Source: Bacteroidota bacterium
Lineage (GTDB): Bacteria; Bacteroidota; Rhodothermia; Balneolales; Balneolaceae
Length of the DNA: 64,000 bases
Reading direction: 5' to 3'
Assembly (NCBI GenBank): GCA_027621355.1
Contig: JAQCBZ010000002.1
Coordinates: forward strand, 59,938-123,937
Under the pieces are notes generated by a model that did no database searches, was not told the DNA's origin, and saw nothing but the letters and a program-made list of their open reading frames with translations. Position numbers and translations under genes: made by a program. Within the stretch, counting starts at the first letter, position 1, and the number at the start of each line of letters is the position of its first letter. Below are positions 1 to 64,000 of the stretch, piece by piece.

Positions 1-303
1 TAATGGGATCGATGCTTCCGCTTTTTTGGGTACATCAAAGGGAATCCATGTCTCAATCCATTGTGCTACCTCGGGTAATTGTGCCATTACATCTTCAATC
101 GACTCTTCTGAAAAAGGTGGTAAAGGAGCAAATTCAGCCACCCATGAGCGCTCCTCCAGCGTGGCAGTGAGTAGAAGCAGGTCTCTCGATGAAGTAGAGA
201 TTTTTGCCGTCTTATGCCATTGTTTGTAGGGCAAGCAAAGTCTCCACACTGTAACAGAAGGGGATGTCATTGCACGGGTAGATTCGAATGAAATTGCAGT
301 CAC
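1..303 (-). CDS. menC: o-succinylbenzoate synthase MenC, N-terminal part (runs off the left window edge; not in the ORF track)
   Basis: Reverse-strand translation from GTG at 303..301 (overlapping the menA TGA as GTGA), open to the edge: VTAISFESTRAMTSPSVTVWRLCLPYKQWHKTAKISTSSRDLLLLTATLEERSWVAEFAPLPPFSEESIEDVMAQLPEV... The WxEfAPLPpFSeES motif is typical of the OSBS N-terminus. Alternative ATG start at 270. Confidence 0.72.
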   Translation of the reverse strand, partial: MTAISFESTRAMTSPSVTVWRLCLPYKQWHKTAKISTSSRDLLLLTATLEERSWVAEFAPLPPFSEESIEDVMAQLPEVAQWIETWIPFDVPKKAEASIPL

Positions 304-1205
304 AGTATAGTTGTGGCGAACAGGGAAAGGCTGACAACAAGCCCGTATATCATTAAGACGAGTGCAGATTGTTTAAGCGTTCCATTCAGCAGAGCCTTGT
401 CTTGGTGTGTCCAAATCTGGTGAAGAGGTCTCACCGTGAAAGGGAGTACACCCAGAATCATTAGCGTCCACCATGCTTCAAAGCCACTGGCTACAAAGAG
501 CCATGCATGCACAGCGAGGGCCAAGCCAATCATGAACGTGTATTCAGCTTTTAGAAATCGCTCACCTAGCAACACACCTAAGGTGCGCTTGTGTGCTTTA
601 CGGTCCGTATGAATATCACGTAGGTTATTGGCAACCAATATATTAATGCATAATGCGCCTGTAGAAGATCCCAGCCAAAAGGCGGTCTCTGACCAAATTT
701 GCAGATGAGCATAGGTCGTTCCCATCACAGCAATCACCCCAAAAAAGAGCCATACAAAAAGGTCTCCAAGCCCATTATAGGCTAATGGAAAAGGCCCACC
801 GGTATAAATAATGCCAAAAAACAGTGAGGCGAGACCAATCCATAAAATGGGTGTCCCTGCAATCCAAACCAGGCCAAGACCCGAAGCAAACGCTAGAATC
901 ATGGCGATGACTGTTGCCCATGCCATTTGCGTTGGGGAGATCGCCCCAGAAGTTGTGGGCCGTTCAAAGCCGATGCGGTCGGCATCTGCGCCTGTTTTGG
1001 CATCAAAATAATCGTTGGCAAAATTGGTGCCAATTTGAATGAGACTTGCACTCAAGACAGCCAACCCAAACACAAGCCAAGAAAATCCACCTTCATAGAA
1101 CGCAATGGCACTGCCAATACACACTGGAGTCCATGCAGCGGATAAGGTTTGAGGGCGAGCGGCTTGGACCCAGGACGCTAGGGATGAGGAATCATTTATG
1201 GACAT
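300..1205 (-). CDS. menA: 1,4-dihydroxy-2-naphthoate polyprenyltransferase MenA (UbiA family); ORF can extend to 1232
   Basis: WVQAARPQTLSAAWTPVCIGSA and NFANDYFDAKTGADADR (NDxxDxxxD motif), multi-TM; start chosen at MSINDSS. Confidence 0.9.
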   Translation of the reverse strand: MSINDSSSLASWVQAARPQTLSAAWTPVCIGSAIAFYEGGFSWLVFGLAVLSASLIQIGTNFANDYFDAKTGADADRIGFERPTTSGAISPTQMAWATVIAMILAFASGLGLVWIAGTPILWIGLASLFFGIIYTGGPFPLAYNGLGDLFVWLFFGVIAVMGTTYAHLQIWSETAFWLGSSTGALCINILVANNLRDIHTDRKAHKRTLGVLLGERFLKAEYTFMIGLALAVHAWLFVASGFEAWWTLMILGVLPFTVRPLHQIWTHQDKALLNGTLKQSALVLMIYGLVVSLSLFATTIL

Positions 1206-1222
1206 GGTCAAAAATACGGAAG

Positions 1223-1231
1223 TTATCCACA
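1223..1231 (+). promoter_or_regulatory. Perfect DnaA-box consensus TTATCCACA
   Basis: Exact 9-mer in the menA/glnN intergenic region. Confidence 0.5.
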
Positions 1232-1357
1232 AACGATGATTACGAAGAAAATCAGGTTCTTAATTGATTCGGCATAATCGTTTAGGTCATTCTTTGTCAA
1301 CATTGGCATAAAGCCTAAATAAATAAACTATAAGAATTATAAAACTAAATAATTAAC

Positions 1358-1366
1358 TGTGGATAA
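1358..1366 (-). promoter_or_regulatory. Perfect DnaA-box consensus in inverse orientation (TGTGGATAA on +)
   Basis: Exact 9-mer within an AT-rich tract of the same intergenic region. Confidence 0.5.
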
Positions 1367-1387
1367 CGCTATATGAATTAATAAAAA

Positions 1388-1418
1388 TTGTTGAAAGTCT
1401 CAAAACACTTTACTTTTG
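1388..1418 (+). promoter_or_regulatory. Bacteroidota-type promoter of glnN: TTG-N20-TACTTTTG
   Basis: TTG at 1388-1390 and TACTTTTG at 1411-1418, matching TAnnTTTG; 40 bp upstream of the ATG. Confidence 0.6.
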
Positions 1419-1458
1419 TACCTAATTGTTACCCACTCACTTATAAAACTCTGTTTCC

Positions 1459-3636
1459 ATGGCTCCTGCTGCTCGTCGTTACGATACCCTCGCCGCCGCA
1501 AAATCAACTGTTCCAAGTCAAGGGATGGTCGACCAAGCAATGTCAATCACCGATATTTTTGGTCAAAATACCCTTACGCTTGACACACTGAAGGCTCGCA
1601 TGCCAAAAAGCACATGGAAAAAGCTACAGAAAACTGTTCAGGAGGGTGAAAAGCTAGATGCAGAGGTGGCGGATGCGGCTGCCATTGCCATGAAAGATTG
1701 GGCCACTGAGAAAGGGGCCACTCACTTTACACACTGGTTTCAACCCTTGACTGGGTCCACAGCAGAGAAACATGACTCGTTTATTACGCCGAACCAAGGA
1801 GGAGGCGCGATTTCGGAATTTTCAGGGAAGGATCTCATTCAAGGAGAGCCTGACGCGTCCTCGTTTCCAAGTGGCGGTCTTAGAGCAACTTTTGAGGCAA
1901 GAGGGTATACCGCTTGGGATCCAACGTCACCTGTCTTCATTATTGAGAATCCCAATGGATCCTACTTGTGCATCCCAACGGCATTCGCCTCGTGGAAGGG
2001 GGAAGCGTTGGATCACAAAACACCATTGCTACGCTCTGTCGAAGCCTTGAATAAATCGGCCAAACGTGCACTCAAGTTATTTGGCGTAGAGGCGGTACGT
2101 GTCACATCTACCGTTGGGTGTGAGCAAGAATATTTCTTGATCGACCAGGAGTTTTTCTACCGCCGCCCCGATTTGATGACCTCTGGCAGAACCCTTGTTG
2201 GGGCCAAACCTCCACGAGGGCAGGAGCTAGATGACCATTATTTCGGGTCTATCCCTGACCGAGTCTTGAGCTTCATGTTGGACGCGGAACGTGAGCTCTA
2301 CAAATTGGGGATCCCGGTGAAAACACGTCACAATGAAGTGGCCCCGTCTCAGTACGAGATTGCCCCCATTTTTGAGCAGTGTAATGTGGCAGCTGACCAT
2401 CAACAGCTCATGATGATTACGCTGCGTCGCGTAGCCAAAAAATATGGCCTTGAGTGTGTGCTTCACGAAAAACCGTTTGATGGAATCAACGGTAGTGGAA
2501 AACATACCAACTGGTCCATCTCAACGGAAGGTGGGGTAAATCTGCTGGAGCCTGGGGAGACCCCGCATCAGAACCTACAATTTTTGTTCTTCTTTACAGC
2601 AGTCTTGCATGGTGTGTATCATCATCAAGACTTGTTGCGAGCATCGATAGCCACGGCAGCAAACGATCACCGCTTGGGCGCAAACGAAGCTCCACCGGCG
2701 ATCATCTCAGCCTATATCGGTGAGCAGCTCGAAGATGTGGTGCATCAGTTACTCAATGGGGGACTCAAAGACTCAATGAAGAGCGGCTTGTTAGGATTGG
2801 GTACGCCCGTTCTACCAACGCTACCAAAGCATGCTGGGGACCGTAATCGTACATCGCCTTTCGCGTTTACAGGTAATAAGTTTGAATTCCGAGCAGTAGG
2901 ATCTAGTCAATCAGTGAGCTTCCCGATCGTGGTTCTAAACACAGCAGTTGCTGAAGGGATTGATGTGTTGAGTGAGAGGCTAGAAAAAGAACTCAAAAAA
3001 TCGAAGCTTGAGACAGCTCTCGGAAAGATTCTAAGGAAGACTCTCAAAGAAATCGAGAGCATCATATTTAACGGCGATGGCTATTCAGATGAATGGCAAG
3101 TGGAGGCAGAGAAGCGAGGTCTTCTCAATATGAAGACCACAGCAGATGCACTCCCTGTATTGGCCGACAAGAAGAACTCTAAGTTATTTAGTACCTACAA
3201 GGTATTGAATAAGAGAGAGTTAGATTCCCGCTTGGAGATTCTGGCTGAGCAATACAACACCACCATTACCATTGAAGTCGACACCACAGAATCCATAGCA
3301 AAAACGATGGTCTATCCAGCAGCGACACGGTACCTGCGAAATTTAGCCCAAGCTGCGGAAGAGGTTAAAGAGCATGGATTGGAGCCAACAGGTACATTAG
3401 ATATGCTCAAAACGGTCAATAATGGAGTGAATGCTCTTGGCGAGGCGCTAGATGGACTACGCAAAGCCCAGGAAAAAGTACCTCACAGCAATGTCCTCAA
3501 GACTGCGAAATACATGCAAACCGATGTAATTCCTGCGATGAATGCGGTGCGTGACGCGGTGGATTTTCTCGAGCGGTATGTCAGTGACGAGCTATGGCCA
3601 CTGCCCGTGTATCGTGAGATGTTGTTTGTGAAGTAG
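1459..3636 (+). CDS. glnN: Glutamine synthetase type III
   Basis: 725 aa; [67 protein letters not shown]. Confidence 0.96.
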
Positions 3637-3651
3637 GGTACCCACCTCCAC

Positions 3652-4530
3652 CTACAACGGCCTCCAAGGGAAGCGACGGTAATCGGGCTTTCGCTTCTCC
3701 TTAAAGGCATCTCGCCCTTCAACGGCCTCATCCTGAGCATAGGCAAGACGTGTTGCCTCGCCGGAGAATACTTGCTGCCCCACCATTCCATCATCCACGG
3801 CATTAAAGGCAAACTTGAGCATCCTAATCGATGTTGGACTCTTCGAGAGGATTTCGCGAGCCCATTCAATAGCGGTCTGCTCTAGCTCAGCATGAGGTAC
3901 AGATGCATTCACCATGCCCATCTCAACGGCCTCATCGGCTGAGTAGGTACGGCCCAAAAAGAAGATTTCACGAGCACGCTTTTGACCCACTTGGCGAGCA
4001 AGCAACGCCGATCCATAACCGCCATCGAAACTTGCAACATCTGCATCTGTCTGTTTAAAACGGGCATGTTCCTTGCTAGCTAGTGTCAAATCGCATACCA
4101 CATGGAGGCTATGCCCTCCACCGGCTGCCCATCCAGGCACCACAGCGATCACAACTTTGGGCATGAATCGAATATGACGTTGCACGTCCAAAATATTGAG
4201 TCGATACACGCCATCATCGCCCTCATATCCATGCTCTCCACGCACCGTCTGATCTCCACCTGTGCAGAATGACCAGGCCCCTTTGGCGCTAGGTCCTTCT
4301 CCTGTTAGCAACACGACCCCAATGGTGGCATCATCCCGCGCATCTATGAGCGCTTGTTCAAGTTCGTGGACGGTTTTTGGCCGAAATGCGTTTAATACTT
4401 CTGGGCGGTTAAAGGCAATCCTAGCCACACCTTCGGCTTTGGCATAGGTAATTTCTTCAAAGGAACCCTGAGCGACCCAATGAATGGGTTTGCCAGCTTC
4501 AGAAGGTTTCATGCGGTGTTCTGTACTCAT
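3652..4530 (-). CDS. menB: 1,4-dihydroxy-2-naphthoyl-CoA synthase
   Basis: Crotonase fold; FCTGGDQTVRG, PGWAAGGGHSLHVVCDLTLAS, KQTDADVASFDGGYGS. ATGA overlap with menD. Confidence 0.96.
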   Translation of the reverse strand: MSTEHRMKPSEAGKPIHWVAQGSFEEITYAKAEGVARIAFNRPEVLNAFRPKTVHELEQALIDARDDATIGVVLLTGEGPSAKGAWSFCTGGDQTVRGEHGYEGDDGVYRLNILDVQRHIRFMPKVVIAVVPGWAAGGGHSLHVVCDLTLASKEHARFKQTDADVASFDGGYGSALLARQVGQKRAREIFFLGRTYSADEAVEMGMVNASVPHAELEQTAIEWAREILSKSPTSIRMLKFAFNAVDDGMVGQQVFSGEATRLAYAQDEAVEGRDAFKEKRKPDYRRFPWRPL

Positions 4531-6392
4531 GTGTATCGTGTTCCATCGGTTTGAATGTCAACCACAGTTACTCCCCCCACATTCGCATCACCTTGAGTGG
4601 ATGTCAAAAGACGACTCAAAGTAGCGGGTAGTGATGCTAACTCACTTCTCTCTCGAATGCCAACATACTCTACCGCATCAAACGCGTGAGCGAACGCCTC
4701 AAGACTGACCGATTGTGGTGTGGTAAAATAGGTTTTGAGCACATCAGCATCTTGTTGTGCTATTGGTAAGTTATCAAAAATCTTCCCACCTCCATTGTTG
4801 ATCACCACAATCACGAGGGGATAAGAAGTGATGCGCGCAGAAAGCAGGGCCGTCATGTCATGGAGCATCGTTAAGTCACCAACCAAACAGACAAGGGGAT
4901 TGTGTAATCCCAAACTTAGTCCCATAGCAGTTGAGAGATTACCATCAATTCCAGCGACTCCTCTTTGTGCGATGACCCATGGATGTTTTGACGCGGGTTG
5001 CATAGCAGTAACATCCCGAGGAATCATAGAATTACCCACCATCACGGGAATATCGTGAGGTACGGCCTCTAACACATGGTGAATGGCTTCTGAATCCATA
5101 GGCAATCCAGAAGCATCAGCCTCGAGAGCGTGCGCTTCAAGACGTTGGCTCAGTGCAGAAGTTACGGTGTAATTCTCGGCTTCCCATTGGTGATACCAGT
5201 CCGTGTCGAGGGACTCAAGCCAAGCATGCAACGAGGTGGGTAGGGTCTTTTCCTGCTCCTCTTCGTGGCCAAGTATCCATGAGGTGAGTGTCGCAAATGA
5301 GACTCCCTTGATAGACTCTGCGTCAAAACCAAAAGGCTCGCGAATCTCCCCATTCCACGAACATTGGATCAAGCGAATCCCTTGCACTTGGCACCATTCC
5401 ATCCACGCTAATAGAGCGGGGGAATAAGGAGATCGATCACACCAAAGAATCGAACTTGGGCTCCATCGAGGTGGTTTTGCTGAGCAACCATACATGACGC
5501 TGCTTTGATTTACAGTGCTAGGATTCACACTGCTAGAACTCACAGAAATCACCTGTCGCGCCCCAGTTTCGCAAAGGGTGGGTATTTGACTTGCCAGCGT
5601 ACTCAAAGCTTGGGACAACAGTTCATCTTCATGGAATCCCTGCACAGGACCCAAAACCAGAACAGGACGCACCCCAGCGAAACTCGTAAAAGACTTCGAT
5701 TCATGCACTTGGAATCCTTGAGAGGGCGCGCCAAGACTCAACACATTGATCGGGATAGTTGGCTCAATAGATAGCCCACTTGAGTCCACAAAATCATGAA
5801 CTCTTGAGGTCCAAGAGGTCGGCTCAAACGGTTTATCAAACCCCATATTTACATGTACAGGGCCTTGTTTCTCGACCGATACCCTATGGGCTTCACGCCC
5901 AGCCTCGAAACCCTTATCAAATCCTAGTGGCTGTGTAATATCAAAAGAAGCCACGGAAGCTGAGCCAAACATCCCCACTTGATCAATGGTTTGTGACGCA
6001 CCTTTCCCTCTAAGTCTGGGTGGTCGATCTGCCGTGAGTACGATCATAGGAATCCTGGATTCTATGGCTTCCCACATGGGAGCATAGGCGTGCGCAGTCG
6101 CGGTACCACTCGTGCATAAAAACGCTGCAGGGGTGCCATTTTTGGAGAGTCCAAGCGCCATGAAAGCAGCACTCCGTTCGTCGAGAACCACGGTAGTTTG
6201 AAGCCCGGGAGTTTTTTCCAAGGCAAGAACCATGGGCGTTGAGCGTGATCCAGGACTGACCACCACATGGGTCAAGCCTATACGTACAAGTGATTCAGCA
6301 AAACCACGACACCAATCAAACTGAGCATCAGCCCATCGTTGTGTTTCGGGCACGACGGCTTGCACAGTTGACGTATTAGGCGTGAGCGACAT
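4527..6392 (-). CDS. menD: SEPHCHC synthase MenD
   Basis: ThDP enzyme; VVSPGSRSTPMVLALE, AAFLCTSGTATAHAYAP, VGDLTMLHDMTALL, VIVVINNGGGKIFDNLP. Confidence 0.95.
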   Translation of the reverse strand: MSLTPNTSTVQAVVPETQRWADAQFDWCRGFAESLVRIGLTHVVVSPGSRSTPMVLALEKTPGLQTTVVLDERSAAFMALGLSKNGTPAAFLCTSGTATAHAYAPMWEAIESRIPMIVLTADRPPRLRGKGASQTIDQVGMFGSASVASFDITQPLGFDKGFEAGREAHRVSVEKQGPVHVNMGFDKPFEPTSWTSRVHDFVDSSGLSIEPTIPINVLSLGAPSQGFQVHESKSFTSFAGVRPVLVLGPVQGFHEDELLSQALSTLASQIPTLCETGARQVISVSSSSVNPSTVNQSSVMYGCSAKPPRWSPSSILWCDRSPYSPALLAWMEWCQVQGIRLIQCSWNGEIREPFGFDAESIKGVSFATLTSWILGHEEEQEKTLPTSLHAWLESLDTDWYHQWEAENYTVTSALSQRLEAHALEADASGLPMDSEAIHHVLEAVPHDIPVMVGNSMIPRDVTAMQPASKHPWVIAQRGVAGIDGNLSTAMGLSLGLHNPLVCLVGDLTMLHDMTALLSARITSYPLVIVVINNGGGKIFDNLPIAQQDADVLKTYFTTPQSVSLEAFAHAFDAVEYVGIRERSELASLPATLSRLLTSTQGDANVGGVTVVDIQTDGTRYT

Positions 6393-7878
6393 CTTGTGCG
6401 GCTTCAATAAAAGGAGCCAGCTTCACGTAGGTCTCTTCCCATTCCTGTTCTGGAATGGACCCTTCAACCAATCCACAACCTGCATAGACTGTAAGCTTAT
6501 CCTTCATATGGGAGGCACTTCTGATAGATACCGCCATGTCTGCATCCCCTTGTTCCGACACCCAGCCTACTATTCCCGCATACCACCCCCTGTTTTGTGG
6601 CTCAATCTGTTCGATTACACCAAGAGCGTCACGTTTTGGATAACCTCCTACAGCTGGGGTAGGATGAAGTTGCTCGATTAATTCAAAGACGGAAGTAGAT
6701 TGCTCTAGTTCCGCCTCAATAGGTGTATGAAGGTGTTGAACATTTGGAAGTGTCTTCAGAAGCGGCGATGCAGGATAGCGAAACTGCTTACTAAACGGAT
6801 TCAACACTTCTAGAATTTGACGTTTCACAATATCATGCTCCATGGCATCTTTCTCAGCATGGAGGAGATCTTGGGCCAATACCTGATCTTCAAGTGTGGT
6901 TTTCCCTCGACTGCGTGACCCAGCGAGTGCATCTATGTGCAAGTTACGACCTTGGAGACGTAATAATCTCTCCGGCGTTGCCCCAAAAAAACCACTATCT
7001 GAAGTGGGCTCAACACAAAAGTGGATACAGTTACGGTACCGTTGATGTAACGATTGTTGCAATTGGGCTCTTTCACCAACTGTGACACCATGCACACTGG
7101 CCTGTCTAGCGAGTACAACTTTTTTTAGCGGGCTCTGTTGAATGGCGTCGATGGCTCGTTGAAAACGTGATATCCAGATCTCTTTGGTTTGAGAAGCAGC
7201 GTTATTGAGACGATGCCCAAGTGTTTCGATATCTGAGATAGGGTAGGATTGAGTATCGACTACATCAGAAGCAGCCCCTTCAGAGTCTATCACGTCATTG
7301 AGTCTATCTTGCAAAAACGATTGGGATGATCGGCTCTCAATTGGATGTAGATGATCTAGCCATGACCTCGCTTCCTGAGAAGGAAGGACGAATCGAATAT
7401 ATCCTTTACCCGTTGAATCTGTTCCCAAGAGTAGATGTGGTAGGATAAATTGGGACGATCCAAAAGCACTCCAGGCAGGATCTATATTAAAGTGATGAAA
7501 GGCAGCGCCGCCTACAATAAAAGGAACCGCTTGTTGGCGATTAGCTCGCAGGTCGATAAAGTGCGTAGAGGTCTGAAGTATTCGTTCGGCATGCGCCAAA
7601 TCCTGAAAGCGACGTTCGCCTGTGGCTTTGAGCGCTTGCTGTCTGCCAAGGGCGATAAATTCCTCGCCTTGTGATGTCTGGCTGTCGGGAGCTTTCCACG
7701 CAAAACGGGCATTGGTTTGGTCATCAGAGCGAATGTGAAGACGCTGCATAATGGACTCTACATCCCAATCAAGTGTGATCACCGTCCACGTTGAGGAAAC
7801 GGGTATGGCACTCGCTTGATCTGGTTGTGACGACACTTTCATTGTGCTCAAATTACGCGGTCTGGTCGTGTTACGCAT
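6376..7878 (-). CDS. menF: Isochorismate synthase (MenF/EntC family); ATG at 7842 is an alternative start
   Basis: KKVVLARQ, FFGATPERLL, DALAGSRSRG, LHTPIEAEL, LHPTPAVGGYPK, GWYAGIVGW chorismate-binding motifs. Confidence 0.93.
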   Translation of the reverse strand: MRNTTRPRNLSTMKVSSQPDQASAIPVSSTWTVITLDWDVESIMQRLHIRSDDQTNARFAWKAPDSQTSQGEEFIALGRQQALKATGERRFQDLAHAERILQTSTHFIDLRANRQQAVPFIVGGAAFHHFNIDPAWSAFGSSQFILPHLLLGTDSTGKGYIRFVLPSQEARSWLDHLHPIESRSSQSFLQDRLNDVIDSEGAASDVVDTQSYPISDIETLGHRLNNAASQTKEIWISRFQRAIDAIQQSPLKKVVLARQASVHGVTVGERAQLQQSLHQRYRNCIHFCVEPTSDSGFFGATPERLLRLQGRNLHIDALAGSRSRGKTTLEDQVLAQDLLHAEKDAMEHDIVKRQILEVLNPFSKQFRYPASPLLKTLPNVQHLHTPIEAELEQSTSVFELIEQLHPTPAVGGYPKRDALGVIEQIEPQNRGWYAGIVGWVSEQGDADMAVSIRSASHMKDKLTVYAGCGLVEGSIPEQEWEETYVKLAPFIEAAQDVAHA

Positions 7879-7934
7879 AGGGCATGTTCTAGTAGACTCA
7901 ACGCCATAATTGACGTGTTATATCTCTATAAACT

Positions 7935-7965
7935 GTAAAATACGTACAAAAACAGCTATTTTCAA
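7935..7965 (-). promoter_or_regulatory. Candidate menFDB promoter: TTG-N20-TATTTTAC (minus strand)
   Basis: Same spacing as the glnN and atpD promoters, weaker -7 match; the TTG lies inside the 24-bp palindrome. Confidence 0.35.
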
Positions 7966-7980
7966 TTTAAATTGAAAATA
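7957..7980. repeat. Perfect 24-bp palindrome TATTTTCAATTTAAATTGAAAATA
   Basis: The two 12-nt halves are exact reverse complements. Confidence 0.9.
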
Positions 7981-8262
7981 CTAGGAGGGTTTTGATACTG
8001 GTTTTGGAGTCGATTGTTCAGGCTTTTGAATGCCCAAGTCGCCTGGATCAAAGGTCGCGATGGTAAGAAATAGATCCCATGCCAAATCTGACTTCCCTTT
8101 GAACGCGCTCCAGCTAGGGTGACTTTGACGAATCAATCCTAATGCACGATTAGCCATCCGCTGTCTCTCTTCAGCATCTTCTATTCTTGGTAATGCTTGG
8201 ACTAACAGGTCAAGATTTCGACCGCAATCCACATCCTTTGGGGCCTCTTGTGGTAAAAACAT
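7981..8262 (-). CDS. Short DUF4290-like protein
   Basis: LPQEAPKDVDCGRNLDLLVQALPRIEDAEERQRMANRALGLIRQSHPSW...DLAWDLFLTIATF resembles the DUF4290 N-terminal pattern (LPxYGRNIQKMVxxxxxIEDRExRxxxA). Confidence 0.6.
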   Translation of the reverse strand: MFLPQEAPKDVDCGRNLDLLVQALPRIEDAEERQRMANRALGLIRQSHPSWSAFKGKSDLAWDLFLTIATFDPGDLGIQKPEQSTPKPVSKPS

Positions 8263-8288
8263 ACACGTATTGTAGTAGGGTGTTGTCA

Positions 8289-8302
8289 GAACACGAGTGT
8301 TC
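8289..8302. repeat. Dyad GAACAC-GA-GTGTTC between divergent genes
   Basis: Perfect 6-bp arms. Confidence 0.6.
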
Positions 8303-8372
8303 GTTTAAGTAGGATACACAGAAATCCTTACTTTGACCACACAAGATTCATTGAAACCATAATTCGACATCT

Positions 8373-8699
8373 ATGGCAGAAGAGCCCAAAAACCCTACAC
8401 CAGGAAAAAAGAATATTGACATTGAACTCTCAGAGCAAGAGGCGCAAGGAACCTACTCCAACTTGGTAATGATCACCCATTCGTCCTCAGAGTTTGTCCT
8501 CGATTTTTTGAGTTTGTTGCCAGGTGTACCCAAAGCCAAAGTCGTTAAACGGATGATCTTGACCCCAGACCATGCAAAACGGTTAGCGTATGCGTTGCAG
8601 GAGAATGTCCATCGTTTTGAGTCGGAACATGGCGAAATTCAGGCCAAAGAGAAGGTCGAGGCTCCGCTGCATTACCGGGGTCCGCTTCCAGAGGCATGA
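8373..8699 (+). CDS. DUF3467 domain protein
   Basis: IELSEQEAQGTYSNLVMITHSSSEFVLDFLSLLPGVPKAKVVKRMILTPDHAKRLAYALQENV. Confidence 0.85.
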   Translation: MAEEPKNPTPGKKNIDIELSEQEAQGTYSNLVMITHSSSEFVLDFLSLLPGVPKAKVVKRMILTPDHAKRLAYALQENVHRFESEHGEIQAKEKVEAPLHYRGPLPEA

Positions 8700-9809
8700 T
8701 TAGCGGGGTACTGAGCGGACCAACCCTAGTGCGCCAATAAGAAACACGAGATGAGGTAAAGCCGCAGCTAGCCAGGGCGTCAAAAGCCCCGCCGCACCAA
8801 AAGGTTCCGCTAATTTCATAATGGTGAGATAGGAGAAACTTATCAGTAGCCCGAGCGCGATGAGCAAGCCACGTCCAAGACCTCGCCTTCCCGCGGCCAA
8901 TCCAAACCCAAGCAGTGTCACAATAAGCATGGAAACAGGATAGAATAACCGCCCAAAGTATTGGACAACAGGGAGTTTGATATGCCCTATGCCTAATCGG
9001 TCAAGCGACTCGACATACGACCAGCCTTCGCGATAGGATAGGCGGTAAATGTCACTGGTTTGTCTTGATAAATCCTCAGGTGTTACAAAAAAGGTGGTAT
9101 CCACTTGATCTTGAACGGTTCGGCGAAAAGCACCCTCTGTCAAATCGACTTGTTCAAAAGAGGAGAACCGCCATTGCTGAGTGGAATCGATCCATGAGAT
9201 TTTGTTGGCCTGACTCAATGACTGAATCGAGGACGAATCCATCGATACAATCTGTGCCTGATACCCATAGTTCCCGTGAATGTCGTAGTACTGGATGGAC
9301 AAAATATCCTGATTGGGTAGCTGGCGAAAGACACTTCCCCTCTCAAGGCGTTCAGAGCGCCCGCTGAGGAACTCTTGCTCAAATTCATGACGTAGTTGAT
9401 TGGCTTGAGGGAGTTGCTCCGAATCTAACCAACTAATGCCAAGAGCGACAAGGAGACCAAACCCAAAAAAGGGTGCAAAGATAGGCCACATCTTTGCCCC
9501 ACTGGCTTTTAGAACCGCAAACTCAAGACGTTCAGTCATGCGTCCAACATGGAAAAGCACGGTAATGAACAGCGCAACAGGGGAGATGAGTCGCACCATT
9601 TCTGGAACAAAAGGTGCATAATAGTGCCAAATCACTTCTTCACGTGAAGCGCCTCGATCGGCAAAATTATCGCTGTTCTCTGAGAAATCAACCAGTACAA
9701 AAATGAAGACCAAAGCAAGGGTTACCCCGATCATAAAGGTGGACAATCTCCAGAAAACCGTCCGCCACCATATCCAAGTTGAGGGTCTATTCATCCTTCG
9801 TTTACGCAT
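8700..9809 (-). CDS. lptG: LPS export ABC transporter permease LptG (YjgP/YjgQ family)
   Basis: N-terminal TM, EMVRLISPVALFITVLFHVGRMTERLEFAVLKASG; adjacent paralogue. LptF/LptG assignment within the pair is tentative. Confidence 0.82.
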   Translation of the reverse strand: MRKRRMNRPSTWIWWRTVFWRLSTFMIGVTLALVFIFVLVDFSENSDNFADRGASREEVIWHYYAPFVPEMVRLISPVALFITVLFHVGRMTERLEFAVLKASGAKMWPIFAPFFGFGLLVALGISWLDSEQLPQANQLRHEFEQEFLSGRSERLERGSVFRQLPNQDILSIQYYDIHGNYGYQAQIVSMDSSSIQSLSQANKISWIDSTQQWRFSSFEQVDLTEGAFRRTVQDQVDTTFFVTPEDLSRQTSDIYRLSYREGWSYVESLDRLGIGHIKLPVVQYFGRLFYPVSMLIVTLLGFGLAAGRRGLGRGLLIALGLLISFSYLTIMKLAEPFGAAGLLTPWLAAALPHLVFLIGALGLVRSVPR

Positions 9810-11256
9810 CCTCCTGAGACAGATTTGTGTGCGTCTGGTGTCGTTTCCAAGGCCACTGAGGTCGAATGTCAGTTCGTATCACAAGGGTTAAGGCAAGCCA
9901 TGCTAGCACCCCATACAAGACGTTTGGTGCCCACATGCCCCAAAAGGGTGACAAGACTAATCGATCTGCAAATTTTTCTCCTTGGATGACCATGACGAAG
10001 TAAAAGGTTAAGGCTAATGCGCTTAAGACCCCAGCAATCCCAATATTCCCCCGTCGAACCAAAACCCCAAGAGGAGCGCCTAGGAGAGCAAACACAACAC
10101 AGGCAAAGGGAATGGAAGTTTTCTTGAAGATTTCTACGGTGTAGGAAGCCATATCTGCCTGGGTTGCTCTCTGATTGGAGGCTAAGGCCATGGCGTGATT
10201 ACGGTATTCATCCAAATTTGATTTCACCATGTTGAGCGCCCTGTTTTGAGACTCAGGAGAATCAAATCGATCCAGTGCAACAAATTGAGTTTTAACAGGT
10301 CCAAGAGTATCAATTAGAGCCCTTTCTCTGGACCAATTGGACCAAACATTCAGTGCCGTCGCACGAAACACAGCATTTGACTGAGCTTGAAATTTTTCCC
10401 AGTCCCGCGCTGTCGCCTGTTGTAGCGTGTCTATTTCGGCTTGCATTTGGCTTGCAGACATGGTTCGATCGTTGAGCGCGCGAGCATCTGGCTGTGATCG
10501 TGAAAATGCTAGGGATGATAGGTCGAAATGAACGGTGTATTGCTCGAAGGAGGACGATTCTAAGCGTGAGTCTGATCGAGTCATGGTAGGAAGCTGCCGA
10601 ATCACAGCACCTTCACGCAGCGACAGGGTTATCACCGCCCCACCTGAGGTGGACAAATACCCACGTTCAGCACGTATTGTGGCTCGTTGACGCCCTTGGC
10701 CTTCCCGTTGAATCAATGTGATATCGTATAGGGAGTCTGTGGACGCATCGATGCGATTCACTAAGAACGTGTATCCCTCAATTCCTTCATAAAATGCACC
10801 CTCTTGGAGCTCAAAGCCAGGTTTCTTGCTACGAATATCAATAAATAGAGCACGCGCCTTTTGATTCGCTTGAGGGAGGACCGCGTGGGAGAACCAAGTC
10901 ACAGAGACCGCAAGGCCTAGACTCACCAAGATCATGGGCGCCATGACCCGCAGTGGATGAACACCTGCAGCCTGTAGGGCAGTCCACTCATTACGCTCGC
11001 TTAGCCCCCCAAAAGCCATCACAGTGGCGACCAACACAGCCATTGGTACCGCCATAACGACCATGTAGGCCAGATTTGTCACGATGAGTTCCAAAATCAC
11101 TATTGCAGGAATTCCCTTTCCGATAAGCTTGTCAGCATGCAGAATGAGGAACTGCATCAGCAGAATGAACATGATGGATGAAAAGCAGATCAAAAACGGC
11201 CCCGCGTGGCGATTCAGAAGGGATTTGAAAAATGGGTATCTTTGACCGGTCCACAT
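9802..11256 (-). CDS. lptF: LPS export ABC transporter permease LptF (YjgP/YjgQ family)
   Basis: MAVPMAVLVATVMAFGGLSERNEWTALQAAGVHPLRVMAPMI; 8-bp overlap with the downstream paralogue. Confidence 0.82.
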   Translation of the reverse strand: MWTGQRYPFFKSLLNRHAGPFLICFSSIMFILLMQFLILHADKLIGKGIPAIVILELIVTNLAYMVVMAVPMAVLVATVMAFGGLSERNEWTALQAAGVHPLRVMAPMILVSLGLAVSVTWFSHAVLPQANQKARALFIDIRSKKPGFELQEGAFYEGIEGYTFLVNRIDASTDSLYDITLIQREGQGRQRATIRAERGYLSTSGGAVITLSLREGAVIRQLPTMTRSDSRLESSSFEQYTVHFDLSSLAFSRSQPDARALNDRTMSASQMQAEIDTLQQATARDWEKFQAQSNAVFRATALNVWSNWSRERALIDTLGPVKTQFVALDRFDSPESQNRALNMVKSNLDEYRNHAMALASNQRATQADMASYTVEIFKKTSIPFACVVFALLGAPLGVLVRRGNIGIAGVLSALALTFYFVMVIQGEKFADRLVLSPFWGMWAPNVLYGVLAWLALTLVIRTDIRPQWPWKRHQTHTNLSQEDA

Positions 11257-11387
11257 AATGCCGTATTATTCTATTTGGCCAATTTTATGGCCATTTCGCC
11301 GTTTGTAAATATACACAATCTGAACCAAGACAAAGGAGATCAGCCTATAGCCCCAACGCTACCCACTCTCAAGTAATCACTTTTTAT

Positions 11388-14300
11388 TTGCGGTATCGTT
11401 TGAATGGTCTTGTGCCCATCCATGGCGTTCAAGCTAACGTTTGGCTTGTCGTGGGGTTGTTTTGTCTAGGGGTATGCTCTCCAGGAAGGGTGTTGGCCCA
11501 GGTGGCAGACTCTGCTGAAGTGCGTTCATCTAGCGAGCTGGATTCAGTCAGCATTCCGCCCTTTGCTCCCGATTCTCTTCGGCCTGACAGCCTTCTAGCC
11601 GACTCAATAGTCCCTTTTGTGTTGGACACCACATTGATTGAATGGTTTCCTTCCTCCCCCGCACCTTCTCGTGTCTGGAGCCCACAACAGCGTCGATATC
11701 CGCTTTGGATGCAACCCAGCGCGTCGCTGCTCGCTCCTCGGGTGACTTACCTCAAAGAAAAACGGTACCGAATTGATCGACCGTTTGGCCCCCAAAGCTA
11801 TGGTGTGCCGTCTGTCTTGGATCTTGAGTCGTTCCGCAAGGTTAAACTGGATGAAGATCGTCAGGCGTATTGGTACCGTCTCCTTGAGGAATCCAAAACA
11901 CAAGCTGTCCGAAATTCTGGGCTACTTAATTTCACAGTGACCATACCAGGCGGAACCAAATCGGCCTTTTCCCGCATCTTTGGCTCGGATGAAGTAAGCC
12001 TTCGCGTAAATGGGGCTGCCTACATGAATATTGGTGCCTCCATTCAAACCACAGCGGATCCGCAACTCCCTCCAGATCAACAACGTCGCGTCGATCCGAC
12101 GTTTGACCAAAACCTTTCCATCAATATTACCGGAAAGATTGGCGAGAATGTCCAGTTAACCGCCGACTGGGATACCGAAAGACCCTTCGATTTCCAGAAC
12201 TTTTTGAATTTCTCTTATAAGCCACCGTTTGCGATCCCAACAGACGCCAATGATGTGGCCGGTGGCCTTGTCGATGGAAATGAAGACGACGTATTACGAT
12301 CCATTGAGATGGGGAATGTGACGATGCAGACAGGTAATCCACTCATTCGTGGGGGAAGTGCTCTTTTTGGAGTCAAATCAACGCTTGTCTTCGGCCCTCT
12401 TTCGGTAACCTCAGTCATTTCACAACAAAAAGGTGCGACCAGCACGGAGAAAATCACAGGTGGGTCTCAGGAGAGTGTAACATCGATTCGTCCATCCGAT
12501 TATGAAATGGACCGACACTTCTTCCTCGATTATTATACACGTCAAGGGTATGAACAGAGCTTATCCAATCCACAACAGCTTACCCAGACACTCTCTCTAG
12601 CTGAAGTAGACGTTTGGATTCTACGTGAAAACATTCAAACAGAGGAGGGGGCCCGTCGAGCGGTGGCTCTTGCCGATCTTGGAGTCCAGGAGCAATCTGG
12701 TGGTACCTTTGGTCCACCCAGTAATCTTGGCGACGCCTTCCCTGAATCCGTGCTCGATCAATACCGAGACCCCAATACGCCTGTGACAGCCGAAAATCTT
12801 GGCGTCTCCAATCCTGCCAACTTTGAGACGGGCTTCTTTTCCAAGCTAGAAGAGAACTTTGATTACACCGTCAATCGGATCACTGGAACCATCTCCTTGC
12901 AACGTAGTCTTGGGGCTCGAGAGGTGCTTGCAGTGACCTATTCCTACATCAGCTCTACAGGGCAGCTTGTAAAAGTGGGGGACATCAATCGAAGTGGATC
13001 AGACCGTATCTATCTCAAAATGTTACGTCCCAAAAATGTGAACACAAGCAATCGCATTTTTGACCTCACTATGAAAAATGTCTACTCCATTGGAGTTACA
13101 GGACTCTCCTCGCAAGAGAACCTTAGTCTAGCCATTAAATTCAATGAGGGGAACGTAGCTACTGAGCAGCTACCAGGTCGCGGAACCACCTTGTTGCAAG
13201 ATCTTGGGCTCGACCGTGTGGATCAACAGGGGGGACGGTCGCCCGATAATATCGTCGATTTTGGGACAGGAACCATCGACTTGGCCGCAGGTCGTATCAT
13301 ATTCCCCTATCTAGAGCCTTTTGGGGATCGCATCCGTACGTTACTCGAGCAGTCCAATGCAGACCAAGAGACCATTGAACGACTCACATTTGATGAGCTG
13401 TACCAAGAGCGAACCAGCCTCGCTTCTCAGAATGCCCGCAACAACTACTATATCGTGGAATCCACAAGCAAAGGTGGGGTTCAGGATAATTACACCCTCG
13501 GGTTTGCGCTCGTTGAGGGATCCGTCCGAGTGACCGCCAATGGGGTAGAGCTTGTGGAAGGTCAAGATTACCAAGTCGATTACACATTTGGCAATATTTC
13601 GATCCTTAATCCACAATACACCTCACCTGGGCAGGAAATCGAAATATCGTATGAAAATCAAGCCTTTACCTCGATTGAGCAGAAATCGTTTACTGGTGTT
13701 CGTCTAGATTATGATTTGAACAGGACAACCAAGCTTGGGGCCACGATTTTCCGGTATAATGAGCGTCCGCTCGATGACAAGATTCGAATTGGGGATGAGC
13801 CTATTCGTAATACCATCATTGGGTTAGATGGAAAAACTCAAATTGATCTCCCGTTTCTAACTCGAGCTGTGGACGCGCTGCCGTTGGTCCAAACGCGTGC
13901 GGAATCCAAGCTATCATTCAGTGGTGAGTTTGCACAACTCCTCCCAGGGGTAGCCCAAACGCAAGCCACCAGAAGGGCCATTGATCGAGGAGATTTTTTC
14001 CCAGATGAAGAACGAGGTCTTTCATTCATTGATGATTTTGAGGGGACCAACATCAAATTAACCCTTACCAATGCGACCCGATGGGTGGTTGCCTCCGCCC
14101 CTGCTGCGATTCCCGGATATGAACCTGACCAGGTGTGGTTCAACAAAAATGCGCCACTGCAGGCATTTCCTTCGGGGAATCTTGAATCGATGTCGGGCCG
14201 AGCCGACCTCCGGGGCGATTTTAGCCATTACTCTATTCCACGAAATATTTCTTCTATCCTTGGAAGTGTGACCTACACACCTGAGTCTCAACCAGTACGA

Positions 14301-17300
14301 ATAACGGATGTTTTCCCCGGCAAGGAGACTCAAAATCCTGAAGATGAGTTTATTACGACACTGGATATCCATTATGCACCCAATCGCCGAGGGATTTATG
14401 CCTACCCTGATGATTACCCCGAGGTTTATGAAAACGAGCCCGAACGCACGTGGGGTGGAATGATGACAGTACTGCCATCTGGGCAAGAAGATTTCACCCA
14501 AAACAACATTGAATTCCTCGAATTTTGGGTTCAAGCGGTGTTGCCCAACGGTCAAGATGCGCCACCCTCAGAATTGAATGCCTATGATGGGAAACTCTAT
14601 GTGGATCTTGGCATAATCTCAGAGGATGTGGTTCCCAACGCAAAACTCAATACAGAGGACGGCCTTGCAACAGCCAAGGATAATCTCCAACCCGATAATT
14701 TCACCAACCCTCGATCGGCGGTTCCTGCCATTCCTCCGGCACCACTAGGTCAATTTAGCAACGAAGATCGGGATATCGAGGATGTGGGGCTGGATGGATT
14801 ACCCAATACGGGCGGAGTGAATGATCTTAATGAGACCGTAATTTTTGCCGATTTCATTGCGATCGCGCAGCAACGTCTCGCGGCCAACTCTCCGGAACTA
14901 GCTAAACTTCTCGAGGATCCCTCCAACGATGACTACATGTATTATGGCTCCTCTGCAGCCGACGGCCTTCCTCTGCACGAGCGGTTCCATCGAATGCTGG
15001 GTCGCCCCGATGGCAATACTCCACTGAGTAATTCTGACTCGCGAGCCGTCACGAATCGTCCAGATACAGAAGGACTTATTAATCCGTCCATCGTCGAGCA
15101 AAACAATGCCTATGTCCAGTATGAGATTCCGCTGAATCCAGCCGATCCTCGAGGACAAAAAACCCAACCTAATCCGTATGTTGTAGATGGTCTAGATGGG
15201 CCGTCACAAACCGATCGATGGGTACAGGTGAGACTTCCTTTGACCGATATCCGCAGGCAGTTTGGGGATTTCAATAGCTTCCAAAATATTAGCTATGTCC
15301 GTGTCTGGATGAGTGGCTACGAAAAGCCCTTCACGCTTCGTTTTGCCACATTTGAATTTGTGGGATCTCAATGGCGTAAAACCTTGCTTCTCAATGAGCG
15401 ATCTGCTCCTAGTGCCGACTTTCAGGTAGCCTCGATCAATATTGAAGAAAACTCGAACCGCGAACCCATTCCATACCGTCAACCCACCGGAGCCATTCGG
15501 GCTGTAAACCGTGGATCCCAGCTTCAGTCCCTTGCCAATGAGCAATCGATTGTGCTTGGCGTAGAAAATCTTGGTCCACAGGGGGAGCAACTCATCAAGA
15601 AGACCTATCCTGGTGGACTCAACTTGGTGAATTACAGCAATATGAGGATGTTTGTCCATGGCGAAGGGTTTGACCAAAGAGGGGACATAGAGTTGATCAT
15701 TCGGATGGGCTCCGATCTAGAGAACAACTATTATGAATACCGCCAACCTGTGACTCCAACTGATCCTGCGACACCTTTTGGTCCTTTTGATACAAATGAA
15801 TCAGCCAGGCTCGAAGAAGAAGCCGCAGCGATCTGGCTCTATGATGAGAATAGTGTGAACATTAACCTCTCGGCGTTCAATGCCTTGAAACAACTTCGAG
15901 ATCAAGTGGGCACCCAGTTAGATCCCAATGAACGTTTCGAAAGTGGGGATTTGATCCAGGATGGAGCCCCTGGGGCAGTTGTGGCCATGAAAGGAAATCC
16001 ATCCCTTACTCGGATTAATGAAATTGCCCTTGGTGTACGTAATCCCTACGACCCACAAGACCCCTCCTCGGTGGGTACTCCCGTTGTTGCTGGGGAGCTT
16101 TGGCTCAACGAACTGCGTGTCTCAGGCTTTGACAACACCAATGGATGGGCAGCCAACATGCGTGGATCGACCAACTTTGCCGATTTGGCCTCGGTGAGTG
16201 GCTCGGTAAGTCATCAAACCTATGGTTTTGGCGCGTTGGAATCTCAGCTAGGCCAACGAAATACCTCTCAAACGACTTCCTACAACCTGAGTGGGACGTT
16301 TAATGTAAACAAACTCTTCCCCGAAGATTTTGGACTCAATCTCCCAATCTCTGTGGCCACATCGTCCTCTGTTTCGACGCCTGAGTTTCTACCGACACAA
16401 GGGGATATCCGATTTAGTGAATTTGAACGTGCAGTTCAGGCTCGGGAAGACCTCAACGATTCCGAAAAAGATGCCTTGATTCAAGACCGCCTCGAAAGCA
16501 CCCAAACAGTGAGCGAAACCTTTTCGATTAATCTGCCCAATATCTCCAAGAAAAATTCGACGTCACCGCTCATGCAGTACACCGTCGACAACATCACCTT
16601 GAGCTACAATTATAATACCGCCAAAGGTAGCTCCCCAGACATTACCAAACGTGAGAATTGGGCCACCAATGCCTCCATCGCATACGGACTGAGCTTCCGT
16701 AATGTTAAGCTTGTCAGGCCATTTCGATTCATGGAAGGGGTGCCGGTGGCAGGAGCTCTGAGCGAGATTCGATTGGGTGTGATGCCGTCGAGTGTGAACA
16801 TGAGTCTGAGTGGAAGTCGTAGCTATGGCGAGACAAGAAGACGACAGCTCTCCAGTGCAGCCGATGCAATTCAGTTCGCGCTACAACAAACCCACACGTT
16901 TAATTATAACACAAGCTTTGGCCTCAATTACAACCTCACCCCTGGGATCCCACTGAGTTATTCTTCCAACAGCGCGTATGACATTGGCCAACAAGCACTA
17001 CGAAGCGCCAATCTTACAGGAGCAGATTCTCTTGCGTACGAACCCATCCCCACCTTTGATGTGATCAAGGATATGGTCAGCGATACACTCTCTCCACGCA
17101 GAAACTCATTCAGTGAGTCCTACTCCGCAGCATGGTCGCCCCCGATCAATCGCATTCCAGGACTCGATTGGGTGACCTACTCTATTCGGTACGGAGGTGG
17201 ATACCAATGGGCAAATTCAGCGGAGGGATCGGGATTGGGAGCTCAAATTGGAAACTCCTTCAAACTTGATCACTCTTTCGGATTAAACCTTGAAACCTTG

Positions 17301-18785
17301 TATGACAAAGCAGGATTTGTAGACTGGATGCAACGACAGAGAAAAGCACAAATCGATCGCCGAGACACCACGATTACCCCCGATTCTTTGCGCCGCATTA
17401 ACCTTATCGATCGAGTAAAACTTGCCGGGCTCAACGCTGCCTTAATTCCATTTGGCATCAAAGACATCAGCCTGAGTTATTCTCAAGGTCAATCGGGAGC
17501 TCAAGCGGGGTATTTAGGGGAACCCGATCTCCTCTCGGCCATTGGAGGGGAGGAGACTCCTAGTTTCCTGTATCGAACGGGGGTGTTAACTCGCCTGGAA
17601 GGTGGAGCGTTTATTCAAGCACCTCCTGGTGGCGGAAATCTTCAGCTGCCCATACAAGAGACGGAGTCCCATAGCGTGTCTGCCTCCACAGCGTTTCAGC
17701 CATTCCAGAACCTTTCTATTAATCTAAACTGGACCGCTTCATGGGATGAACGGCTAGCCGAAACCATCACCCTCACGCAAGATTCATCGTTGTCTGTTCG
17801 TACCTCCAGCGGTACCGTTCAGGCGACCGTATGGAATATTGAAGGCAATTATGAAGACCTATTTTTGAAACAACTCGAGCGCGCCTATGCTGATCTCCCA
17901 TCCGAAGGGACCGTGATTTCTGATGAACTGGGTAATGCGGATGGTCGGGTCGTTCTTGGGCCTAATTCGTTGCTCGAAGATTTTCAGTCAACCTATTTGG
18001 TGGCAGGATCACCCACCTCGTTTGGAAAGGGCTATCTGCCATTCCCTATGCCAAACTGGAAAGTGAGTTACTCCGGAGTAGAAAAGATTATCCCCTTTAT
18101 CGGTCGATGGATGCAACGAGCCACCTTATCTCACGCCTATCAAGCAACCTTCCGATCTGGATGGACCCTCAATAATGATGTTGGCGACGCCATTACCCAA
18201 TCGATTGGCCCGTACCAACTCGATTTTATCCGACCTGAATTTTCCCCTAATTCGGTCACCGTTCAACAACGCTATTCACCGTTGGTTCAGCTAGGAATCA
18301 CATGGAAAGGGGGATTAACAACCAACTTCTCCATGGAAACGTCACGCATTACTTCGTTGGCCCTTTCCAATTCACAAGTCGCTCAACGGGTGTCAAGAGG
18401 AGCCAAAATGACGCTAAACTATGCGATTCGAGGCTTCAAATTGCCCTTTTTAACGCGATTTAATAACAACATTAACCTGAGTGCCAACGCCTCTTACACC
18501 GAAGACGTGGATCGTCGCTTTGAACTGGGTAATGACATTGCTCAATCCCTTTCTGAGAGTGGAGGAGTCTTTGATCCACAACAGGCCCTCACACAAATTA
18601 TCAAGATCCCAGAAACAGGTCAGGCCCGTATTACGGGAGCGGCATCGTTGGGGTATTCTTTTTCCAGTCGACTCACGGCGAGTGCAGAGTACGCCTACAC
18701 CAAAATCATTCCCCGCTCCACCAACACCTTTGAACGGACCAATCATGATATTCGGGTGAATATTCGCGTCAGTATCTTGAATTAG
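11388..18785 (+). CDS. sprA: Cell-surface / type IX secretion protein SprA (TTG start)
   Basis: 2465 aa, signal peptide; YDLNRTTKLGATIFRYNERPL, LSFIDDFEGTNIKL, GELWLNELRVSGFDNTNGWAANMRGSTNFADLASVSGS characteristic of SprA. Confidence 0.93.
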   Translation: MRYRLNGLVPIHGVQANVWLVVGLFCLGVCSPGRVLAQVADSAEVRSSSELDSVSIPPFAPDSLRPDSLLADSIVPFVLDTTLIEWFPSSPAPSRVWSPQQRRYPLWMQPSASLLAPRVTYLKEKRYRIDRPFGPQSYGVPSVLDLESFRKVKLDEDRQAYWYRLLEESKTQAVRNSGLLNFTVTIPGGTKSAFSRIFGSDEVSLRVNGAAYMNIGASIQTTADPQLPPDQQRRVDPTFDQNLSINITGKIGENVQLTADWDTERPFDFQNFLNFSYKPPFAIPTDANDVAGGLVDGNEDDVLRSIEMGNVTMQTGNPLIRGGSALFGVKSTLVFGPLSVTSVISQQKGATSTEKITGGSQESVTSIRPSDYEMDRHFFLDYYTRQGYEQSLSNPQQLTQTLSLAEVDVWILRENIQTEEGARRAVALADLGVQEQSGGTFGPPSNLGDAFPESVLDQYRDPNTPVTAENLGVSNPANFETGFFSKLEENFDYTVNRITGTISLQRSLGAREVLAVTYSYISSTGQLVKVGDINRSGSDRIYLKMLRPKNVNTSNRIFDLTMKNVYSIGVTGLSSQENLSLAIKFNEGNVATEQLPGRGTTLLQDLGLDRVDQQGGRSPDNIVDFGTGTIDLAAGRIIFPYLEPFGDRIRTLLEQSNADQETIERLTFDELYQERTSLASQNARNNYYIVESTSKGGVQDNYTLGFALVEGSVRVTANGVELVEGQDYQVDYTFGNISILNPQYTSPGQEIEISYENQAFTSIEQKSFTGVRLDYDLNRTTKLGATIFRYNERPLDDKIRIGDEPIRNTIIGLDGKTQIDLPFLTRAVDALPLVQTRAESKLSFSGEFAQLLPGVAQTQATRRAIDRGDFFPDEERGLSFIDDFEGTNIKLTLTNATRWVVASAPAAIPGYEPDQVWFNKNAPLQAFPSGNLESMSGRADLRGDFSHYSIPRNISSILGSVTYTPESQPVRITDVFPGKETQNPEDEFITTLDIHYAPNRRGIYAYPDDYPEVYENEPERTWGGMMTVLPSGQEDFTQNNIEFLEFWVQAVLPNGQDAPPSELNAYDGKLYVDLGIISEDVVPNAKLNTEDGLATAKDNLQPDNFTNPRSAVPAIPPAPLGQFSNEDRDIEDVGLDGLPNTGGVNDLNETVIFADFIAIAQQRLAANSPELAKLLEDPSNDDYMYYGSSAADGLPLHERFHRMLGRPDGNTPLSNSDSRAVTNRPDTEGLINPSIVEQNNAYVQYEIPLNPADPRGQKTQPNPYVVDGLDGPSQTDRWVQVRLPLTDIRRQFGDFNSFQNISYVRVWMSGYEKPFTLRFATFEFVGSQWRKTLLLNERSAPSADFQVASINIEENSNREPIPYRQPTGAIRAVNRGSQLQSLANEQSIVLGVENLGPQGEQLIKKTYPGGLNLVNYSNMRMFVHGEGFDQRGDIELIIRMGSDLENNYYEYRQPVTPTDPATPFGPFDTNESARLEEEAAAIWLYDENSVNINLSAFNALKQLRDQVGTQLDPNERFESGDLIQDGAPGAVVAMKGNPSLTRINEIALGVRNPYDPQDPSSVGTPVVAGELWLNELRVSGFDNTNGWAANMRGSTNFADLASVSGSVSHQTYGFGALESQLGQRNTSQTTSYNLSGTFNVNKLFPEDFGLNLPISVATSSSVSTPEFLPTQGDIRFSEFERAVQAREDLNDSEKDALIQDRLESTQTVSETFSINLPNISKKNSTSPLMQYTVDNITLSYNYNTAKGSSPDITKRENWATNASIAYGLSFRNVKLVRPFRFMEGVPVAGALSEIRLGVMPSSVNMSLSGSRSYGETRRRQLSSAADAIQFALQQTHTFNYNTSFGLNYNLTPGIPLSYSSNSAYDIGQQALRSANLTGADSLAYEPIPTFDVIKDMVSDTLSPRRNSFSESYSAAWSPPINRIPGLDWVTYSIRYGGGYQWANSAEGSGLGAQIGNSFKLDHSFGLNLETLYDKAGFVDWMQRQRKAQIDRRDTTITPDSLRRINLIDRVKLAGLNAALIPFGIKDISLSYSQGQSGAQAGYLGEPDLLSAIGGEETPSFLYRTGVLTRLEGGAFIQAPPGGGNLQLPIQETESHSVSASTAFQPFQNLSINLNWTASWDERLAETITLTQDSSLSVRTSSGTVQATVWNIEGNYEDLFLKQLERAYADLPSEGTVISDELGNADGRVVLGPNSLLEDFQSTYLVAGSPTSFGKGYLPFPMPNWKVSYSGVEKIIPFIGRWMQRATLSHAYQATFRSGWTLNNDVGDAITQSIGPYQLDFIRPEFSPNSVTVQQRYSPLVQLGITWKGGLTTNFSMETSRITSLALSNSQVAQRVSRGAKMTLNYAIRGFKLPFLTRFNNNINLSANASYTEDVDRRFELGNDIAQSLSESGGVFDPQQALTQIIKIPETGQARITGAASLGYSFSSRLTASAEYAYTKIIPRSTNTFERTNHDIRVNIRVSILN

Positions 18786-18810
18786 ATCCGCTGGGTAGCG
18801 ACTCAATCTC

Positions 18811-20571
18811 CTACACTTGACGACGTCGGTGCGCGCTCAGTATGTGGATAAAAAACCCAACGGTTAACCATAGCCCACTAAGCACACTCACAAACAGCCC
18901 AAGTAGATTACCTCTCTCGACAAAGAAGGTATTATCCATCGTTTGAGTAGGGATTTTTACCCAATGTGAAGAGACAACTCCATAGTCAGACATCAGCTGT
19001 CGATCGCCCAAAGGGTCAATCCATCCACTTGTACCGGAGTTGGCTGCTCGAACAATTGGGCGACGTGTTTCAATGGCACGCAGTCTTGCAAAATCATAAT
19101 GTTGTGTATGTCCACTTGTTCGGCCCCACCATCCATCGTTGGTCAGAACCGCAATCCATTGTGCTCCTCCCGCAACGTATTCCCGCATCCAATCAGAAAA
19201 CACGGAATCGTAGCAAATCACAGGGGCGACTTTTTGAGACTCCATTAGCTCGAAAACCGTCGCCTGATTCCCTCGGCCAAAGCCCAGAAAGGATGTCCAA
19301 GGTAGGCGATCAACAAAGGGAAGACGCACGAGCTCGTCAGCAAAAGGAAATCGCTCAACTGCAGGGACTAAATTGGCCTTTTTGTAGGTAGTGATGGAGT
19401 CTTCTCGATTGGGTCGGATGTGCCAAGCGGCATTATACACGTCATAGGTGCGATTTGAGGGAGCTCGCCGAAGCAGTGCGGGATGGCGCTGGTCTTCAAG
19501 CGCTTCATCATACTCAATCCATCCAACGCCTGTGAGTACATGAGCTTGCCATTGCATGGCGTAGGAGCGCATTCGTAGTGCTTCGTATGAGTTTAAGGTC
19601 AAGGCGCCGTCAAGCGTATTTTCAGGCCACAATATCACAGGATCACTGGGGCCTTCAGAGTCACTGGCCCTTTCCATCACCGCCTGCGAGGTGAATGCCG
19701 CCGTTGAATCTATGAGCTCGCCAACAGAATCATAGCCTCCAAAAGATTCATAGGAATCACGATTGGGTTGGATAATGAGCACATCTTGGGTGGGGCCCTT
19801 GGCCAGGGCTTCCCACTCAACGCTACGATTCATGTCGATCCAAAGAGAAAGCCCTAAGGGTACTCCCACCAGAGCAACTCCAGGTAGAATACGTGATGTC
19901 CATTCCCAAGTGCCTTGCACCCGATTATATTCTTTGCCATGGTACTGGGCGTCCAACGCAGGTCGCACCCACACCTCATAGCCCCATGCTGCAACAATCA
20001 AAAACCACGCAGAGGCTCCCACATACCCCGTATACTCCACCCATTGGATGGCCCAGGGCCATGTGGACCATGCATTGGCAAGTGTTAACCACGGCCATGC
20101 CAAATCCCATTGATGATGCCCAAACTCAAATCCAAGCCACAGGGGAATCCAAATCACAGGGCGAATCCAGCATCCAACTCTCTGCCATCCTTGCTCAGAA
20201 GTACTCCGTTCAGCGACCTTGACCACGGCTCGAGCCACAAACAAAGCCAAGGTCATTAGCCCTGCATTTGCAACAATGGCAGCCAATCCACCACCCAATG
20301 TTGCCATCATCAACCAATAGGTGGTCAACAGATTCCACAGCAAGATGGCCGAGAAGATGAGTAACCGTCGTTTTTGTGCAATTCTGTGGTCTGAACTAAA
20401 TAGCAGCACCTGAAGGTCCAACCATCCCAATAAAAGCATGAATGGCAGGTCAACGGGTGGAAAAGAGATGGCCAGGAAGACTCCCGCTCGCACTGCAATC
20501 CACCACGGCGATGCAGACCACCATTCGTGAATGAACGCTTGTAGAGGGTATGTCACTCTGTGAGAAGTCAT
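18811..20571 (-). CDS. lnt: Apolipoprotein N-acyltransferase
   Basis: WPENTLDGAL, PVICYDSVFSDWMREYVAGGAQWIAVLTNDGWWGRTSGHTQHYDFARLRAIETRRPIVRAANSGTSG. Confidence 0.94.
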   Translation of the reverse strand: MTSHRVTYPLQAFIHEWWSASPWWIAVRAGVFLAISFPPVDLPFMLLLGWLDLQVLLFSSDHRIAQKRRLLIFSAILLWNLLTTYWLMMATLGGGLAAIVANAGLMTLALFVARAVVKVAERSTSEQGWQRVGCWIRPVIWIPLWLGFEFGHHQWDLAWPWLTLANAWSTWPWAIQWVEYTGYVGASAWFLIVAAWGYEVWVRPALDAQYHGKEYNRVQGTWEWTSRILPGVALVGVPLGLSLWIDMNRSVEWEALAKGPTQDVLIIQPNRDSYESFGGYDSVGELIDSTAAFTSQAVMERASDSEGPSDPVILWPENTLDGALTLNSYEALRMRSYAMQWQAHVLTGVGWIEYDEALEDQRHPALLRRAPSNRTYDVYNAAWHIRPNREDSITTYKKANLVPAVERFPFADELVRLPFVDRLPWTSFLGFGRGNQATVFELMESQKVAPVICYDSVFSDWMREYVAGGAQWIAVLTNDGWWGRTSGHTQHYDFARLRAIETRRPIVRAANSGTSGWIDPLGDRQLMSDYGVVSSHWVKIPTQTMDNTFFVERGNLLGLFVSVLSGLWLTVGFFIHILSAHRRRQV

Positions 20572-21299
20572 TCGTCGACGCCCCCCTTTGCATCCTCGCT
20601 ATACCCCTTTGGAGCTACGACTACCACAAATTCCCCTTTGATTTTGGTCTGATGTAACATCTCTTGCACATCTTCTGTGCGGCCTCGAAGATGCTCCTCA
20701 AATTGTTTGGTCAATTCTCTTACCACACAAATCCACCGTGAAGGTCCAGCAACCTCGAGTAATTCCTTGACTAATCGCTCAATACGATGGGGGCTTTCGT
20801 ATAAAACCGTAGTAACGTCCCGATCGGCAATGTGTGCAAGCCTAGTGGATCGCCCTTTTTTGTGTGGCAGAAACCCTTCAAAGTGAAATTGCTCGCTCGG
20901 TAACCCACTACTCACTAGTGCGGTGGTCAAGGCGTCGGCGCCAGGAATCACACGCACACGTAGCAAGTCACCCGTCGACCGTCGCTGATGCACAGCTCGC
21001 GCCAACAAAAACCCAGGATCAGAGATCCCAGGCGTCCCAGCATCGGTAATCACAGCAATCGACTCCCCACGCAACAGTCGTTCAATGATTCCCTCCACGC
21101 GACGATGCTCATTATGCTGATGCATCGAAAACAATGGGGTAGAGATTTCATAAGCCTCCATTAAGCGCTTACTTGTGCGAGTATCTTCGCATCCAATGGC
21201 TGCAACGCTGCGCAATACCTCGACTGCCCGAGTAGAGAAATCCCCTAAATTACCAATAGGAGTTGCGACAAGATAAAGCGTGGCTGGTTCGACCGTCAT
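20568..21299 (-). CDS. rsmI: 16S rRNA (cytidine1402-2'-O)-methyltransferase RsmI
   Basis: LYLVATPIGNLGDFSTRAVEVL, CEDTRTSKRLM, ITDAGTPGISDPGFLLAR; ATGA overlap with lnt. Confidence 0.95.
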   Translation of the reverse strand: MTVEPATLYLVATPIGNLGDFSTRAVEVLRSVAAIGCEDTRTSKRLMEAYEISTPLFSMHQHNEHRRVEGIIERLLRGESIAVITDAGTPGISDPGFLLARAVHQRRSTGDLLRVRVIPGADALTTALVSSGLPSEQFHFEGFLPHKKGRSTRLAHIADRDVTTVLYESPHRIERLVKELLEVAGPSRWICVVRELTKQFEEHLRGRTEDVQEMLHQTKIKGEFVVVVAPKGYSEDAKGGVDE

Positions 21300-21358
21300 A
21301 AACGGAGTGACTAAAAAGTGGTAGTTTTAAGACAATATAACGTTAACCATTTGCATGC

Positions 21359-21763
21359 ATGAACTCTTTCCGCCCTTCAGGTCTACACCACCTTACCTTA
21401 CGTGTCAATCGAATCAAAGAAGCCGATGATTTTTATCAACGGGTTTTGGGCTTTGAGTTAGTGAGAAAAATGGGTCAAAGCATGAGTGTATTTCGTATTG
21501 GCGAGCAGGATACACTGGTCTTGGTAGAAGCGGAAACATCCTATGATGCTCAGTCAAGGGACTTTAGGATGGATCATTTTGGATTCTATCTTGACACGCC
21601 AGAGCAAGTCGATGATCTAGCCGAAAAACTCCAGGAAGAGGGTATTCGCTTGATAAGTGGCCCTGCCAACCGAAAACATGGCCGGTTTTTCTTTATCACC
21701 GATCCAGATGGGAATATGATTGAGTTTTTTAGTGAAAAAGAGTACGCTACACGGCCAAAATAG
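21359..21763 (+). CDS. VOC (glyoxalase/bleomycin resistance) family protein
   Basis: LHHLTLRVNRIKEADDFYQRVLGFELV...DPDGNMIEFF. Confidence 0.88.
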   Translation: MNSFRPSGLHHLTLRVNRIKEADDFYQRVLGFELVRKMGQSMSVFRIGEQDTLVLVEAETSYDAQSRDFRMDHFGFYLDTPEQVDDLAEKLQEEGIRLISGPANRKHGRFFFITDPDGNMIEFFSEKEYATRPK

Positions 21764-21849
21764 AGCTTATATAGTGAACCATGCCATAGTTCGAGAGCCG
21801 AAACCCTTGTAGACTGCATCTTTGTCATAATCTTAATAGGCTTCTTCTT

Positions 21850-21868
21850 GTGGCATGTTTTTTGCCAC
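21850..21868. repeat. Dyad/hairpin GTGGCA-N7-TGCCAC upstream of grpE-dnaJ
   Basis: Perfect 6-bp arms with a T-rich loop. Confidence 0.6.
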
Positions 21869-21904
21869 TAGCCAAGCGAGGACAAGAACTTTTAATACGA
21901 ATCA

Positions 21905-22498
21905 ATGAGTGAAGAGTTGAGACCCGAAGAAACCCAATCTGAGCACACGCAGGACCACGAGGATGTGAATACACATGAGGCTACTGCTGAGCCTGCAGAC
22001 GCACAAGAGCCTGGGCAAGATTCAGACACGGAATCAAGCTCAGAACCAACAGTAGAGCAGACACCGGAGGAACAAATCGCATCCCTGAAAGATCAGTTAC
22101 TACGCAAAGCCGCAGAAATGGACAACATGCGCAAGCGTCAACAAAAAGAGCGCATTATGGTGTTTGAGCAAGCGCAAGCCGCCGCTATTGAGGCCTTTTT
22201 ACCGGTGAATGACGATCTACTACGCACGCTTCAAGCCATTGAGCCATCCGAAGAGACCAAGGCTATCCAGGAAGGAATTGAGCTTGTGGCCGACAAGTTT
22301 CAAGGGGTGCTAGAAAAATATGGGGTTGAGGCGATTACCCAGAAGGGAGTTCCCTTTGATGTGAATCTTCATGAAGCATTAATGAGACAACCTGCACAAG
22401 AGGGCGTTCCCTCAAATCAGGTGCTGGATGTACTCGAAAATGGATATAAACTAGGTGAGCGAGTCATTCGCCACGCAAAAGTGATTGTGAGTGAGTAA
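21905..22498 (+). CDS. grpE: Nucleotide exchange factor GrpE
   Basis: [17 protein letters not shown]...[12 protein letters not shown]...[16 protein letters not shown]...[16 protein letters not shown]. Confidence 0.94.
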
Positions 22499-23663
22499 AC
22501 GAGACTATTACGAAGTATTGGGAGTTGCCAAAGGGGCGTCGGAGGCGGAGCTAAAAAAAGCATACCGTAAGCTCGCCATGAAGTACCACCCTGACCGCAA
22601 CAAAGGGGATGATGAAGCTGCCAAGAAATTCAAGGAGGCCTCAGAGGCCTATGAGGTGCTTCGTGATCCTGCCAAACGTCAACAATACGATCAGTTTGGA
22701 CACGCTGCAGCGGGAGCAGGTGGTTTTGGCGGCGGTGCAGGATTTGATGACGTCCCATTTGAAGACATTTTTAGCCGATTTAGCGACATTTTCGGCAGTG
22801 ATATGTTTGGTGGAGACGCCTTTGGTGGCGCGCGCACGGGGGGTAGTCGTCGAAGTCGATCGGCTGGACAACCAGGCTCCGATCTCAAAATCAATGTGGC
22901 CCTAACCCTCGAAGAGATCGCTTTTGGCACAGAAAAAACACTCAAAATTCGCAAACAAACACAGTGTTCTAGCTGTAAAGGGACCGGCGCCAAGACCGAT
23001 TCGGATTTCCAAACCTGTTCCACATGTGATGGAATTGGGGAAGTGCGTCAGGTTTCACGCACCATGTTTGGTCAGTTTGTCAACGTCCAGCCATGCCCCA
23101 CATGCCAAGGTGAAGGACGCATTATCAAGAATAAATGTGCCGAATGTCACGGTGAAGGACGTGTAAAAGGGGAGGAGACGATCAAGGTGACCATCCCTGC
23201 AGGTGTGAGTAATGGCAATTATATCACCTTGAGAGGGAACGGGAATGCAGGGGCTCGAGGCGGATCTCCTGGAGATCTCATTGTATTAATCCAAGAAAAA
23301 GAGCATGAGTACTTCGAGCGGGATGGCAATAACGTTATTTATGACCTCGATTTATCCATCCCGGATGCGGTCCTAGGGACTGATATTCAAGTGCCCACGC
23401 TCAAAGGGAAAGCCAAAGTAAAAATTGATGCAGGGACACAGCCTGGAAAATTACTCCGAATGAAGGAGAAGGGGATTCAAGGGCTGAACCAATCGGGGAC
23501 AGGAGATCAAATCATCCGCGTGAATGTGTTTATTCCAGACAGCTTGACGGCAGATGAGAAAGCATGGTTTTCAAATCATGCCGATTCGGACTCCTTTGAT
23601 CCAAAGCACAAGGAGCAAGATGGCAAGGGATTTTTCTCTCGAGTAAAAGACGTTTTTCAGTAG
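22491..23663 (+). CDS. dnaJ: Chaperone DnaJ (GTG start overlapping the grpE stop)
   Basis: [37 protein letters not shown] region, four CxxCxGxG-type zinc repeats. Confidence 0.97.
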
Positions 23664-23717
23664 GGGCGTTTAGGCGGCTGAATCATCCAACACAACCTGC
23701 CAGGGCAATGTACCGTC

Positions 23718-24272
23718 CTACTCCATCCTAAGATTCTGAGTTTTGGCACGACTCTCATCGGCCATATCAGCGTGGTATTGCGTCAAGAGATCGGTCAAAT
23801 CTGATCGATGAGAAGTCAACATCCGAATTGCAAGAAGCCCAGCATTTTTGGCCTTTCCAATGCCAACCGTCGCAACAGGAATGCCATTAGGCATTTGTAC
23901 AATCGAATACAAACTATCCTCACCCCCCAAATCTTTGGTCGGCACAGGGACACCAATGACTGGCAACGTTGTATATGAAGCAAGCATTCCGGGCAGGTGC
24001 GCAGCCCCACCAGCTCCAGCGATAATGGTGACGAGACCTCGTCCACCCGCTTTTTTGGCATAATCCGCCATGTCATCCGGCGTGCGATGAGCACTGACAA
24101 CCTTGGTCTCAAAAGGCACCCCAAACTGCTTCAGAATATCAGCAGCCTCTTTCATAATGGGCCAATCAGAATCACTGCCCATCACAATCCCAACCAACGG
24201 GTAGGAAGCCTCCGTTTTGGCAGAGCCTTCCTTCTTGGCAGATGCTGGTGGTTGTGTCGGTGTGGAGTTCAT
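23718..24272 (-). CDS. purE: N5-carboxyaminoimidazole ribonucleotide mutase PurE (ORF extends to 24335)
   Basis: [55 protein letters not shown]; start at MNSTPTQ. Confidence 0.95.
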
Positions 24273-24310
24273 ACAGTCAAAATAAGGTTTTTTTACCCAA
24301 ACCCTTTGCT

Positions 24311-25480
24311 CTACAGTCGTAATCCATCTACCCACGAGCGCCCTTGTCTGTATAGCGCATCCACATCCTCACCCAAAAGGGTAAGGTGTCCCATTTTTCG
24401 ACCGGGCTTGCTCTGAGCCTTACCGTAGAGATGAAGCTTTGCGTTGTGCTCGAGTAACTCTACCGCACCATCTAGCTTCGCAGGGCGCTCTTCAGTCCCC
24501 AAAATATTGATCATGACTGCAGCGGGGACCTTCATGGCTGTGGATCCAAGGGGGGTTGAGGTGATGGCACGCACATGATTATCAAACTGCGAACTCTCGC
24601 AAGCCTCAATCGTATAATGCCCCGAATTGTGGGGTCGTGGAGCAGATTCATTGAGTAATAGATCGCCGGAGTCCGTCAAAAAGAACTCAAACGCAAACAG
24701 CCCCACACCATCAATGGCTTCCATAGCGGCCATGGCCAACTCTTGCGCCGTAGACTGAATCGATGCCTCCACCGGCGCCGGCGCAAGAACGGCTGTACAA
24801 ATCTGCCCCGTTTGAATGGTTTCGCAACAGGGGTAGACCACCATTCCCAACTCATTTCGAGCCACCTGGACAGCCAACTCCTTCACGAATGGGACCATCG
24901 CCTCAGCGATGATTTCATGACCATCATCTCCTGCGTCCCCACCCAAAGACCGGAATCCCTCCTGAGCTTCCTCCAACGACGACACCACACGATTGCCATA
25001 TCCGTCATAGCCTCCTTTGGAGGATTTTAGGACAAAAGGCCATCCATGAGTCTCCCCAAAAGTGACAAAGTCTTGCGAGCTCGACACAATCTCAAACGGT
25101 GCGACGGGAATACCGGCTGCTTGAAAGGTCGATTTTTCCTTCCATTTAGACTCCACAGCTTCAAAACTCGCTGGACTTGGATAGATAGGCACGCCTGTGC
25201 GTTCAACAACCTGATGTAGCACCTCTGAGGACAAAAATTCATTCTCTAGGGTAATGACATCGCAGATTTCGGCAAATGCAACCAACGCATCCACATCCTC
25301 AAACGAACCAGTGTGGCTTAATGGGGTCATCCACTGCAAGGGCTCAGCTGCGAACCGGTCACTATAACTGGCTACCCGCCAACCATATCGGAACGCTTCT
25401 TGTGCAGACATTTTTGCCAACTGACCCGCCCCAAGAAACCCAATCACATAATCGGCTCGAAGGTTTAATGTTTTGCCCAT
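24311..25480 (-). CDS. purK: N5-carboxyaminoimidazole ribonucleotide synthase PurK
   Basis: [59 protein letters not shown]. Confidence 0.95.
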
Positions 25481-25521
25481 GGTATGGAATCTCTTAAAGT
25501 TTGATATTATCCCAGCAACAA

Positions 25522-26601
25522 ATGCCTATGGATTACCAACAGAAGTTACAACAGACAAAGCAAAGATTTGAAGAGCTAAACCAGCAACTCTCAGACCCAT
25601 CGGTCTTTGATGACCCCAAAGCGTATGCCGATTTAACGAGAGAGCATACCCAACTCAAAAGCTTGGTAGAAGACTTTGATCGTTGGTCTGTCGTGCACAA
25701 AGCAATTACGGAGCATGAAGAGCTCATTGAAGCCAATGAAGATCCTGAGCTCACAGACCTTGCCTATGAGGAGCTTAAGGAGCTAAAACCGGAGCTAGAA
25801 TCCTTGGAAGAATCTCTTCAGGAACAACTCATTCCAAAAGATCCGGAAGACTCTAAAAACTGCATTGTGGAGATACGTGCTGGTACAGGAGGCGATGAAG
25901 CGGCTATTTTTGCGGGAGATTTATACGACATGTATCGACGGTATGCCGACGACATGGGATGGTCTCAATCCATCTTGTCGTTGAGTCATTCCGAGAAGGG
26001 AGGATTCAAAGAGATCGTCTTTTCGCTGCAGGGTGTGGATGCCTTTGGGCAAATGAAGTTTGAAAGCGGGGTTCATCGTGTGCAACGTGTCCCTGAAACC
26101 GAATCGCAGGGTCGAGTCCATACCTCAGCTGCAACGGTTGCGGTTCTCCCAGAGGCAGACGAAGTGGACGTCCAAATTGACCCTAAAGACCTTCGTATTG
26201 ATACGTTTCGCTCGAGTGGGGCTGGGGGGCAGCACGTCAACAAAACCGACTCGGCCATCCGGATAACCCACGTCCCAACAGGTATGGTAGCCGAATGTCA
26301 AGAGGAGCGCTCTCAACACCAAAACAAGGAAAAAGCACTCATTATGCTTCGTAGTCGCATGTTTGAGCAAGAGCTAGAGAAACAACGCACCCAGCGTGAA
26401 GCCCATCGACGCTCCCAAGTCTCCACGGGGGATCGATCTGCTAAAATCCGCACCTATAATTTCCCGCAAGGTCGAATGACCGACCATCGAATTTCGTTAA
26501 CCCTCTACAATTTAGACGATATCATGAAGGGAGACCTGCGCAACATTATCAAGTCCCTTCGAATGCACGATCACCTCGCAAAAATGCAACAAATCTCATG
26601 A
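25522..26601 (+). CDS. prfA: Peptide chain release factor 1 (ORF opens at 25501)
   Basis: EIRAGTGGDEAAIFAGDLYDMYRRYA, VHRVQRVPETESQGRVHTSAATVAVLPE, FRSSGAGGQHVNKTDSAIRITHVPTG (GGQ). Confidence 0.96.
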   Translation: MPMDYQQKLQQTKQRFEELNQQLSDPSVFDDPKAYADLTREHTQLKSLVEDFDRWSVVHKAITEHEELIEANEDPELTDLAYEELKELKPELESLEESLQEQLIPKDPEDSKNCIVEIRAGTGGDEAAIFAGDLYDMYRRYADDMGWSQSILSLSHSEKGGFKEIVFSLQGVDAFGQMKFESGVHRVQRVPETESQGRVHTSAATVAVLPEADEVDVQIDPKDLRIDTFRSSGAGGQHVNKTDSAIRITHVPTGMVAECQEERSQHQNKEKALIMLRSRMFEQELEKQRTQREAHRRSQVSTGDRSAKIRTYNFPQGRMTDHRISLTLYNLDDIMKGDLRNIIKSLRMHDHLAKMQQIS

Positions 26602-27446
26602 TTAAACCCCTTGGAGCCCATGTTAGCGCCTCTGGAGGCGTAGGAAATGCACCCATGAATGCTCACGAAATTGGCGCAGACGCCTTTGCGTTTTTCACCA
26701 AAAACCAAAAACAATGGAAAGCACCTCCACTCAAAGAGGAGGATATCGAAAGCTTTGGCGCCGAGCTGGCCAATGCTCAAATTGACCCGAACCATGTGTT
26801 GCCACATGATAGCTATCTCATTAATCTTGGTCACCCAGAGGCCCAAAAGCTCGCGATATCACGCAAAGCCTTTTTGGTGGAAATGGAGCGTGTGGAGCAG
26901 TTGGGTCTAACCTTGCTGAATTTTCATCCGGGGAGTCATCTCAAACAAATTACCGAAGAGGAGTGTCTAGAGCGGATTGGTGAGTCGGTGAATCGTACGC
27001 TAGATGCGACAACCACAGCGGTAGCTGTGCTCGAGTGCACGGCAGGGCAGGGGAGTAATCTTGGATACAAGCTTGAGCATTTGGCCGCTATTATGGGCAT
27101 GGTGGAGCAGAAGGATCGTGTGGGAGTATGCATCGATACCGCCCATGCCTTTGCGGCTGGGTATGCCATTCATGAAAAAACCGGTTTTGACGAGTTTTGG
27201 GCTGAATTTGAGGAACTTATTGGTTTTGAGGCCTTGAAAGGCCTTCATCTCAATGATTCCAAGAAAGAGCTCGCCTCGCGTGTAGACCGTCATGCACCCC
27301 TTGGGGATGGATTTATTGGCTGGGGGACGTTTGAGTGGATCATGCAGCACGAGAAAATCCAAGACGTTCCGATGATTCTCGAAACGCCAGAGCCTGATCG
27401 CTGGGCCGAGGAGATTACTCAGCTTCGGTCGTTTGTACCGAGCTAG
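26598..27446 (+). CDS. nfo: Endonuclease IV
   Basis: GAHVSASGGVGNAPMNAHEIGADAFAFFTKN, NFHPGSH, VCIDTAHAFAAGY, HLNDSK; ATGA overlap with prfA. Confidence 0.95.
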   Translation: MIKPLGAHVSASGGVGNAPMNAHEIGADAFAFFTKNQKQWKAPPLKEEDIESFGAELANAQIDPNHVLPHDSYLINLGHPEAQKLAISRKAFLVEMERVEQLGLTLLNFHPGSHLKQITEEECLERIGESVNRTLDATTTAVAVLECTAGQGSNLGYKLEHLAAIMGMVEQKDRVGVCIDTAHAFAAGYAIHEKTGFDEFWAEFEELIGFEALKGLHLNDSKKELASRVDRHAPLGDGFIGWGTFEWIMQHEKIQDVPMILETPEPDRWAEEITQLRSFVPS

Positions 27447-28299
27447 GAATCATCATTAACGGGATTTTTTGGACCCGTGCAAATTCTGCGGCAACGGGCT
27501 TGGCGAGAAGCCACTCAAAAAATGAGAGTCGATTTCTGCTCAAAATGAGCAATGTGTTGGGCTTGCCAACCAAGTACCCCTCTACTCCATCTAGAAAGTC
27601 TTTAGAGCTAATTAATTGAACACTGATTTCATAATTGAGCTCACTCTCCAACGTCATGCGTGATTTATGCAGCTCATGGATATCGTCCTTTGGGACTTTG
27701 ATGTGAATACACTCAAAATCCGCTCCCAACGCATTAGCAAAAGTTTTTGCCCTTTTTAGCAGCACGCGATCTTGTTCTCGAAAATCGGTGGCATAAACGA
27801 CATGATCCCATGATGTCGAGGTTTCGTTGGACGAAATCGCAATCACAGGGACAGGGCTTTCCACAATCAGCTGATTGGTAATATTTCCAAACAACCCTCT
27901 AGGGCCAGGTTCATCCACATCAAATCCTAGGACGAGTAGAGAGGTTGGATCTGATTTTACCAAGGATAATACGGTGGCAACGGTTGCGCCCTCTTCCAAA
28001 TGAAGCTCGATTGGAATGTGTTGATACGGTTCACGAGCTGCATAATCTTCTCTAATGACCGATAACGTGTGCAATGCACCCTCTTTTCCTGCCTCTAATT
28101 GGGACTCTTTACGACCAGAGAATTCATACGGGGGTTTGACAATATGGGTGAGTTTGACCGATGCACCCATTGCGCGTGCCAACCGAAATCCCATATCAAG
28201 GGCGGGCTCTGTTGTGTCAGAGAAGTCGACTACGATCCAGACAGTCGATGCAAATTGAAAAATAGATTCTGTCTCAACGACAGGTTTTGCTTTGATCAT
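27415..28299 (-). CDS. Tandem universal stress protein (two UspA domains)
   Basis: VDFSDTTEPALDMGFRLARAMGASVKLTHIV ... VVYATDFREQDRVLLKRAKTFANALGADFECIHI. Confidence 0.8.
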   Translation of the reverse strand: MIKAKPVVETESIFQFASTVWIVVDFSDTTEPALDMGFRLARAMGASVKLTHIVKPPYEFSGRKESQLEAGKEGALHTLSVIREDYAAREPYQHIPIELHLEEGATVATVLSLVKSDPTSLLVLGFDVDEPGPRGLFGNITNQLIVESPVPVIAISSNETSTSWDHVVYATDFREQDRVLLKRAKTFANALGADFECIHIKVPKDDIHELHKSRMTLESELNYEISVQLISSKDFLDGVEGYLVGKPNTLLILSRNRLSFFEWLLAKPVAAEFARVQKIPLMMIPSSVQTTEAE

Positions 28300-28351
28300 G
28301 TTCCCTTACTGTCACAGGTTGGCTCTCGCGTCTTGCACGGGTGGGTAGTCT

Positions 28352-28373
28352 AGAGCGCTCTGTGATTATCACA
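28352..28373. repeat. Two abutting palindromes, AGAGCGCTCT and TGTGATTATCACA
   Basis: Direct reading: 10-bp perfect palindrome sharing its last T with TGTGAT-T-ATCACA. Confidence 0.7.
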
Positions 28374-28413
28374 CTTTTGAATCAATTTACTTTTTTTCCA
28401 CAACTTCACAAGG

Positions 28414-28430
28414 GTGACATGATCTGTCAC
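28414..28430. repeat. Dyad GTGACA-N5-TGTCAC
   Basis: Perfect 6-bp arms in the usp/rmuC divergent intergenic region. Confidence 0.7.
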
Positions 28431-28487
28431 TCATGGTTTGTATTTTGAAGGAAATGAAGCCCAACATGTTTTGAAACTCAGCGATTT

Positions 28488-29834
28488 ATGGACGATATGA
28501 CCTTGCTTTTGACACTCCTATTGGGTGTTGTCATTCTATTGATACTGGCTCTTTTTTGGGCTCTTCGGCGTAGCGGCGGTGATACTGACACGCACCGTAA
28601 AGTAGCGGAGCTAACCCAGCAACATTATCAAGACCGGGAAGCGCTTCAACAAAAGCTTGCTGAGGCGGAAACCCAAATTGCGCTCAAAGATCAAACCATT
28701 GCTTCGCTGCAAGACGATTTGCATCAAGAGTCGAAGCGTTTGACAGAGCTTCACGAGCAGAATATCCTACAATTTGAGCAGCTCGCCTCCAAGATTCTTG
28801 AAGAGAAGTCTGAAAAATTTAGCAAGCAGAACAAAACGCAGATTGAGCAAGTGCTCACACCGCTCAACGAACGCATCAAGGAGTTCAAAGAGAAAGTTGA
28901 ACGTGTTCACCAAGACGATGCCAAACAATATGTAAAACTTGAGCAACAACTCGAATCGATTGGTAAACTCAATGAAACCATGGTTCAAGAGGCTAAAAAC
29001 CTCACCAATGCTCTCAAAGGGGACGTCCAAAAGCAAGGGGCATGGGGCGAGATGATTCTCCAAACGATTTTGGAGCGATCGGGCCTTCGAGAGGGCAAGG
29101 AGTACGAGACACAATCGTCCTTTACCACGGAAAATGACCAACGCTTACGCCCCGATGTCGTTGTCAGATTGCCACAGGATCGTTTTATCGTGATTGATTC
29201 CAAGGTGTCGCTCAATGCGTACGAAGCGTATGCCTCTGCCGATGATCCTGCTGAGCAGGACCGCTATCTCAAAGCTCATATCCATTCACTCAAAACCCAT
29301 ATTTCTGGCCTTAGCAAAAAGGAGTATGACAAAATTCATGATCAACACAGCCCAGACTATGTCTTAATGTTTGTTCCTATTGAAGCCGCCTATATGGTAG
29401 CATTATCCAGAGATGAGGCACTTTACACCGATAGTTTTGATAAACGGATTATCATTGTAAGCCCTACAACGTTAATGGCCACCCTAGCAACGGTCGATAC
29501 GATGTGGCGTCAACAACGTCAGACAGAGAATGCGCTCAAAATAGCCGATCGAGGGGGGAAACTTCTTGACAAGATCTACAACTACCTTGAGAGTTTTAAA
29601 TCAATTGGTCAGCGCCTTGATCAAGCCAAATCGAGCTACGACGAGGCCCTAGGGCGCCTCTCTTACGGGAATGGAAATCTCATTTGGCAAGCGGAACAGC
29701 TCAAACAACTGGGTGTGCCAGCGTCCAAAGAGATGCCAGAAGGCTTTAATCAGGGAGATGCTCCAATGATAGAGTCGACCACGGATGACGGTTCGGCATC
29801 ATCGCCTGAAATACAAGACGATGCCCCTGCGTAG
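28488..29834 (+). CDS. rmuC: DNA recombination protein RmuC
   Basis: N-terminal TM, coiled coil, then QGAWGEMILQTILERSGLREGKEYETQ, RPDVVVRLPQDRFIVIDSKVSL. Confidence 0.93.
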   Translation: MDDMTLLLTLLLGVVILLILALFWALRRSGGDTDTHRKVAELTQQHYQDREALQQKLAEAETQIALKDQTIASLQDDLHQESKRLTELHEQNILQFEQLASKILEEKSEKFSKQNKTQIEQVLTPLNERIKEFKEKVERVHQDDAKQYVKLEQQLESIGKLNETMVQEAKNLTNALKGDVQKQGAWGEMILQTILERSGLREGKEYETQSSFTTENDQRLRPDVVVRLPQDRFIVIDSKVSLNAYEAYASADDPAEQDRYLKAHIHSLKTHISGLSKKEYDKIHDQHSPDYVLMFVPIEAAYMVALSRDEALYTDSFDKRIIIVSPTTLMATLATVDTMWRQQRQTENALKIADRGGKLLDKIYNYLESFKSIGQRLDQAKSSYDEALGRLSYGNGNLIWQAEQLKQLGVPASKEMPEGFNQGDAPMIESTTDDGSASSPEIQDDAPA

Positions 29835-30516
29835 GATGATCACACTCAAAACGCCATGCCAGTAACGCGAGTGATCCATGTGCCGGTTTTCGTGAAGCAC
29901 GTTGAGTGCTCGACCGCGGGGCACCATATTTCGTATCCCCAACCAAGGGGTGTCCTGACTCAGCAAATTGGACTCTAATTTGGTGACTTCTTCCAGTGAC
30001 AAGCTCGATGGAGACAAGGCTTTTATCTTGGTCGACGAAAAGGCGCTTGTAATGTAAACGTGCTAGTTTTGCCTTCTCACCACCGCCATCCTTTCCCGAG
30101 GATCGGTTGGTCTTGATATCTTTCTCAATCAATCCTTCAAGTGTGCCTTGGGGCAAGGGTGTTCCGTGCACCCAGGCCAAATACTCTTTTTTAACAGTTC
30201 GCGTCCGAATTTGCTCTGACAACCGAGAGGCAGCCTTCGAGGTCTTCGCCAACACCATCACCCCCTCCACATTACGATCCAAGCGGTGAATTAACCCCAC
30301 AAACGCATTGCCTGATTTTTGCTCTTTGTCAATCCGCCATGCCTTACACACTCGGATGAGGTCTTGGTCACCCGATGCATCTTCTTGTGAGAGTAATCCG
30401 ACAGGTTTTTGCACCACAAGTAAGTGATTATCTTGGTAAAGTATCCAAATAGGTCGTTCAGACCACGGTGCGTGAATGGTCTCAAGAAGCGTTGTGTGGC
30501 GTTGAGGAGTTTGCAT
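29746..30516 (-). CDS. RluA-family RNA pseudouridine synthase
   Basis: VVQKPVGLLSQ, GLIHRLDRNVEGVMVLAKTSKAASRLSEQ, ELVTGRSHQIRVQFAESGHPLVGDTKYG. Confidence 0.92.
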   Translation of the reverse strand: MQTPQRHTTLLETIHAPWSERPIWILYQDNHLLVVQKPVGLLSQEDASGDQDLIRVCKAWRIDKEQKSGNAFVGLIHRLDRNVEGVMVLAKTSKAASRLSEQIRTRTVKKEYLAWVHGTPLPQGTLEGLIEKDIKTNRSSGKDGGGEKAKLARLHYKRLFVDQDKSLVSIELVTGRSHQIRVQFAESGHPLVGDTKYGAPRSSTQRASRKPAHGSLALLAWRFECDHPTQGHRLVFQAMMPNRHPWSTLSLEHLPD

Positions 30517-30609
30517 AGGTTTAGGGCTATCCTGCTGAGCTATGGGTGACTCAACCGAGTTGTGGTATCTTATGAAGATGAATATCAGGGTCGACGAGTC
30601 TCGTAGCGC

Positions 30610-32439
30610 ATGACAGTTCAGGAAAAAATAGCATCCTTACCATTAAAACCGGGCGTTTATCAGTTTTTTGATGAAAAAAAAGACCTGCTCTATGTAGGGA
30701 AGGCAAAAAAACTGCGTCTCCGCGTACGCTCTTATTTCCAGGAAAGCAAGAATCATGATCGACGAATTCAGGTCATGATCTCCAAAATCAGGCACCTCGA
30801 AGTCATTGTGACCGATACGGAAGCCGAAGCGTTGATGCTCGAACATACGATGATCAAAACGCATCAGCCTCGCTATAACATCATGTATAGGGATGATAAA
30901 TCGTACCCTTACATCTGCATTACCAACGAAGATCGCCCACGAATTTACCCCACTCGAACACCTATTCAAGATGGGAGTCGATACCTTGGGCCATACGATC
31001 ACGTGGGGCATATGAAAAAGACCCTGGATACGTTGAGGCAAATGTTTCATTTGTGCACGTGTGCTGTCTCGGTGAAAACTGTTGATAAAGCTCGTGGGGC
31101 TCCAAAGTGGCGCCGATGTCTAGATGGGTATCTTGGACAATGTTCCGTGGATCTCCCTCAGGATGAATACAGCGATGCAATACGTCTCATCGAAAAAGTA
31201 CTCTCAGGGAAGACAGAACAAATTCGTCGTGAGCTCGTAGAGTCGATGGAAACCGCCTCAGAGGCACTCCATTTTGAGTCGGCTGCCAAAATTAGAGACT
31301 CTGTTCAATCGTTGGATGTGTTTTCTCAAAAAATGAAGCTGGTCGAAGAGATCACCGTAAATCGCGATCTGTTCGCTCTTGCGCTCTCTCAAGAGATCGA
31401 CGAAGCGTGTGGTGTGTTGTTTCGTGTCCGAGAAGGAAAACTTATTGGGAAATTTCACCGGTTCATGAAAAACCTCGGGGAGCGTACCTCCGCAGAGATT
31501 ATGCAGTCGTTTGTGGAGGACTATTACACAGGCCAACACGCCGAAATTATTCCGAACGAAGTCATGATGAGCGAGCCTATTGAGGACCCAGAGCCCATCT
31601 TGGAATACTTATCGAATGAATTAGGCAAAAAAGTAAAATGGCTTTACCCCAAAATTGGGGAGAAAAAGCAGCTTGTGAATATGGCCATCTCCAATGCAGA
31701 GTTTCAACTCAAGCAACGGGAATTGGAAAAACTTGAAGCCGATCGCGATCGAACGCCCAAATCCTTGGAGGATCTCAAGACCTATCTCCATCTGAGTCGG
31801 CTTCCTCGACGCATGGAATGTTTTGACAACTCCAATATGCAGGGATCAGACCCTGTGGCCTCGATGGTCTGCTTTGTGGATGGAAAACCACGAAAATCGA
31901 TGTATAAAAAGTATGCGATCAAAACAGTGGTAGGCCCAGATGATTTTGCATCGATGCGAGAAATCCTTCGGCGACGCTATGGAAGACTCAAGAAGGAGGG
32001 AGCCCACCTGCCAGACTTGATTGTCGTGGATGGTGGTAAGGGGCAACTTAGTGCAGCTGTAGAGGTTCTCGAAGAGCTTGATCTCATGGGAGCAGTGGAT
32101 GTGATAGGGCTGGCCAAACGCCTCGAAGAGGTCTTTTTACCCTACAAAAAGGATTCGATCTTAATCCCTAAGACCTCACCATCGCTACGTATTCTGCAAC
32201 AACTCCGAGACGAAGCTCACCGTTTCGCCATCACCTTTCACCGTGATAAGCGCTCTAAACGGACCTTAAAATCGGATTTAACCACCATTCCGGGTATTGG
32301 TGAAACGACCTCAAAGGAGCTTTTGCGCACATTTGGGTCGGTTCAATCGGTTCGTCATGCCTCCCTTGCGGAGCTACAAGAAGCTATTGGAAAAAAAATG
32401 GGTGCTCGTGTATACGAAGTGATGCAACAAAAGCGTTAA
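30610..32439 (+). CDS. uvrC: Excinuclease ABC subunit C
   Basis: LPLKPGVYQFFDEKKDLLYVGKAKKLRLRVRSYF, MECFDNSNMQGSDPVASMVCFVDGKPRKSMYKKY, IPGIGETTSKELLRTFGS. Confidence 0.97.
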   Translation: MTVQEKIASLPLKPGVYQFFDEKKDLLYVGKAKKLRLRVRSYFQESKNHDRRIQVMISKIRHLEVIVTDTEAEALMLEHTMIKTHQPRYNIMYRDDKSYPYICITNEDRPRIYPTRTPIQDGSRYLGPYDHVGHMKKTLDTLRQMFHLCTCAVSVKTVDKARGAPKWRRCLDGYLGQCSVDLPQDEYSDAIRLIEKVLSGKTEQIRRELVESMETASEALHFESAAKIRDSVQSLDVFSQKMKLVEEITVNRDLFALALSQEIDEACGVLFRVREGKLIGKFHRFMKNLGERTSAEIMQSFVEDYYTGQHAEIIPNEVMMSEPIEDPEPILEYLSNELGKKVKWLYPKIGEKKQLVNMAISNAEFQLKQRELEKLEADRDRTPKSLEDLKTYLHLSRLPRRMECFDNSNMQGSDPVASMVCFVDGKPRKSMYKKYAIKTVVGPDDFASMREILRRRYGRLKKEGAHLPDLIVVDGGKGQLSAAVEVLEELDLMGAVDVIGLAKRLEEVFLPYKKDSILIPKTSPSLRILQQLRDEAHRFAITFHRDKRSKRTLKSDLTTIPGIGETTSKELLRTFGSVQSVRHASLAELQEAIGKKMGARVYEVMQQKR

Positions 32440-32457
32440 GGGTTCGTAATTTGAATT

Positions 32458-33120
32458 ATGGCACTACACTCACTTCATCAATCCTCGGGAACTTCTCGCT
32501 CATCGCTTAGCGACAACGAGCTTGTTGCGCTTTATCGCAAAAAGCATGATCACTTAGCGTTTAATGAGTTGTTTCGACGACACCAGTCCAAGATTTATTC
32601 CTACATCTACAGCATGGTTCAAGACGAGGATCAGGCCAATGATCTCTTCCAAGAGACCTTCTCCAAAGTCGTTCAAAAGATGGGCGATTCCTACAACGAG
32701 CAAGGCAAATGGATTGCTTGGGTGATGCGCATTGCGCACAATGCTACTATTGATTTTATCCGAAGACACAAACGGTTTGTGGATGTTGCAGGTTCGGGTG
32801 ATGAAGAGTCATCCAGCGACTATTTTGACCGCCTGACTGATCCTGATCAAGAGGCTGCCGATGACAGGATGGCCAAACGCGAGGATATTGATGAGCTCTT
32901 TGACCACCTCGCGACGCTCCCGCAGGAGCAACGGATGGTGGTGGTGTTACGCCATTTTTATGACCTATCGTTCAAAGATATTGCCGAAATGACCGATGTG
33001 AGTATCAATACAGCCCTCGGGCGTATGCGTTATGCACTGATTAATCTGCGAAAGTCTTTTGAGGCTTCGCAAGAGTCAAACCCTTATCAATCTACCCATT
33101 CTACCGACCAAGAGGCTTAA
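32458..33120 (+). CDS. ECF-type RNA polymerase sigma factor
   Basis: IYSYIYSMVQDEDQANDLFQETFSKV...WVMRIAHNATIDFIRRHKR...LPQEQRMVVVLRHFYDLSFKDIAEMTDVSINTALGRMRYAL. Confidence 0.93.
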   Translation: MALHSLHQSSGTSRSSLSDNELVALYRKKHDHLAFNELFRRHQSKIYSYIYSMVQDEDQANDLFQETFSKVVQKMGDSYNEQGKWIAWVMRIAHNATIDFIRRHKRFVDVAGSGDEESSSDYFDRLTDPDQEAADDRMAKREDIDELFDHLATLPQEQRMVVVLRHFYDLSFKDIAEMTDVSINTALGRMRYALINLRKSFEASQESNPYQSTHSTDQEA

Positions 33121-33123
33121 CCT

Positions 33124-33819
33124 ATGACGCCAGATCAAATGTCTTGTATTCGATATCTCATGGATGAGATGGATCCCTCGGAAAAAATGGCTTTCGAGCG
33201 AGAAGTTGCGCAATCTTCCGATTTGCAGATTGAGCTAGAATCCATGAAAGCAACCTACGCGCGGTTATCCAAGGCCAAAACGATAGACGCTCCACAACAT
33301 GTGCAATCCCATATTGAGCACCTCGCCTTCCTACAGACTCAGAAACAACGCAGAACCAAAGGTCAAGCCCTATGGATGCGTGCAGCTGCGATTCTAGCCA
33401 TGGCTGTGCTTCCGGCATCCTACCTTGCATGGCAATGGGATGGGACAACCAACTCGAGCTCGGACTTACCGATAGCTGGCGAGACACGAAGCGCGGATCA
33501 AGCCGATCGAGTCAATGCAACCGATCGAGCCAATGAAGCTGAAGCATACGCATCCCAACAGGGATGGCTCAACGAGTCCAATACCATTCAAATGGTGAAT
33601 CAATCTCAATCGCCAAACCGTGTGATTCCTTGGCAATCAACATGGAGTCTGGCGCCTGCAGCGGCATCCTTTGCCACTCCAGATGTTCACCCATCAGGCT
33701 CTCCACTTTTTGATTCTCTTTACCAAGAGAGTTACAAAAAACTTCGACGTGTACAATCCACGTCTTTGACACCAAGCATGAACAACTCCATTCAGCTCGT
33801 TGGAGCACAAAGGCCCTGA
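33124..33819 (+). CDS. Putative membrane anti-sigma factor (by position and topology)
   Basis: 3 bp downstream of the ECF sigma gene; MTPDQMSCIRYLMDEMDPSEKMAFEREVAQSSDLQIELESM then one TM (MRAAAILAMAVLPASYLAW). Confidence 0.55.
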   Translation: MTPDQMSCIRYLMDEMDPSEKMAFEREVAQSSDLQIELESMKATYARLSKAKTIDAPQHVQSHIEHLAFLQTQKQRRTKGQALWMRAAAILAMAVLPASYLAWQWDGTTNSSSDLPIAGETRSADQADRVNATDRANEAEAYASQQGWLNESNTIQMVNQSQSPNRVIPWQSTWSLAPAAASFATPDVHPSGSPLFDSLYQESYKKLRRVQSTSLTPSMNNSIQLVGAQRP

Positions 33820-33886
33820 GGCTCTTTGCAGGCCTATGTAAGGAGGTTATTCACATTTTCTAACATGGAATGTGGAAAGGTTCTTC

Positions 33887-33917
33887 TTTGACCTAGCATG
33901 ACCCGGCAGTATATTTC
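33887..33917 (+). promoter_or_regulatory. Candidate parA promoter TTTG-N19-TATATTTC
   Basis: TTTG at 33887-33890 and a 7/8 match to TAnnTTTG at 33910-33917. Confidence 0.4.
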
Positions 33918-33953
33918 AGCCAAATCATGTAACACGAAGTACAACCAAACTCT

Positions 33954-34766
33954 ATGGCCAAAATTATTGCACTTGCAAACCAAAAAGGGGGTGTCGGAAA
34001 GACCACCTCAAGCATTAATTTAGCGGCCTCTTTAGCTGCCATTGAGTACTCTACACTTCTCATTGATTTTGACCCACAAAGCAACTCTACAAGTGGCATA
34101 GGAATTGAGCCTCGAACGGTAGATCATTCTATTTATGAAGTCCTGGTTGGAGGGATTGAAGCATCGACGGCGATTCGTGAAACAGAGATTCCATTTCTAG
34201 ATGTCATTCCCGCCAACATCAATCTGGTGGGAGCCGAAATCGAAATGGTCGATCGATCCGATCGTGAACATATTCTCTCCAAGGCCGTGGCCTCGGTTCA
34301 GCACCAGTACGATTTCATCATCATTGATTGCCCACCTTCCTTGGGGCTTTTGACGATTAATGCGCTCACATGCGCAGACTCCGTGATGATTCCTGTTCAG
34401 TGTGAATATTTTGCGTTAGAGGGTCTTGGGCAGTTACTCAATACCATCAAAATTGTGCGTCAGCACCTCAATGAGAGACTCGAAATTGAAGGTGTGGTCT
34501 TGACGATGTTTGACAACCGAACCCGTCTCTCCTCACAGGTGGCGGAAGAGGTGAAAAAGTATTTTGATGATCGAGTGTTTGATGCCATTATCGTACGTAA
34601 CGTACGCCTTGCCGAAGCGCCAAGTTTTGGGAAACCAGCGTTGCTCTATGATGCCACCTCAACGGGTGCTCAAGCGTATCTTGCGCTCGCAAATGAATTA
34701 ATAGACCGCAACAAAAAGTGGTTCAAGAAGCATAAAAAGACTCAACGAGTCGCAACAGAAGCGTAA
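33954..34766 (+). CDS. parA: Chromosome partitioning ATPase ParA/Soj
   Basis: [26 protein letters not shown] (deviant Walker A), [18 protein letters not shown]. Confidence 0.96.
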
Positions 34767-35758
34767 TGGCGAAGAAAGCATTAGGACGAGGATTAGGGGC
34801 CTTCTTCCCAGATTATGAGGATGAAAAGAAGGGGTCAAAGAGCAAAAAGGCTGAGAAGCTGACCTCAGATCAGCATAGCTCCAAAACAGCTGACGCCAAA
34901 ACAGCCAAGTCCACAAGTTCACTCAAAACCAAAACAGCGATTCCTATTGAGCCTGTTGATCGAGTGCATAGTGTATTGCATGTCCCCCTAGGGTCTATTC
35001 GAGCCAATCCGGATCAACCTCGAAAGGAGTTTCCAGAGGATTCGTTAGCAGACTTAGCGGCTAGTATTACGCTGCATGGATTAATCCAGCCCATAACCGT
35101 GCGGGCCTTGGGAGAGCAAAAATATGAATTGATCAGTGGGGAACGACGACTTCGAGCCAGCAAATTGGCTGGGTTGGCAGAAATCCCAGCCTACATTCGA
35201 GAAATTAACGACCAGCAGCGAATGGCCATGGCGTTGGTCGAAAATATCCAACGTGAGCAACTCAACCCGATTGATGAGGCCTTGGGTTACGAGCGTCTCA
35301 TGCAAGAGTGTGGCTTCACTCAAGAGCAGGTTTCCATCCAAGTTGGAAAATCACGATCGGCAGTGGCCAATATGCTTCGTTTATTGTCGTTGCCGCCTGT
35401 TGTGCAGACCGCACTTAAGGAAGGGAAGGTGTCAATGGGTCATGCCAGAGCGTTAATTTTGCTCAAAAATGAAGAGGTGATGGCGTCGGTCATCGAGAAG
35501 ATATTTGAAGAGGGATGGTCCGTAAGAGAGGTGGAGGCCTGGGCTAAGACCCAAGAGAAGAAACGTCAGCTTCAACCCACTGTCAAACAATCCAAACTAA
35601 CGCCCTTTGCGCAAGCGTTCGAAAAACAATTCTCAACGGCGTTTGGCACACGTGTAAAACTCCGTCCCAAAAAACAGGGGGGTGTCGTGCGTATTGAATA
35701 CTACAGCGACGAGGATCTAGAACGTATGCTGGAGGCGCTTCGAATCGAATCGTCTTGA
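34766..35758 (+). CDS. parB: Chromosome partitioning protein ParB/Spo0J
   Basis: RANPDQPRKEF, LISGERRLRASKLAGL, ALVENIQREQLNPIDEALGYERLM; TAATG junction with parA. Confidence 0.96.
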   Translation: MAKKALGRGLGAFFPDYEDEKKGSKSKKAEKLTSDQHSSKTADAKTAKSTSSLKTKTAIPIEPVDRVHSVLHVPLGSIRANPDQPRKEFPEDSLADLAASITLHGLIQPITVRALGEQKYELISGERRLRASKLAGLAEIPAYIREINDQQRMAMALVENIQREQLNPIDEALGYERLMQECGFTQEQVSIQVGKSRSAVANMLRLLSLPPVVQTALKEGKVSMGHARALILLKNEEVMASVIEKIFEEGWSVREVEAWAKTQEKKRQLQPTVKQSKLTPFAQAFEKQFSTAFGTRVKLRPKKQGGVVRIEYYSDEDLERMLEALRIESS

Positions 35759-36459
35759 TGGGTATGGATCGGCGTATTACGGCACTCCATCACAATAGCC
35801 TAGGTCGTATTGCGATTTGTTTTCTTGCGATTTATTTCATCTCCACCTGCTCGGCCTTTGCCCACCAATCCACGACAACACCCACAGTGCCATCCACAGA
35901 CACCACACGTTTTTTTCAGGCCCTTGAAGCCGAACCCTCCGGTCTAACCCCAAAACAGGTGATGCGTCGCTCCATGATTTTGCCAGGATGGGGTCAAGTG
36001 ACCAACGCACAAGGCTGGAAAGTCCCATTATTTGCAGGGTTGTTTACCGGAACAGCACTTTTGACATCTCAATTAACCAAGGATTATCACGATTACCGCG
36101 CAGCTGCCTATAATATTGCCTATGGAGCGGACTCTGACTTCAAATTTGGCCCGACGCCGAGCTCTATTCCAGAGTCTGCGAACCTAGGTCAAGTGCAGCA
36201 GCTGCGGGATCAAACCCGCAATCGAAGAGATCTAGCCATACTGTCCATCGTGTTGGTTTGGGGCCTTAATGTGGTTGATTCATATGTTTATGCACACATG
36301 GCGACATTTGATGTGAGTGATAATCTGCAAGCGTCCATAACCCCATCGCTCACGCCAAGTACCTACACTCGAGCGATCCCCTCACAACCAATGCCCGCCG
36401 AAGCGGCTAGTTTCTCACAATACACGCCCTCACTCACCTTTACGCTCCACTTCAAATAA
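35755..36459 (+). CDS. DUF5683 membrane protein (ATG alternative start at 35758)
   Basis: RRSMILPGWGQVTNAQGWKVPLFAGLFTGTALLT; position after parB. Confidence 0.78.
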   Translation: MMGMDRRITALHHNSLGRIAICFLAIYFISTCSAFAHQSTTTPTVPSTDTTRFFQALEAEPSGLTPKQVMRRSMILPGWGQVTNAQGWKVPLFAGLFTGTALLTSQLTKDYHDYRAAAYNIAYGADSDFKFGPTPSSIPESANLGQVQQLRDQTRNRRDLAILSIVLVWGLNVVDSYVYAHMATFDVSDNLQASITPSLTPSTYTRAIPSQPMPAEAASFSQYTPSLTFTLHFK

Positions 36460-36473
36460 TCCCATTCCCCCAT

Positions 36474-37184
36474 ATGGTGTCAAATTCATTACATCCCAAG
36501 CACACGCATCCTGAAAAGTTTCGTTTTGATGACAATCCGACAGACGATTTATGGAGTGTATTCAAAATCATGGGCGAGCTGGTTGAGGGTTACAACAAAA
36601 TGTCCAAAATTGGCCCATGTGTATCACTATTTGGCTCATCTAGGCTTACTAAGGAGCATCCAAATGTCGATTTGGCAAGGGAGATGGCGCAGAGAATTGC
36701 TGAAAGTGGATTTGGTGTGATCACCGGAGGTGGGCCTGGTGTGATGGAAGCTGGGAATATGGGTGCGCAAGCTGGAGGTGGTGCCTCAGTGGGATTATCG
36801 ATTGAGCTCCCACTTGAACAGGGCACCAATCCATTTGTACACAAAGACTACGAAATCGTCTTTGATTACTTCTTTATCCGCAAGCTTATGTTCATCAAAT
36901 ACGCCAAAGCATTTGTTGTGTTTCCAGGAGGATTTGGCACGTTGGATGAGCTATTTGAATGCTTGACGCTCATTTCCACACGCAAAATCCCACACCTACC
37001 CATTGTGTTGATGGGAACGGAGTATTGGCAGGGCTTAGTTAAATGGATGAAGGATAAAACATTGGCACTTGGCATGATAAGTCCAAATGACATGGATTTA
37101 TTCCTTCTGACCGATTCAGTTGATGATGCAATGGATCATATCCTATCGTATTACAAGGAGGAGGAAGTACATACGAATTTATAG
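36474..37184 (+). CDS. LOG-family (TIGR00730-like) nucleotide phosphoribohydrolase
   Basis: SLFGSSRL, GVITGGGPGVMEAGNMGAQAGGGASVGLSIELPLEQ, FVVFPGGFGTLDELFECLTLIST. Confidence 0.93.
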   Translation: MVSNSLHPKHTHPEKFRFDDNPTDDLWSVFKIMGELVEGYNKMSKIGPCVSLFGSSRLTKEHPNVDLAREMAQRIAESGFGVITGGGPGVMEAGNMGAQAGGGASVGLSIELPLEQGTNPFVHKDYEIVFDYFFIRKLMFIKYAKAFVVFPGGFGTLDELFECLTLISTRKIPHLPIVLMGTEYWQGLVKWMKDKTLALGMISPNDMDLFLLTDSVDDAMDHILSYYKEEEVHTNL

Positions 37185-37280
37185 GATGTGTTAATTTTTT
37201 CCGGGTTCCATTTAGGATAAAACATCATGATTGAATAGTTTACAAGCTTTGCAAAACATGAATTAAAATTTACACACCCT

Positions 37281-38294
37281 ATGAAACGAACCCTCCAAGG
37301 TCTTTCATCCTTACTTGTTCTACTGTTTATCGTTGGCTCTGTGTCCTTTGCACAAGACGCCAGAACAGCGATTACGAATGCCTATAATGCGGCCCAAGAA
37401 AAGGCAACGGCAGGCTCTTACGAAGAAGCCATCAAAGAGTTTGAGGACGTCTACGAAGATGCGGAAGAAGCTGGCTTAGCCGATATTCAAGAGCTTGTTG
37501 TCGGACAACTGCCACGAATCTATTCAGCAAAAGCGAGTGAAGCCTACAAAGTATTCCAAGCAAATCAGTCGCTTGAAACCATAGATGCAGCGATTGAAGC
37601 ATTCCAGGATGCTCAAAAGGCCGCTACGGAATATGGTGAGTCATCCATTGCTGCTCAGATGGCTAACAATATACCCCAACTTTATTATGTGAAGTCACTC
37701 GTTCAGTTTAGACAAGAGGACTTGGAAGGGGCATCGGCCACCCTTGACCTAGCGATTGCAGCCAATTCAAATTATGCGCAAGCCTACTTTCAGAAAGCGA
37801 TCGTCATGAGAAATCAAGGCAAAGCGACGACGGATGTTGTGGCCATGTTTGATCAATCCATTACCCTTGCTGATATGTACGGACAAGGACAGGTGGCGAC
37901 ACGTGCGACGAATCAAGCGGTTCAGACGTTACTGTCTGCCGGAGCTCAAGCTGTTCAAGATAATCAACTCACCCGGGGAATTGATTTGTTGACTAGAGCA
38001 GCTGGTTACGAAACAGACGAAGCGGATGTGTTTTTCCGTTTGGCTGAGGCGTACAACAAGCGCAGTCTCTACAATGATGCCGTTACCAATGCACAAAAGG
38101 CGCTTGAGCTAGAATCAGGAGGCGTGGCGGACAAGGCAAAGATCTATTTCGAGCTTGGTTTTGCGTATCAAATGCAAAATAACAAAGACGCAGCATGCTC
38201 TGCGATGAAGAATGCGAGCTATGGCCAGTTTCGAGATCCAGCCAACCACAAAATGGAGTTTGAGTTGAAATGTCCGGGCACTTCGGGCTCCTAA
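37281..38294 (+). CDS. Secreted TPR-repeat protein
   Basis: Signal peptide MKRTLQGLSSLLVLLFIVGSVSFA followed by TPR-like helices. Confidence 0.75.
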   Translation: MKRTLQGLSSLLVLLFIVGSVSFAQDARTAITNAYNAAQEKATAGSYEEAIKEFEDVYEDAEEAGLADIQELVVGQLPRIYSAKASEAYKVFQANQSLETIDAAIEAFQDAQKAATEYGESSIAAQMANNIPQLYYVKSLVQFRQEDLEGASATLDLAIAANSNYAQAYFQKAIVMRNQGKATTDVVAMFDQSITLADMYGQGQVATRATNQAVQTLLSAGAQAVQDNQLTRGIDLLTRAAGYETDEADVFFRLAEAYNKRSLYNDAVTNAQKALELESGGVADKAKIYFELGFAYQMQNNKDAACSAMKNASYGQFRDPANHKMEFELKCPGTSGS

Positions 38295-38317
38295 CTCACC
38301 CACGGTTTTTGTACTTT

Positions 38318-38354
38318 AACGACGGGCTTGAATTTCAGGTCCGTCGTTTTTTTT
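38318..38354 (+). terminator. Rho-independent terminator
   Basis: AACGACGG...CCGTCGTT stem followed directly by TTTTTTTT, 24 bp after the TPR-protein stop. Confidence 0.88.
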
Positions 38355-38399
38355 GATGCACGCAATACTTTGCACACTGCTCTCACTTACCTTTGATCT

Positions 38400-40451
38400 A
38401 TGACCTCTTCTGTTGACGACCTATGCGTAAACACCATCCGTGCACTCAGCATGGATGCCGTCCAACAGGCGAATTCAGGCCACCCCGGCATGCCAATGGG
38501 AATGGCTGATGCAGCTTTTGTTTTATGGACTCAGCACCTCTCTCATCACCCCCATCAACCTCAATGGTTTAATCGTGATCGCTTTGTCCTCTCCGCAGGT
38601 CATGGCTCGATGCTCTTGTATAGTTTGTTGCACCTCACGGGATACGATGTGTCGTTAGAAGATCTCAAGGCATTTCGTCAGTGGGATAGTATTACCCCAG
38701 GTCATCCAGAAGTAGGACTCACTGCAGGGGTAGAAACCACCACAGGTCCACTAGGTCAAGGGTTTGCAACAGGAGTGGGCATGGCGATGGCAGAGGCTCA
38801 TCTGGCTGCTCGATTCAATCGTGAAGGACATCATGTGATCGATCATTATACCTATGCTATCGTGAGCGACGGGGATCTCATGGAGGGGGTGTCGCATGAA
38901 GCTGCATCGATGGCAGGCCACATGAAATTGGGTAAGCTCATCTATTTGTATGATGCCAATCGCATCTCCATTGATGGCTCCACAGAGTTGTCATTCACCG
39001 AAGATGTCACTAAGCGTTTTGAAGCCTACGGTTGGCATGTGCTTGAATGTGATGGGCACGATCGCGCAGCCGTGGATCAAGCCCTCCGGCAGGCGAAATC
39101 CACCCAGGATCAACCCTCCATCATCGTGTGTCGTACTCACATTGGTTTTGGTAGTCCAAACAAGCAAGATTCTGAATCCTCTCATGGGGCGCCGTTGGGT
39201 GAAGAGGAAGTGGCAGCCACCAAAAAAGCTTTGGGCTTAGATCCGTCAAAAACGTTTGATGTCCCTGTGGGGGTCGCTGATGCTATGGGGCTAGCCATAG
39301 AGCATGGAACCGAAGCTCATGAATCGTGGCTGGATGGCCTGGATGCCTATCGTGAGGCTTTTCCTGAGCTTGCGCAAGAGCTTGAGCGACGCATGGCAGG
39401 GGACTTACCGACGGATGAGAGTCTAGATGGCGCTGTCAAACCATTTGCAGCAGATGCCAAAGGGATGGCATCGCGTAAGTCGTCTGGAGCTGTCTTGCAG
39501 CAACTCAAAGATGCCGTGCCTGAATTGGTAGGTGGTTCGGCTGACTTGACAGGCAGCAATAACACATTTATGGATGATGCGGGGATCTTTTCCCCTGCCG
39601 ATTACGGGGGTCGTAACATCCATTATGGTGTACGGGAGCACGCCATGGGAGCAGCGATGAACGGAATGGCTCTTCATGGCGGTGTTCGTCCGTTTGGGGG
39701 GACCTTTATGGTGTTTTCTGACTACTGTCGACCCGCGATTCGGCTGGCAGCCTTGTCCCATATCCCAGCGATTTATGTCTTCACTCATGATAGTATTGGT
39801 CTTGGCGAGGATGGCCCTACACACCAACCTATTGAGCATTTAGCAAGCCTTCGGGCGATGCCGAATGTGTGTGTATTGCGCCCAGGGGATGCCAATGAGG
39901 TGGCTGAAGCATGGAAGATTGCCTTGAAGCGACAGGATGGACCCACCTTGTTAATGTTGACTCGACAAAATATCCCAACCCTCGATCGAGAGGAGCTTGC
40001 CCAAGCAAAACACACCGCCAAAGGGGCTTATGTTCTCAAACCAGGTTCTTTGGAGAGAGAGACGCAAGGCGTTGAGGTTCCTGATGTGACGGTTTGTGCG
40101 ACTGGATCTGAGCTTTCCCTGGCTTTAGATGTGGCTACAAAGCTCGAAGCGGTAAATGTATCAACTCGCGTCGTAAGCATGCCAAGTTGGGAGATTTTTG
40201 ATGCGCAATCCGAAACGTACCAACACTCTGTCATCCCTCGTGCGGAAGGCCATCTTGTGGTGTCCATTGAGGCGGGGTCGACGTTTGGATGGAAAAACTG
40301 GGTTGGTGAAGATGGACTCTCTTTTGGACTCGATCATTTTGGGGCCTCTGCTCCGGCCGAGGTGCTTTATGAAAAGTTTGGCCTGACACCTGAGGCGATT
40401 AGCAAGGCCATTATAGCGCACCGCTCCACACAGCAATCCAAGAGCGTATGA
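38400..40451 (+). CDS. tkt: Transketolase
   Basis: [87 protein letters not shown]. Confidence 0.97.
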
Positions 40452-43243
40452 GTCGAGCCGTTGTGTATTTACTCGACGGAATGGCGCTTGCGTACCGAGC
40501 CCATTTTGCGTTTATCAACGCAAATCTTCGCAATAGTGAGGGGATTCCCACAGGGCCTATCATGGGATTTGCCAACACTGTCGAGCGACTCATGAAAGAA
40601 CATAACCCTAGTCACCTAGCTGTGGCTTGGGATACACATGCCCCGACCTTTCGACACGAAATGGACGCTGAATACAAAGCCAATCGACCCCCTCAGCCAG
40701 AGGAATTGCGCGTAGGAATCCCATTAATCAAAGAGATGATGGCGGCTTGGGGTGTCCATAATCTGGAATTGGACGGCTACGAAGCCGATGATATTCTGGG
40801 TACGCTTGCTTCGAAGGCAGAGGCAGCCGATGCGGATGTGTATTTGGTAACCCCCGACAAGGATTACATGCAACTCGTTCGTGATCATATCTGGATGATC
40901 AAACCCGATAATGCGAATGGAGGGTTTGTCACGATTGATCGACAGGGAGTGCACGATTATTTCGGGGTGGAGCCAGAGAAAGTGATTGATGTGTTGGCGT
41001 TGATTGGCGATACCAGCGATAATATCCCAGGGGTGCCAGGTATTGGAAAGAAGGGAGCCCCAGCACTCATTAATGAGTATGGATCGCTGGATGCGCTCTT
41101 GGAGCAGGCGGAACATGTGAAGGCCAAACGCGCACGGGAGGGATTGCTTGCAAATGCAGAACAAGCCAAACTCGCGCAAGAGATGGTGACCATTCATCTC
41201 GATGTCCCAGGAATCCCATCATGGAAAGAGCTTTCGTACAAAGGGGTGGCGGATCAGGATAACTTGGCGCGATTTTTTGAGCGAATGAATTTCAGGACGC
41301 TTTCTGCGAAGTATGGGGCAGGGAATGGGGCTGGGAATGGAGCAGAGAATGGATCTCCATCTACAACGACGGCCAAGGCAGCGCCGGTTGCTAACAAGAC
41401 AACCTCCATACCCCCAGAAGCCGGCACCCAATCCAACCTATTTGATGCGACACCTCGCACCTATACGTTGATTGACTCGTTGGAGGGGCTTGACAAGCTC
41501 GTTGGCAAACTTGATAGTGCCAGTGAGCTATGCTACGACACCGAAACCAGCAGCGCCGATCCGTTACTAGCTACTCTTGTAGGGATCTCAATGTCAGCGA
41601 CTCCAGGAGAAGCCTATTACATTCCTGTAAATGTGCCTGAAGGTCTCCAATGGGAGGAGGTTCGAATAAGGATTCAACCCCTCTTTGAGGATCCCGACAA
41701 ACTGTGGATTGCGCAAAATGCAAAATTTGACGACACCGTGTTGCGCCGAGCAGGTATCGAGCGAAAAGGGCGTATTTTTGATACCATGGTTGCAGCTTAC
41801 GTCCTCAATTCGAGTCAAAAACTCTCGATGGACGCTCTTGCTCAAACCTATTTAGGGGTGAGTACAATCTCCATTGAGTCGTTAATAGGCTCAGGGAAGT
41901 CCCAAAAATCAATGGCTGATCTTGCACCAAGTGAGATTACAGACTATGCCTGTGAGGATGCTGACATTACCCTGCAGCTTTTTCACCATTTATCTAAAGA
42001 GCTCGAAGCGGAAGGGCTCACAAAAGTTGTCGAAGAGCTAGACTTTCCTCTGATTCATGTTCTGGGGGTTATGGAAGGGCATGGAGTACAAGTGGATATG
42101 GGGATGTTGTCAACATTTTCCAAAGAACTCGAGACCGATTTGAATCGATTGGAAAAGGACATTTATGCCCTTGCAGGACGCGAGTTTTCGATCCAGTCCC
42201 CCAAGCAGCTTGGAGAGGTTTTGTTCACCGATTTAGGTCTTCCAACAGGTAAAAAAACCAAAACGGGCAAAGTGTCTACCTCAGAAGAGGTCTTGGTAGG
42301 TCTTGCAAGCGTACACGATCTCCCCGCAAAGGTGCTTGAGTATCGAGCGACGGCTAAGCTTAAATCGACCTATGTCGATGCACTTCCAGAGCTTCAACAT
42401 CCCGAAACAGGACGCATCCATACCAGTTACAATCAGGTTGTAGCGGCCACAGGACGACTCTCCTCATCAAACCCGAATCTTCAAAATATTCCCATACGAA
42501 CCGAGAGAGGTCGCGAGATTCGAAAGGCCTTCATTGCAGCGCCAGGTTTTCAACTCTTAGCGGCAGATTATTCCCAGGTGGAGCTACGTGTAATTGCCTC
42601 CATTGCCCAAGATGAGGCGATGATTGAAGCCTTCCAAAAAGGTGAAGATATCCATGCTCGCACAGCGCGAGAGTTATTTGATCTTGGTCCAGAGGATGAG
42701 GTCACTGCAGATCAGCGTCGAAAGGCCAAGGAGGTGAATTTTGGAATCCCATATGGAGTAAGTGCTTATGGACTGGCCTCTCGACTGGGGATTTCCAATG
42801 GAGAAGGTAAGGAGATGATCGACACCTATTTTGAGCGTTTCCCAGGCATCAAGACGTATATGGAAGAGACGATTGCCAAAGCAAAAGAGCATCGATTTGT
42901 GACAACACTCTCTGGGCGCAAACGGTGGATTCCAGAGATTGATTCCAGCAATTTTGCACGACGTGGATTTGCTGAGCGTACGGCGATCAATATGCCGATC
43001 CAGGGAACGGCCGCAGACATTATCAAACGTGCCATGATAAAGATTCAAGCCATGGCTGAGCGTGAGCAGTGGACCTCAAGGATGTTGTTGCAGGTTCATG
43101 ATGAGCTTGTCTTTGAGATCCACGAGTCTGAGCTGGCGACCGTGCCTCCTAAGATTCAAGAAGCGATGGAGTCTGCGATGGAACTCTCCGTGCCGTTGGC
43201 TGTCGAAATGGGCATCGCCGATACCTGGCTAGAGGCACATTAA
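40448..43243 (+). CDS. polA: DNA polymerase I with 5'-3' exonuclease and intact-looking 3'-5' exonuclease motifs
   Basis: [27 protein letters not shown] (Exo I), NAKFDDTVL (Exo II), YACEDADIT (Exo III), [29 protein letters not shown]. Confidence 0.97.
41315..41350 (+). repeat. 3 x 12-bp degenerate tandem repeat in polA ([12 protein letters not shown])
   Basis: ggggcagggaat / ggggctgggaat / ggagcagagaat. Confidence 0.9.
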
Positions 43244-43289
43244 TTGGGCTCCAGCCCATCCAAGCGCGGGCCCTTGAATACTCTGCCTA

Positions 43290-44315
43290 TTAATACTCTT
43301 CGGGCACTTTGAGCGTATCGTAAATCGCCCGATAACTGTCGTAGCGCTCCTGCGTAATCTTACCACGTTTCACTGCCTCTTGGACGCCACAACCAGGTTC
43401 ATGCAAATGGCTGCAATCGCTGTACTTGCATCGAGAGCGAGGCTCCGTCATTTCGGGGAAATAATGCGATAATTCCTCCACAGGAATCCCCACCAGACCC
43501 AATTCCCGGATTCCAGGGGTATCAGCAATCATCGTCCCTTCCGGAAACCCTTTGGGTTCGACCATCAAAGCATACGTCGTGGTGTGAGTCCCTTTGCCGG
43601 TTGAGGAGGAGATAGGAGCGGTATTAAGCTCTAATTCTGGGTCCAGCGCGTTTAGCAGACTCGACTTTCCGACGCCTGAGGGACCAAAAAAGGCTGAAAC
43701 CTTACCCCCCATTTGTTCTTTAATAGGCTCCAGACCATCTTCTTGAAGCACGGAGCAGGTGTAGGTGGGTACTCCGATTTCGGCATAAATATCGATGACA
43801 CGCTGCAAATGCTCCTTATCGGTTCGCCGTGCTAAATCCAATTTATTAATAATGATACCTACGGGAATGTCGTACGCCTCACACGCTACAAGGCATCGGT
43901 CGATAAAGCGTGTATTCACCCTGGGTTGACGCGCAGACTGCACAAGCCACAAAAAATCGAGATTTGCCAATAGTAACTGGGATTGACGTCTCGTGTGAGT
44001 GGATTGACGAGGGAGGCCATTCTTGCGAGGATAAATGTACTGAATCATCCCACTGCCATCCTCCTCAAGACGAATATTGACCCAATCACCCACCGCAATA
44101 GGATGGGCATAATCTGAATCTTCGAGGCGTTGTCGACCTGGTAAACGACTTGAAACAACGGAATCGTCATCCACAAGCTTCACTTGCGTCCAAATCCCTG
44201 TGGACTCCACGACAAGCCCTTTATGCAAACCCTCTTCGAGTGGCTCGTTATCCATTCCAGGATTGGGTCTAGGTGTGATCCCCTCAGGATCTACCTGCTT
44301 ATGAAGCTCTTCCAT
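43290..44315 (-). CDS. rsgA: Ribosome small-subunit-dependent GTPase RsgA
   Basis: Permuted GTPase: INKLDL, GPSGVGKSSLLNAL, ADTPGIRELGL, C-terminal zinc motif CKYSDCSHLHEPGC. Confidence 0.95.
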   Translation of the reverse strand: MEELHKQVDPEGITPRPNPGMDNEPLEEGLHKGLVVESTGIWTQVKLVDDDSVVSSRLPGRQRLEDSDYAHPIAVGDWVNIRLEEDGSGMIQYIYPRKNGLPRQSTHTRRQSQLLLANLDFLWLVQSARQPRVNTRFIDRCLVACEAYDIPVGIIINKLDLARRTDKEHLQRVIDIYAEIGVPTYTCSVLQEDGLEPIKEQMGGKVSAFFGPSGVGKSSLLNALDPELELNTAPISSSTGKGTHTTTYALMVEPKGFPEGTMIADTPGIRELGLVGIPVEELSHYFPEMTEPRSRCKYSDCSHLHEPGCGVQEAVKRGKITQERYDSYRAIYDTLKVPEEY

Positions 44316-44382
44316 GTATATGCGTCATGACTACTTGATTATTCCCTGCGTTCACTCCCAGTGTTCATTCCCTGCGATTGAT

Positions 44383-46893
44383 TCATGGACGCGACTTGCT
44401 TTTTGGGGCATTGTCTTTGGGTGTGTCTTCCACGTGGAAAAAAGCCTTGGGATCTTGTACAACCTTCTGCTCCAATACAAGATCCAGCAATGGGTCCATA
44501 CGCTCAAGATAGTCAATGTTGAGGTCGCCAATCACCTCAGATTCGATTTCAGAGACATCTTTCTCATTTTTCTTGGGAAGGTAGACATGTTTGATCCCTG
44601 CACGCTTGGCCGCTAACACCTTCTCCTTAATCCCTCCCACAGGAAGGACGAGACCGCGTAGAGTAATCTCACCGGTCATCGCAATGGTCCCCTTGACCTT
44701 ACGCTGGGTAAAGATTGAGGCAATCGCACTCATAAGTGCTACGCCTGCCGAGGGTCCATCTTTGGGGATGGCACCTGCTGGGACGTGTATATGTAGGTCC
44801 CATTTGGTAAAGGCGTGCTCAGGGATATTGAATTTTTTGGCATGCGCCTTGAGATAGGAGAGGGCAAGCATGGCCGACTCCTTCATGACATCACCCAGTT
44901 GGCCCGTAATGTTGAGTTTCCCACTGCCTCGACTCACACTTGCTTCGATAAAGAGGATATCCCCACCAAACGGTGTCCATGCAAGCCCCGTAGACACCCC
45001 AGGAACTCGTGTACGTTCGGCGATATCAGAGAAGTATTTTTGTTTCCCAAGAATCTCTTCCACCTCCTTAATACCGATCGTCATCTTTTGAATCTCCTCG
45101 CTGGCAATCTTGGCGGCCACATGGCGGCATAACGACCCCATCTCACGCTCCAAGTTTCGAACTCCAGACTCACGTGTGTATTGATCAATCACACGTCCCA
45201 CTGCAGCTGGGGTAATCTTGATCTGAGATTTGGTGAGGCCATTCTCTTTGATTTGCTTTGGAATAAGGTATTTACATGCGATTTCTAGTTTTTCTTCCAG
45301 TGTATACCCACTCAGCTGGATGATCTCCATTCGGTCCCTGAGAGGGGCTGGAATGGTATCCAACGAATTAGCTGTGGCAATAAACATCACCTTGCTCAAG
45401 TCGTAATCCAACTCGAGATAGTTATCACTAAACGTATTGTTTTGTTCCGGATCCAAGACCTCCAATAGCGCAGAGGTTGGATCCCCCCGGAAATCAGCTC
45501 CAACCTTATCAATCTCATCCAGCATTAAGACTGGATTGCCTTTGCCCGCCTTTTTCATCGCGCGCAAGATTCTCCCAGGCATCGCTCCAATGTACGTCTT
45601 ACGATGGCCTCGGATTTCGGCTTCATCATGGATCCCGCCCAGCGAGAATCGCTCAAACTCGCGATTTAGTGAGCGTGCTATCGATTTTCCAAGGGACGTT
45701 TTCCCCACCCCTGGAGGGCCATAAAAGCACAAAATAGGCGCTTTCATGTCTTGCTTGAGTTTGAGCACTGCTAAATACTCGATAATGCGCTTTTTGACCT
45801 TCTCGAGTCCATAATGGTCCTCATCCAACGCCTTTTGAGCTTGCTTCAAATCGATGGAGTCTTTGGAATATTCCTCCCATGGAAGGTCCAAAATCCATTC
45901 AATGTAATTATGAGTGACGCCATAATTTGGTGACGCACTTGGTGTCATCTCCAGGCGTTGGAGTTCCTTTTCTGCCACTTCACGTGCCGAATCGGGTAGC
46001 CCTTTCTTTTCTTTGAGACGCTCACGAAGCTTCACCACTTCCTGCTGCTCAGAGTCCTCGCCGAGTGCCTCTTGAATCGCTTTTAGTTGCTGTCGTAAAT
46101 AAAAATCACGCTGCTGGTCATCGATTTCAGTTTTGACCTTACTGCGGATTTCTTCGCTCAGACTCAATACTTGAAGCTCTTTGTTGAGATGCTCCATCAC
46201 TTTTTCCATCCGTTTGGAAAACGATGGTAGATCCAACAACGATTGTTTTTCATCGAGTCCCACTTGGAGATTCGACGAAATAAAGTTGAGCAAAAACGAG
46301 GGGCTGGAAATATTATTGATTGCAATGGCCGCTTCAGAGGGAATATTCGGCGATAAATTCACAATCTTGGTCGCAGCCTCTTTTACCGATCGAATGGCTG
46401 CATCGAGCTCAACCCCTTTGAGATCCATCTCTTGAGCAACACTTGATACATCTGCGCGGTAATAGGGATCCTTTTGTGTAAAGGCATCCAATTGAATTAT
46501 ACTAGTGCCCTGGATTACAATGCTCTTGCTGCCATCTGGCATTTTGATGAGCTTCATGATTTGCGCCGCCGTCCCGGTGCGGTAAAGATCATCTTCGGAA
46601 GGATCTTCCTTATTTTCATCCTTTTGGGAGACCACACCAATCATTTTGTCACTTTCATAGGCTTCCTTCACAAGCGCCAACGATTTATCTCGCCCCACGG
46701 TAATGGGAACCACCACGCCAGGGAATAGCACCGTGTTTTTCAGCGGAAGAATCGGCAGATTCTCCGGCACCTTGGATTCAGAGAGGACACGCTCTTCTTC
46801 CTCACTTAACAGCGGAATTGCCTGCTCAAAGTCGTTAAAGTCATCTTCAGATCCATCCAATTGGACAGTCCAGGGGGATTTAATATCTATCAT
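44383..46893 (-). CDS. lon: Lon protease (ORF extends to 46971; start at MIDIKSPW preferred)
   Basis: LPILPLKNTVLFPGVVVPI, CFYGPPGVGKTSLGKSIARSLNREF, PKDGPSAGVALMSA (catalytic Ser), KEKVLAAKRAGIKHVYLP. Confidence 0.96.
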   Translation of the reverse strand: MIDIKSPWTVQLDGSEDDFNDFEQAIPLLSEEEERVLSESKVPENLPILPLKNTVLFPGVVVPITVGRDKSLALVKEAYESDKMIGVVSQKDENKEDPSEDDLYRTGTAAQIMKLIKMPDGSKSIVIQGTSIIQLDAFTQKDPYYRADVSSVAQEMDLKGVELDAAIRSVKEAATKIVNLSPNIPSEAAIAINNISSPSFLLNFISSNLQVGLDEKQSLLDLPSFSKRMEKVMEHLNKELQVLSLSEEIRSKVKTEIDDQQRDFYLRQQLKAIQEALGEDSEQQEVVKLRERLKEKKGLPDSAREVAEKELQRLEMTPSASPNYGVTHNYIEWILDLPWEEYSKDSIDLKQAQKALDEDHYGLEKVKKRIIEYLAVLKLKQDMKAPILCFYGPPGVGKTSLGKSIARSLNREFERFSLGGIHDEAEIRGHRKTYIGAMPGRILRAMKKAGKGNPVLMLDEIDKVGADFRGDPTSALLEVLDPEQNNTFSDNYLELDYDLSKVMFIATANSLDTIPAPLRDRMEIIQLSGYTLEEKLEIACKYLIPKQIKENGLTKSQIKITPAAVGRVIDQYTRESGVRNLEREMGSLCRHVAAKIASEEIQKMTIGIKEVEEILGKQKYFSDIAERTRVPGVSTGLAWTPFGGDILFIEASVSRGSGKLNITGQLGDVMKESAMLALSYLKAHAKKFNIPEHAFTKWDLHIHVPAGAIPKDGPSAGVALMSAIASIFTQRKVKGTIAMTGEITLRGLVLPVGGIKEKVLAAKRAGIKHVYLPKKNEKDVSEIESEVIGDLNIDYLERMDPLLDLVLEQKVVQDPKAFFHVEDTPKDNAPKSKSRP

Positions 46894-46954
46894 AGTCTTT
46901 TTGTTGTCCCTAGGTGTATGCAAACGGTACGCCAAAGCACCGCAAAGCATGACA

Positions 46955-49423
46955 CTATGACATATCGTCATCTACCAAGGTCAATTTGGCTGCCCGAAGA
47001 AGCAGCGTTTTTTGACCTCTGTGCTGAAAAAAGACAACGACGCGCGCTTCTGCACCCGTTCCGGAACGAGAAACGATTTTTCCAACCCCAAAGGCTGCGT
47101 GCTTCACCACAGCCCCTGCATAAAAGGGATCGCCCCCGCCAGATGATCCACCGCCATATGATCCTGATGCGCTTGTACGGCTAGCACCCCCGCCTGCCAT
47201 TCCACTCCCACCTGCTGGATCATCGTACTCGATGTGAAGGCCTTGTTTTCGTGCTGATTTAGGTTTAGCACCCGATATTCGCAAGTCGGGAGGCAAGTCT
47301 GCCAGAGATGGGCGTTTTTGGCCCGATCCTACACCCGACCCAGCCCCAAAGCCAGCCCCATCACCCGACTCAGCCCCATCATGCTCAACGGTCAAATCAA
47401 AACGATCCCTCTTCTGTTTAATCGTCGCTCCTGACTCAGTCTGTACCACGCCTGGATTCACCTCATCCAAAAATCGTGATCTCAACTGCACGGTTTCATC
47501 TCCAAAACGGTACCTCATTCGACAGGTGCTAAAAAACAACCTCGACTCTGCTCGTGTGATCGCCACATAGAACAACCGACGCTCCTCCTCAAGGTTTTGC
47601 TCCTCACCCTCACGAGCCCCCATCGGGAACAATTCCTCCTCCAGCCCCACAATGAACACCACCGGAAACTCCAATCCCTTGGACGCATGCACGGTCATCA
47701 GCGTAATCGCAGGTTTGTTCTCGTCATACTTGTCGGTATCGGTGATCAACGAAATCTCCTGCAAGAACGACGCCAAGGAGCCATTCGGATTCTGTTCTTG
47801 ATAATAGGCCATCGCATTTTGAAGCTCGATAATATTATCGCGCCGAGTCAGCGATTCGTGGGATCCTTCTTCAATAAGTGCCTTGATGTAGCCACTCTTC
47901 TCCAAGACTTTGCGCGCGACATCCAACAAATGAACGCCATCCTCCAGCTCCTGCTGCAACTCCTCAATCATGGCCCGAAAAGCCTGAATCCGTGGAATGG
48001 CTGGCTTTGGAAGGGTGAGTTTTGGACCCTGAGCCCCCGACTCAGACCCTACCTGCGCAAGGACATCCCACACGGCTACACCCGTGGCTCTACTTTGGTT
48101 GAGTAATTCTTGCAACGTCTTGGCGCCAATGCCTCGGCTTGGTTCATTAATAATGCGCAACAACGACTGTTCATCACGCGGGTTGACCAGAAGCGTCAAA
48201 TACGCCACCACATCCTTAATCTCCTTGCGCTGATAGAACGACAACCCACCCACCAATTGATAGGGGAGCCCTTGGCGCCGCAGCGACTCCTCAAAAACTC
48301 GTGACTGGGCATTGGTTCTATACAAAATGGCAAACTCATTATAGGAGAATCCAAACCGAGCATGGAGTTCCTCAATCTTCTGAGCCACTCGCATGGCTTC
48401 CTCGCGCTCGTTCATGTGCTCCATCAACACGACCGCCTCTCCCTCCTGATTTGCTGTCCATAGGGTCTTGGAGAGTTGCTTCTTGTTATGCTTGATGATG
48501 GAATCGGCACACGACAAAATGTGCTTTGTCGATCGGTAATTTTGCTCTAGCGGAATCTCAAATGCGTCGGCATAATCGTTCTTGAAATCGAGAATATTGC
48601 GAATATCCGCCCCTCGAAACGCATAAATACTTTGTGCATCATCGCCCACAACACAGATATTCGCCTTCCGCCCAGCCAACATCTTGGTCACCGTGTACTG
48701 CGCATGATTGGTATCCTGATATTCATCAATCAAAATGTACTTAAACAACATTTTGTACTTCTCTAGGATATCTCCACGCTCCTGGAACAGTTTAATAGGC
48801 TTGACCAACAGATCATCAAAGTCCATCGCATTCCCCGCCAACAACCGTTGCTCGTAGTGTGCATACACTTGCTGGGTAATCTCATCCAAGGTGCTACGAG
48901 CGTGCTTTTGTTGGTATACCTCAGGGGTGATGAGTTGGTTCTTAGCATCCGAAATCCGTCGTTGAATCGCTCGCGGTCGAACCAATTTAGGATCGTGCTT
49001 GAGCTCAACAAGGATTCGTTTGATCACAGCCTCCGAATCGGACGTGTCATAAATGGAAAACTGCTTGGTGTACCCAATGGCTTCGCCCTCAAAACGCATG
49101 ATTTTGGCAAAAATGCTATGGAATGTACCCATCCAGAGTCGATTGGCCCTTTGGGGGACTAATGACGAGATCCTTGTGAGCATCTCGCGTGCCGCCTTGT
49201 TGGTAAAAGTGAGGGCTAGAATTTGCTCTGGTGCAGCTAGCTCTTGCTCCAAAATGTAGGCAATACGATAGGTTAGGACACGAGTTTTTCCACTGCCTGC
49301 CCCTGCGATAATAAGTAATGGACCCTCGGTGTGTGTGACGGCTTGGCGTTGCGGCTCATTGAGTTCGGCAAGAAAATCAGGGCCAGCGGAAGGGGTTGTC
49401 ATAGCACGGAGCTCCGTTGACAT
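46955..49423 (-). CDS. pcrA: UvrD/PcrA-family SF1 DNA helicase
   Basis: LNEPQRQAVTHTEGPLLIIAGAGSGKTRVLTYRIAYIL, DEYQDTNHAQY, VVGDDAQSIYAFRGADIRNIL, TVHASKGLEFPVVFIVGLEE. Confidence 0.95.
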   Translation of the reverse strand: MSTELRAMTTPSAGPDFLAELNEPQRQAVTHTEGPLLIIAGAGSGKTRVLTYRIAYILEQELAAPEQILALTFTNKAAREMLTRISSLVPQRANRLWMGTFHSIFAKIMRFEGEAIGYTKQFSIYDTSDSEAVIKRILVELKHDPKLVRPRAIQRRISDAKNQLITPEVYQQKHARSTLDEITQQVYAHYEQRLLAGNAMDFDDLLVKPIKLFQERGDILEKYKMLFKYILIDEYQDTNHAQYTVTKMLAGRKANICVVGDDAQSIYAFRGADIRNILDFKNDYADAFEIPLEQNYRSTKHILSCADSIIKHNKKQLSKTLWTANQEGEAVVLMEHMNEREEAMRVAQKIEELHARFGFSYNEFAILYRTNAQSRVFEESLRRQGLPYQLVGGLSFYQRKEIKDVVAYLTLLVNPRDEQSLLRIINEPSRGIGAKTLQELLNQSRATGVAVWDVLAQVGSESGAQGPKLTLPKPAIPRIQAFRAMIEELQQELEDGVHLLDVARKVLEKSGYIKALIEEGSHESLTRRDNIIELQNAMAYYQEQNPNGSLASFLQEISLITDTDKYDENKPAITLMTVHASKGLEFPVVFIVGLEEELFPMGAREGEEQNLEEERRLFYVAITRAESRLFFSTCRMRYRFGDETVQLRSRFLDEVNPGVVQTESGATIKQKRDRFDLTVEHDGAESGDGAGFGAGSGVGSGQKRPSLADLPPDLRISGAKPKSARKQGLHIEYDDPAGGSGMAGGGASRTSASGSYGGGSSGGGDPFYAGAVVKHAAFGVGKIVSRSGTGAEARVVVFFQHRGQKTLLLRAAKLTLVDDDMS

Positions 49424-49426
49424 GGA

Positions 49427-52192
49427 TCAAGCACGAAGCTCGTCCAACATGGTTCGATAGGCATCCAACGATTGGGAGGAATCTTCCAACTTTTTGCGCT
49501 CTTTGGCCACAACCTCGTCAGGGGCAGAACCTACAAAATTGGGATTCTCTAGCTTCTTTTGGATCCCTTTTTGGAACCCTTCTAGGCGCTGAATTTCCTT
49601 TTGAAGGCGATCCACTTCCGCGTCTACATCAATGAGTCCTTCCAAAGGGATAAAGCAACGCTCTTCTCCAATTAATGTGCTCCGGCTAGCGTCCGGTTTG
49701 GGTGCATCCGTAGCCGCTGTAAGCGTGCACTCATGACCAAGTTTTTCGATGAGGGGCCGCTGACGATCCCAAAACGCTTCTGATTCTGCGTCGGTTGTTT
49801 GTAGCGTAATATGTAGAGGGTGCTTAGGTGACAGACCAAGACTTGCGCGGGTATTGCGAATAAATGTGATGAGCTCTTGGACTCGGCCAAAGTCTGCAAT
49901 CACACGTGATGAGGACGAATCGCCCACCTCTTGTTGCGTCGGATAGGGTTGGACGGTCAGGCTTTCTCCCTCGTTGCGCTGTTGCATCGTATGCCATAAT
50001 TCCTCCGTGATGAATGGCATGTAGGGGTGCAACAAACGAATCATCGCCTCAAATGTGCCCATGGCTCGAGACCATTGCTCGGGCTCAATTGGAGACTCAA
50101 AATCGGCAGGTTTTAGCACCTCGATATACCAGTCACAATAATCGTCCCATAGCAGGGTGTAGATTTCGTGTAACGCGTCATTGAGTCGTGCGTCTTGGAA
50201 GGCTTGATGGACCTGTTTTACCGTTTGGCGTAGCCGCTCGAGCATGTATTGATCCACCAAATTATCTGGCTCAAGATCCAGCTCTATGGTAGGTGATTCG
50301 GCGCCCATAGGATCAGCGCCTGTAGATCCGGCCCCTGAAGATTCTGCCGCTAGTGGGCGCTTTAGCATCAAAAACCGAAACGCATTCCACAGTTTGTTGG
50401 CAAAATTACGCCCTTGCTCACACAAGGCCTCATCAAACAAGATGTCATTGCCCGAAGGAGTGGAGAAAATCATCCCAAAGCGTGTCCCATCTGCACCAAA
50501 TTGGGCGATGAGCTCCAATGGGTCGGGCGAATTACCCAGTGATTTACTCATTTTCTGCCTCTTTTTATCGCGGACAATTCCATGAAGTACCACATCCTTG
50601 AATGGAGCTTCGCCCTTGAGGTAATACCCAGCCATAATCATTCGAGCAACCCAAAAGAAAAGGATTTCCGGAGCGGTCACCAGATGTTGGGTAGGGTAGT
50701 AATAGGTGATGTCCTCATTATCGGGTTCGGTTACCCCATCAAAAACGGAAAGTGGCCATAACCAAGAGCTGAACCACGTATCGAGCACATCCTCATCCTG
50801 ATGCAGATCCTCCAATGTTAGCGACCCACCCTTAGGATGCGCTGCTTGGGCTTTAGCAAGGGCTTCTTCTGCGGAATGAGCTACAAACATCGATTCAGTA
50901 TCGCCTTTCACGTTCCATGCGGGAATGCGATGTCCCCACCAAAGTTGCCTTGAAATACACCAGTCACGAATATTTTCCATCCAATGGAAGTAGGTGTTCT
51001 CAAATTTGGCCGGGTGGAATCGAATCTCACCCTCTTTCACTGCCTTGATCGCGGGCTGAGCCAATTCCTCCATTCGGCAGAACCATTGCAAAGAGAGTCG
51101 AGGCTCGATCACTGCACCGGTTCTTTCTGAAGTACCTACTTGATTGACCAAGTCCTCGGTTTTTTCGAGGATTCCTTCGCCATCAAGGGCTGCTGCCACC
51201 GCTTTTCGGGCCTCAAATCGCTCCAATCCGTCAAACGGAGAGCCTTCCAAGACAATATGACCCGTTGCTGATAGGATGTCCAGAATGGGAAGGTCGTGAC
51301 GTTGGCCAATCTCATAGTCATTAGGATCATGCGCGGGGGTAATCTTCAGGCATCCTGTCCCAAACTCTGGATCGACATACTCATCGGCAATCACAGGTAT
51401 CGTGCGATCCGTAAGGGGTACATGCACCTGCTTTCCCACCCACGTGGCCGCTCTAGGATCCTCAGGATGAATGGCAATCGCCACATCAGCCATAATGGTC
51501 TCTGGACGTGTGGTAGCGATGGTAAGCGTCGACGTTGGGTCATCGGCAAAGGCATACTTCACATGATAGAGGTGTCCTTGTTGCTCTTTGTAGATCACCT
51601 CCTCATCAGACAAGGCAGTTTGAGCCACAGGATCCCAATGGACCATTCGCTTGCCTCGATAGATATATCCATCTTCGTATAGCTTTACGAAGGTCGCACG
51701 AACCGCCTCACTCAACTCCTCATCCAGGGTAAAGCGTGTTCGCTCCCAGTCGCAGGAGGCTCCCAGCGTTTTGAGCTGTTTCAAGATCACTCCGCCATGT
51801 TCGTGGGTCCATTCCCACGCCTTCTCCAAAAACGCTTCCCGAGAGAGATCGCTTTTCTTTATCCCTTCGGCACGCAGTTTTTGGACAACTTTGGCCTCGG
51901 TAGCAATGCTTGCATGGTCTGTCCCAGGGACCCAGCACGTGTTATAGCCTTCCATTCGCGCCTTGCGAACCAGCACATCTTGCAATGAATTATTGAGCAT
52001 ATGCCCCATGTGGAGCACTCCCGTCACATTCGGAGGGGGAATCACAACCGTGTAGGGTTCTCGATCGTCGGGTGTAGATCGGAAGAATTGGTGCGAGTCC
52101 CAGTAGGCGGTCCATCTAGATTCGGACGCGCCTGGATCAAAATGTTTGGCGATAGATTCTGGGTCGATACCCTTGGGTGACGCCTGACTCAT
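49427..52192 (-). CDS. valS: Valyl-tRNA synthetase
   Basis: IPPPNVTGVLHMGHMLNNSLQD, CWVPGTDHASIATEAKV, WWGHRIPAWN, KMSKSLGNSPDPL. Confidence 0.97.
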   Translation of the reverse strand: MSQASPKGIDPESIAKHFDPGASESRWTAYWDSHQFFRSTPDDREPYTVVIPPPNVTGVLHMGHMLNNSLQDVLVRKARMEGYNTCWVPGTDHASIATEAKVVQKLRAEGIKKSDLSREAFLEKAWEWTHEHGGVILKQLKTLGASCDWERTRFTLDEELSEAVRATFVKLYEDGYIYRGKRMVHWDPVAQTALSDEEVIYKEQQGHLYHVKYAFADDPTSTLTIATTRPETIMADVAIAIHPEDPRAATWVGKQVHVPLTDRTIPVIADEYVDPEFGTGCLKITPAHDPNDYEIGQRHDLPILDILSATGHIVLEGSPFDGLERFEARKAVAAALDGEGILEKTEDLVNQVGTSERTGAVIEPRLSLQWFCRMEELAQPAIKAVKEGEIRFHPAKFENTYFHWMENIRDWCISRQLWWGHRIPAWNVKGDTESMFVAHSAEEALAKAQAAHPKGGSLTLEDLHQDEDVLDTWFSSWLWPLSVFDGVTEPDNEDITYYYPTQHLVTAPEILFFWVARMIMAGYYLKGEAPFKDVVLHGIVRDKKRQKMSKSLGNSPDPLELIAQFGADGTRFGMIFSTPSGNDILFDEALCEQGRNFANKLWNAFRFLMLKRPLAAESSGAGSTGADPMGAESPTIELDLEPDNLVDQYMLERLRQTVKQVHQAFQDARLNDALHEIYTLLWDDYCDWYIEVLKPADFESPIEPEQWSRAMGTFEAMIRLLHPYMPFITEELWHTMQQRNEGESLTVQPYPTQQEVGDSSSSRVIADFGRVQELITFIRNTRASLGLSPKHPLHITLQTTDAESEAFWDRQRPLIEKLGHECTLTAATDAPKPDASRSTLIGEERCFIPLEGLIDVDAEVDRLQKEIQRLEGFQKGIQKKLENPNFVGSAPDEVVAKERKKLEDSSQSLDAYRTMLDELRA
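50291..50350 (-). repeat. 4 x 15-bp degenerate tandem repeat in valS (AAESS-GAGST-GADPM-GAESP)
   Basis: gcggcagaatcttca / ggggccggatctaca / ggcgctgatcctatg / ggcgccgaatcacct on the coding strand. Confidence 0.85.
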
Positions 52193-52201
52193 AGCACCCC
52201 G

Positions 52202-53608
52202 TTAGCTTTTGCGGGTGAGTCTCACTCCAAAATGACCGTCACACCCATGCTTGTGGGGGAAGGTTTGGTACGCTTTGCCATCCTCAATAAGGACCTCTTC
52301 GGGGAGGTAGTCAGATAAATTATCCAGTTCAAACCCTTTATGCTTGGCTAAAAATGCCTGCACCTGCTCCCAATTCTCTTCTGGTTCCAAAGAGCATGTG
52401 CTGTACACAAGACGTCCACCTTTTTTGACCATCGTTGCAGCTTGGGCAAGTAGTTTGGACTGTAGTTGCACGATAGCCGCCAATTCCTCAGGCGTACGTC
52501 TCCATCGAAGATCCGCTCGTTTGCCAATCACACCCGTACCCGTACAAGGTGCATCAAGTAGCACACCATCCACCGGAGGCAATTCTAATTCCGTAACATC
52601 CCCGCGACGAATTCGAATATTCTCTGCATGATAATTCAGTGCACTTTCGGCCAATTTTTCGAGTCGTCTGGAATCTTGATCTACGGCAAGGATAGATCCC
52701 TCTCCATTCATCATATCCGAAAGCATAATTGACTTGGTCCCTGGCGCTGCGCATAGGTCATAGATCTGCTCACCAGGCTGTGCATCCAAAATGGTAGGCG
52801 CCATACCCGCTGCCACATCTTGCACCTGGCAAAGCCCTTTTTCCAAGAGCCCTTTTTGAAGAATAGGCTGCAGTGAGGAGACTTTATAATAATTGGGAAG
52901 CCAGTCAGACGCTTCAAAATCCACCTCTGCTTTTTGCAGACGTAGCTTGAAGTTTTCTGGGGAGGTGCGTTGAGCATTTACACGCACGGTATACTCTGGT
53001 CGTTGATTGTTGGCCTGCATCAACGCAAAGGCATCGCGCTCACCATAGCGTGCCACCCATCGCTCTACCAACCACTCGGGATGGGAATAGGTCACAGCGA
53101 TAAGTTTTTTACGATCTGCAAACGCTGGCTTTGGAAGCGTCGCCATATCACGCTGAAGGTGTCGAAGCATGGCATTGACCAAATCGCCCGTTTTTGAACC
53201 AAGCGTCGCTTTGGCAATCTCGACAGCCTCGTTAATGGTCGCATAGTCTGGGATATGCTCCATGTAGAGCATCTCATAGAAGGAGAGGCGCAAGATATTC
53301 TTTAGTGGAGCGGTCATGTCCTCCATGGAGATACTCGAGAACTCGCCCACCAAGAAATCAAGGTAACTACGGCGTCGCAACACACTCTGGACATACTCTC
53401 GTACTTGCGATCTCTCCCTAGAGGGAAGCTCATCCGCAGCCGTGAAATCAAGTTGTTGTTCCGTATCGAATGCAATAAGCATGTCGACACTTACTGAGCG
53501 TGCTGTTGGGTCTAAAGTCACGAGAATCTTGTCTAAAATCGTTTTAAATGTCAGCAATCCAAGCGAAGACAACACAGAACACGTGGTTTTCCCCGCAGAA
53601 TGCCTCAA
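52202..53608 (-). CDS. rsmB: 16S rRNA m5C967 methyltransferase RsmB (Sun/NOL1 family)
   Basis: NusB-like N-terminus, YDLCAAPGTKSIMLSDMM, VLLDAPCTGTGVIGKRADLRWRRTPEEL, LVYSTCSLEPEENWEQV. Confidence 0.93.
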   Translation of the reverse strand: MRHSAGKTTCSVLSSLGLLTFKTILDKILVTLDPTARSVSVDMLIAFDTEQQLDFTAADELPSRERSQVREYVQSVLRRRSYLDFLVGEFSSISMEDMTAPLKNILRLSFYEMLYMEHIPDYATINEAVEIAKATLGSKTGDLVNAMLRHLQRDMATLPKPAFADRKKLIAVTYSHPEWLVERWVARYGERDAFALMQANNQRPEYTVRVNAQRTSPENFKLRLQKAEVDFEASDWLPNYYKVSSLQPILQKGLLEKGLCQVQDVAAGMAPTILDAQPGEQIYDLCAAPGTKSIMLSDMMNGEGSILAVDQDSRRLEKLAESALNYHAENIRIRRGDVTELELPPVDGVLLDAPCTGTGVIGKRADLRWRRTPEELAAIVQLQSKLLAQAATMVKKGGRLVYSTCSLEPEENWEQVQAFLAKHKGFELDNLSDYLPEEVLIEDGKAYQTFPHKHGCDGHFGVRLTRKS

Positions 53609-53679
53609 TAAGCTAAACTTTTAATATACGCAACCCTACATCCTCATGCTACCTTCTGCCATCTATTTCGAAACTTTGA

Positions 53680-53710
53680 TTGATTTTTGAGAGGGCTCAT
53701 GCTACCTTTG
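53680..53710 (+). promoter_or_regulatory. Bacteroidota-type promoter of atpDC: TTG-N20-TACCTTTG
   Basis: TTG at 53680-53682 and an exact TAnnTTTG match at 53703-53710. Confidence 0.55.
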
Positions 53711-53742
53711 GATGCTGTACAATATGCTGAACACTGGCTTAA

Positions 53743-53779
53743 GGTGCTGTTTACTTTTACAAACGTAAGGGTAAGCACC
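53743..53779 (+). promoter_or_regulatory. Strong hairpin in the predicted atpDC 5' leader
   Basis: GGTGC-(TGT)-TTACTTTTAC-AAAC-GTAAGGGTAA-GCACC: 10-bp stem (2 G-U) plus a 5-bp perfect lower stem; no U-tract. Confidence 0.75.
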
Positions 53780-53790
53780 GCGTCTGTTAA

Positions 53791-55305
<1,515 letters not shown>

Positions 55306-55323
55306 CGTCAAACCTAAGTTCTC

Positions 55324-55629
55324 ATGGCAAACGAAACCTTTTCTGCAAAAATTATGACGCCTGTGGGTAAGGCGTTTGAGGGTGACGTACAAAGTGTGTC
55401 ACTCCCTGGAGAGAAAGGACGTTTCCAAGTGCTTTATGGTCACGCCCCGATATTGTCAACGCTCGTTCACGGGGATGTGCATGTGGTGGACGCAGCAGGT
55501 ACGCGCTCCTCGTTTAATGTGCAGGTTGGCTTCGTCGAAATGGTCAATAATTCCCTCACGCTTCTTGCGGAAAGTGTCACGGATGGCGCCTCTGCTTCAA
55601 GTGGAGCTGGCAGCGAAGCCAATTCATGA
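55324..55629 (+). CDS. atpC: F0F1 ATP synthase subunit epsilon
   Basis: AKIMTPVGKAFEGDVQSVSLPGEKGRFQVLYGHAPILSTL; directly after atpD. Confidence 0.93.
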   Translation: MANETFSAKIMTPVGKAFEGDVQSVSLPGEKGRFQVLYGHAPILSTLVHGDVHVVDAAGTRSSFNVQVGFVEMVNNSLTLLAESVTDGASASSGAGSEANS

Positions 55630-55635
55630 TGTTAG

Positions 55636-56307
55636 TCATTGGCTAGCAGTCCCTGATCTGGCATCGATATCAGCGAGTAGTTGCCGCTTCAACACCTGTT
55701 CAAACTCTTTTGTAGTCAACGTTTCGGGTGCTTCTAGTGCGGGCCCCACATGGATGACGCATTCTGGGCGCTGAGAATCCATGGTATGCATATGAATCGT
55801 CATGGGAACGACATCAAAGAGGATTCCCTCTTGATGAGCTTGACGTATGAGCCACTCCATCCCAGGCTTGAACGGGTGAATCCGGGGCTCAGAGAGGGGA
55901 TGGTTAAGTTCTCCTTCCGGATAGAGGAATAATGAGGCTTGAGGTCTATGAAAGGACTCCAAGGCATAGCGAAGACTACGAATCGAGCCCCTTGGATGAG
56001 ACAAATCGACAGAAAACACCCCAATCCTGGGAAAAAATGGGTGCTTTTGGACTTGTGCAAGGTCCATCATGGCTCGCGCTTGTTGTTTGAAGCGAGTCTG
56101 GTTCAACAATAGGGGGATAAGTGCGTCCCACCATGAGGTATGATTGCCATAATAAAGGGTCACACGATCGCGCGGAGGATGATACGCTTGATGGATAACC
56201 ACTCTGTGGAATCGAAGATGAAACATCCATCGCACCCATGCCCCAAAAACCTTCAAAAAAAGGGTATTTTCCTTGGCAGGAATAAACGTTTTTGTCGCTT
56301 TGGGCAT
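55636..56307 (-). CDS. 1-acyl-sn-glycerol-3-phosphate acyltransferase-like (PlsC/LPLAT) protein (ORF extends to 56421)
   Basis: YYGNHTSWWDALIPLLL (NHxxxxD), SLFLYPEGELN; start at MPKATK. Confidence 0.82.
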   Translation of the reverse strand: MPKATKTFIPAKENTLFLKVFGAWVRWMFHLRFHRVVIHQAYHPPRDRVTLYYGNHTSWWDALIPLLLNQTRFKQQARAMMDLAQVQKHPFFPRIGVFSVDLSHPRGSIRSLRYALESFHRPQASLFLYPEGELNHPLSEPRIHPFKPGMEWLIRQAHQEGILFDVVPMTIHMHTMDSQRPECVIHVGPALEAPETLTTKEFEQVLKRQLLADIDARSGTASQ

Positions 56308-56351
56308 AATAATAAGGGCGGAACCCGATAGATGAAGTCTCCCAAAAGGTA

Positions 56352-57173
56352 ATGGAAAGAACCAAAAACAACACCTTACCCCTGGATCGGATGCAGGAAC
56401 TTGAGACCTACGCCATGGCATGGTCCTCGCCGGTGTCTGAGGCGATACGCGTCCAGATAGATAAAGCTACGGCATCCTTGGCTTATGTGGACATGGCTTC
56501 AGGCCCGATGATGCGAGGTCTGCTTGGTTTTTTGGTTCGTGCCATGAGGGCGCAACGTGTCCTAGAAATTGGGACGTTTATAGGCACATCGGCGATGGTG
56601 ATGGCCGAAGCGATGGACAGTGTGCGTGATAGGCAAGCCCCCCACGCCCCACAGCTTCTTACGATTGACAAGAACAAACGATACATCGATTTGGTGAAGG
56701 GTGCATTTTCCCAAGAGCCTTACGCCTCGATTATTGAATCGGTGGAGGGAGATGCCCTTGCGATGCTTCGAGCGAGCGATCCAAGAATCGTTACAGACCA
56801 ACCATGGGATCTGATCTTTTTGGATGGGGACAAGGCGCATTATCCAGAGTATATTGAGTATGTCGTGGATTTGTTGCGCGTGGGCGGCATCTTGGTGATT
56901 GATAATGTGCTTTGGTATGGGCATGTGTTAGATGCTGAAACGTTAGCGGCCGATACACGTGCCTCCGATACACGTGGCTCCGATACACCTCCCTCCGACA
57001 CACTTGCCGGGAATGCTGACGCTCAAAAGCCCAACGCGACCCGTGACGAAAAGCACAAACAAAAAGCAGTGGCCATTGATCACATGAATCAACGACTCGC
57101 TCAAGACCCACGCCTTACCACCCAGATCCTCCCCTTTGGCGATGGACTCACCCTAGCAACCCGAATCCAATGA
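56352..57173 (+). CDS. Class I SAM-dependent O-methyltransferase (COMT family 3-like)
   Basis: MRGLLGFLVRAMRAQRVLEIGTFIGTSAMVMAEAM, WDLIFLDGDKAHYPEYIEYVVDLLRVGGILVIDNVLWYGHV, PFGDGLTLATRI. Confidence 0.92.
   Translation: MERTKNNTLPLDRMQELETYAMAWSSPVSEAIRVQIDKATASLAYVDMASGPMMRGLLGFLVRAMRAQRVLEIGTFIGTSAMVMAEAMDSVRDRQAPHAPQLLTIDKNKRYIDLVKGAFSQEPYASIIESVEGDALAMLRASDPRIVTDQPWDLIFLDGDKAHYPEYIEYVVDLLRVGGILVIDNVLWYGHVLDAETLAADTRASDTRGSDTPPSDTLAGNADAQKPNATRDEKHKQKAVAIDHMNQRLAQDPRLTTQILPFGDGLTLATRIQ
56946..57005 (+). repeat. 4 x 15-bp tandem repeat in the O-methyltransferase gene (AADTR-ASDTR-GSDTP-PSDTL)
   Basis: gcggccgatacacgt / gcctccgatacacgt / ggctccgatacacct / ccctccgacacactt. Confidence 0.95.
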
Positions 57174-57508
57174 GCATGCAACCCACCAAGCTGGACGTCT
57201 TTCAATCCAAGCAAGAGCTTCACATCAAGTGGCCAGATGGCAAAACCCATGAGCTGCCATTTTTTGGCCTTCGTAAAAACTGTCCATGTGTGGTCTGTCG
57301 TGGTGGACATGAGAAGATGGGGCAATTCGAGCTGGAACTTTTCTTTGTGCAACCCACAGGGCTCATGGCAGAGCTTCGGATGAAAAGCCTAAAAGCAGTA
57401 GGACGACATGCGATCCGGATCACCTGGAGTGATGGCCACAATGACGGCATGTACCGTCATGAGGATTTATACGAGTGGGGCGAGTATGTTGCAGCCAAGC
57501 AGGGGTGA
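57170..57508 (+). CDS. DUF971 family protein
   Basis: LHIKWPDGKTHELPFFGLRKNCPCVVCRGGHEKMG...MKSLKAVGRHAIRITWSDGHNDGMYRHEDLYEWG. Confidence 0.88.
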   Translation: MSMQPTKLDVFQSKQELHIKWPDGKTHELPFFGLRKNCPCVVCRGGHEKMGQFELELFFVQPTGLMAELRMKSLKAVGRHAIRITWSDGHNDGMYRHEDLYEWGEYVAAKQG

Positions 57509-57541
57509 GCAGGAGTGAGCAGGTTGACAAACCGCCCTTAT

Positions 57542-58570
57542 TCACCCAATCGTCTTTGAAATACGATTAGTTAGCGAAAGACCGAGAGGGGTTGTCGCCT
57601 CAAATCCCTCAATAAAAATGGTGTCGGTGTTGCGCTGATCTGCTTCCCGAAACCATTCATAGAGGTGCTTGGCTAGCATATCCAGCGATCCGGCATGTTG
57701 ATGCAGCATGGATGGGTGTTTTTGAGTGAGAGTCTGGATTTGGCTACGGCGATCCTCTGTATGAGTGACCACAAAGAGGCGGGGTTGTACTGGGGCGATA
57801 GAAGCTGCTTCAATCTGATTCAGGTCAAGCCACATCACCCTAGCCATAGGTGTGTAATGGCGATATTTGGTGCCCGGACTGAGCGGTGTTTGGTCGGCCT
57901 CGGCTGGTTGGGCTGGTACGTGGTGCGATGGGGTAGGGTTGACCATGATATTCGCTTCATGCCCAATCTCGTCTGCGCCAATCACACCGGGGCGTAAGAT
58001 GCGCCATGGGCTATCCACTGCCCACACCACGGTTGATTCAAGCCCAATCGCGGCCTGATCTCCATCCACCACAGCCACAGCATTGCCAAAATCATCCAAT
58101 ACATGTGACGCCTTTGTTGCGCTGGGTGAGCCCGAAAGGTTGGCACTTGGTGCTGCAAGCGGTCCGATATGCTCCAAAATCTCCAAAGCCATAGGATGAT
58201 TTGGGATTCGAATGGCTACCGTATCCAATCCTGCGGTTACAATGGAGGGTACTTGCTCTGAGGCTCGCAAAATTAAGGTCAAAGGGCCTGGCCAAAAGGC
58301 ATCTGCACACGCTTGATGCGCTTCGCTCCAACCCTCAACGAAAGGGAGGAGCTGGTCGACGGAGGCTCCATGTAGGATCATGGGATTGTCTTTGGGGCGC
58401 CCTTTGAGCGTGTAAATCGAGGCTAACGCGTCTGGATGCTGTACCGACGCAGCAAGCCCGTAGACGGTTTCGGTGGGAATAGCAATGACCTCCCCGTCTC
58501 CTAGTCGCCGTATTGCCTCTTGCACACTGATCCCCCGATTCATGCCATACACACTGATCCCCAGATTCAT
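57542..58570 (-). CDS. L-threonylcarbamoyladenylate synthase (Sua5/YrdC/YwlC)
   Basis: IAIPTETVYGLAASVQHPDALASIYTLKGRPKDNPMILH, PNHPMALEILEHIGPLAAPSANLSGSPS; C-terminal Sua5 domain; ATGA overlap with mfd. Confidence 0.94.
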   Translation of the reverse strand: MNLGISVYGMNRGISVQEAIRRLGDGEVIAIPTETVYGLAASVQHPDALASIYTLKGRPKDNPMILHGASVDQLLPFVEGWSEAHQACADAFWPGPLTLILRASEQVPSIVTAGLDTVAIRIPNHPMALEILEHIGPLAAPSANLSGSPSATKASHVLDDFGNAVAVVDGDQAAIGLESTVVWAVDSPWRILRPGVIGADEIGHEANIMVNPTPSHHVPAQPAEADQTPLSPGTKYRHYTPMARVMWLDLNQIEAASIAPVQPRLFVVTHTEDRRSQIQTLTQKHPSMLHQHAGSLDMLAKHLYEWFREADQRNTDTIFIEGFEATTPLGLSLTNRISKTIG

Positions 58571-58576
58571 GCCAAG
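58523..58576 (-). repeat. 27-bp tandem duplication (24/27 identical) spanning the mfd stop / sua5 start
   Basis: cacactgatcccccgattcatgccata / cacactgatccccagattcatgccaag. Confidence 0.93.
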
Positions 58577-61500
58577 ACCTCCTCAAGCTCGGCATCAAAC
58601 ATCGCGCCCACGTTCACATTCATTTGACTGACGGTACCCAGCAAATAATCACACGCCTCTTCCACAGAACCAATCCCCTGGATAATCAACCGAATCTCAT
58701 CCTTTTTTTGCGCCATAGTGTAGGGCTGTGACCCCTCAGCTTGTTTGCACTGCTCCATCAGTGCTGCAAAGCGCCCCTGTTCGTAGAACGCATCTGCGGT
58801 TCGAGCAGTAGGTTTAGGGCACAATAGCCACATCTTGTCCGAACGAATGGTGCATTTGGTCAGGAGCCACTGACGACAAATCCATTTAAGCACAGCGGCA
58901 TACACCACATGGCGAGCTTCACTTGGTAGGACTCCAAAGCGGTCCTTGACCGAGCCTACCCATTGAGCCATCTCAGCAAGGTTCGACGATGAAGCCAGAC
59001 TTCGGTACAAATTAATCCGCTCCACACTATCTTGGATATACTCTTGATCCAGTAGGGCAGATGGGTCAAATTCAATGGTGGGGTCAAGTGTGTCTAGTAA
59101 GCGTTGGACAGAGGGGAGGGCCTTGAGAACCGGGCTACCAGCTCCCCAAGGATTTTGCGTGGTCTCGGTTGTAGAGTCATTTGACCCAGCAGGTTCTTGA
59201 TCCAATGCTACACCTACCTCAGCACCACCCACATCAGCATTACCCTGTTTCACCCCAAATAGCTCAGAAAATTCATTCTCCTTGAGCTCTTCAACCGTTT
59301 CGTTGAGGATTTTGGTGTAGAGTTCAAAGCCAATGTCCTGGATAAAGCCACTTTGCTCAGCGCCCAACAAATCTCCCGCGCCCCGAATGTCCAAATCGCG
59401 CATCGCAATATGAAATCCAGAGCCAAGATCCGAAAACTCTTCTAGCGCCATCAAACGCCTACGTGCCTCGCTAGGCAAATCGTTTAGTGGTGGCGTGAGA
59501 AGCAAACAAAACGCTTTGCGATCAGATCGCCCCACACGTCCGCGCAACTGATGCAATTCACTCAGGCCAAACGTATGGGCTTGATGAATGATCATCGTAT
59601 TGGCGTTGGAGATATCGATCCCATTCTCCACGATATTCGTCGAAACTAGCACATCACATTTGTGCTGCGTAAAGGATCGGATTACCGATTCCAGCTCCGA
59701 TCCGCCCATTTGCCCATGCGCCATCTTCACACGCACGTTTGGGCAAAGTCCACGAATCATGTCTGCAAACTCTTCGAGATGCTTCACACGGTTATGAATC
59801 ACAAAAACCTGCCCTCCGCGATCCACCTCCTGCATAATCGCCTCCTGAATGAGCGCCTCGCTAAAGGCATGAATCTCCGTTTCGACAGGTTGACGGTTTG
59901 CCGGTGGCGTTTGTATCACGCTAAGATCGCGCGCACCCATCAATGAAAAATGGAGCGTGCGTGGGATTGGAGTGGCTGTGAGCGTGAGTACATCTACCGT
60001 GGCGCGAAATGCCTTTAATTTATCCTTGGCCGCTACCCCAAAGCGTTGCTCTTCATCCACAATCAAGAGACCAAGATCCTTGAATTGCACATCCTTGGAT
60101 AGAATCCTGTGGGTTCCAATCAAGATATCTAAGCGGCCATCGGCGAGTTGAGCCAGCCGTTCTTTTTGCTCGGTAGGGGGTACAAACCTTGAAATCACCC
60201 CAATTTTGACCGGAAAATCGGCCATCCGTCTTTCAAAAGTCCGATAATGCTGTTCCGCTAGAATCGTCGTGGGGACCAAAACGGCCACCTGCTTCTGATC
60301 CATCACCGCCTTGAACGCCGCCCGAATCGCCACCTCGGTCTTTCCAAAGCCCACATCACCACAGACCAACCGATCCATGGGTTTGTCCGATTCCATATCG
60401 TGTTTGACGGCCTCGAGTGTATCCAATTGATCTGGCGTCTCTTCGTATTCAAATCGCGCCTCCATTTCACGCTGCCACGTATTATCCGGGCTAAATTGAT
60501 ACGCATTCATCGCTTTGCGTTTGGCGTAGAGCTGGATGAGTTCCCGAGCGATATCGCGCACCCGATTGCGGGTTTTTTCCTTTTTGCGTGCCCATTCTCC
60601 CGAACCTAGACGGGTCATTTGAGGCTCCACACCCTCTTTTCCTGAGTATTTCTGAAGTTTGTGCAGACTGGTCACATTCACATACAACAGTGAATCACCT
60701 TGGTAGCGAACAACCGCCGATTCTTGCACCGTATCTCTCACTTGGATCTTCTGAAAGCCCTCAAATCGGCCAATCCCATGGTCGACATGGACCACAAAAT
60801 CTCCCACGTGCAGGTCACGCAACTCCTTCAACGAAATCCCACCACGAGTACGTTTTTTGCGCAATTTGGCGCGGTGATAACGCCCAAAAAGCTGATGGTC
60901 GGTCAATGTGATCCAGGTTCCCTGATCTGTGGATAGGATAAACCCTTCGTGCAGGGAGGCCACCTGAAATTTTAACTCGACTCCTTCTTCATCTAAGAGC
61001 TCCTCGAAAAGCTCTTCAAGGCGCCGTTTCTGCGAGCTATGGTCACAAAGAATAGTAATCTGGGCTTGGTTTTGAGCGACTTGTGCCCGAATCCAGTCCT
61101 TAACCTGATCCATCCGTCCCTGAAACTCGGGTAGGCGCTCGGTGCCTAGGTCCCATGTTTGCACAGTGCGATCGTTACGAGCCAGCATAGCCTCAAATGT
61201 CTTGCTAAAAGCCCCTTGAAACACCAAAGGATGCGCCAATAGAGCATCTTGCCATGGGTCTGGCTTCATGATCCATTGATCAGGGATAGGAATATCTTCT
61301 TCATGCCCTTTTTCGACAAGCGTGGCGTGTGCTTCTGTGGCTTTTTCCCAAGCGGAGGCGACCGCGTCATTCAACACATCGGGTTGATCTACGGCCAACC
61401 ATGTGCCCTCTGGCAGCCAATCCAGTAACGATCCTTTGGCTACCTCGCCTGAAGCTTCAGAGCTGTTGGGTCGAAGTTTCACTTCATCAATAAAGGCCAC

Positions 61501-62199
61501 CGAGCGTTGGGAATCAGGGTCAAATTCACGAAGGCTTTCGATTTCATCTCCAAAGAATTCCAGTCGAATCGGATAGCTTCCAGAGATCGACCAAATATCT
61601 AGGATCCCTCCACGTCGAGAGTAATCTCCTGTGGCATCCACAAAGGGGGTTTTTTGATAGCCCAGATCTTGGAGTTGCTTCTCTAGAGCCTCGGGGTCGA
61701 GGGTCTCACCACGGCGTAATAGCAAACTACCAGAAGAAAACGATGCAGGAAGGACCACCTGTTCAGTAAAGCCTGCAACACTTGTGCATAACAGCAAGGG
61801 TTCTTTACTGTCCCACTCTTGGAGCCGTTCAAGCACTTCCGTTCGCTGTGCCATGGGCCGTGTGTCTTTGATCGCGTCTAGATCGTAAGGATCAAACCCT
61901 GAAGCGGGAAAATGGAGTACCCAGTCAAGTCCTGACTCCACCAAATCTGACGCGTCTAGAGCAGCCTGCTCTTCGGTTTCTCGAATGAGTATCAGCGGCG
62001 CTTGGGTTAGCTCACGTTGCAACAAAGCCCCTGCCAGTACAGCGGATGAACCATAGGCGTTGGTCAGTTTGAGAGTAGGAAGATGTGTTGAAGGCTTGCT
62101 GCCCGTCCCAGGCCCGACAGCATCCGCCACTGCATCACGCAAGGCAGCATCCCCGCCAAGTACCTTCGCCAGATGAGATAGAATCGCTAAATCAGCCAT
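58567..62199 (-). CDS. mfd: Transcription-repair coupling factor Mfd
   Basis: LKELRDLHVGDFVVHVDHGIGRFEGFQKI, DRLVCGDVGFGKTEVAIRAAFKAV, VDEEQRFGV, IENGIDISNANTMIIHQAHTFGLSELHQLRGRVGRS. Confidence 0.97.
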   Translation of the reverse strand: MADLAILSHLAKVLGGDAALRDAVADAVGPGTGSKPSTHLPTLKLTNAYGSSAVLAGALLQRELTQAPLILIRETEEQAALDASDLVESGLDWVLHFPASGFDPYDLDAIKDTRPMAQRTEVLERLQEWDSKEPLLLCTSVAGFTEQVVLPASFSSGSLLLRRGETLDPEALEKQLQDLGYQKTPFVDATGDYSRRGGILDIWSISGSYPIRLEFFGDEIESLREFDPDSQRSVAFIDEVKLRPNSSEASGEVAKGSLLDWLPEGTWLAVDQPDVLNDAVASAWEKATEAHATLVEKGHEEDIPIPDQWIMKPDPWQDALLAHPLVFQGAFSKTFEAMLARNDRTVQTWDLGTERLPEFQGRMDQVKDWIRAQVAQNQAQITILCDHSSQKRRLEELFEELLDEEGVELKFQVASLHEGFILSTDQGTWITLTDHQLFGRYHRAKLRKKRTRGGISLKELRDLHVGDFVVHVDHGIGRFEGFQKIQVRDTVQESAVVRYQGDSLLYVNVTSLHKLQKYSGKEGVEPQMTRLGSGEWARKKEKTRNRVRDIARELIQLYAKRKAMNAYQFSPDNTWQREMEARFEYEETPDQLDTLEAVKHDMESDKPMDRLVCGDVGFGKTEVAIRAAFKAVMDQKQVAVLVPTTILAEQHYRTFERRMADFPVKIGVISRFVPPTEQKERLAQLADGRLDILIGTHRILSKDVQFKDLGLLIVDEEQRFGVAAKDKLKAFRATVDVLTLTATPIPRTLHFSLMGARDLSVIQTPPANRQPVETEIHAFSEALIQEAIMQEVDRGGQVFVIHNRVKHLEEFADMIRGLCPNVRVKMAHGQMGGSELESVIRSFTQHKCDVLVSTNIVENGIDISNANTMIIHQAHTFGLSELHQLRGRVGRSDRKAFCLLLTPPLNDLPSEARRRLMALEEFSDLGSGFHIAMRDLDIRGAGDLLGAEQSGFIQDIGFELYTKILNETVEELKENEFSELFGVKQGNADVGGAEVGVALDQEPAGSNDSTTETTQNPWGAGSPVLKALPSVQRLLDTLDPTIEFDPSALLDQEYIQDSVERINLYRSLASSSNLAEMAQWVGSVKDRFGVLPSEARHVVYAAVLKWICRQWLLTKCTIRSDKMWLLCPKPTARTADAFYEQGRFAALMEQCKQAEGSQPYTMAQKKDEIRLIIQGIGSVEEACDYLLGTVSQMNVNVGAMFDAELEEVLA
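59197..59241 (-). repeat. Degenerate 15-bp repeat in mfd (NADVG-GAEVG-VALDQ)
   Basis: aatgctgatgtgggt / ggtgctgaggtaggt / gtagcattggatcaa. Confidence 0.6.
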
Positions 62200-62211
62200 T
62201 AACCAATCCCA

Positions 62212-63261
62212 TTATGGCATCAATAGTGGTGAGCGCAACCAAAAACGGTCCGCGATCCAGCCAAAAAGCAACAAAATCAGCCCTGGAATCAAGACCCAAG
62301 GATACCGCTCCTGAATGTCTGTGTAAATAATCTCTTCCACTTCGGTTTTTTCCATCTCATCGATCTGGTCGTAAATCTTGGCCAGTTCTTCAGTGTCTAC
62401 TGCGCGAAAATATTGACCGCCTGTTTTGGTCGCAATCTCCGTGAGCATCTCCTCATCCAAATCGACACTTACGTTTTGATACCGACGCCCAAACAGCGGA
62501 TCATCCACCGGATAGGGGGCTGTGCCACGAGAGCCCACCCCAATCGTGTAGAGTTTGATTTGGTAGGTTTGGGCAAGTTCAGCCGCGGTCACTGGATCGA
62601 TTTCCCCAGCATTATTCATCCCATCGGTCAGCAGAATAATCACACGACTCTTTGCATCACTATCCTTGAGGCGGTTCACTGCGGTGGCCAAGCCCATACC
62701 AATGGCGGTTCCATCTTGAATTTGCCCCATTTTTAGCTCGTTAATCACATTCTTCAGCAAGGTATAATCCAGAGTGGGTGGGCAAGCAGTGTAACTTTGG
62801 CGCGCAAACACCACCATACCAATACGATCACTCAGCCGGCCTTCCACAAAATCGAGAGCCACTTGGCGTGCAGCTTCCAACCGATTCGGCTTTAAGTCTT
62901 CAGCACGCATGGAGGAGGAAATATCCATGGAGATCACGATATCAATCCCCTCGGTCTTTTGCTCTACGGTGACATTTTCTTGCTGAGGGCGCGCAAGGGC
63001 AGCAATCAAGCAAACCGTAGCGAGGGAATACGCCACGGTTGGCAAAAGGTGCAGGCGCTGTCTCCAGGAGCGTGGCATCTCGTCAAAGGCGTTGAGGGAC
63101 GTGTAGGTCAGAGACCCCTGCCTTCCTTGTCGACTCCATAGCCAACGCACACCCCAAACCACTGGCAGAGCTGCCAAGAGCCAAAACGCTTCGGCAAAAT
63201 CCCACTGAAGTTGCCCAAACTGAAACTGTCCAAAAGGGGTGTTAGCAATCCACTCAATCAT
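62212..63261 (-). CDS. VWA domain protein, BatA-like
   Basis: EGIDIVISMDISSSMRAEDLKPNRLEAARQVALDFVEGR (MIDAS DxSxS), VIILLTDGMNNAGEIDP. Confidence 0.9.
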   Translation of the reverse strand: MIEWIANTPFGQFQFGQLQWDFAEAFWLLAALPVVWGVRWLWSRQGRQGSLTYTSLNAFDEMPRSWRQRLHLLPTVAYSLATVCLIAALARPQQENVTVEQKTEGIDIVISMDISSSMRAEDLKPNRLEAARQVALDFVEGRLSDRIGMVVFARQSYTACPPTLDYTLLKNVINELKMGQIQDGTAIGMGLATAVNRLKDSDAKSRVIILLTDGMNNAGEIDPVTAAELAQTYQIKLYTIGVGSRGTAPYPVDDPLFGRRYQNVSVDLDEEMLTEIATKTGGQYFRAVDTEELAKIYDQIDEMEKTEVEEIIYTDIQERYPWVLIPGLILLLFGWIADRFWLRSPLLMP

Positions 63262-64000
63262 AACGAGGCTCCTCCACAGCTTTTCTCATCGCTTCTAAGC
63301 GTTGGCGATCATCCAATTCAACCCGTCGTGCAAAGTCTCGAGCATGCTCCAAAACGACCCGAGCATGATCCACCGTGGGTGTAAAACGAGCAAATTTGAT
63401 TTTATCGGCTTCAAGTAAAACGGCACGTGTCGACTTGACTAGCGAGTCTGGATACCCCTCGCTTTGCAGGGCTCGAAGCGTTTCATAGGTGGTCATTTCT
63501 AGGGATCGAATCCCATAGACCGCCTCCACATACGCTCGAATTGCATCACCGAGTTCGTCATAATACCGCTCAAAGGTATCGGGCTCGAGGCGAGCTAGCT
63601 CCGCCCCTTTTTGGTCCAAGCTGTCACGAAGCACGACCAAGGGACTTTCAAAGACGGCTGGTTCCACCACAGGCTCAGTTTCGGCTTCTTCGCGCGAAGA
63701 GACACGTGTCCAGATGAACCAACCGATCAGCGCCATCAAGGCAATGACCGCAAGTGCCCACAGTGCAAACACCCACCAAGGCTGGTTGAAGTCATAAATT
63801 TCTTTGAGGGGACGAAGCTCGGCTTGGGTGGAGTCGTTTGGTAGGGAGGATCCAAAGAACAATGGCACTTGTGCGCTAAAAACGGTGGTATCGCGCCCAT
63901 TGCCAAAAAACTTGAATCCAATGGAAGGCAACAAGGTGTCTTGAATGCCAAAATATTGGAACCTTACCACGATACTATCTTGGCGAGCCTCTTGTCGAAA
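63254..64000 (-). CDS. BatD/DUF4381-like single-pass membrane protein, 5' part beyond the window
   Basis: Reverse frame stays open from 63970 to the edge (FRQEARQDSIVVRFQYFG...); TM WWVFALWALAVIALMALIGWFIW; cytoplasmic helical domain as in bat operons. Confidence 0.6.
   Translation of the reverse strand, partial: FRQEARQDSIVVRFQYFGIQDTLLPSIGFKFFGNGRDTTVFSAQVPLFFGSSLPNDSTQAELRPLKEIYDFNQPWWVFALWALAVIALMALIGWFIWTRVSSREEAETEPVVEPAVFESPLVVLRDSLDQKGAELARLEPDTFERYYDELGDAIRAYVEAVYGIRSLEMTTYETLRALQSEGYPDSLVKSTRAVLLEADKIKFARFTPTVDHARVVLEHARDFARRVELDDRQRLEAMRKAVEEPRYD

Follow-up and report, generated by a model that had tools for sequence, protein, structure and literature searches.

The window, by which we mean the whole 64-kb stretch of DNA analysed, comes from an incomplete host genome of 1.5 Mb whose nearest named relatives are Balneolaceae. 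Around the hairpin under study it carries the genes for the beta and epsilon subunits of the F1 ATP synthase, atpD and atpC, with the divergently transcribed rsmB as the neighbour of atpD (Table 1). The initial annotation had named atpD and atpC as the genes downstream of the hairpin, and their scores against the TIGR01039 and TIGR01216 profiles bear this out; the atpC score falls just below the profile cut-off, and every match to this ORF is an epsilon subunit. The start codon of rsmB is uncertain. One member of the family (G016) has, besides its main copy, a second atpD-like gene that is 65% identical (contig 85:3034-4440).

Table 1. Features of the atpD-atpC locus; positions are those of the window
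Feature	Position	Strand	Basis
rsmB (NusB-like N-terminal part and methyltransferase)	52202-53608	-	TIGR00563, 312 bits (cut-off 269)
Predicted primary-sigma promoter, TTG-N20-TACCTTTG, -33/-7 Bacteroidota type	53680-53710	+	sequence, conservation, consensus (PMC6847099)
Predicted 5' leader of the atpDC mRNA	53715-53814	+	start from T-12/G-5 of the -7 box
Stem-loop: 9-10 bp upper stem, AAAC loop, lower stem of 5-6 bp, 3-nt bulge	53743-53779	+	folding models
atpD start region, TTAAACCCACCATACAAGGAACCTCCAT, identical in congener	53787-53814	+	pairwise alignment with G001
atpD, F1 ATP synthase subunit beta	53815-55305	+	TIGR01039, 807 bits (cut-off 463)
atpC, F1 ATP synthase subunit epsilon (short form)	55324-55629	+	TIGR01216, 64.3 bits (just below cut-off 67.25)

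The predicted promoter consists of a TTG at 53680, a 20-nt spacer and TACCTTTG at 53703-53710, exactly as the initial annotation had described it. The call is well supported because the arrangement TTG-N20-TAnnTTT also precedes atpD in most of the 94 distinct leaders from the family and the order, and the promoter is thus conserved in front of atpD across the Balneolaceae. In PMC6847099 the -33/-7 consensus of Bacteroidota has a T at -12 and a G at -5, and from the positions of these bases in the -7 box we infer a transcription start near 53715 and a leader of about 100 nt. With this predicted start the hairpin comes to lie at about +29 to +65, which agrees with its proposed place inside the leader, downstream of the promoter and upstream of the atpD ATG. 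A possible AAGGA is found 8 nt before that ATG. The leader also contains a short ORF at 53724-53768 (MLNTGLRCCLLLQT), the stop codon of which lies inside the hairpin; a leader-peptide attenuator was considered and rejected, as the ORF has no counterpart in the congener and is not conserved, and there is no terminator. Unrelated ATG ORFs of some kind occur in 30 of the 94 leaders.

The sequence GGTGC-TGT-TTACTTTTAC-AAAC-GTAAGGGTAA-GCACC matches the window letter for letter at 53743-53779, and the stem-loop described for it is reproduced with a folding energy of -15.9 kcal/mol for the 37 nt (ViennaRNA). Folded in isolation and compared with its own shuffles, the segment has z = -4.95, a value inflated by the segment having been chosen as a hairpin; taken over its full 110 nt, the leader does not stand out (z = -1.59). 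The exact pairing drawn originally comes to -15.2 kcal/mol and is one bulge register off the optimum, and a competing, uninterrupted 13-bp stem at 53748-53777, in which UGU pairs with GCA, reaches -13.3 kcal/mol. Refolding of the leader, which the initial annotation had proposed as a check, upholds its structure in part: the upper stem, including two G-U pairs, has a probability of about 1 in every leader model tried, whereas the lower GGUGC/GCACC stem with its UGU bulge competes with the 13-bp version and varies in probability between 0.16 and 0.79 with the choice of 5' and 3' ends. The claim that the hairpin is not a terminator holds, there being no terminator-like site, that is no G+C-rich stem followed by a U run, in 53450-53900. 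The covariance models of Rfam 15 give no match in 53400-54000 at E values up to 5 and none at the gathering threshold in the whole window.

Hairpins of this strength are not rare. In 313 kb of the host genome, each strand carries 0.28 windows of 37 nt per kb (about one per 3.5 kb) that fold with -15.9 kcal/mol or less, and equally strong hairpins are present in 18 of 431 upstream regions of the genus (80 nt before ORFs; about 4%). Several of these regions resemble terminators or coding DNA that was miscalled, or else a tRNA or a riboswitch-like leader. By both rates the atpD hairpin is in the upper few percent and not exceptional.

The comparison at genus level was made with one congener, G001, whose atpD protein is 97% identical. 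Its contig aligns with the window over 10.6 kb at 92%, a figure that averages two levels, about 99% over 47.4-53.7 kb and about 83% over 53.8-57.9 kb, with the switch at the promoter. Along this alignment (window 47352-57914 against congener contig 78, L034) the drop in identity takes only a few tens of bases, coincides with the atpD promoter and points to a boundary of recent recombination at this place; the window is mosaic elsewhere too, with 93%, 82% and 96% identity in adjacent segments. From the -7 box to the last 28 nt the congener leader is unalignable (about 75 vs 87 nt), and the 28 nt before the ATG, TTAAACCCACCATACAAGGAACCTCCAT, are identical. Since the leader sits on the side of about 83% identity, noncoding DNA like it would be expected not to align, and it is the identical start region that stands out. 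With the start region identical and the hairpin segment unalignable, selection appears to act on the start region and not on the sequence of the hairpin. In other genera likewise, the last 20-30 nt of the leader are more conserved than its middle.

The leader first looked sharply replaced between near-identical flanks, as by a block replacement or a mobile insertion, a possibility that was rejected on the identity profile. Within its own genome the leader block is matched nowhere else, and neither the block of the window nor that of the congener recurs in the window or in the congener DNA examined. Of the other diverged blocks that align cleanly, two are tandem-repeat length changes. A repetitive stretch in a methyltransferase-like ORF (SDTRASDTRGSDTPPSDT, window 56936-57035) differs from the congener in length and sequence. 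The leader of the congener is folded as well, its transcript segment reaching -26.9 kcal/mol, and its middle segment ranks only 0.33 among its shuffles.

Beyond the genus, 102 atpD upstream regions were collected, and no alignment to the hairpin of the window was seen among them. RNAalifold returned no consensus pairs in genus g20, where 15 comparable leaders make up the largest set of this kind, and outside this set helices of only 2-5 bp: four pairs, one of them covarying, in genus g7, five pairs without covariation in a group of 25 leaders sharing CTTTGCAGnAGTGCA, and a poor stem in the long g20 leaders. In the g7 stem (CTTCCAT..ATGGAAG) a single pair has changed on both sides (CG to UA), which is not unusual against shuffles, and the covariation score is slightly raised, 26 of 500 shuffles scoring as high. 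The combination of conservation and compensatory changes that marks a conserved cis-regulatory RNA was found neither in the one congener nor in the more than 90 more distant leaders; the comparison yielded no compensatory changes for the hairpin, and no consensus structure of the relatives had good support. As far as the hairpin itself is concerned, the sequences compared therefore largely give the picture, no conservation and no compensatory change, that the initial annotation had set down as contrary to its proposal. A dedicated element for mRNA stability, translation control or protein binding, which it had raised, is not borne out: the sequence is absent in the congener, no relative's leader aligns and there is no covariation.

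Because hairpins seemed by eye to recur in the leaders of relatives, folding energies were ranked against dinucleotide shuffles. Whole leaders (n=94) have a mean z of -0.25 and no clear excess of folding. The middle segment was then defined as the stretch that starts 5 nt past the -7 box and stops 25 nt short of the ATG, boundaries that were set after the whole-leader test had failed; its mean rank is 0.29 over 91 leaders of the family and order, and 0.23 over 14 mutually unalike middle segments (Stouffer p=6e-4), compared with 0.52 for equal lengths upstream of the promoter in the same 14 sequences. For controls all upstream regions were taken, as leaders with the promoter pattern numbered 4, too few to use, and 92 other upstream regions of the same relatives have a mean rank of 0.38. 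Set against these, the atpD middle leaders are not significantly more folded for independent sequences (p=0.075); the p=0.037 obtained over all sequences is inflated by relatedness. Sense and antisense folding do not differ significantly in the relatives, and an RNA role is therefore not singled out. Judging from these folding models there may be a mild and generic preference for folded middle leaders, one that does not single out atpD.

We take the hairpin to be a lineage-specific stem-loop in the 5' UTR of atpD-atpC that has a passive role without a specific ligand or regulator, a reading to which we assign a probability of about 0.5. By the folding models the hairpin is probably carried by the atpD mRNA in this bacterium. 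The promoter would fire near 53715, the hairpin would form in the RNA and take up the variable middle of the leader, and in doing so would keep this segment from pairing with the start region, which would stay open; it might perhaps also slow ribonuclease attack and mRNA decay, as 5' hairpins do elsewhere (PMC3997798). Unrelated hairpins gained and lost at the same place are the trace to be expected of a generic, sequence-free role. Against a passive role stand the lack of a significant folding excess over other upstream regions and of any in whole leaders, the nearly unstructured leaders of some relatives, for instance in genus g5, the distance of some 28 nt between the predicted 5' end and the hairpin, and the nearly equal folding of sense and antisense strands.

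The known systems that come closest are the 5' stabilising stem-loops of bacterial mRNAs, such as those of ompA and papA in E. coli and of aprE in B. subtilis (reviewed in PMC3997798). The likeness lies in a stable hairpin within the 5' UTR, here predicted, that precedes the start region of an mRNA which is probably abundant. Unlike the ompA, papA and aprE hairpins, which occupy the 5' end or its immediate vicinity and have been shown to lengthen half-life (PMC3997798), the atpD hairpin begins about 28 nt from a 5' end that is itself predicted from the -7 box, and we therefore claim a general resemblance and not membership of this kind. Structured 5' UTRs have also been described in Flavobacterium psychrophilum, which belongs to a related phylum and shares the promoter type and the structured leader; those 5' UTRs came from transcript data, in a text from which atpD is absent (PMC9723704), and the atpD hairpin matches no Rfam family. 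Translation start regions of Bacteroidota are kept open according to PMC6847099, and in the present leader the start region is the conserved part and falls outside the hairpin, which lies 35 nt upstream of the start codon.

A close rival, nearly as plausible and still short of an even chance, is that the leader evolves fast and without constraint and that a stable, functionless hairpin has arisen in it by chance. It accounts for the frequency of comparable hairpins in the genome and in upstream regions, for the modest z of the whole leader, for the loss of the hairpin in the congener and for a family-wide folding excess that does not rise above background for independent sequences. It sits less well with a hairpin that ranks among the strongest 4% or so of leaders in the genus and with the finding that middle leader segments of unrelated clades also fold better than their shuffles. 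Another rival is a family-wide leader hairpin, conserved in position and free in sequence, which would serve the Balneolaceae as a shared element tuning beta-subunit output through stability or translation. Middle-leader hairpins do recur (L004, TAGAG..TAAAGG-TCAT-CCTTTA-CTCTA; L006, TGTCATG..CATGACA; genus g7), and the mean rank over the 91 leaders is low; however, the largest comparable genus set has no consensus stem, the helices elsewhere are short, the pair counts for g7 exceed shuffles only weakly, and background upstream regions are nearly as folded. We consider such a shared element rather unlikely, and hold it improbable that the beta-subunit level is set from the two-gene atpDC operon, throughout the family, by a hairpin that keeps its place and its fold through a complete turnover of sequence.

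The same segment could act as DNA, since the hairpin, at about +29 to +65, is an imperfect inverted repeat closely following the promoter, to which a regulator might bind as to a double-stranded operator, and the similar folding of sense and antisense strands in relatives would fit. The two G-U pairs of the upper stem are mismatches in DNA, however, the repeat is not conserved in the congener although the promoter is shared, and no second match exists in its own genome, all of which makes an operator highly improbable. A dedicated regulator or protein-binding leader finds no support here. 

That a hairpin in one leader is strong to the eye is, alone, no evidence of a conserved regulator, and at this locus conservation extends to the promoter and the start region but not to the hairpin. 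Even the closest related species does not share the sequence of the stem-loop, which by this comparison looks like an ordinary leader fold peculiar to its lineage and not like a new regulatory switch. Were the weak family-wide folding signal real, the atpD leaders of Balneolaceae would be convenient for studying structure that is kept without sequence.

Two further patterns were seen in these leaders. The motif CAGCCTTTGCAGnAGTGCA is common to several genera at the predicted atpD transcript start, where its TG/CA core is invariant (L009, L012, L015, L017 and others). One clade of g20 has a short inverted repeat, CGATT..AATCG, directly before the ATG, within the last 25 nt or so (L238, L241, L247, L248, L249, L250, L252, L255 and L257), and in L255 it reads CGAAT..ATTCG, as a compensated change would give.
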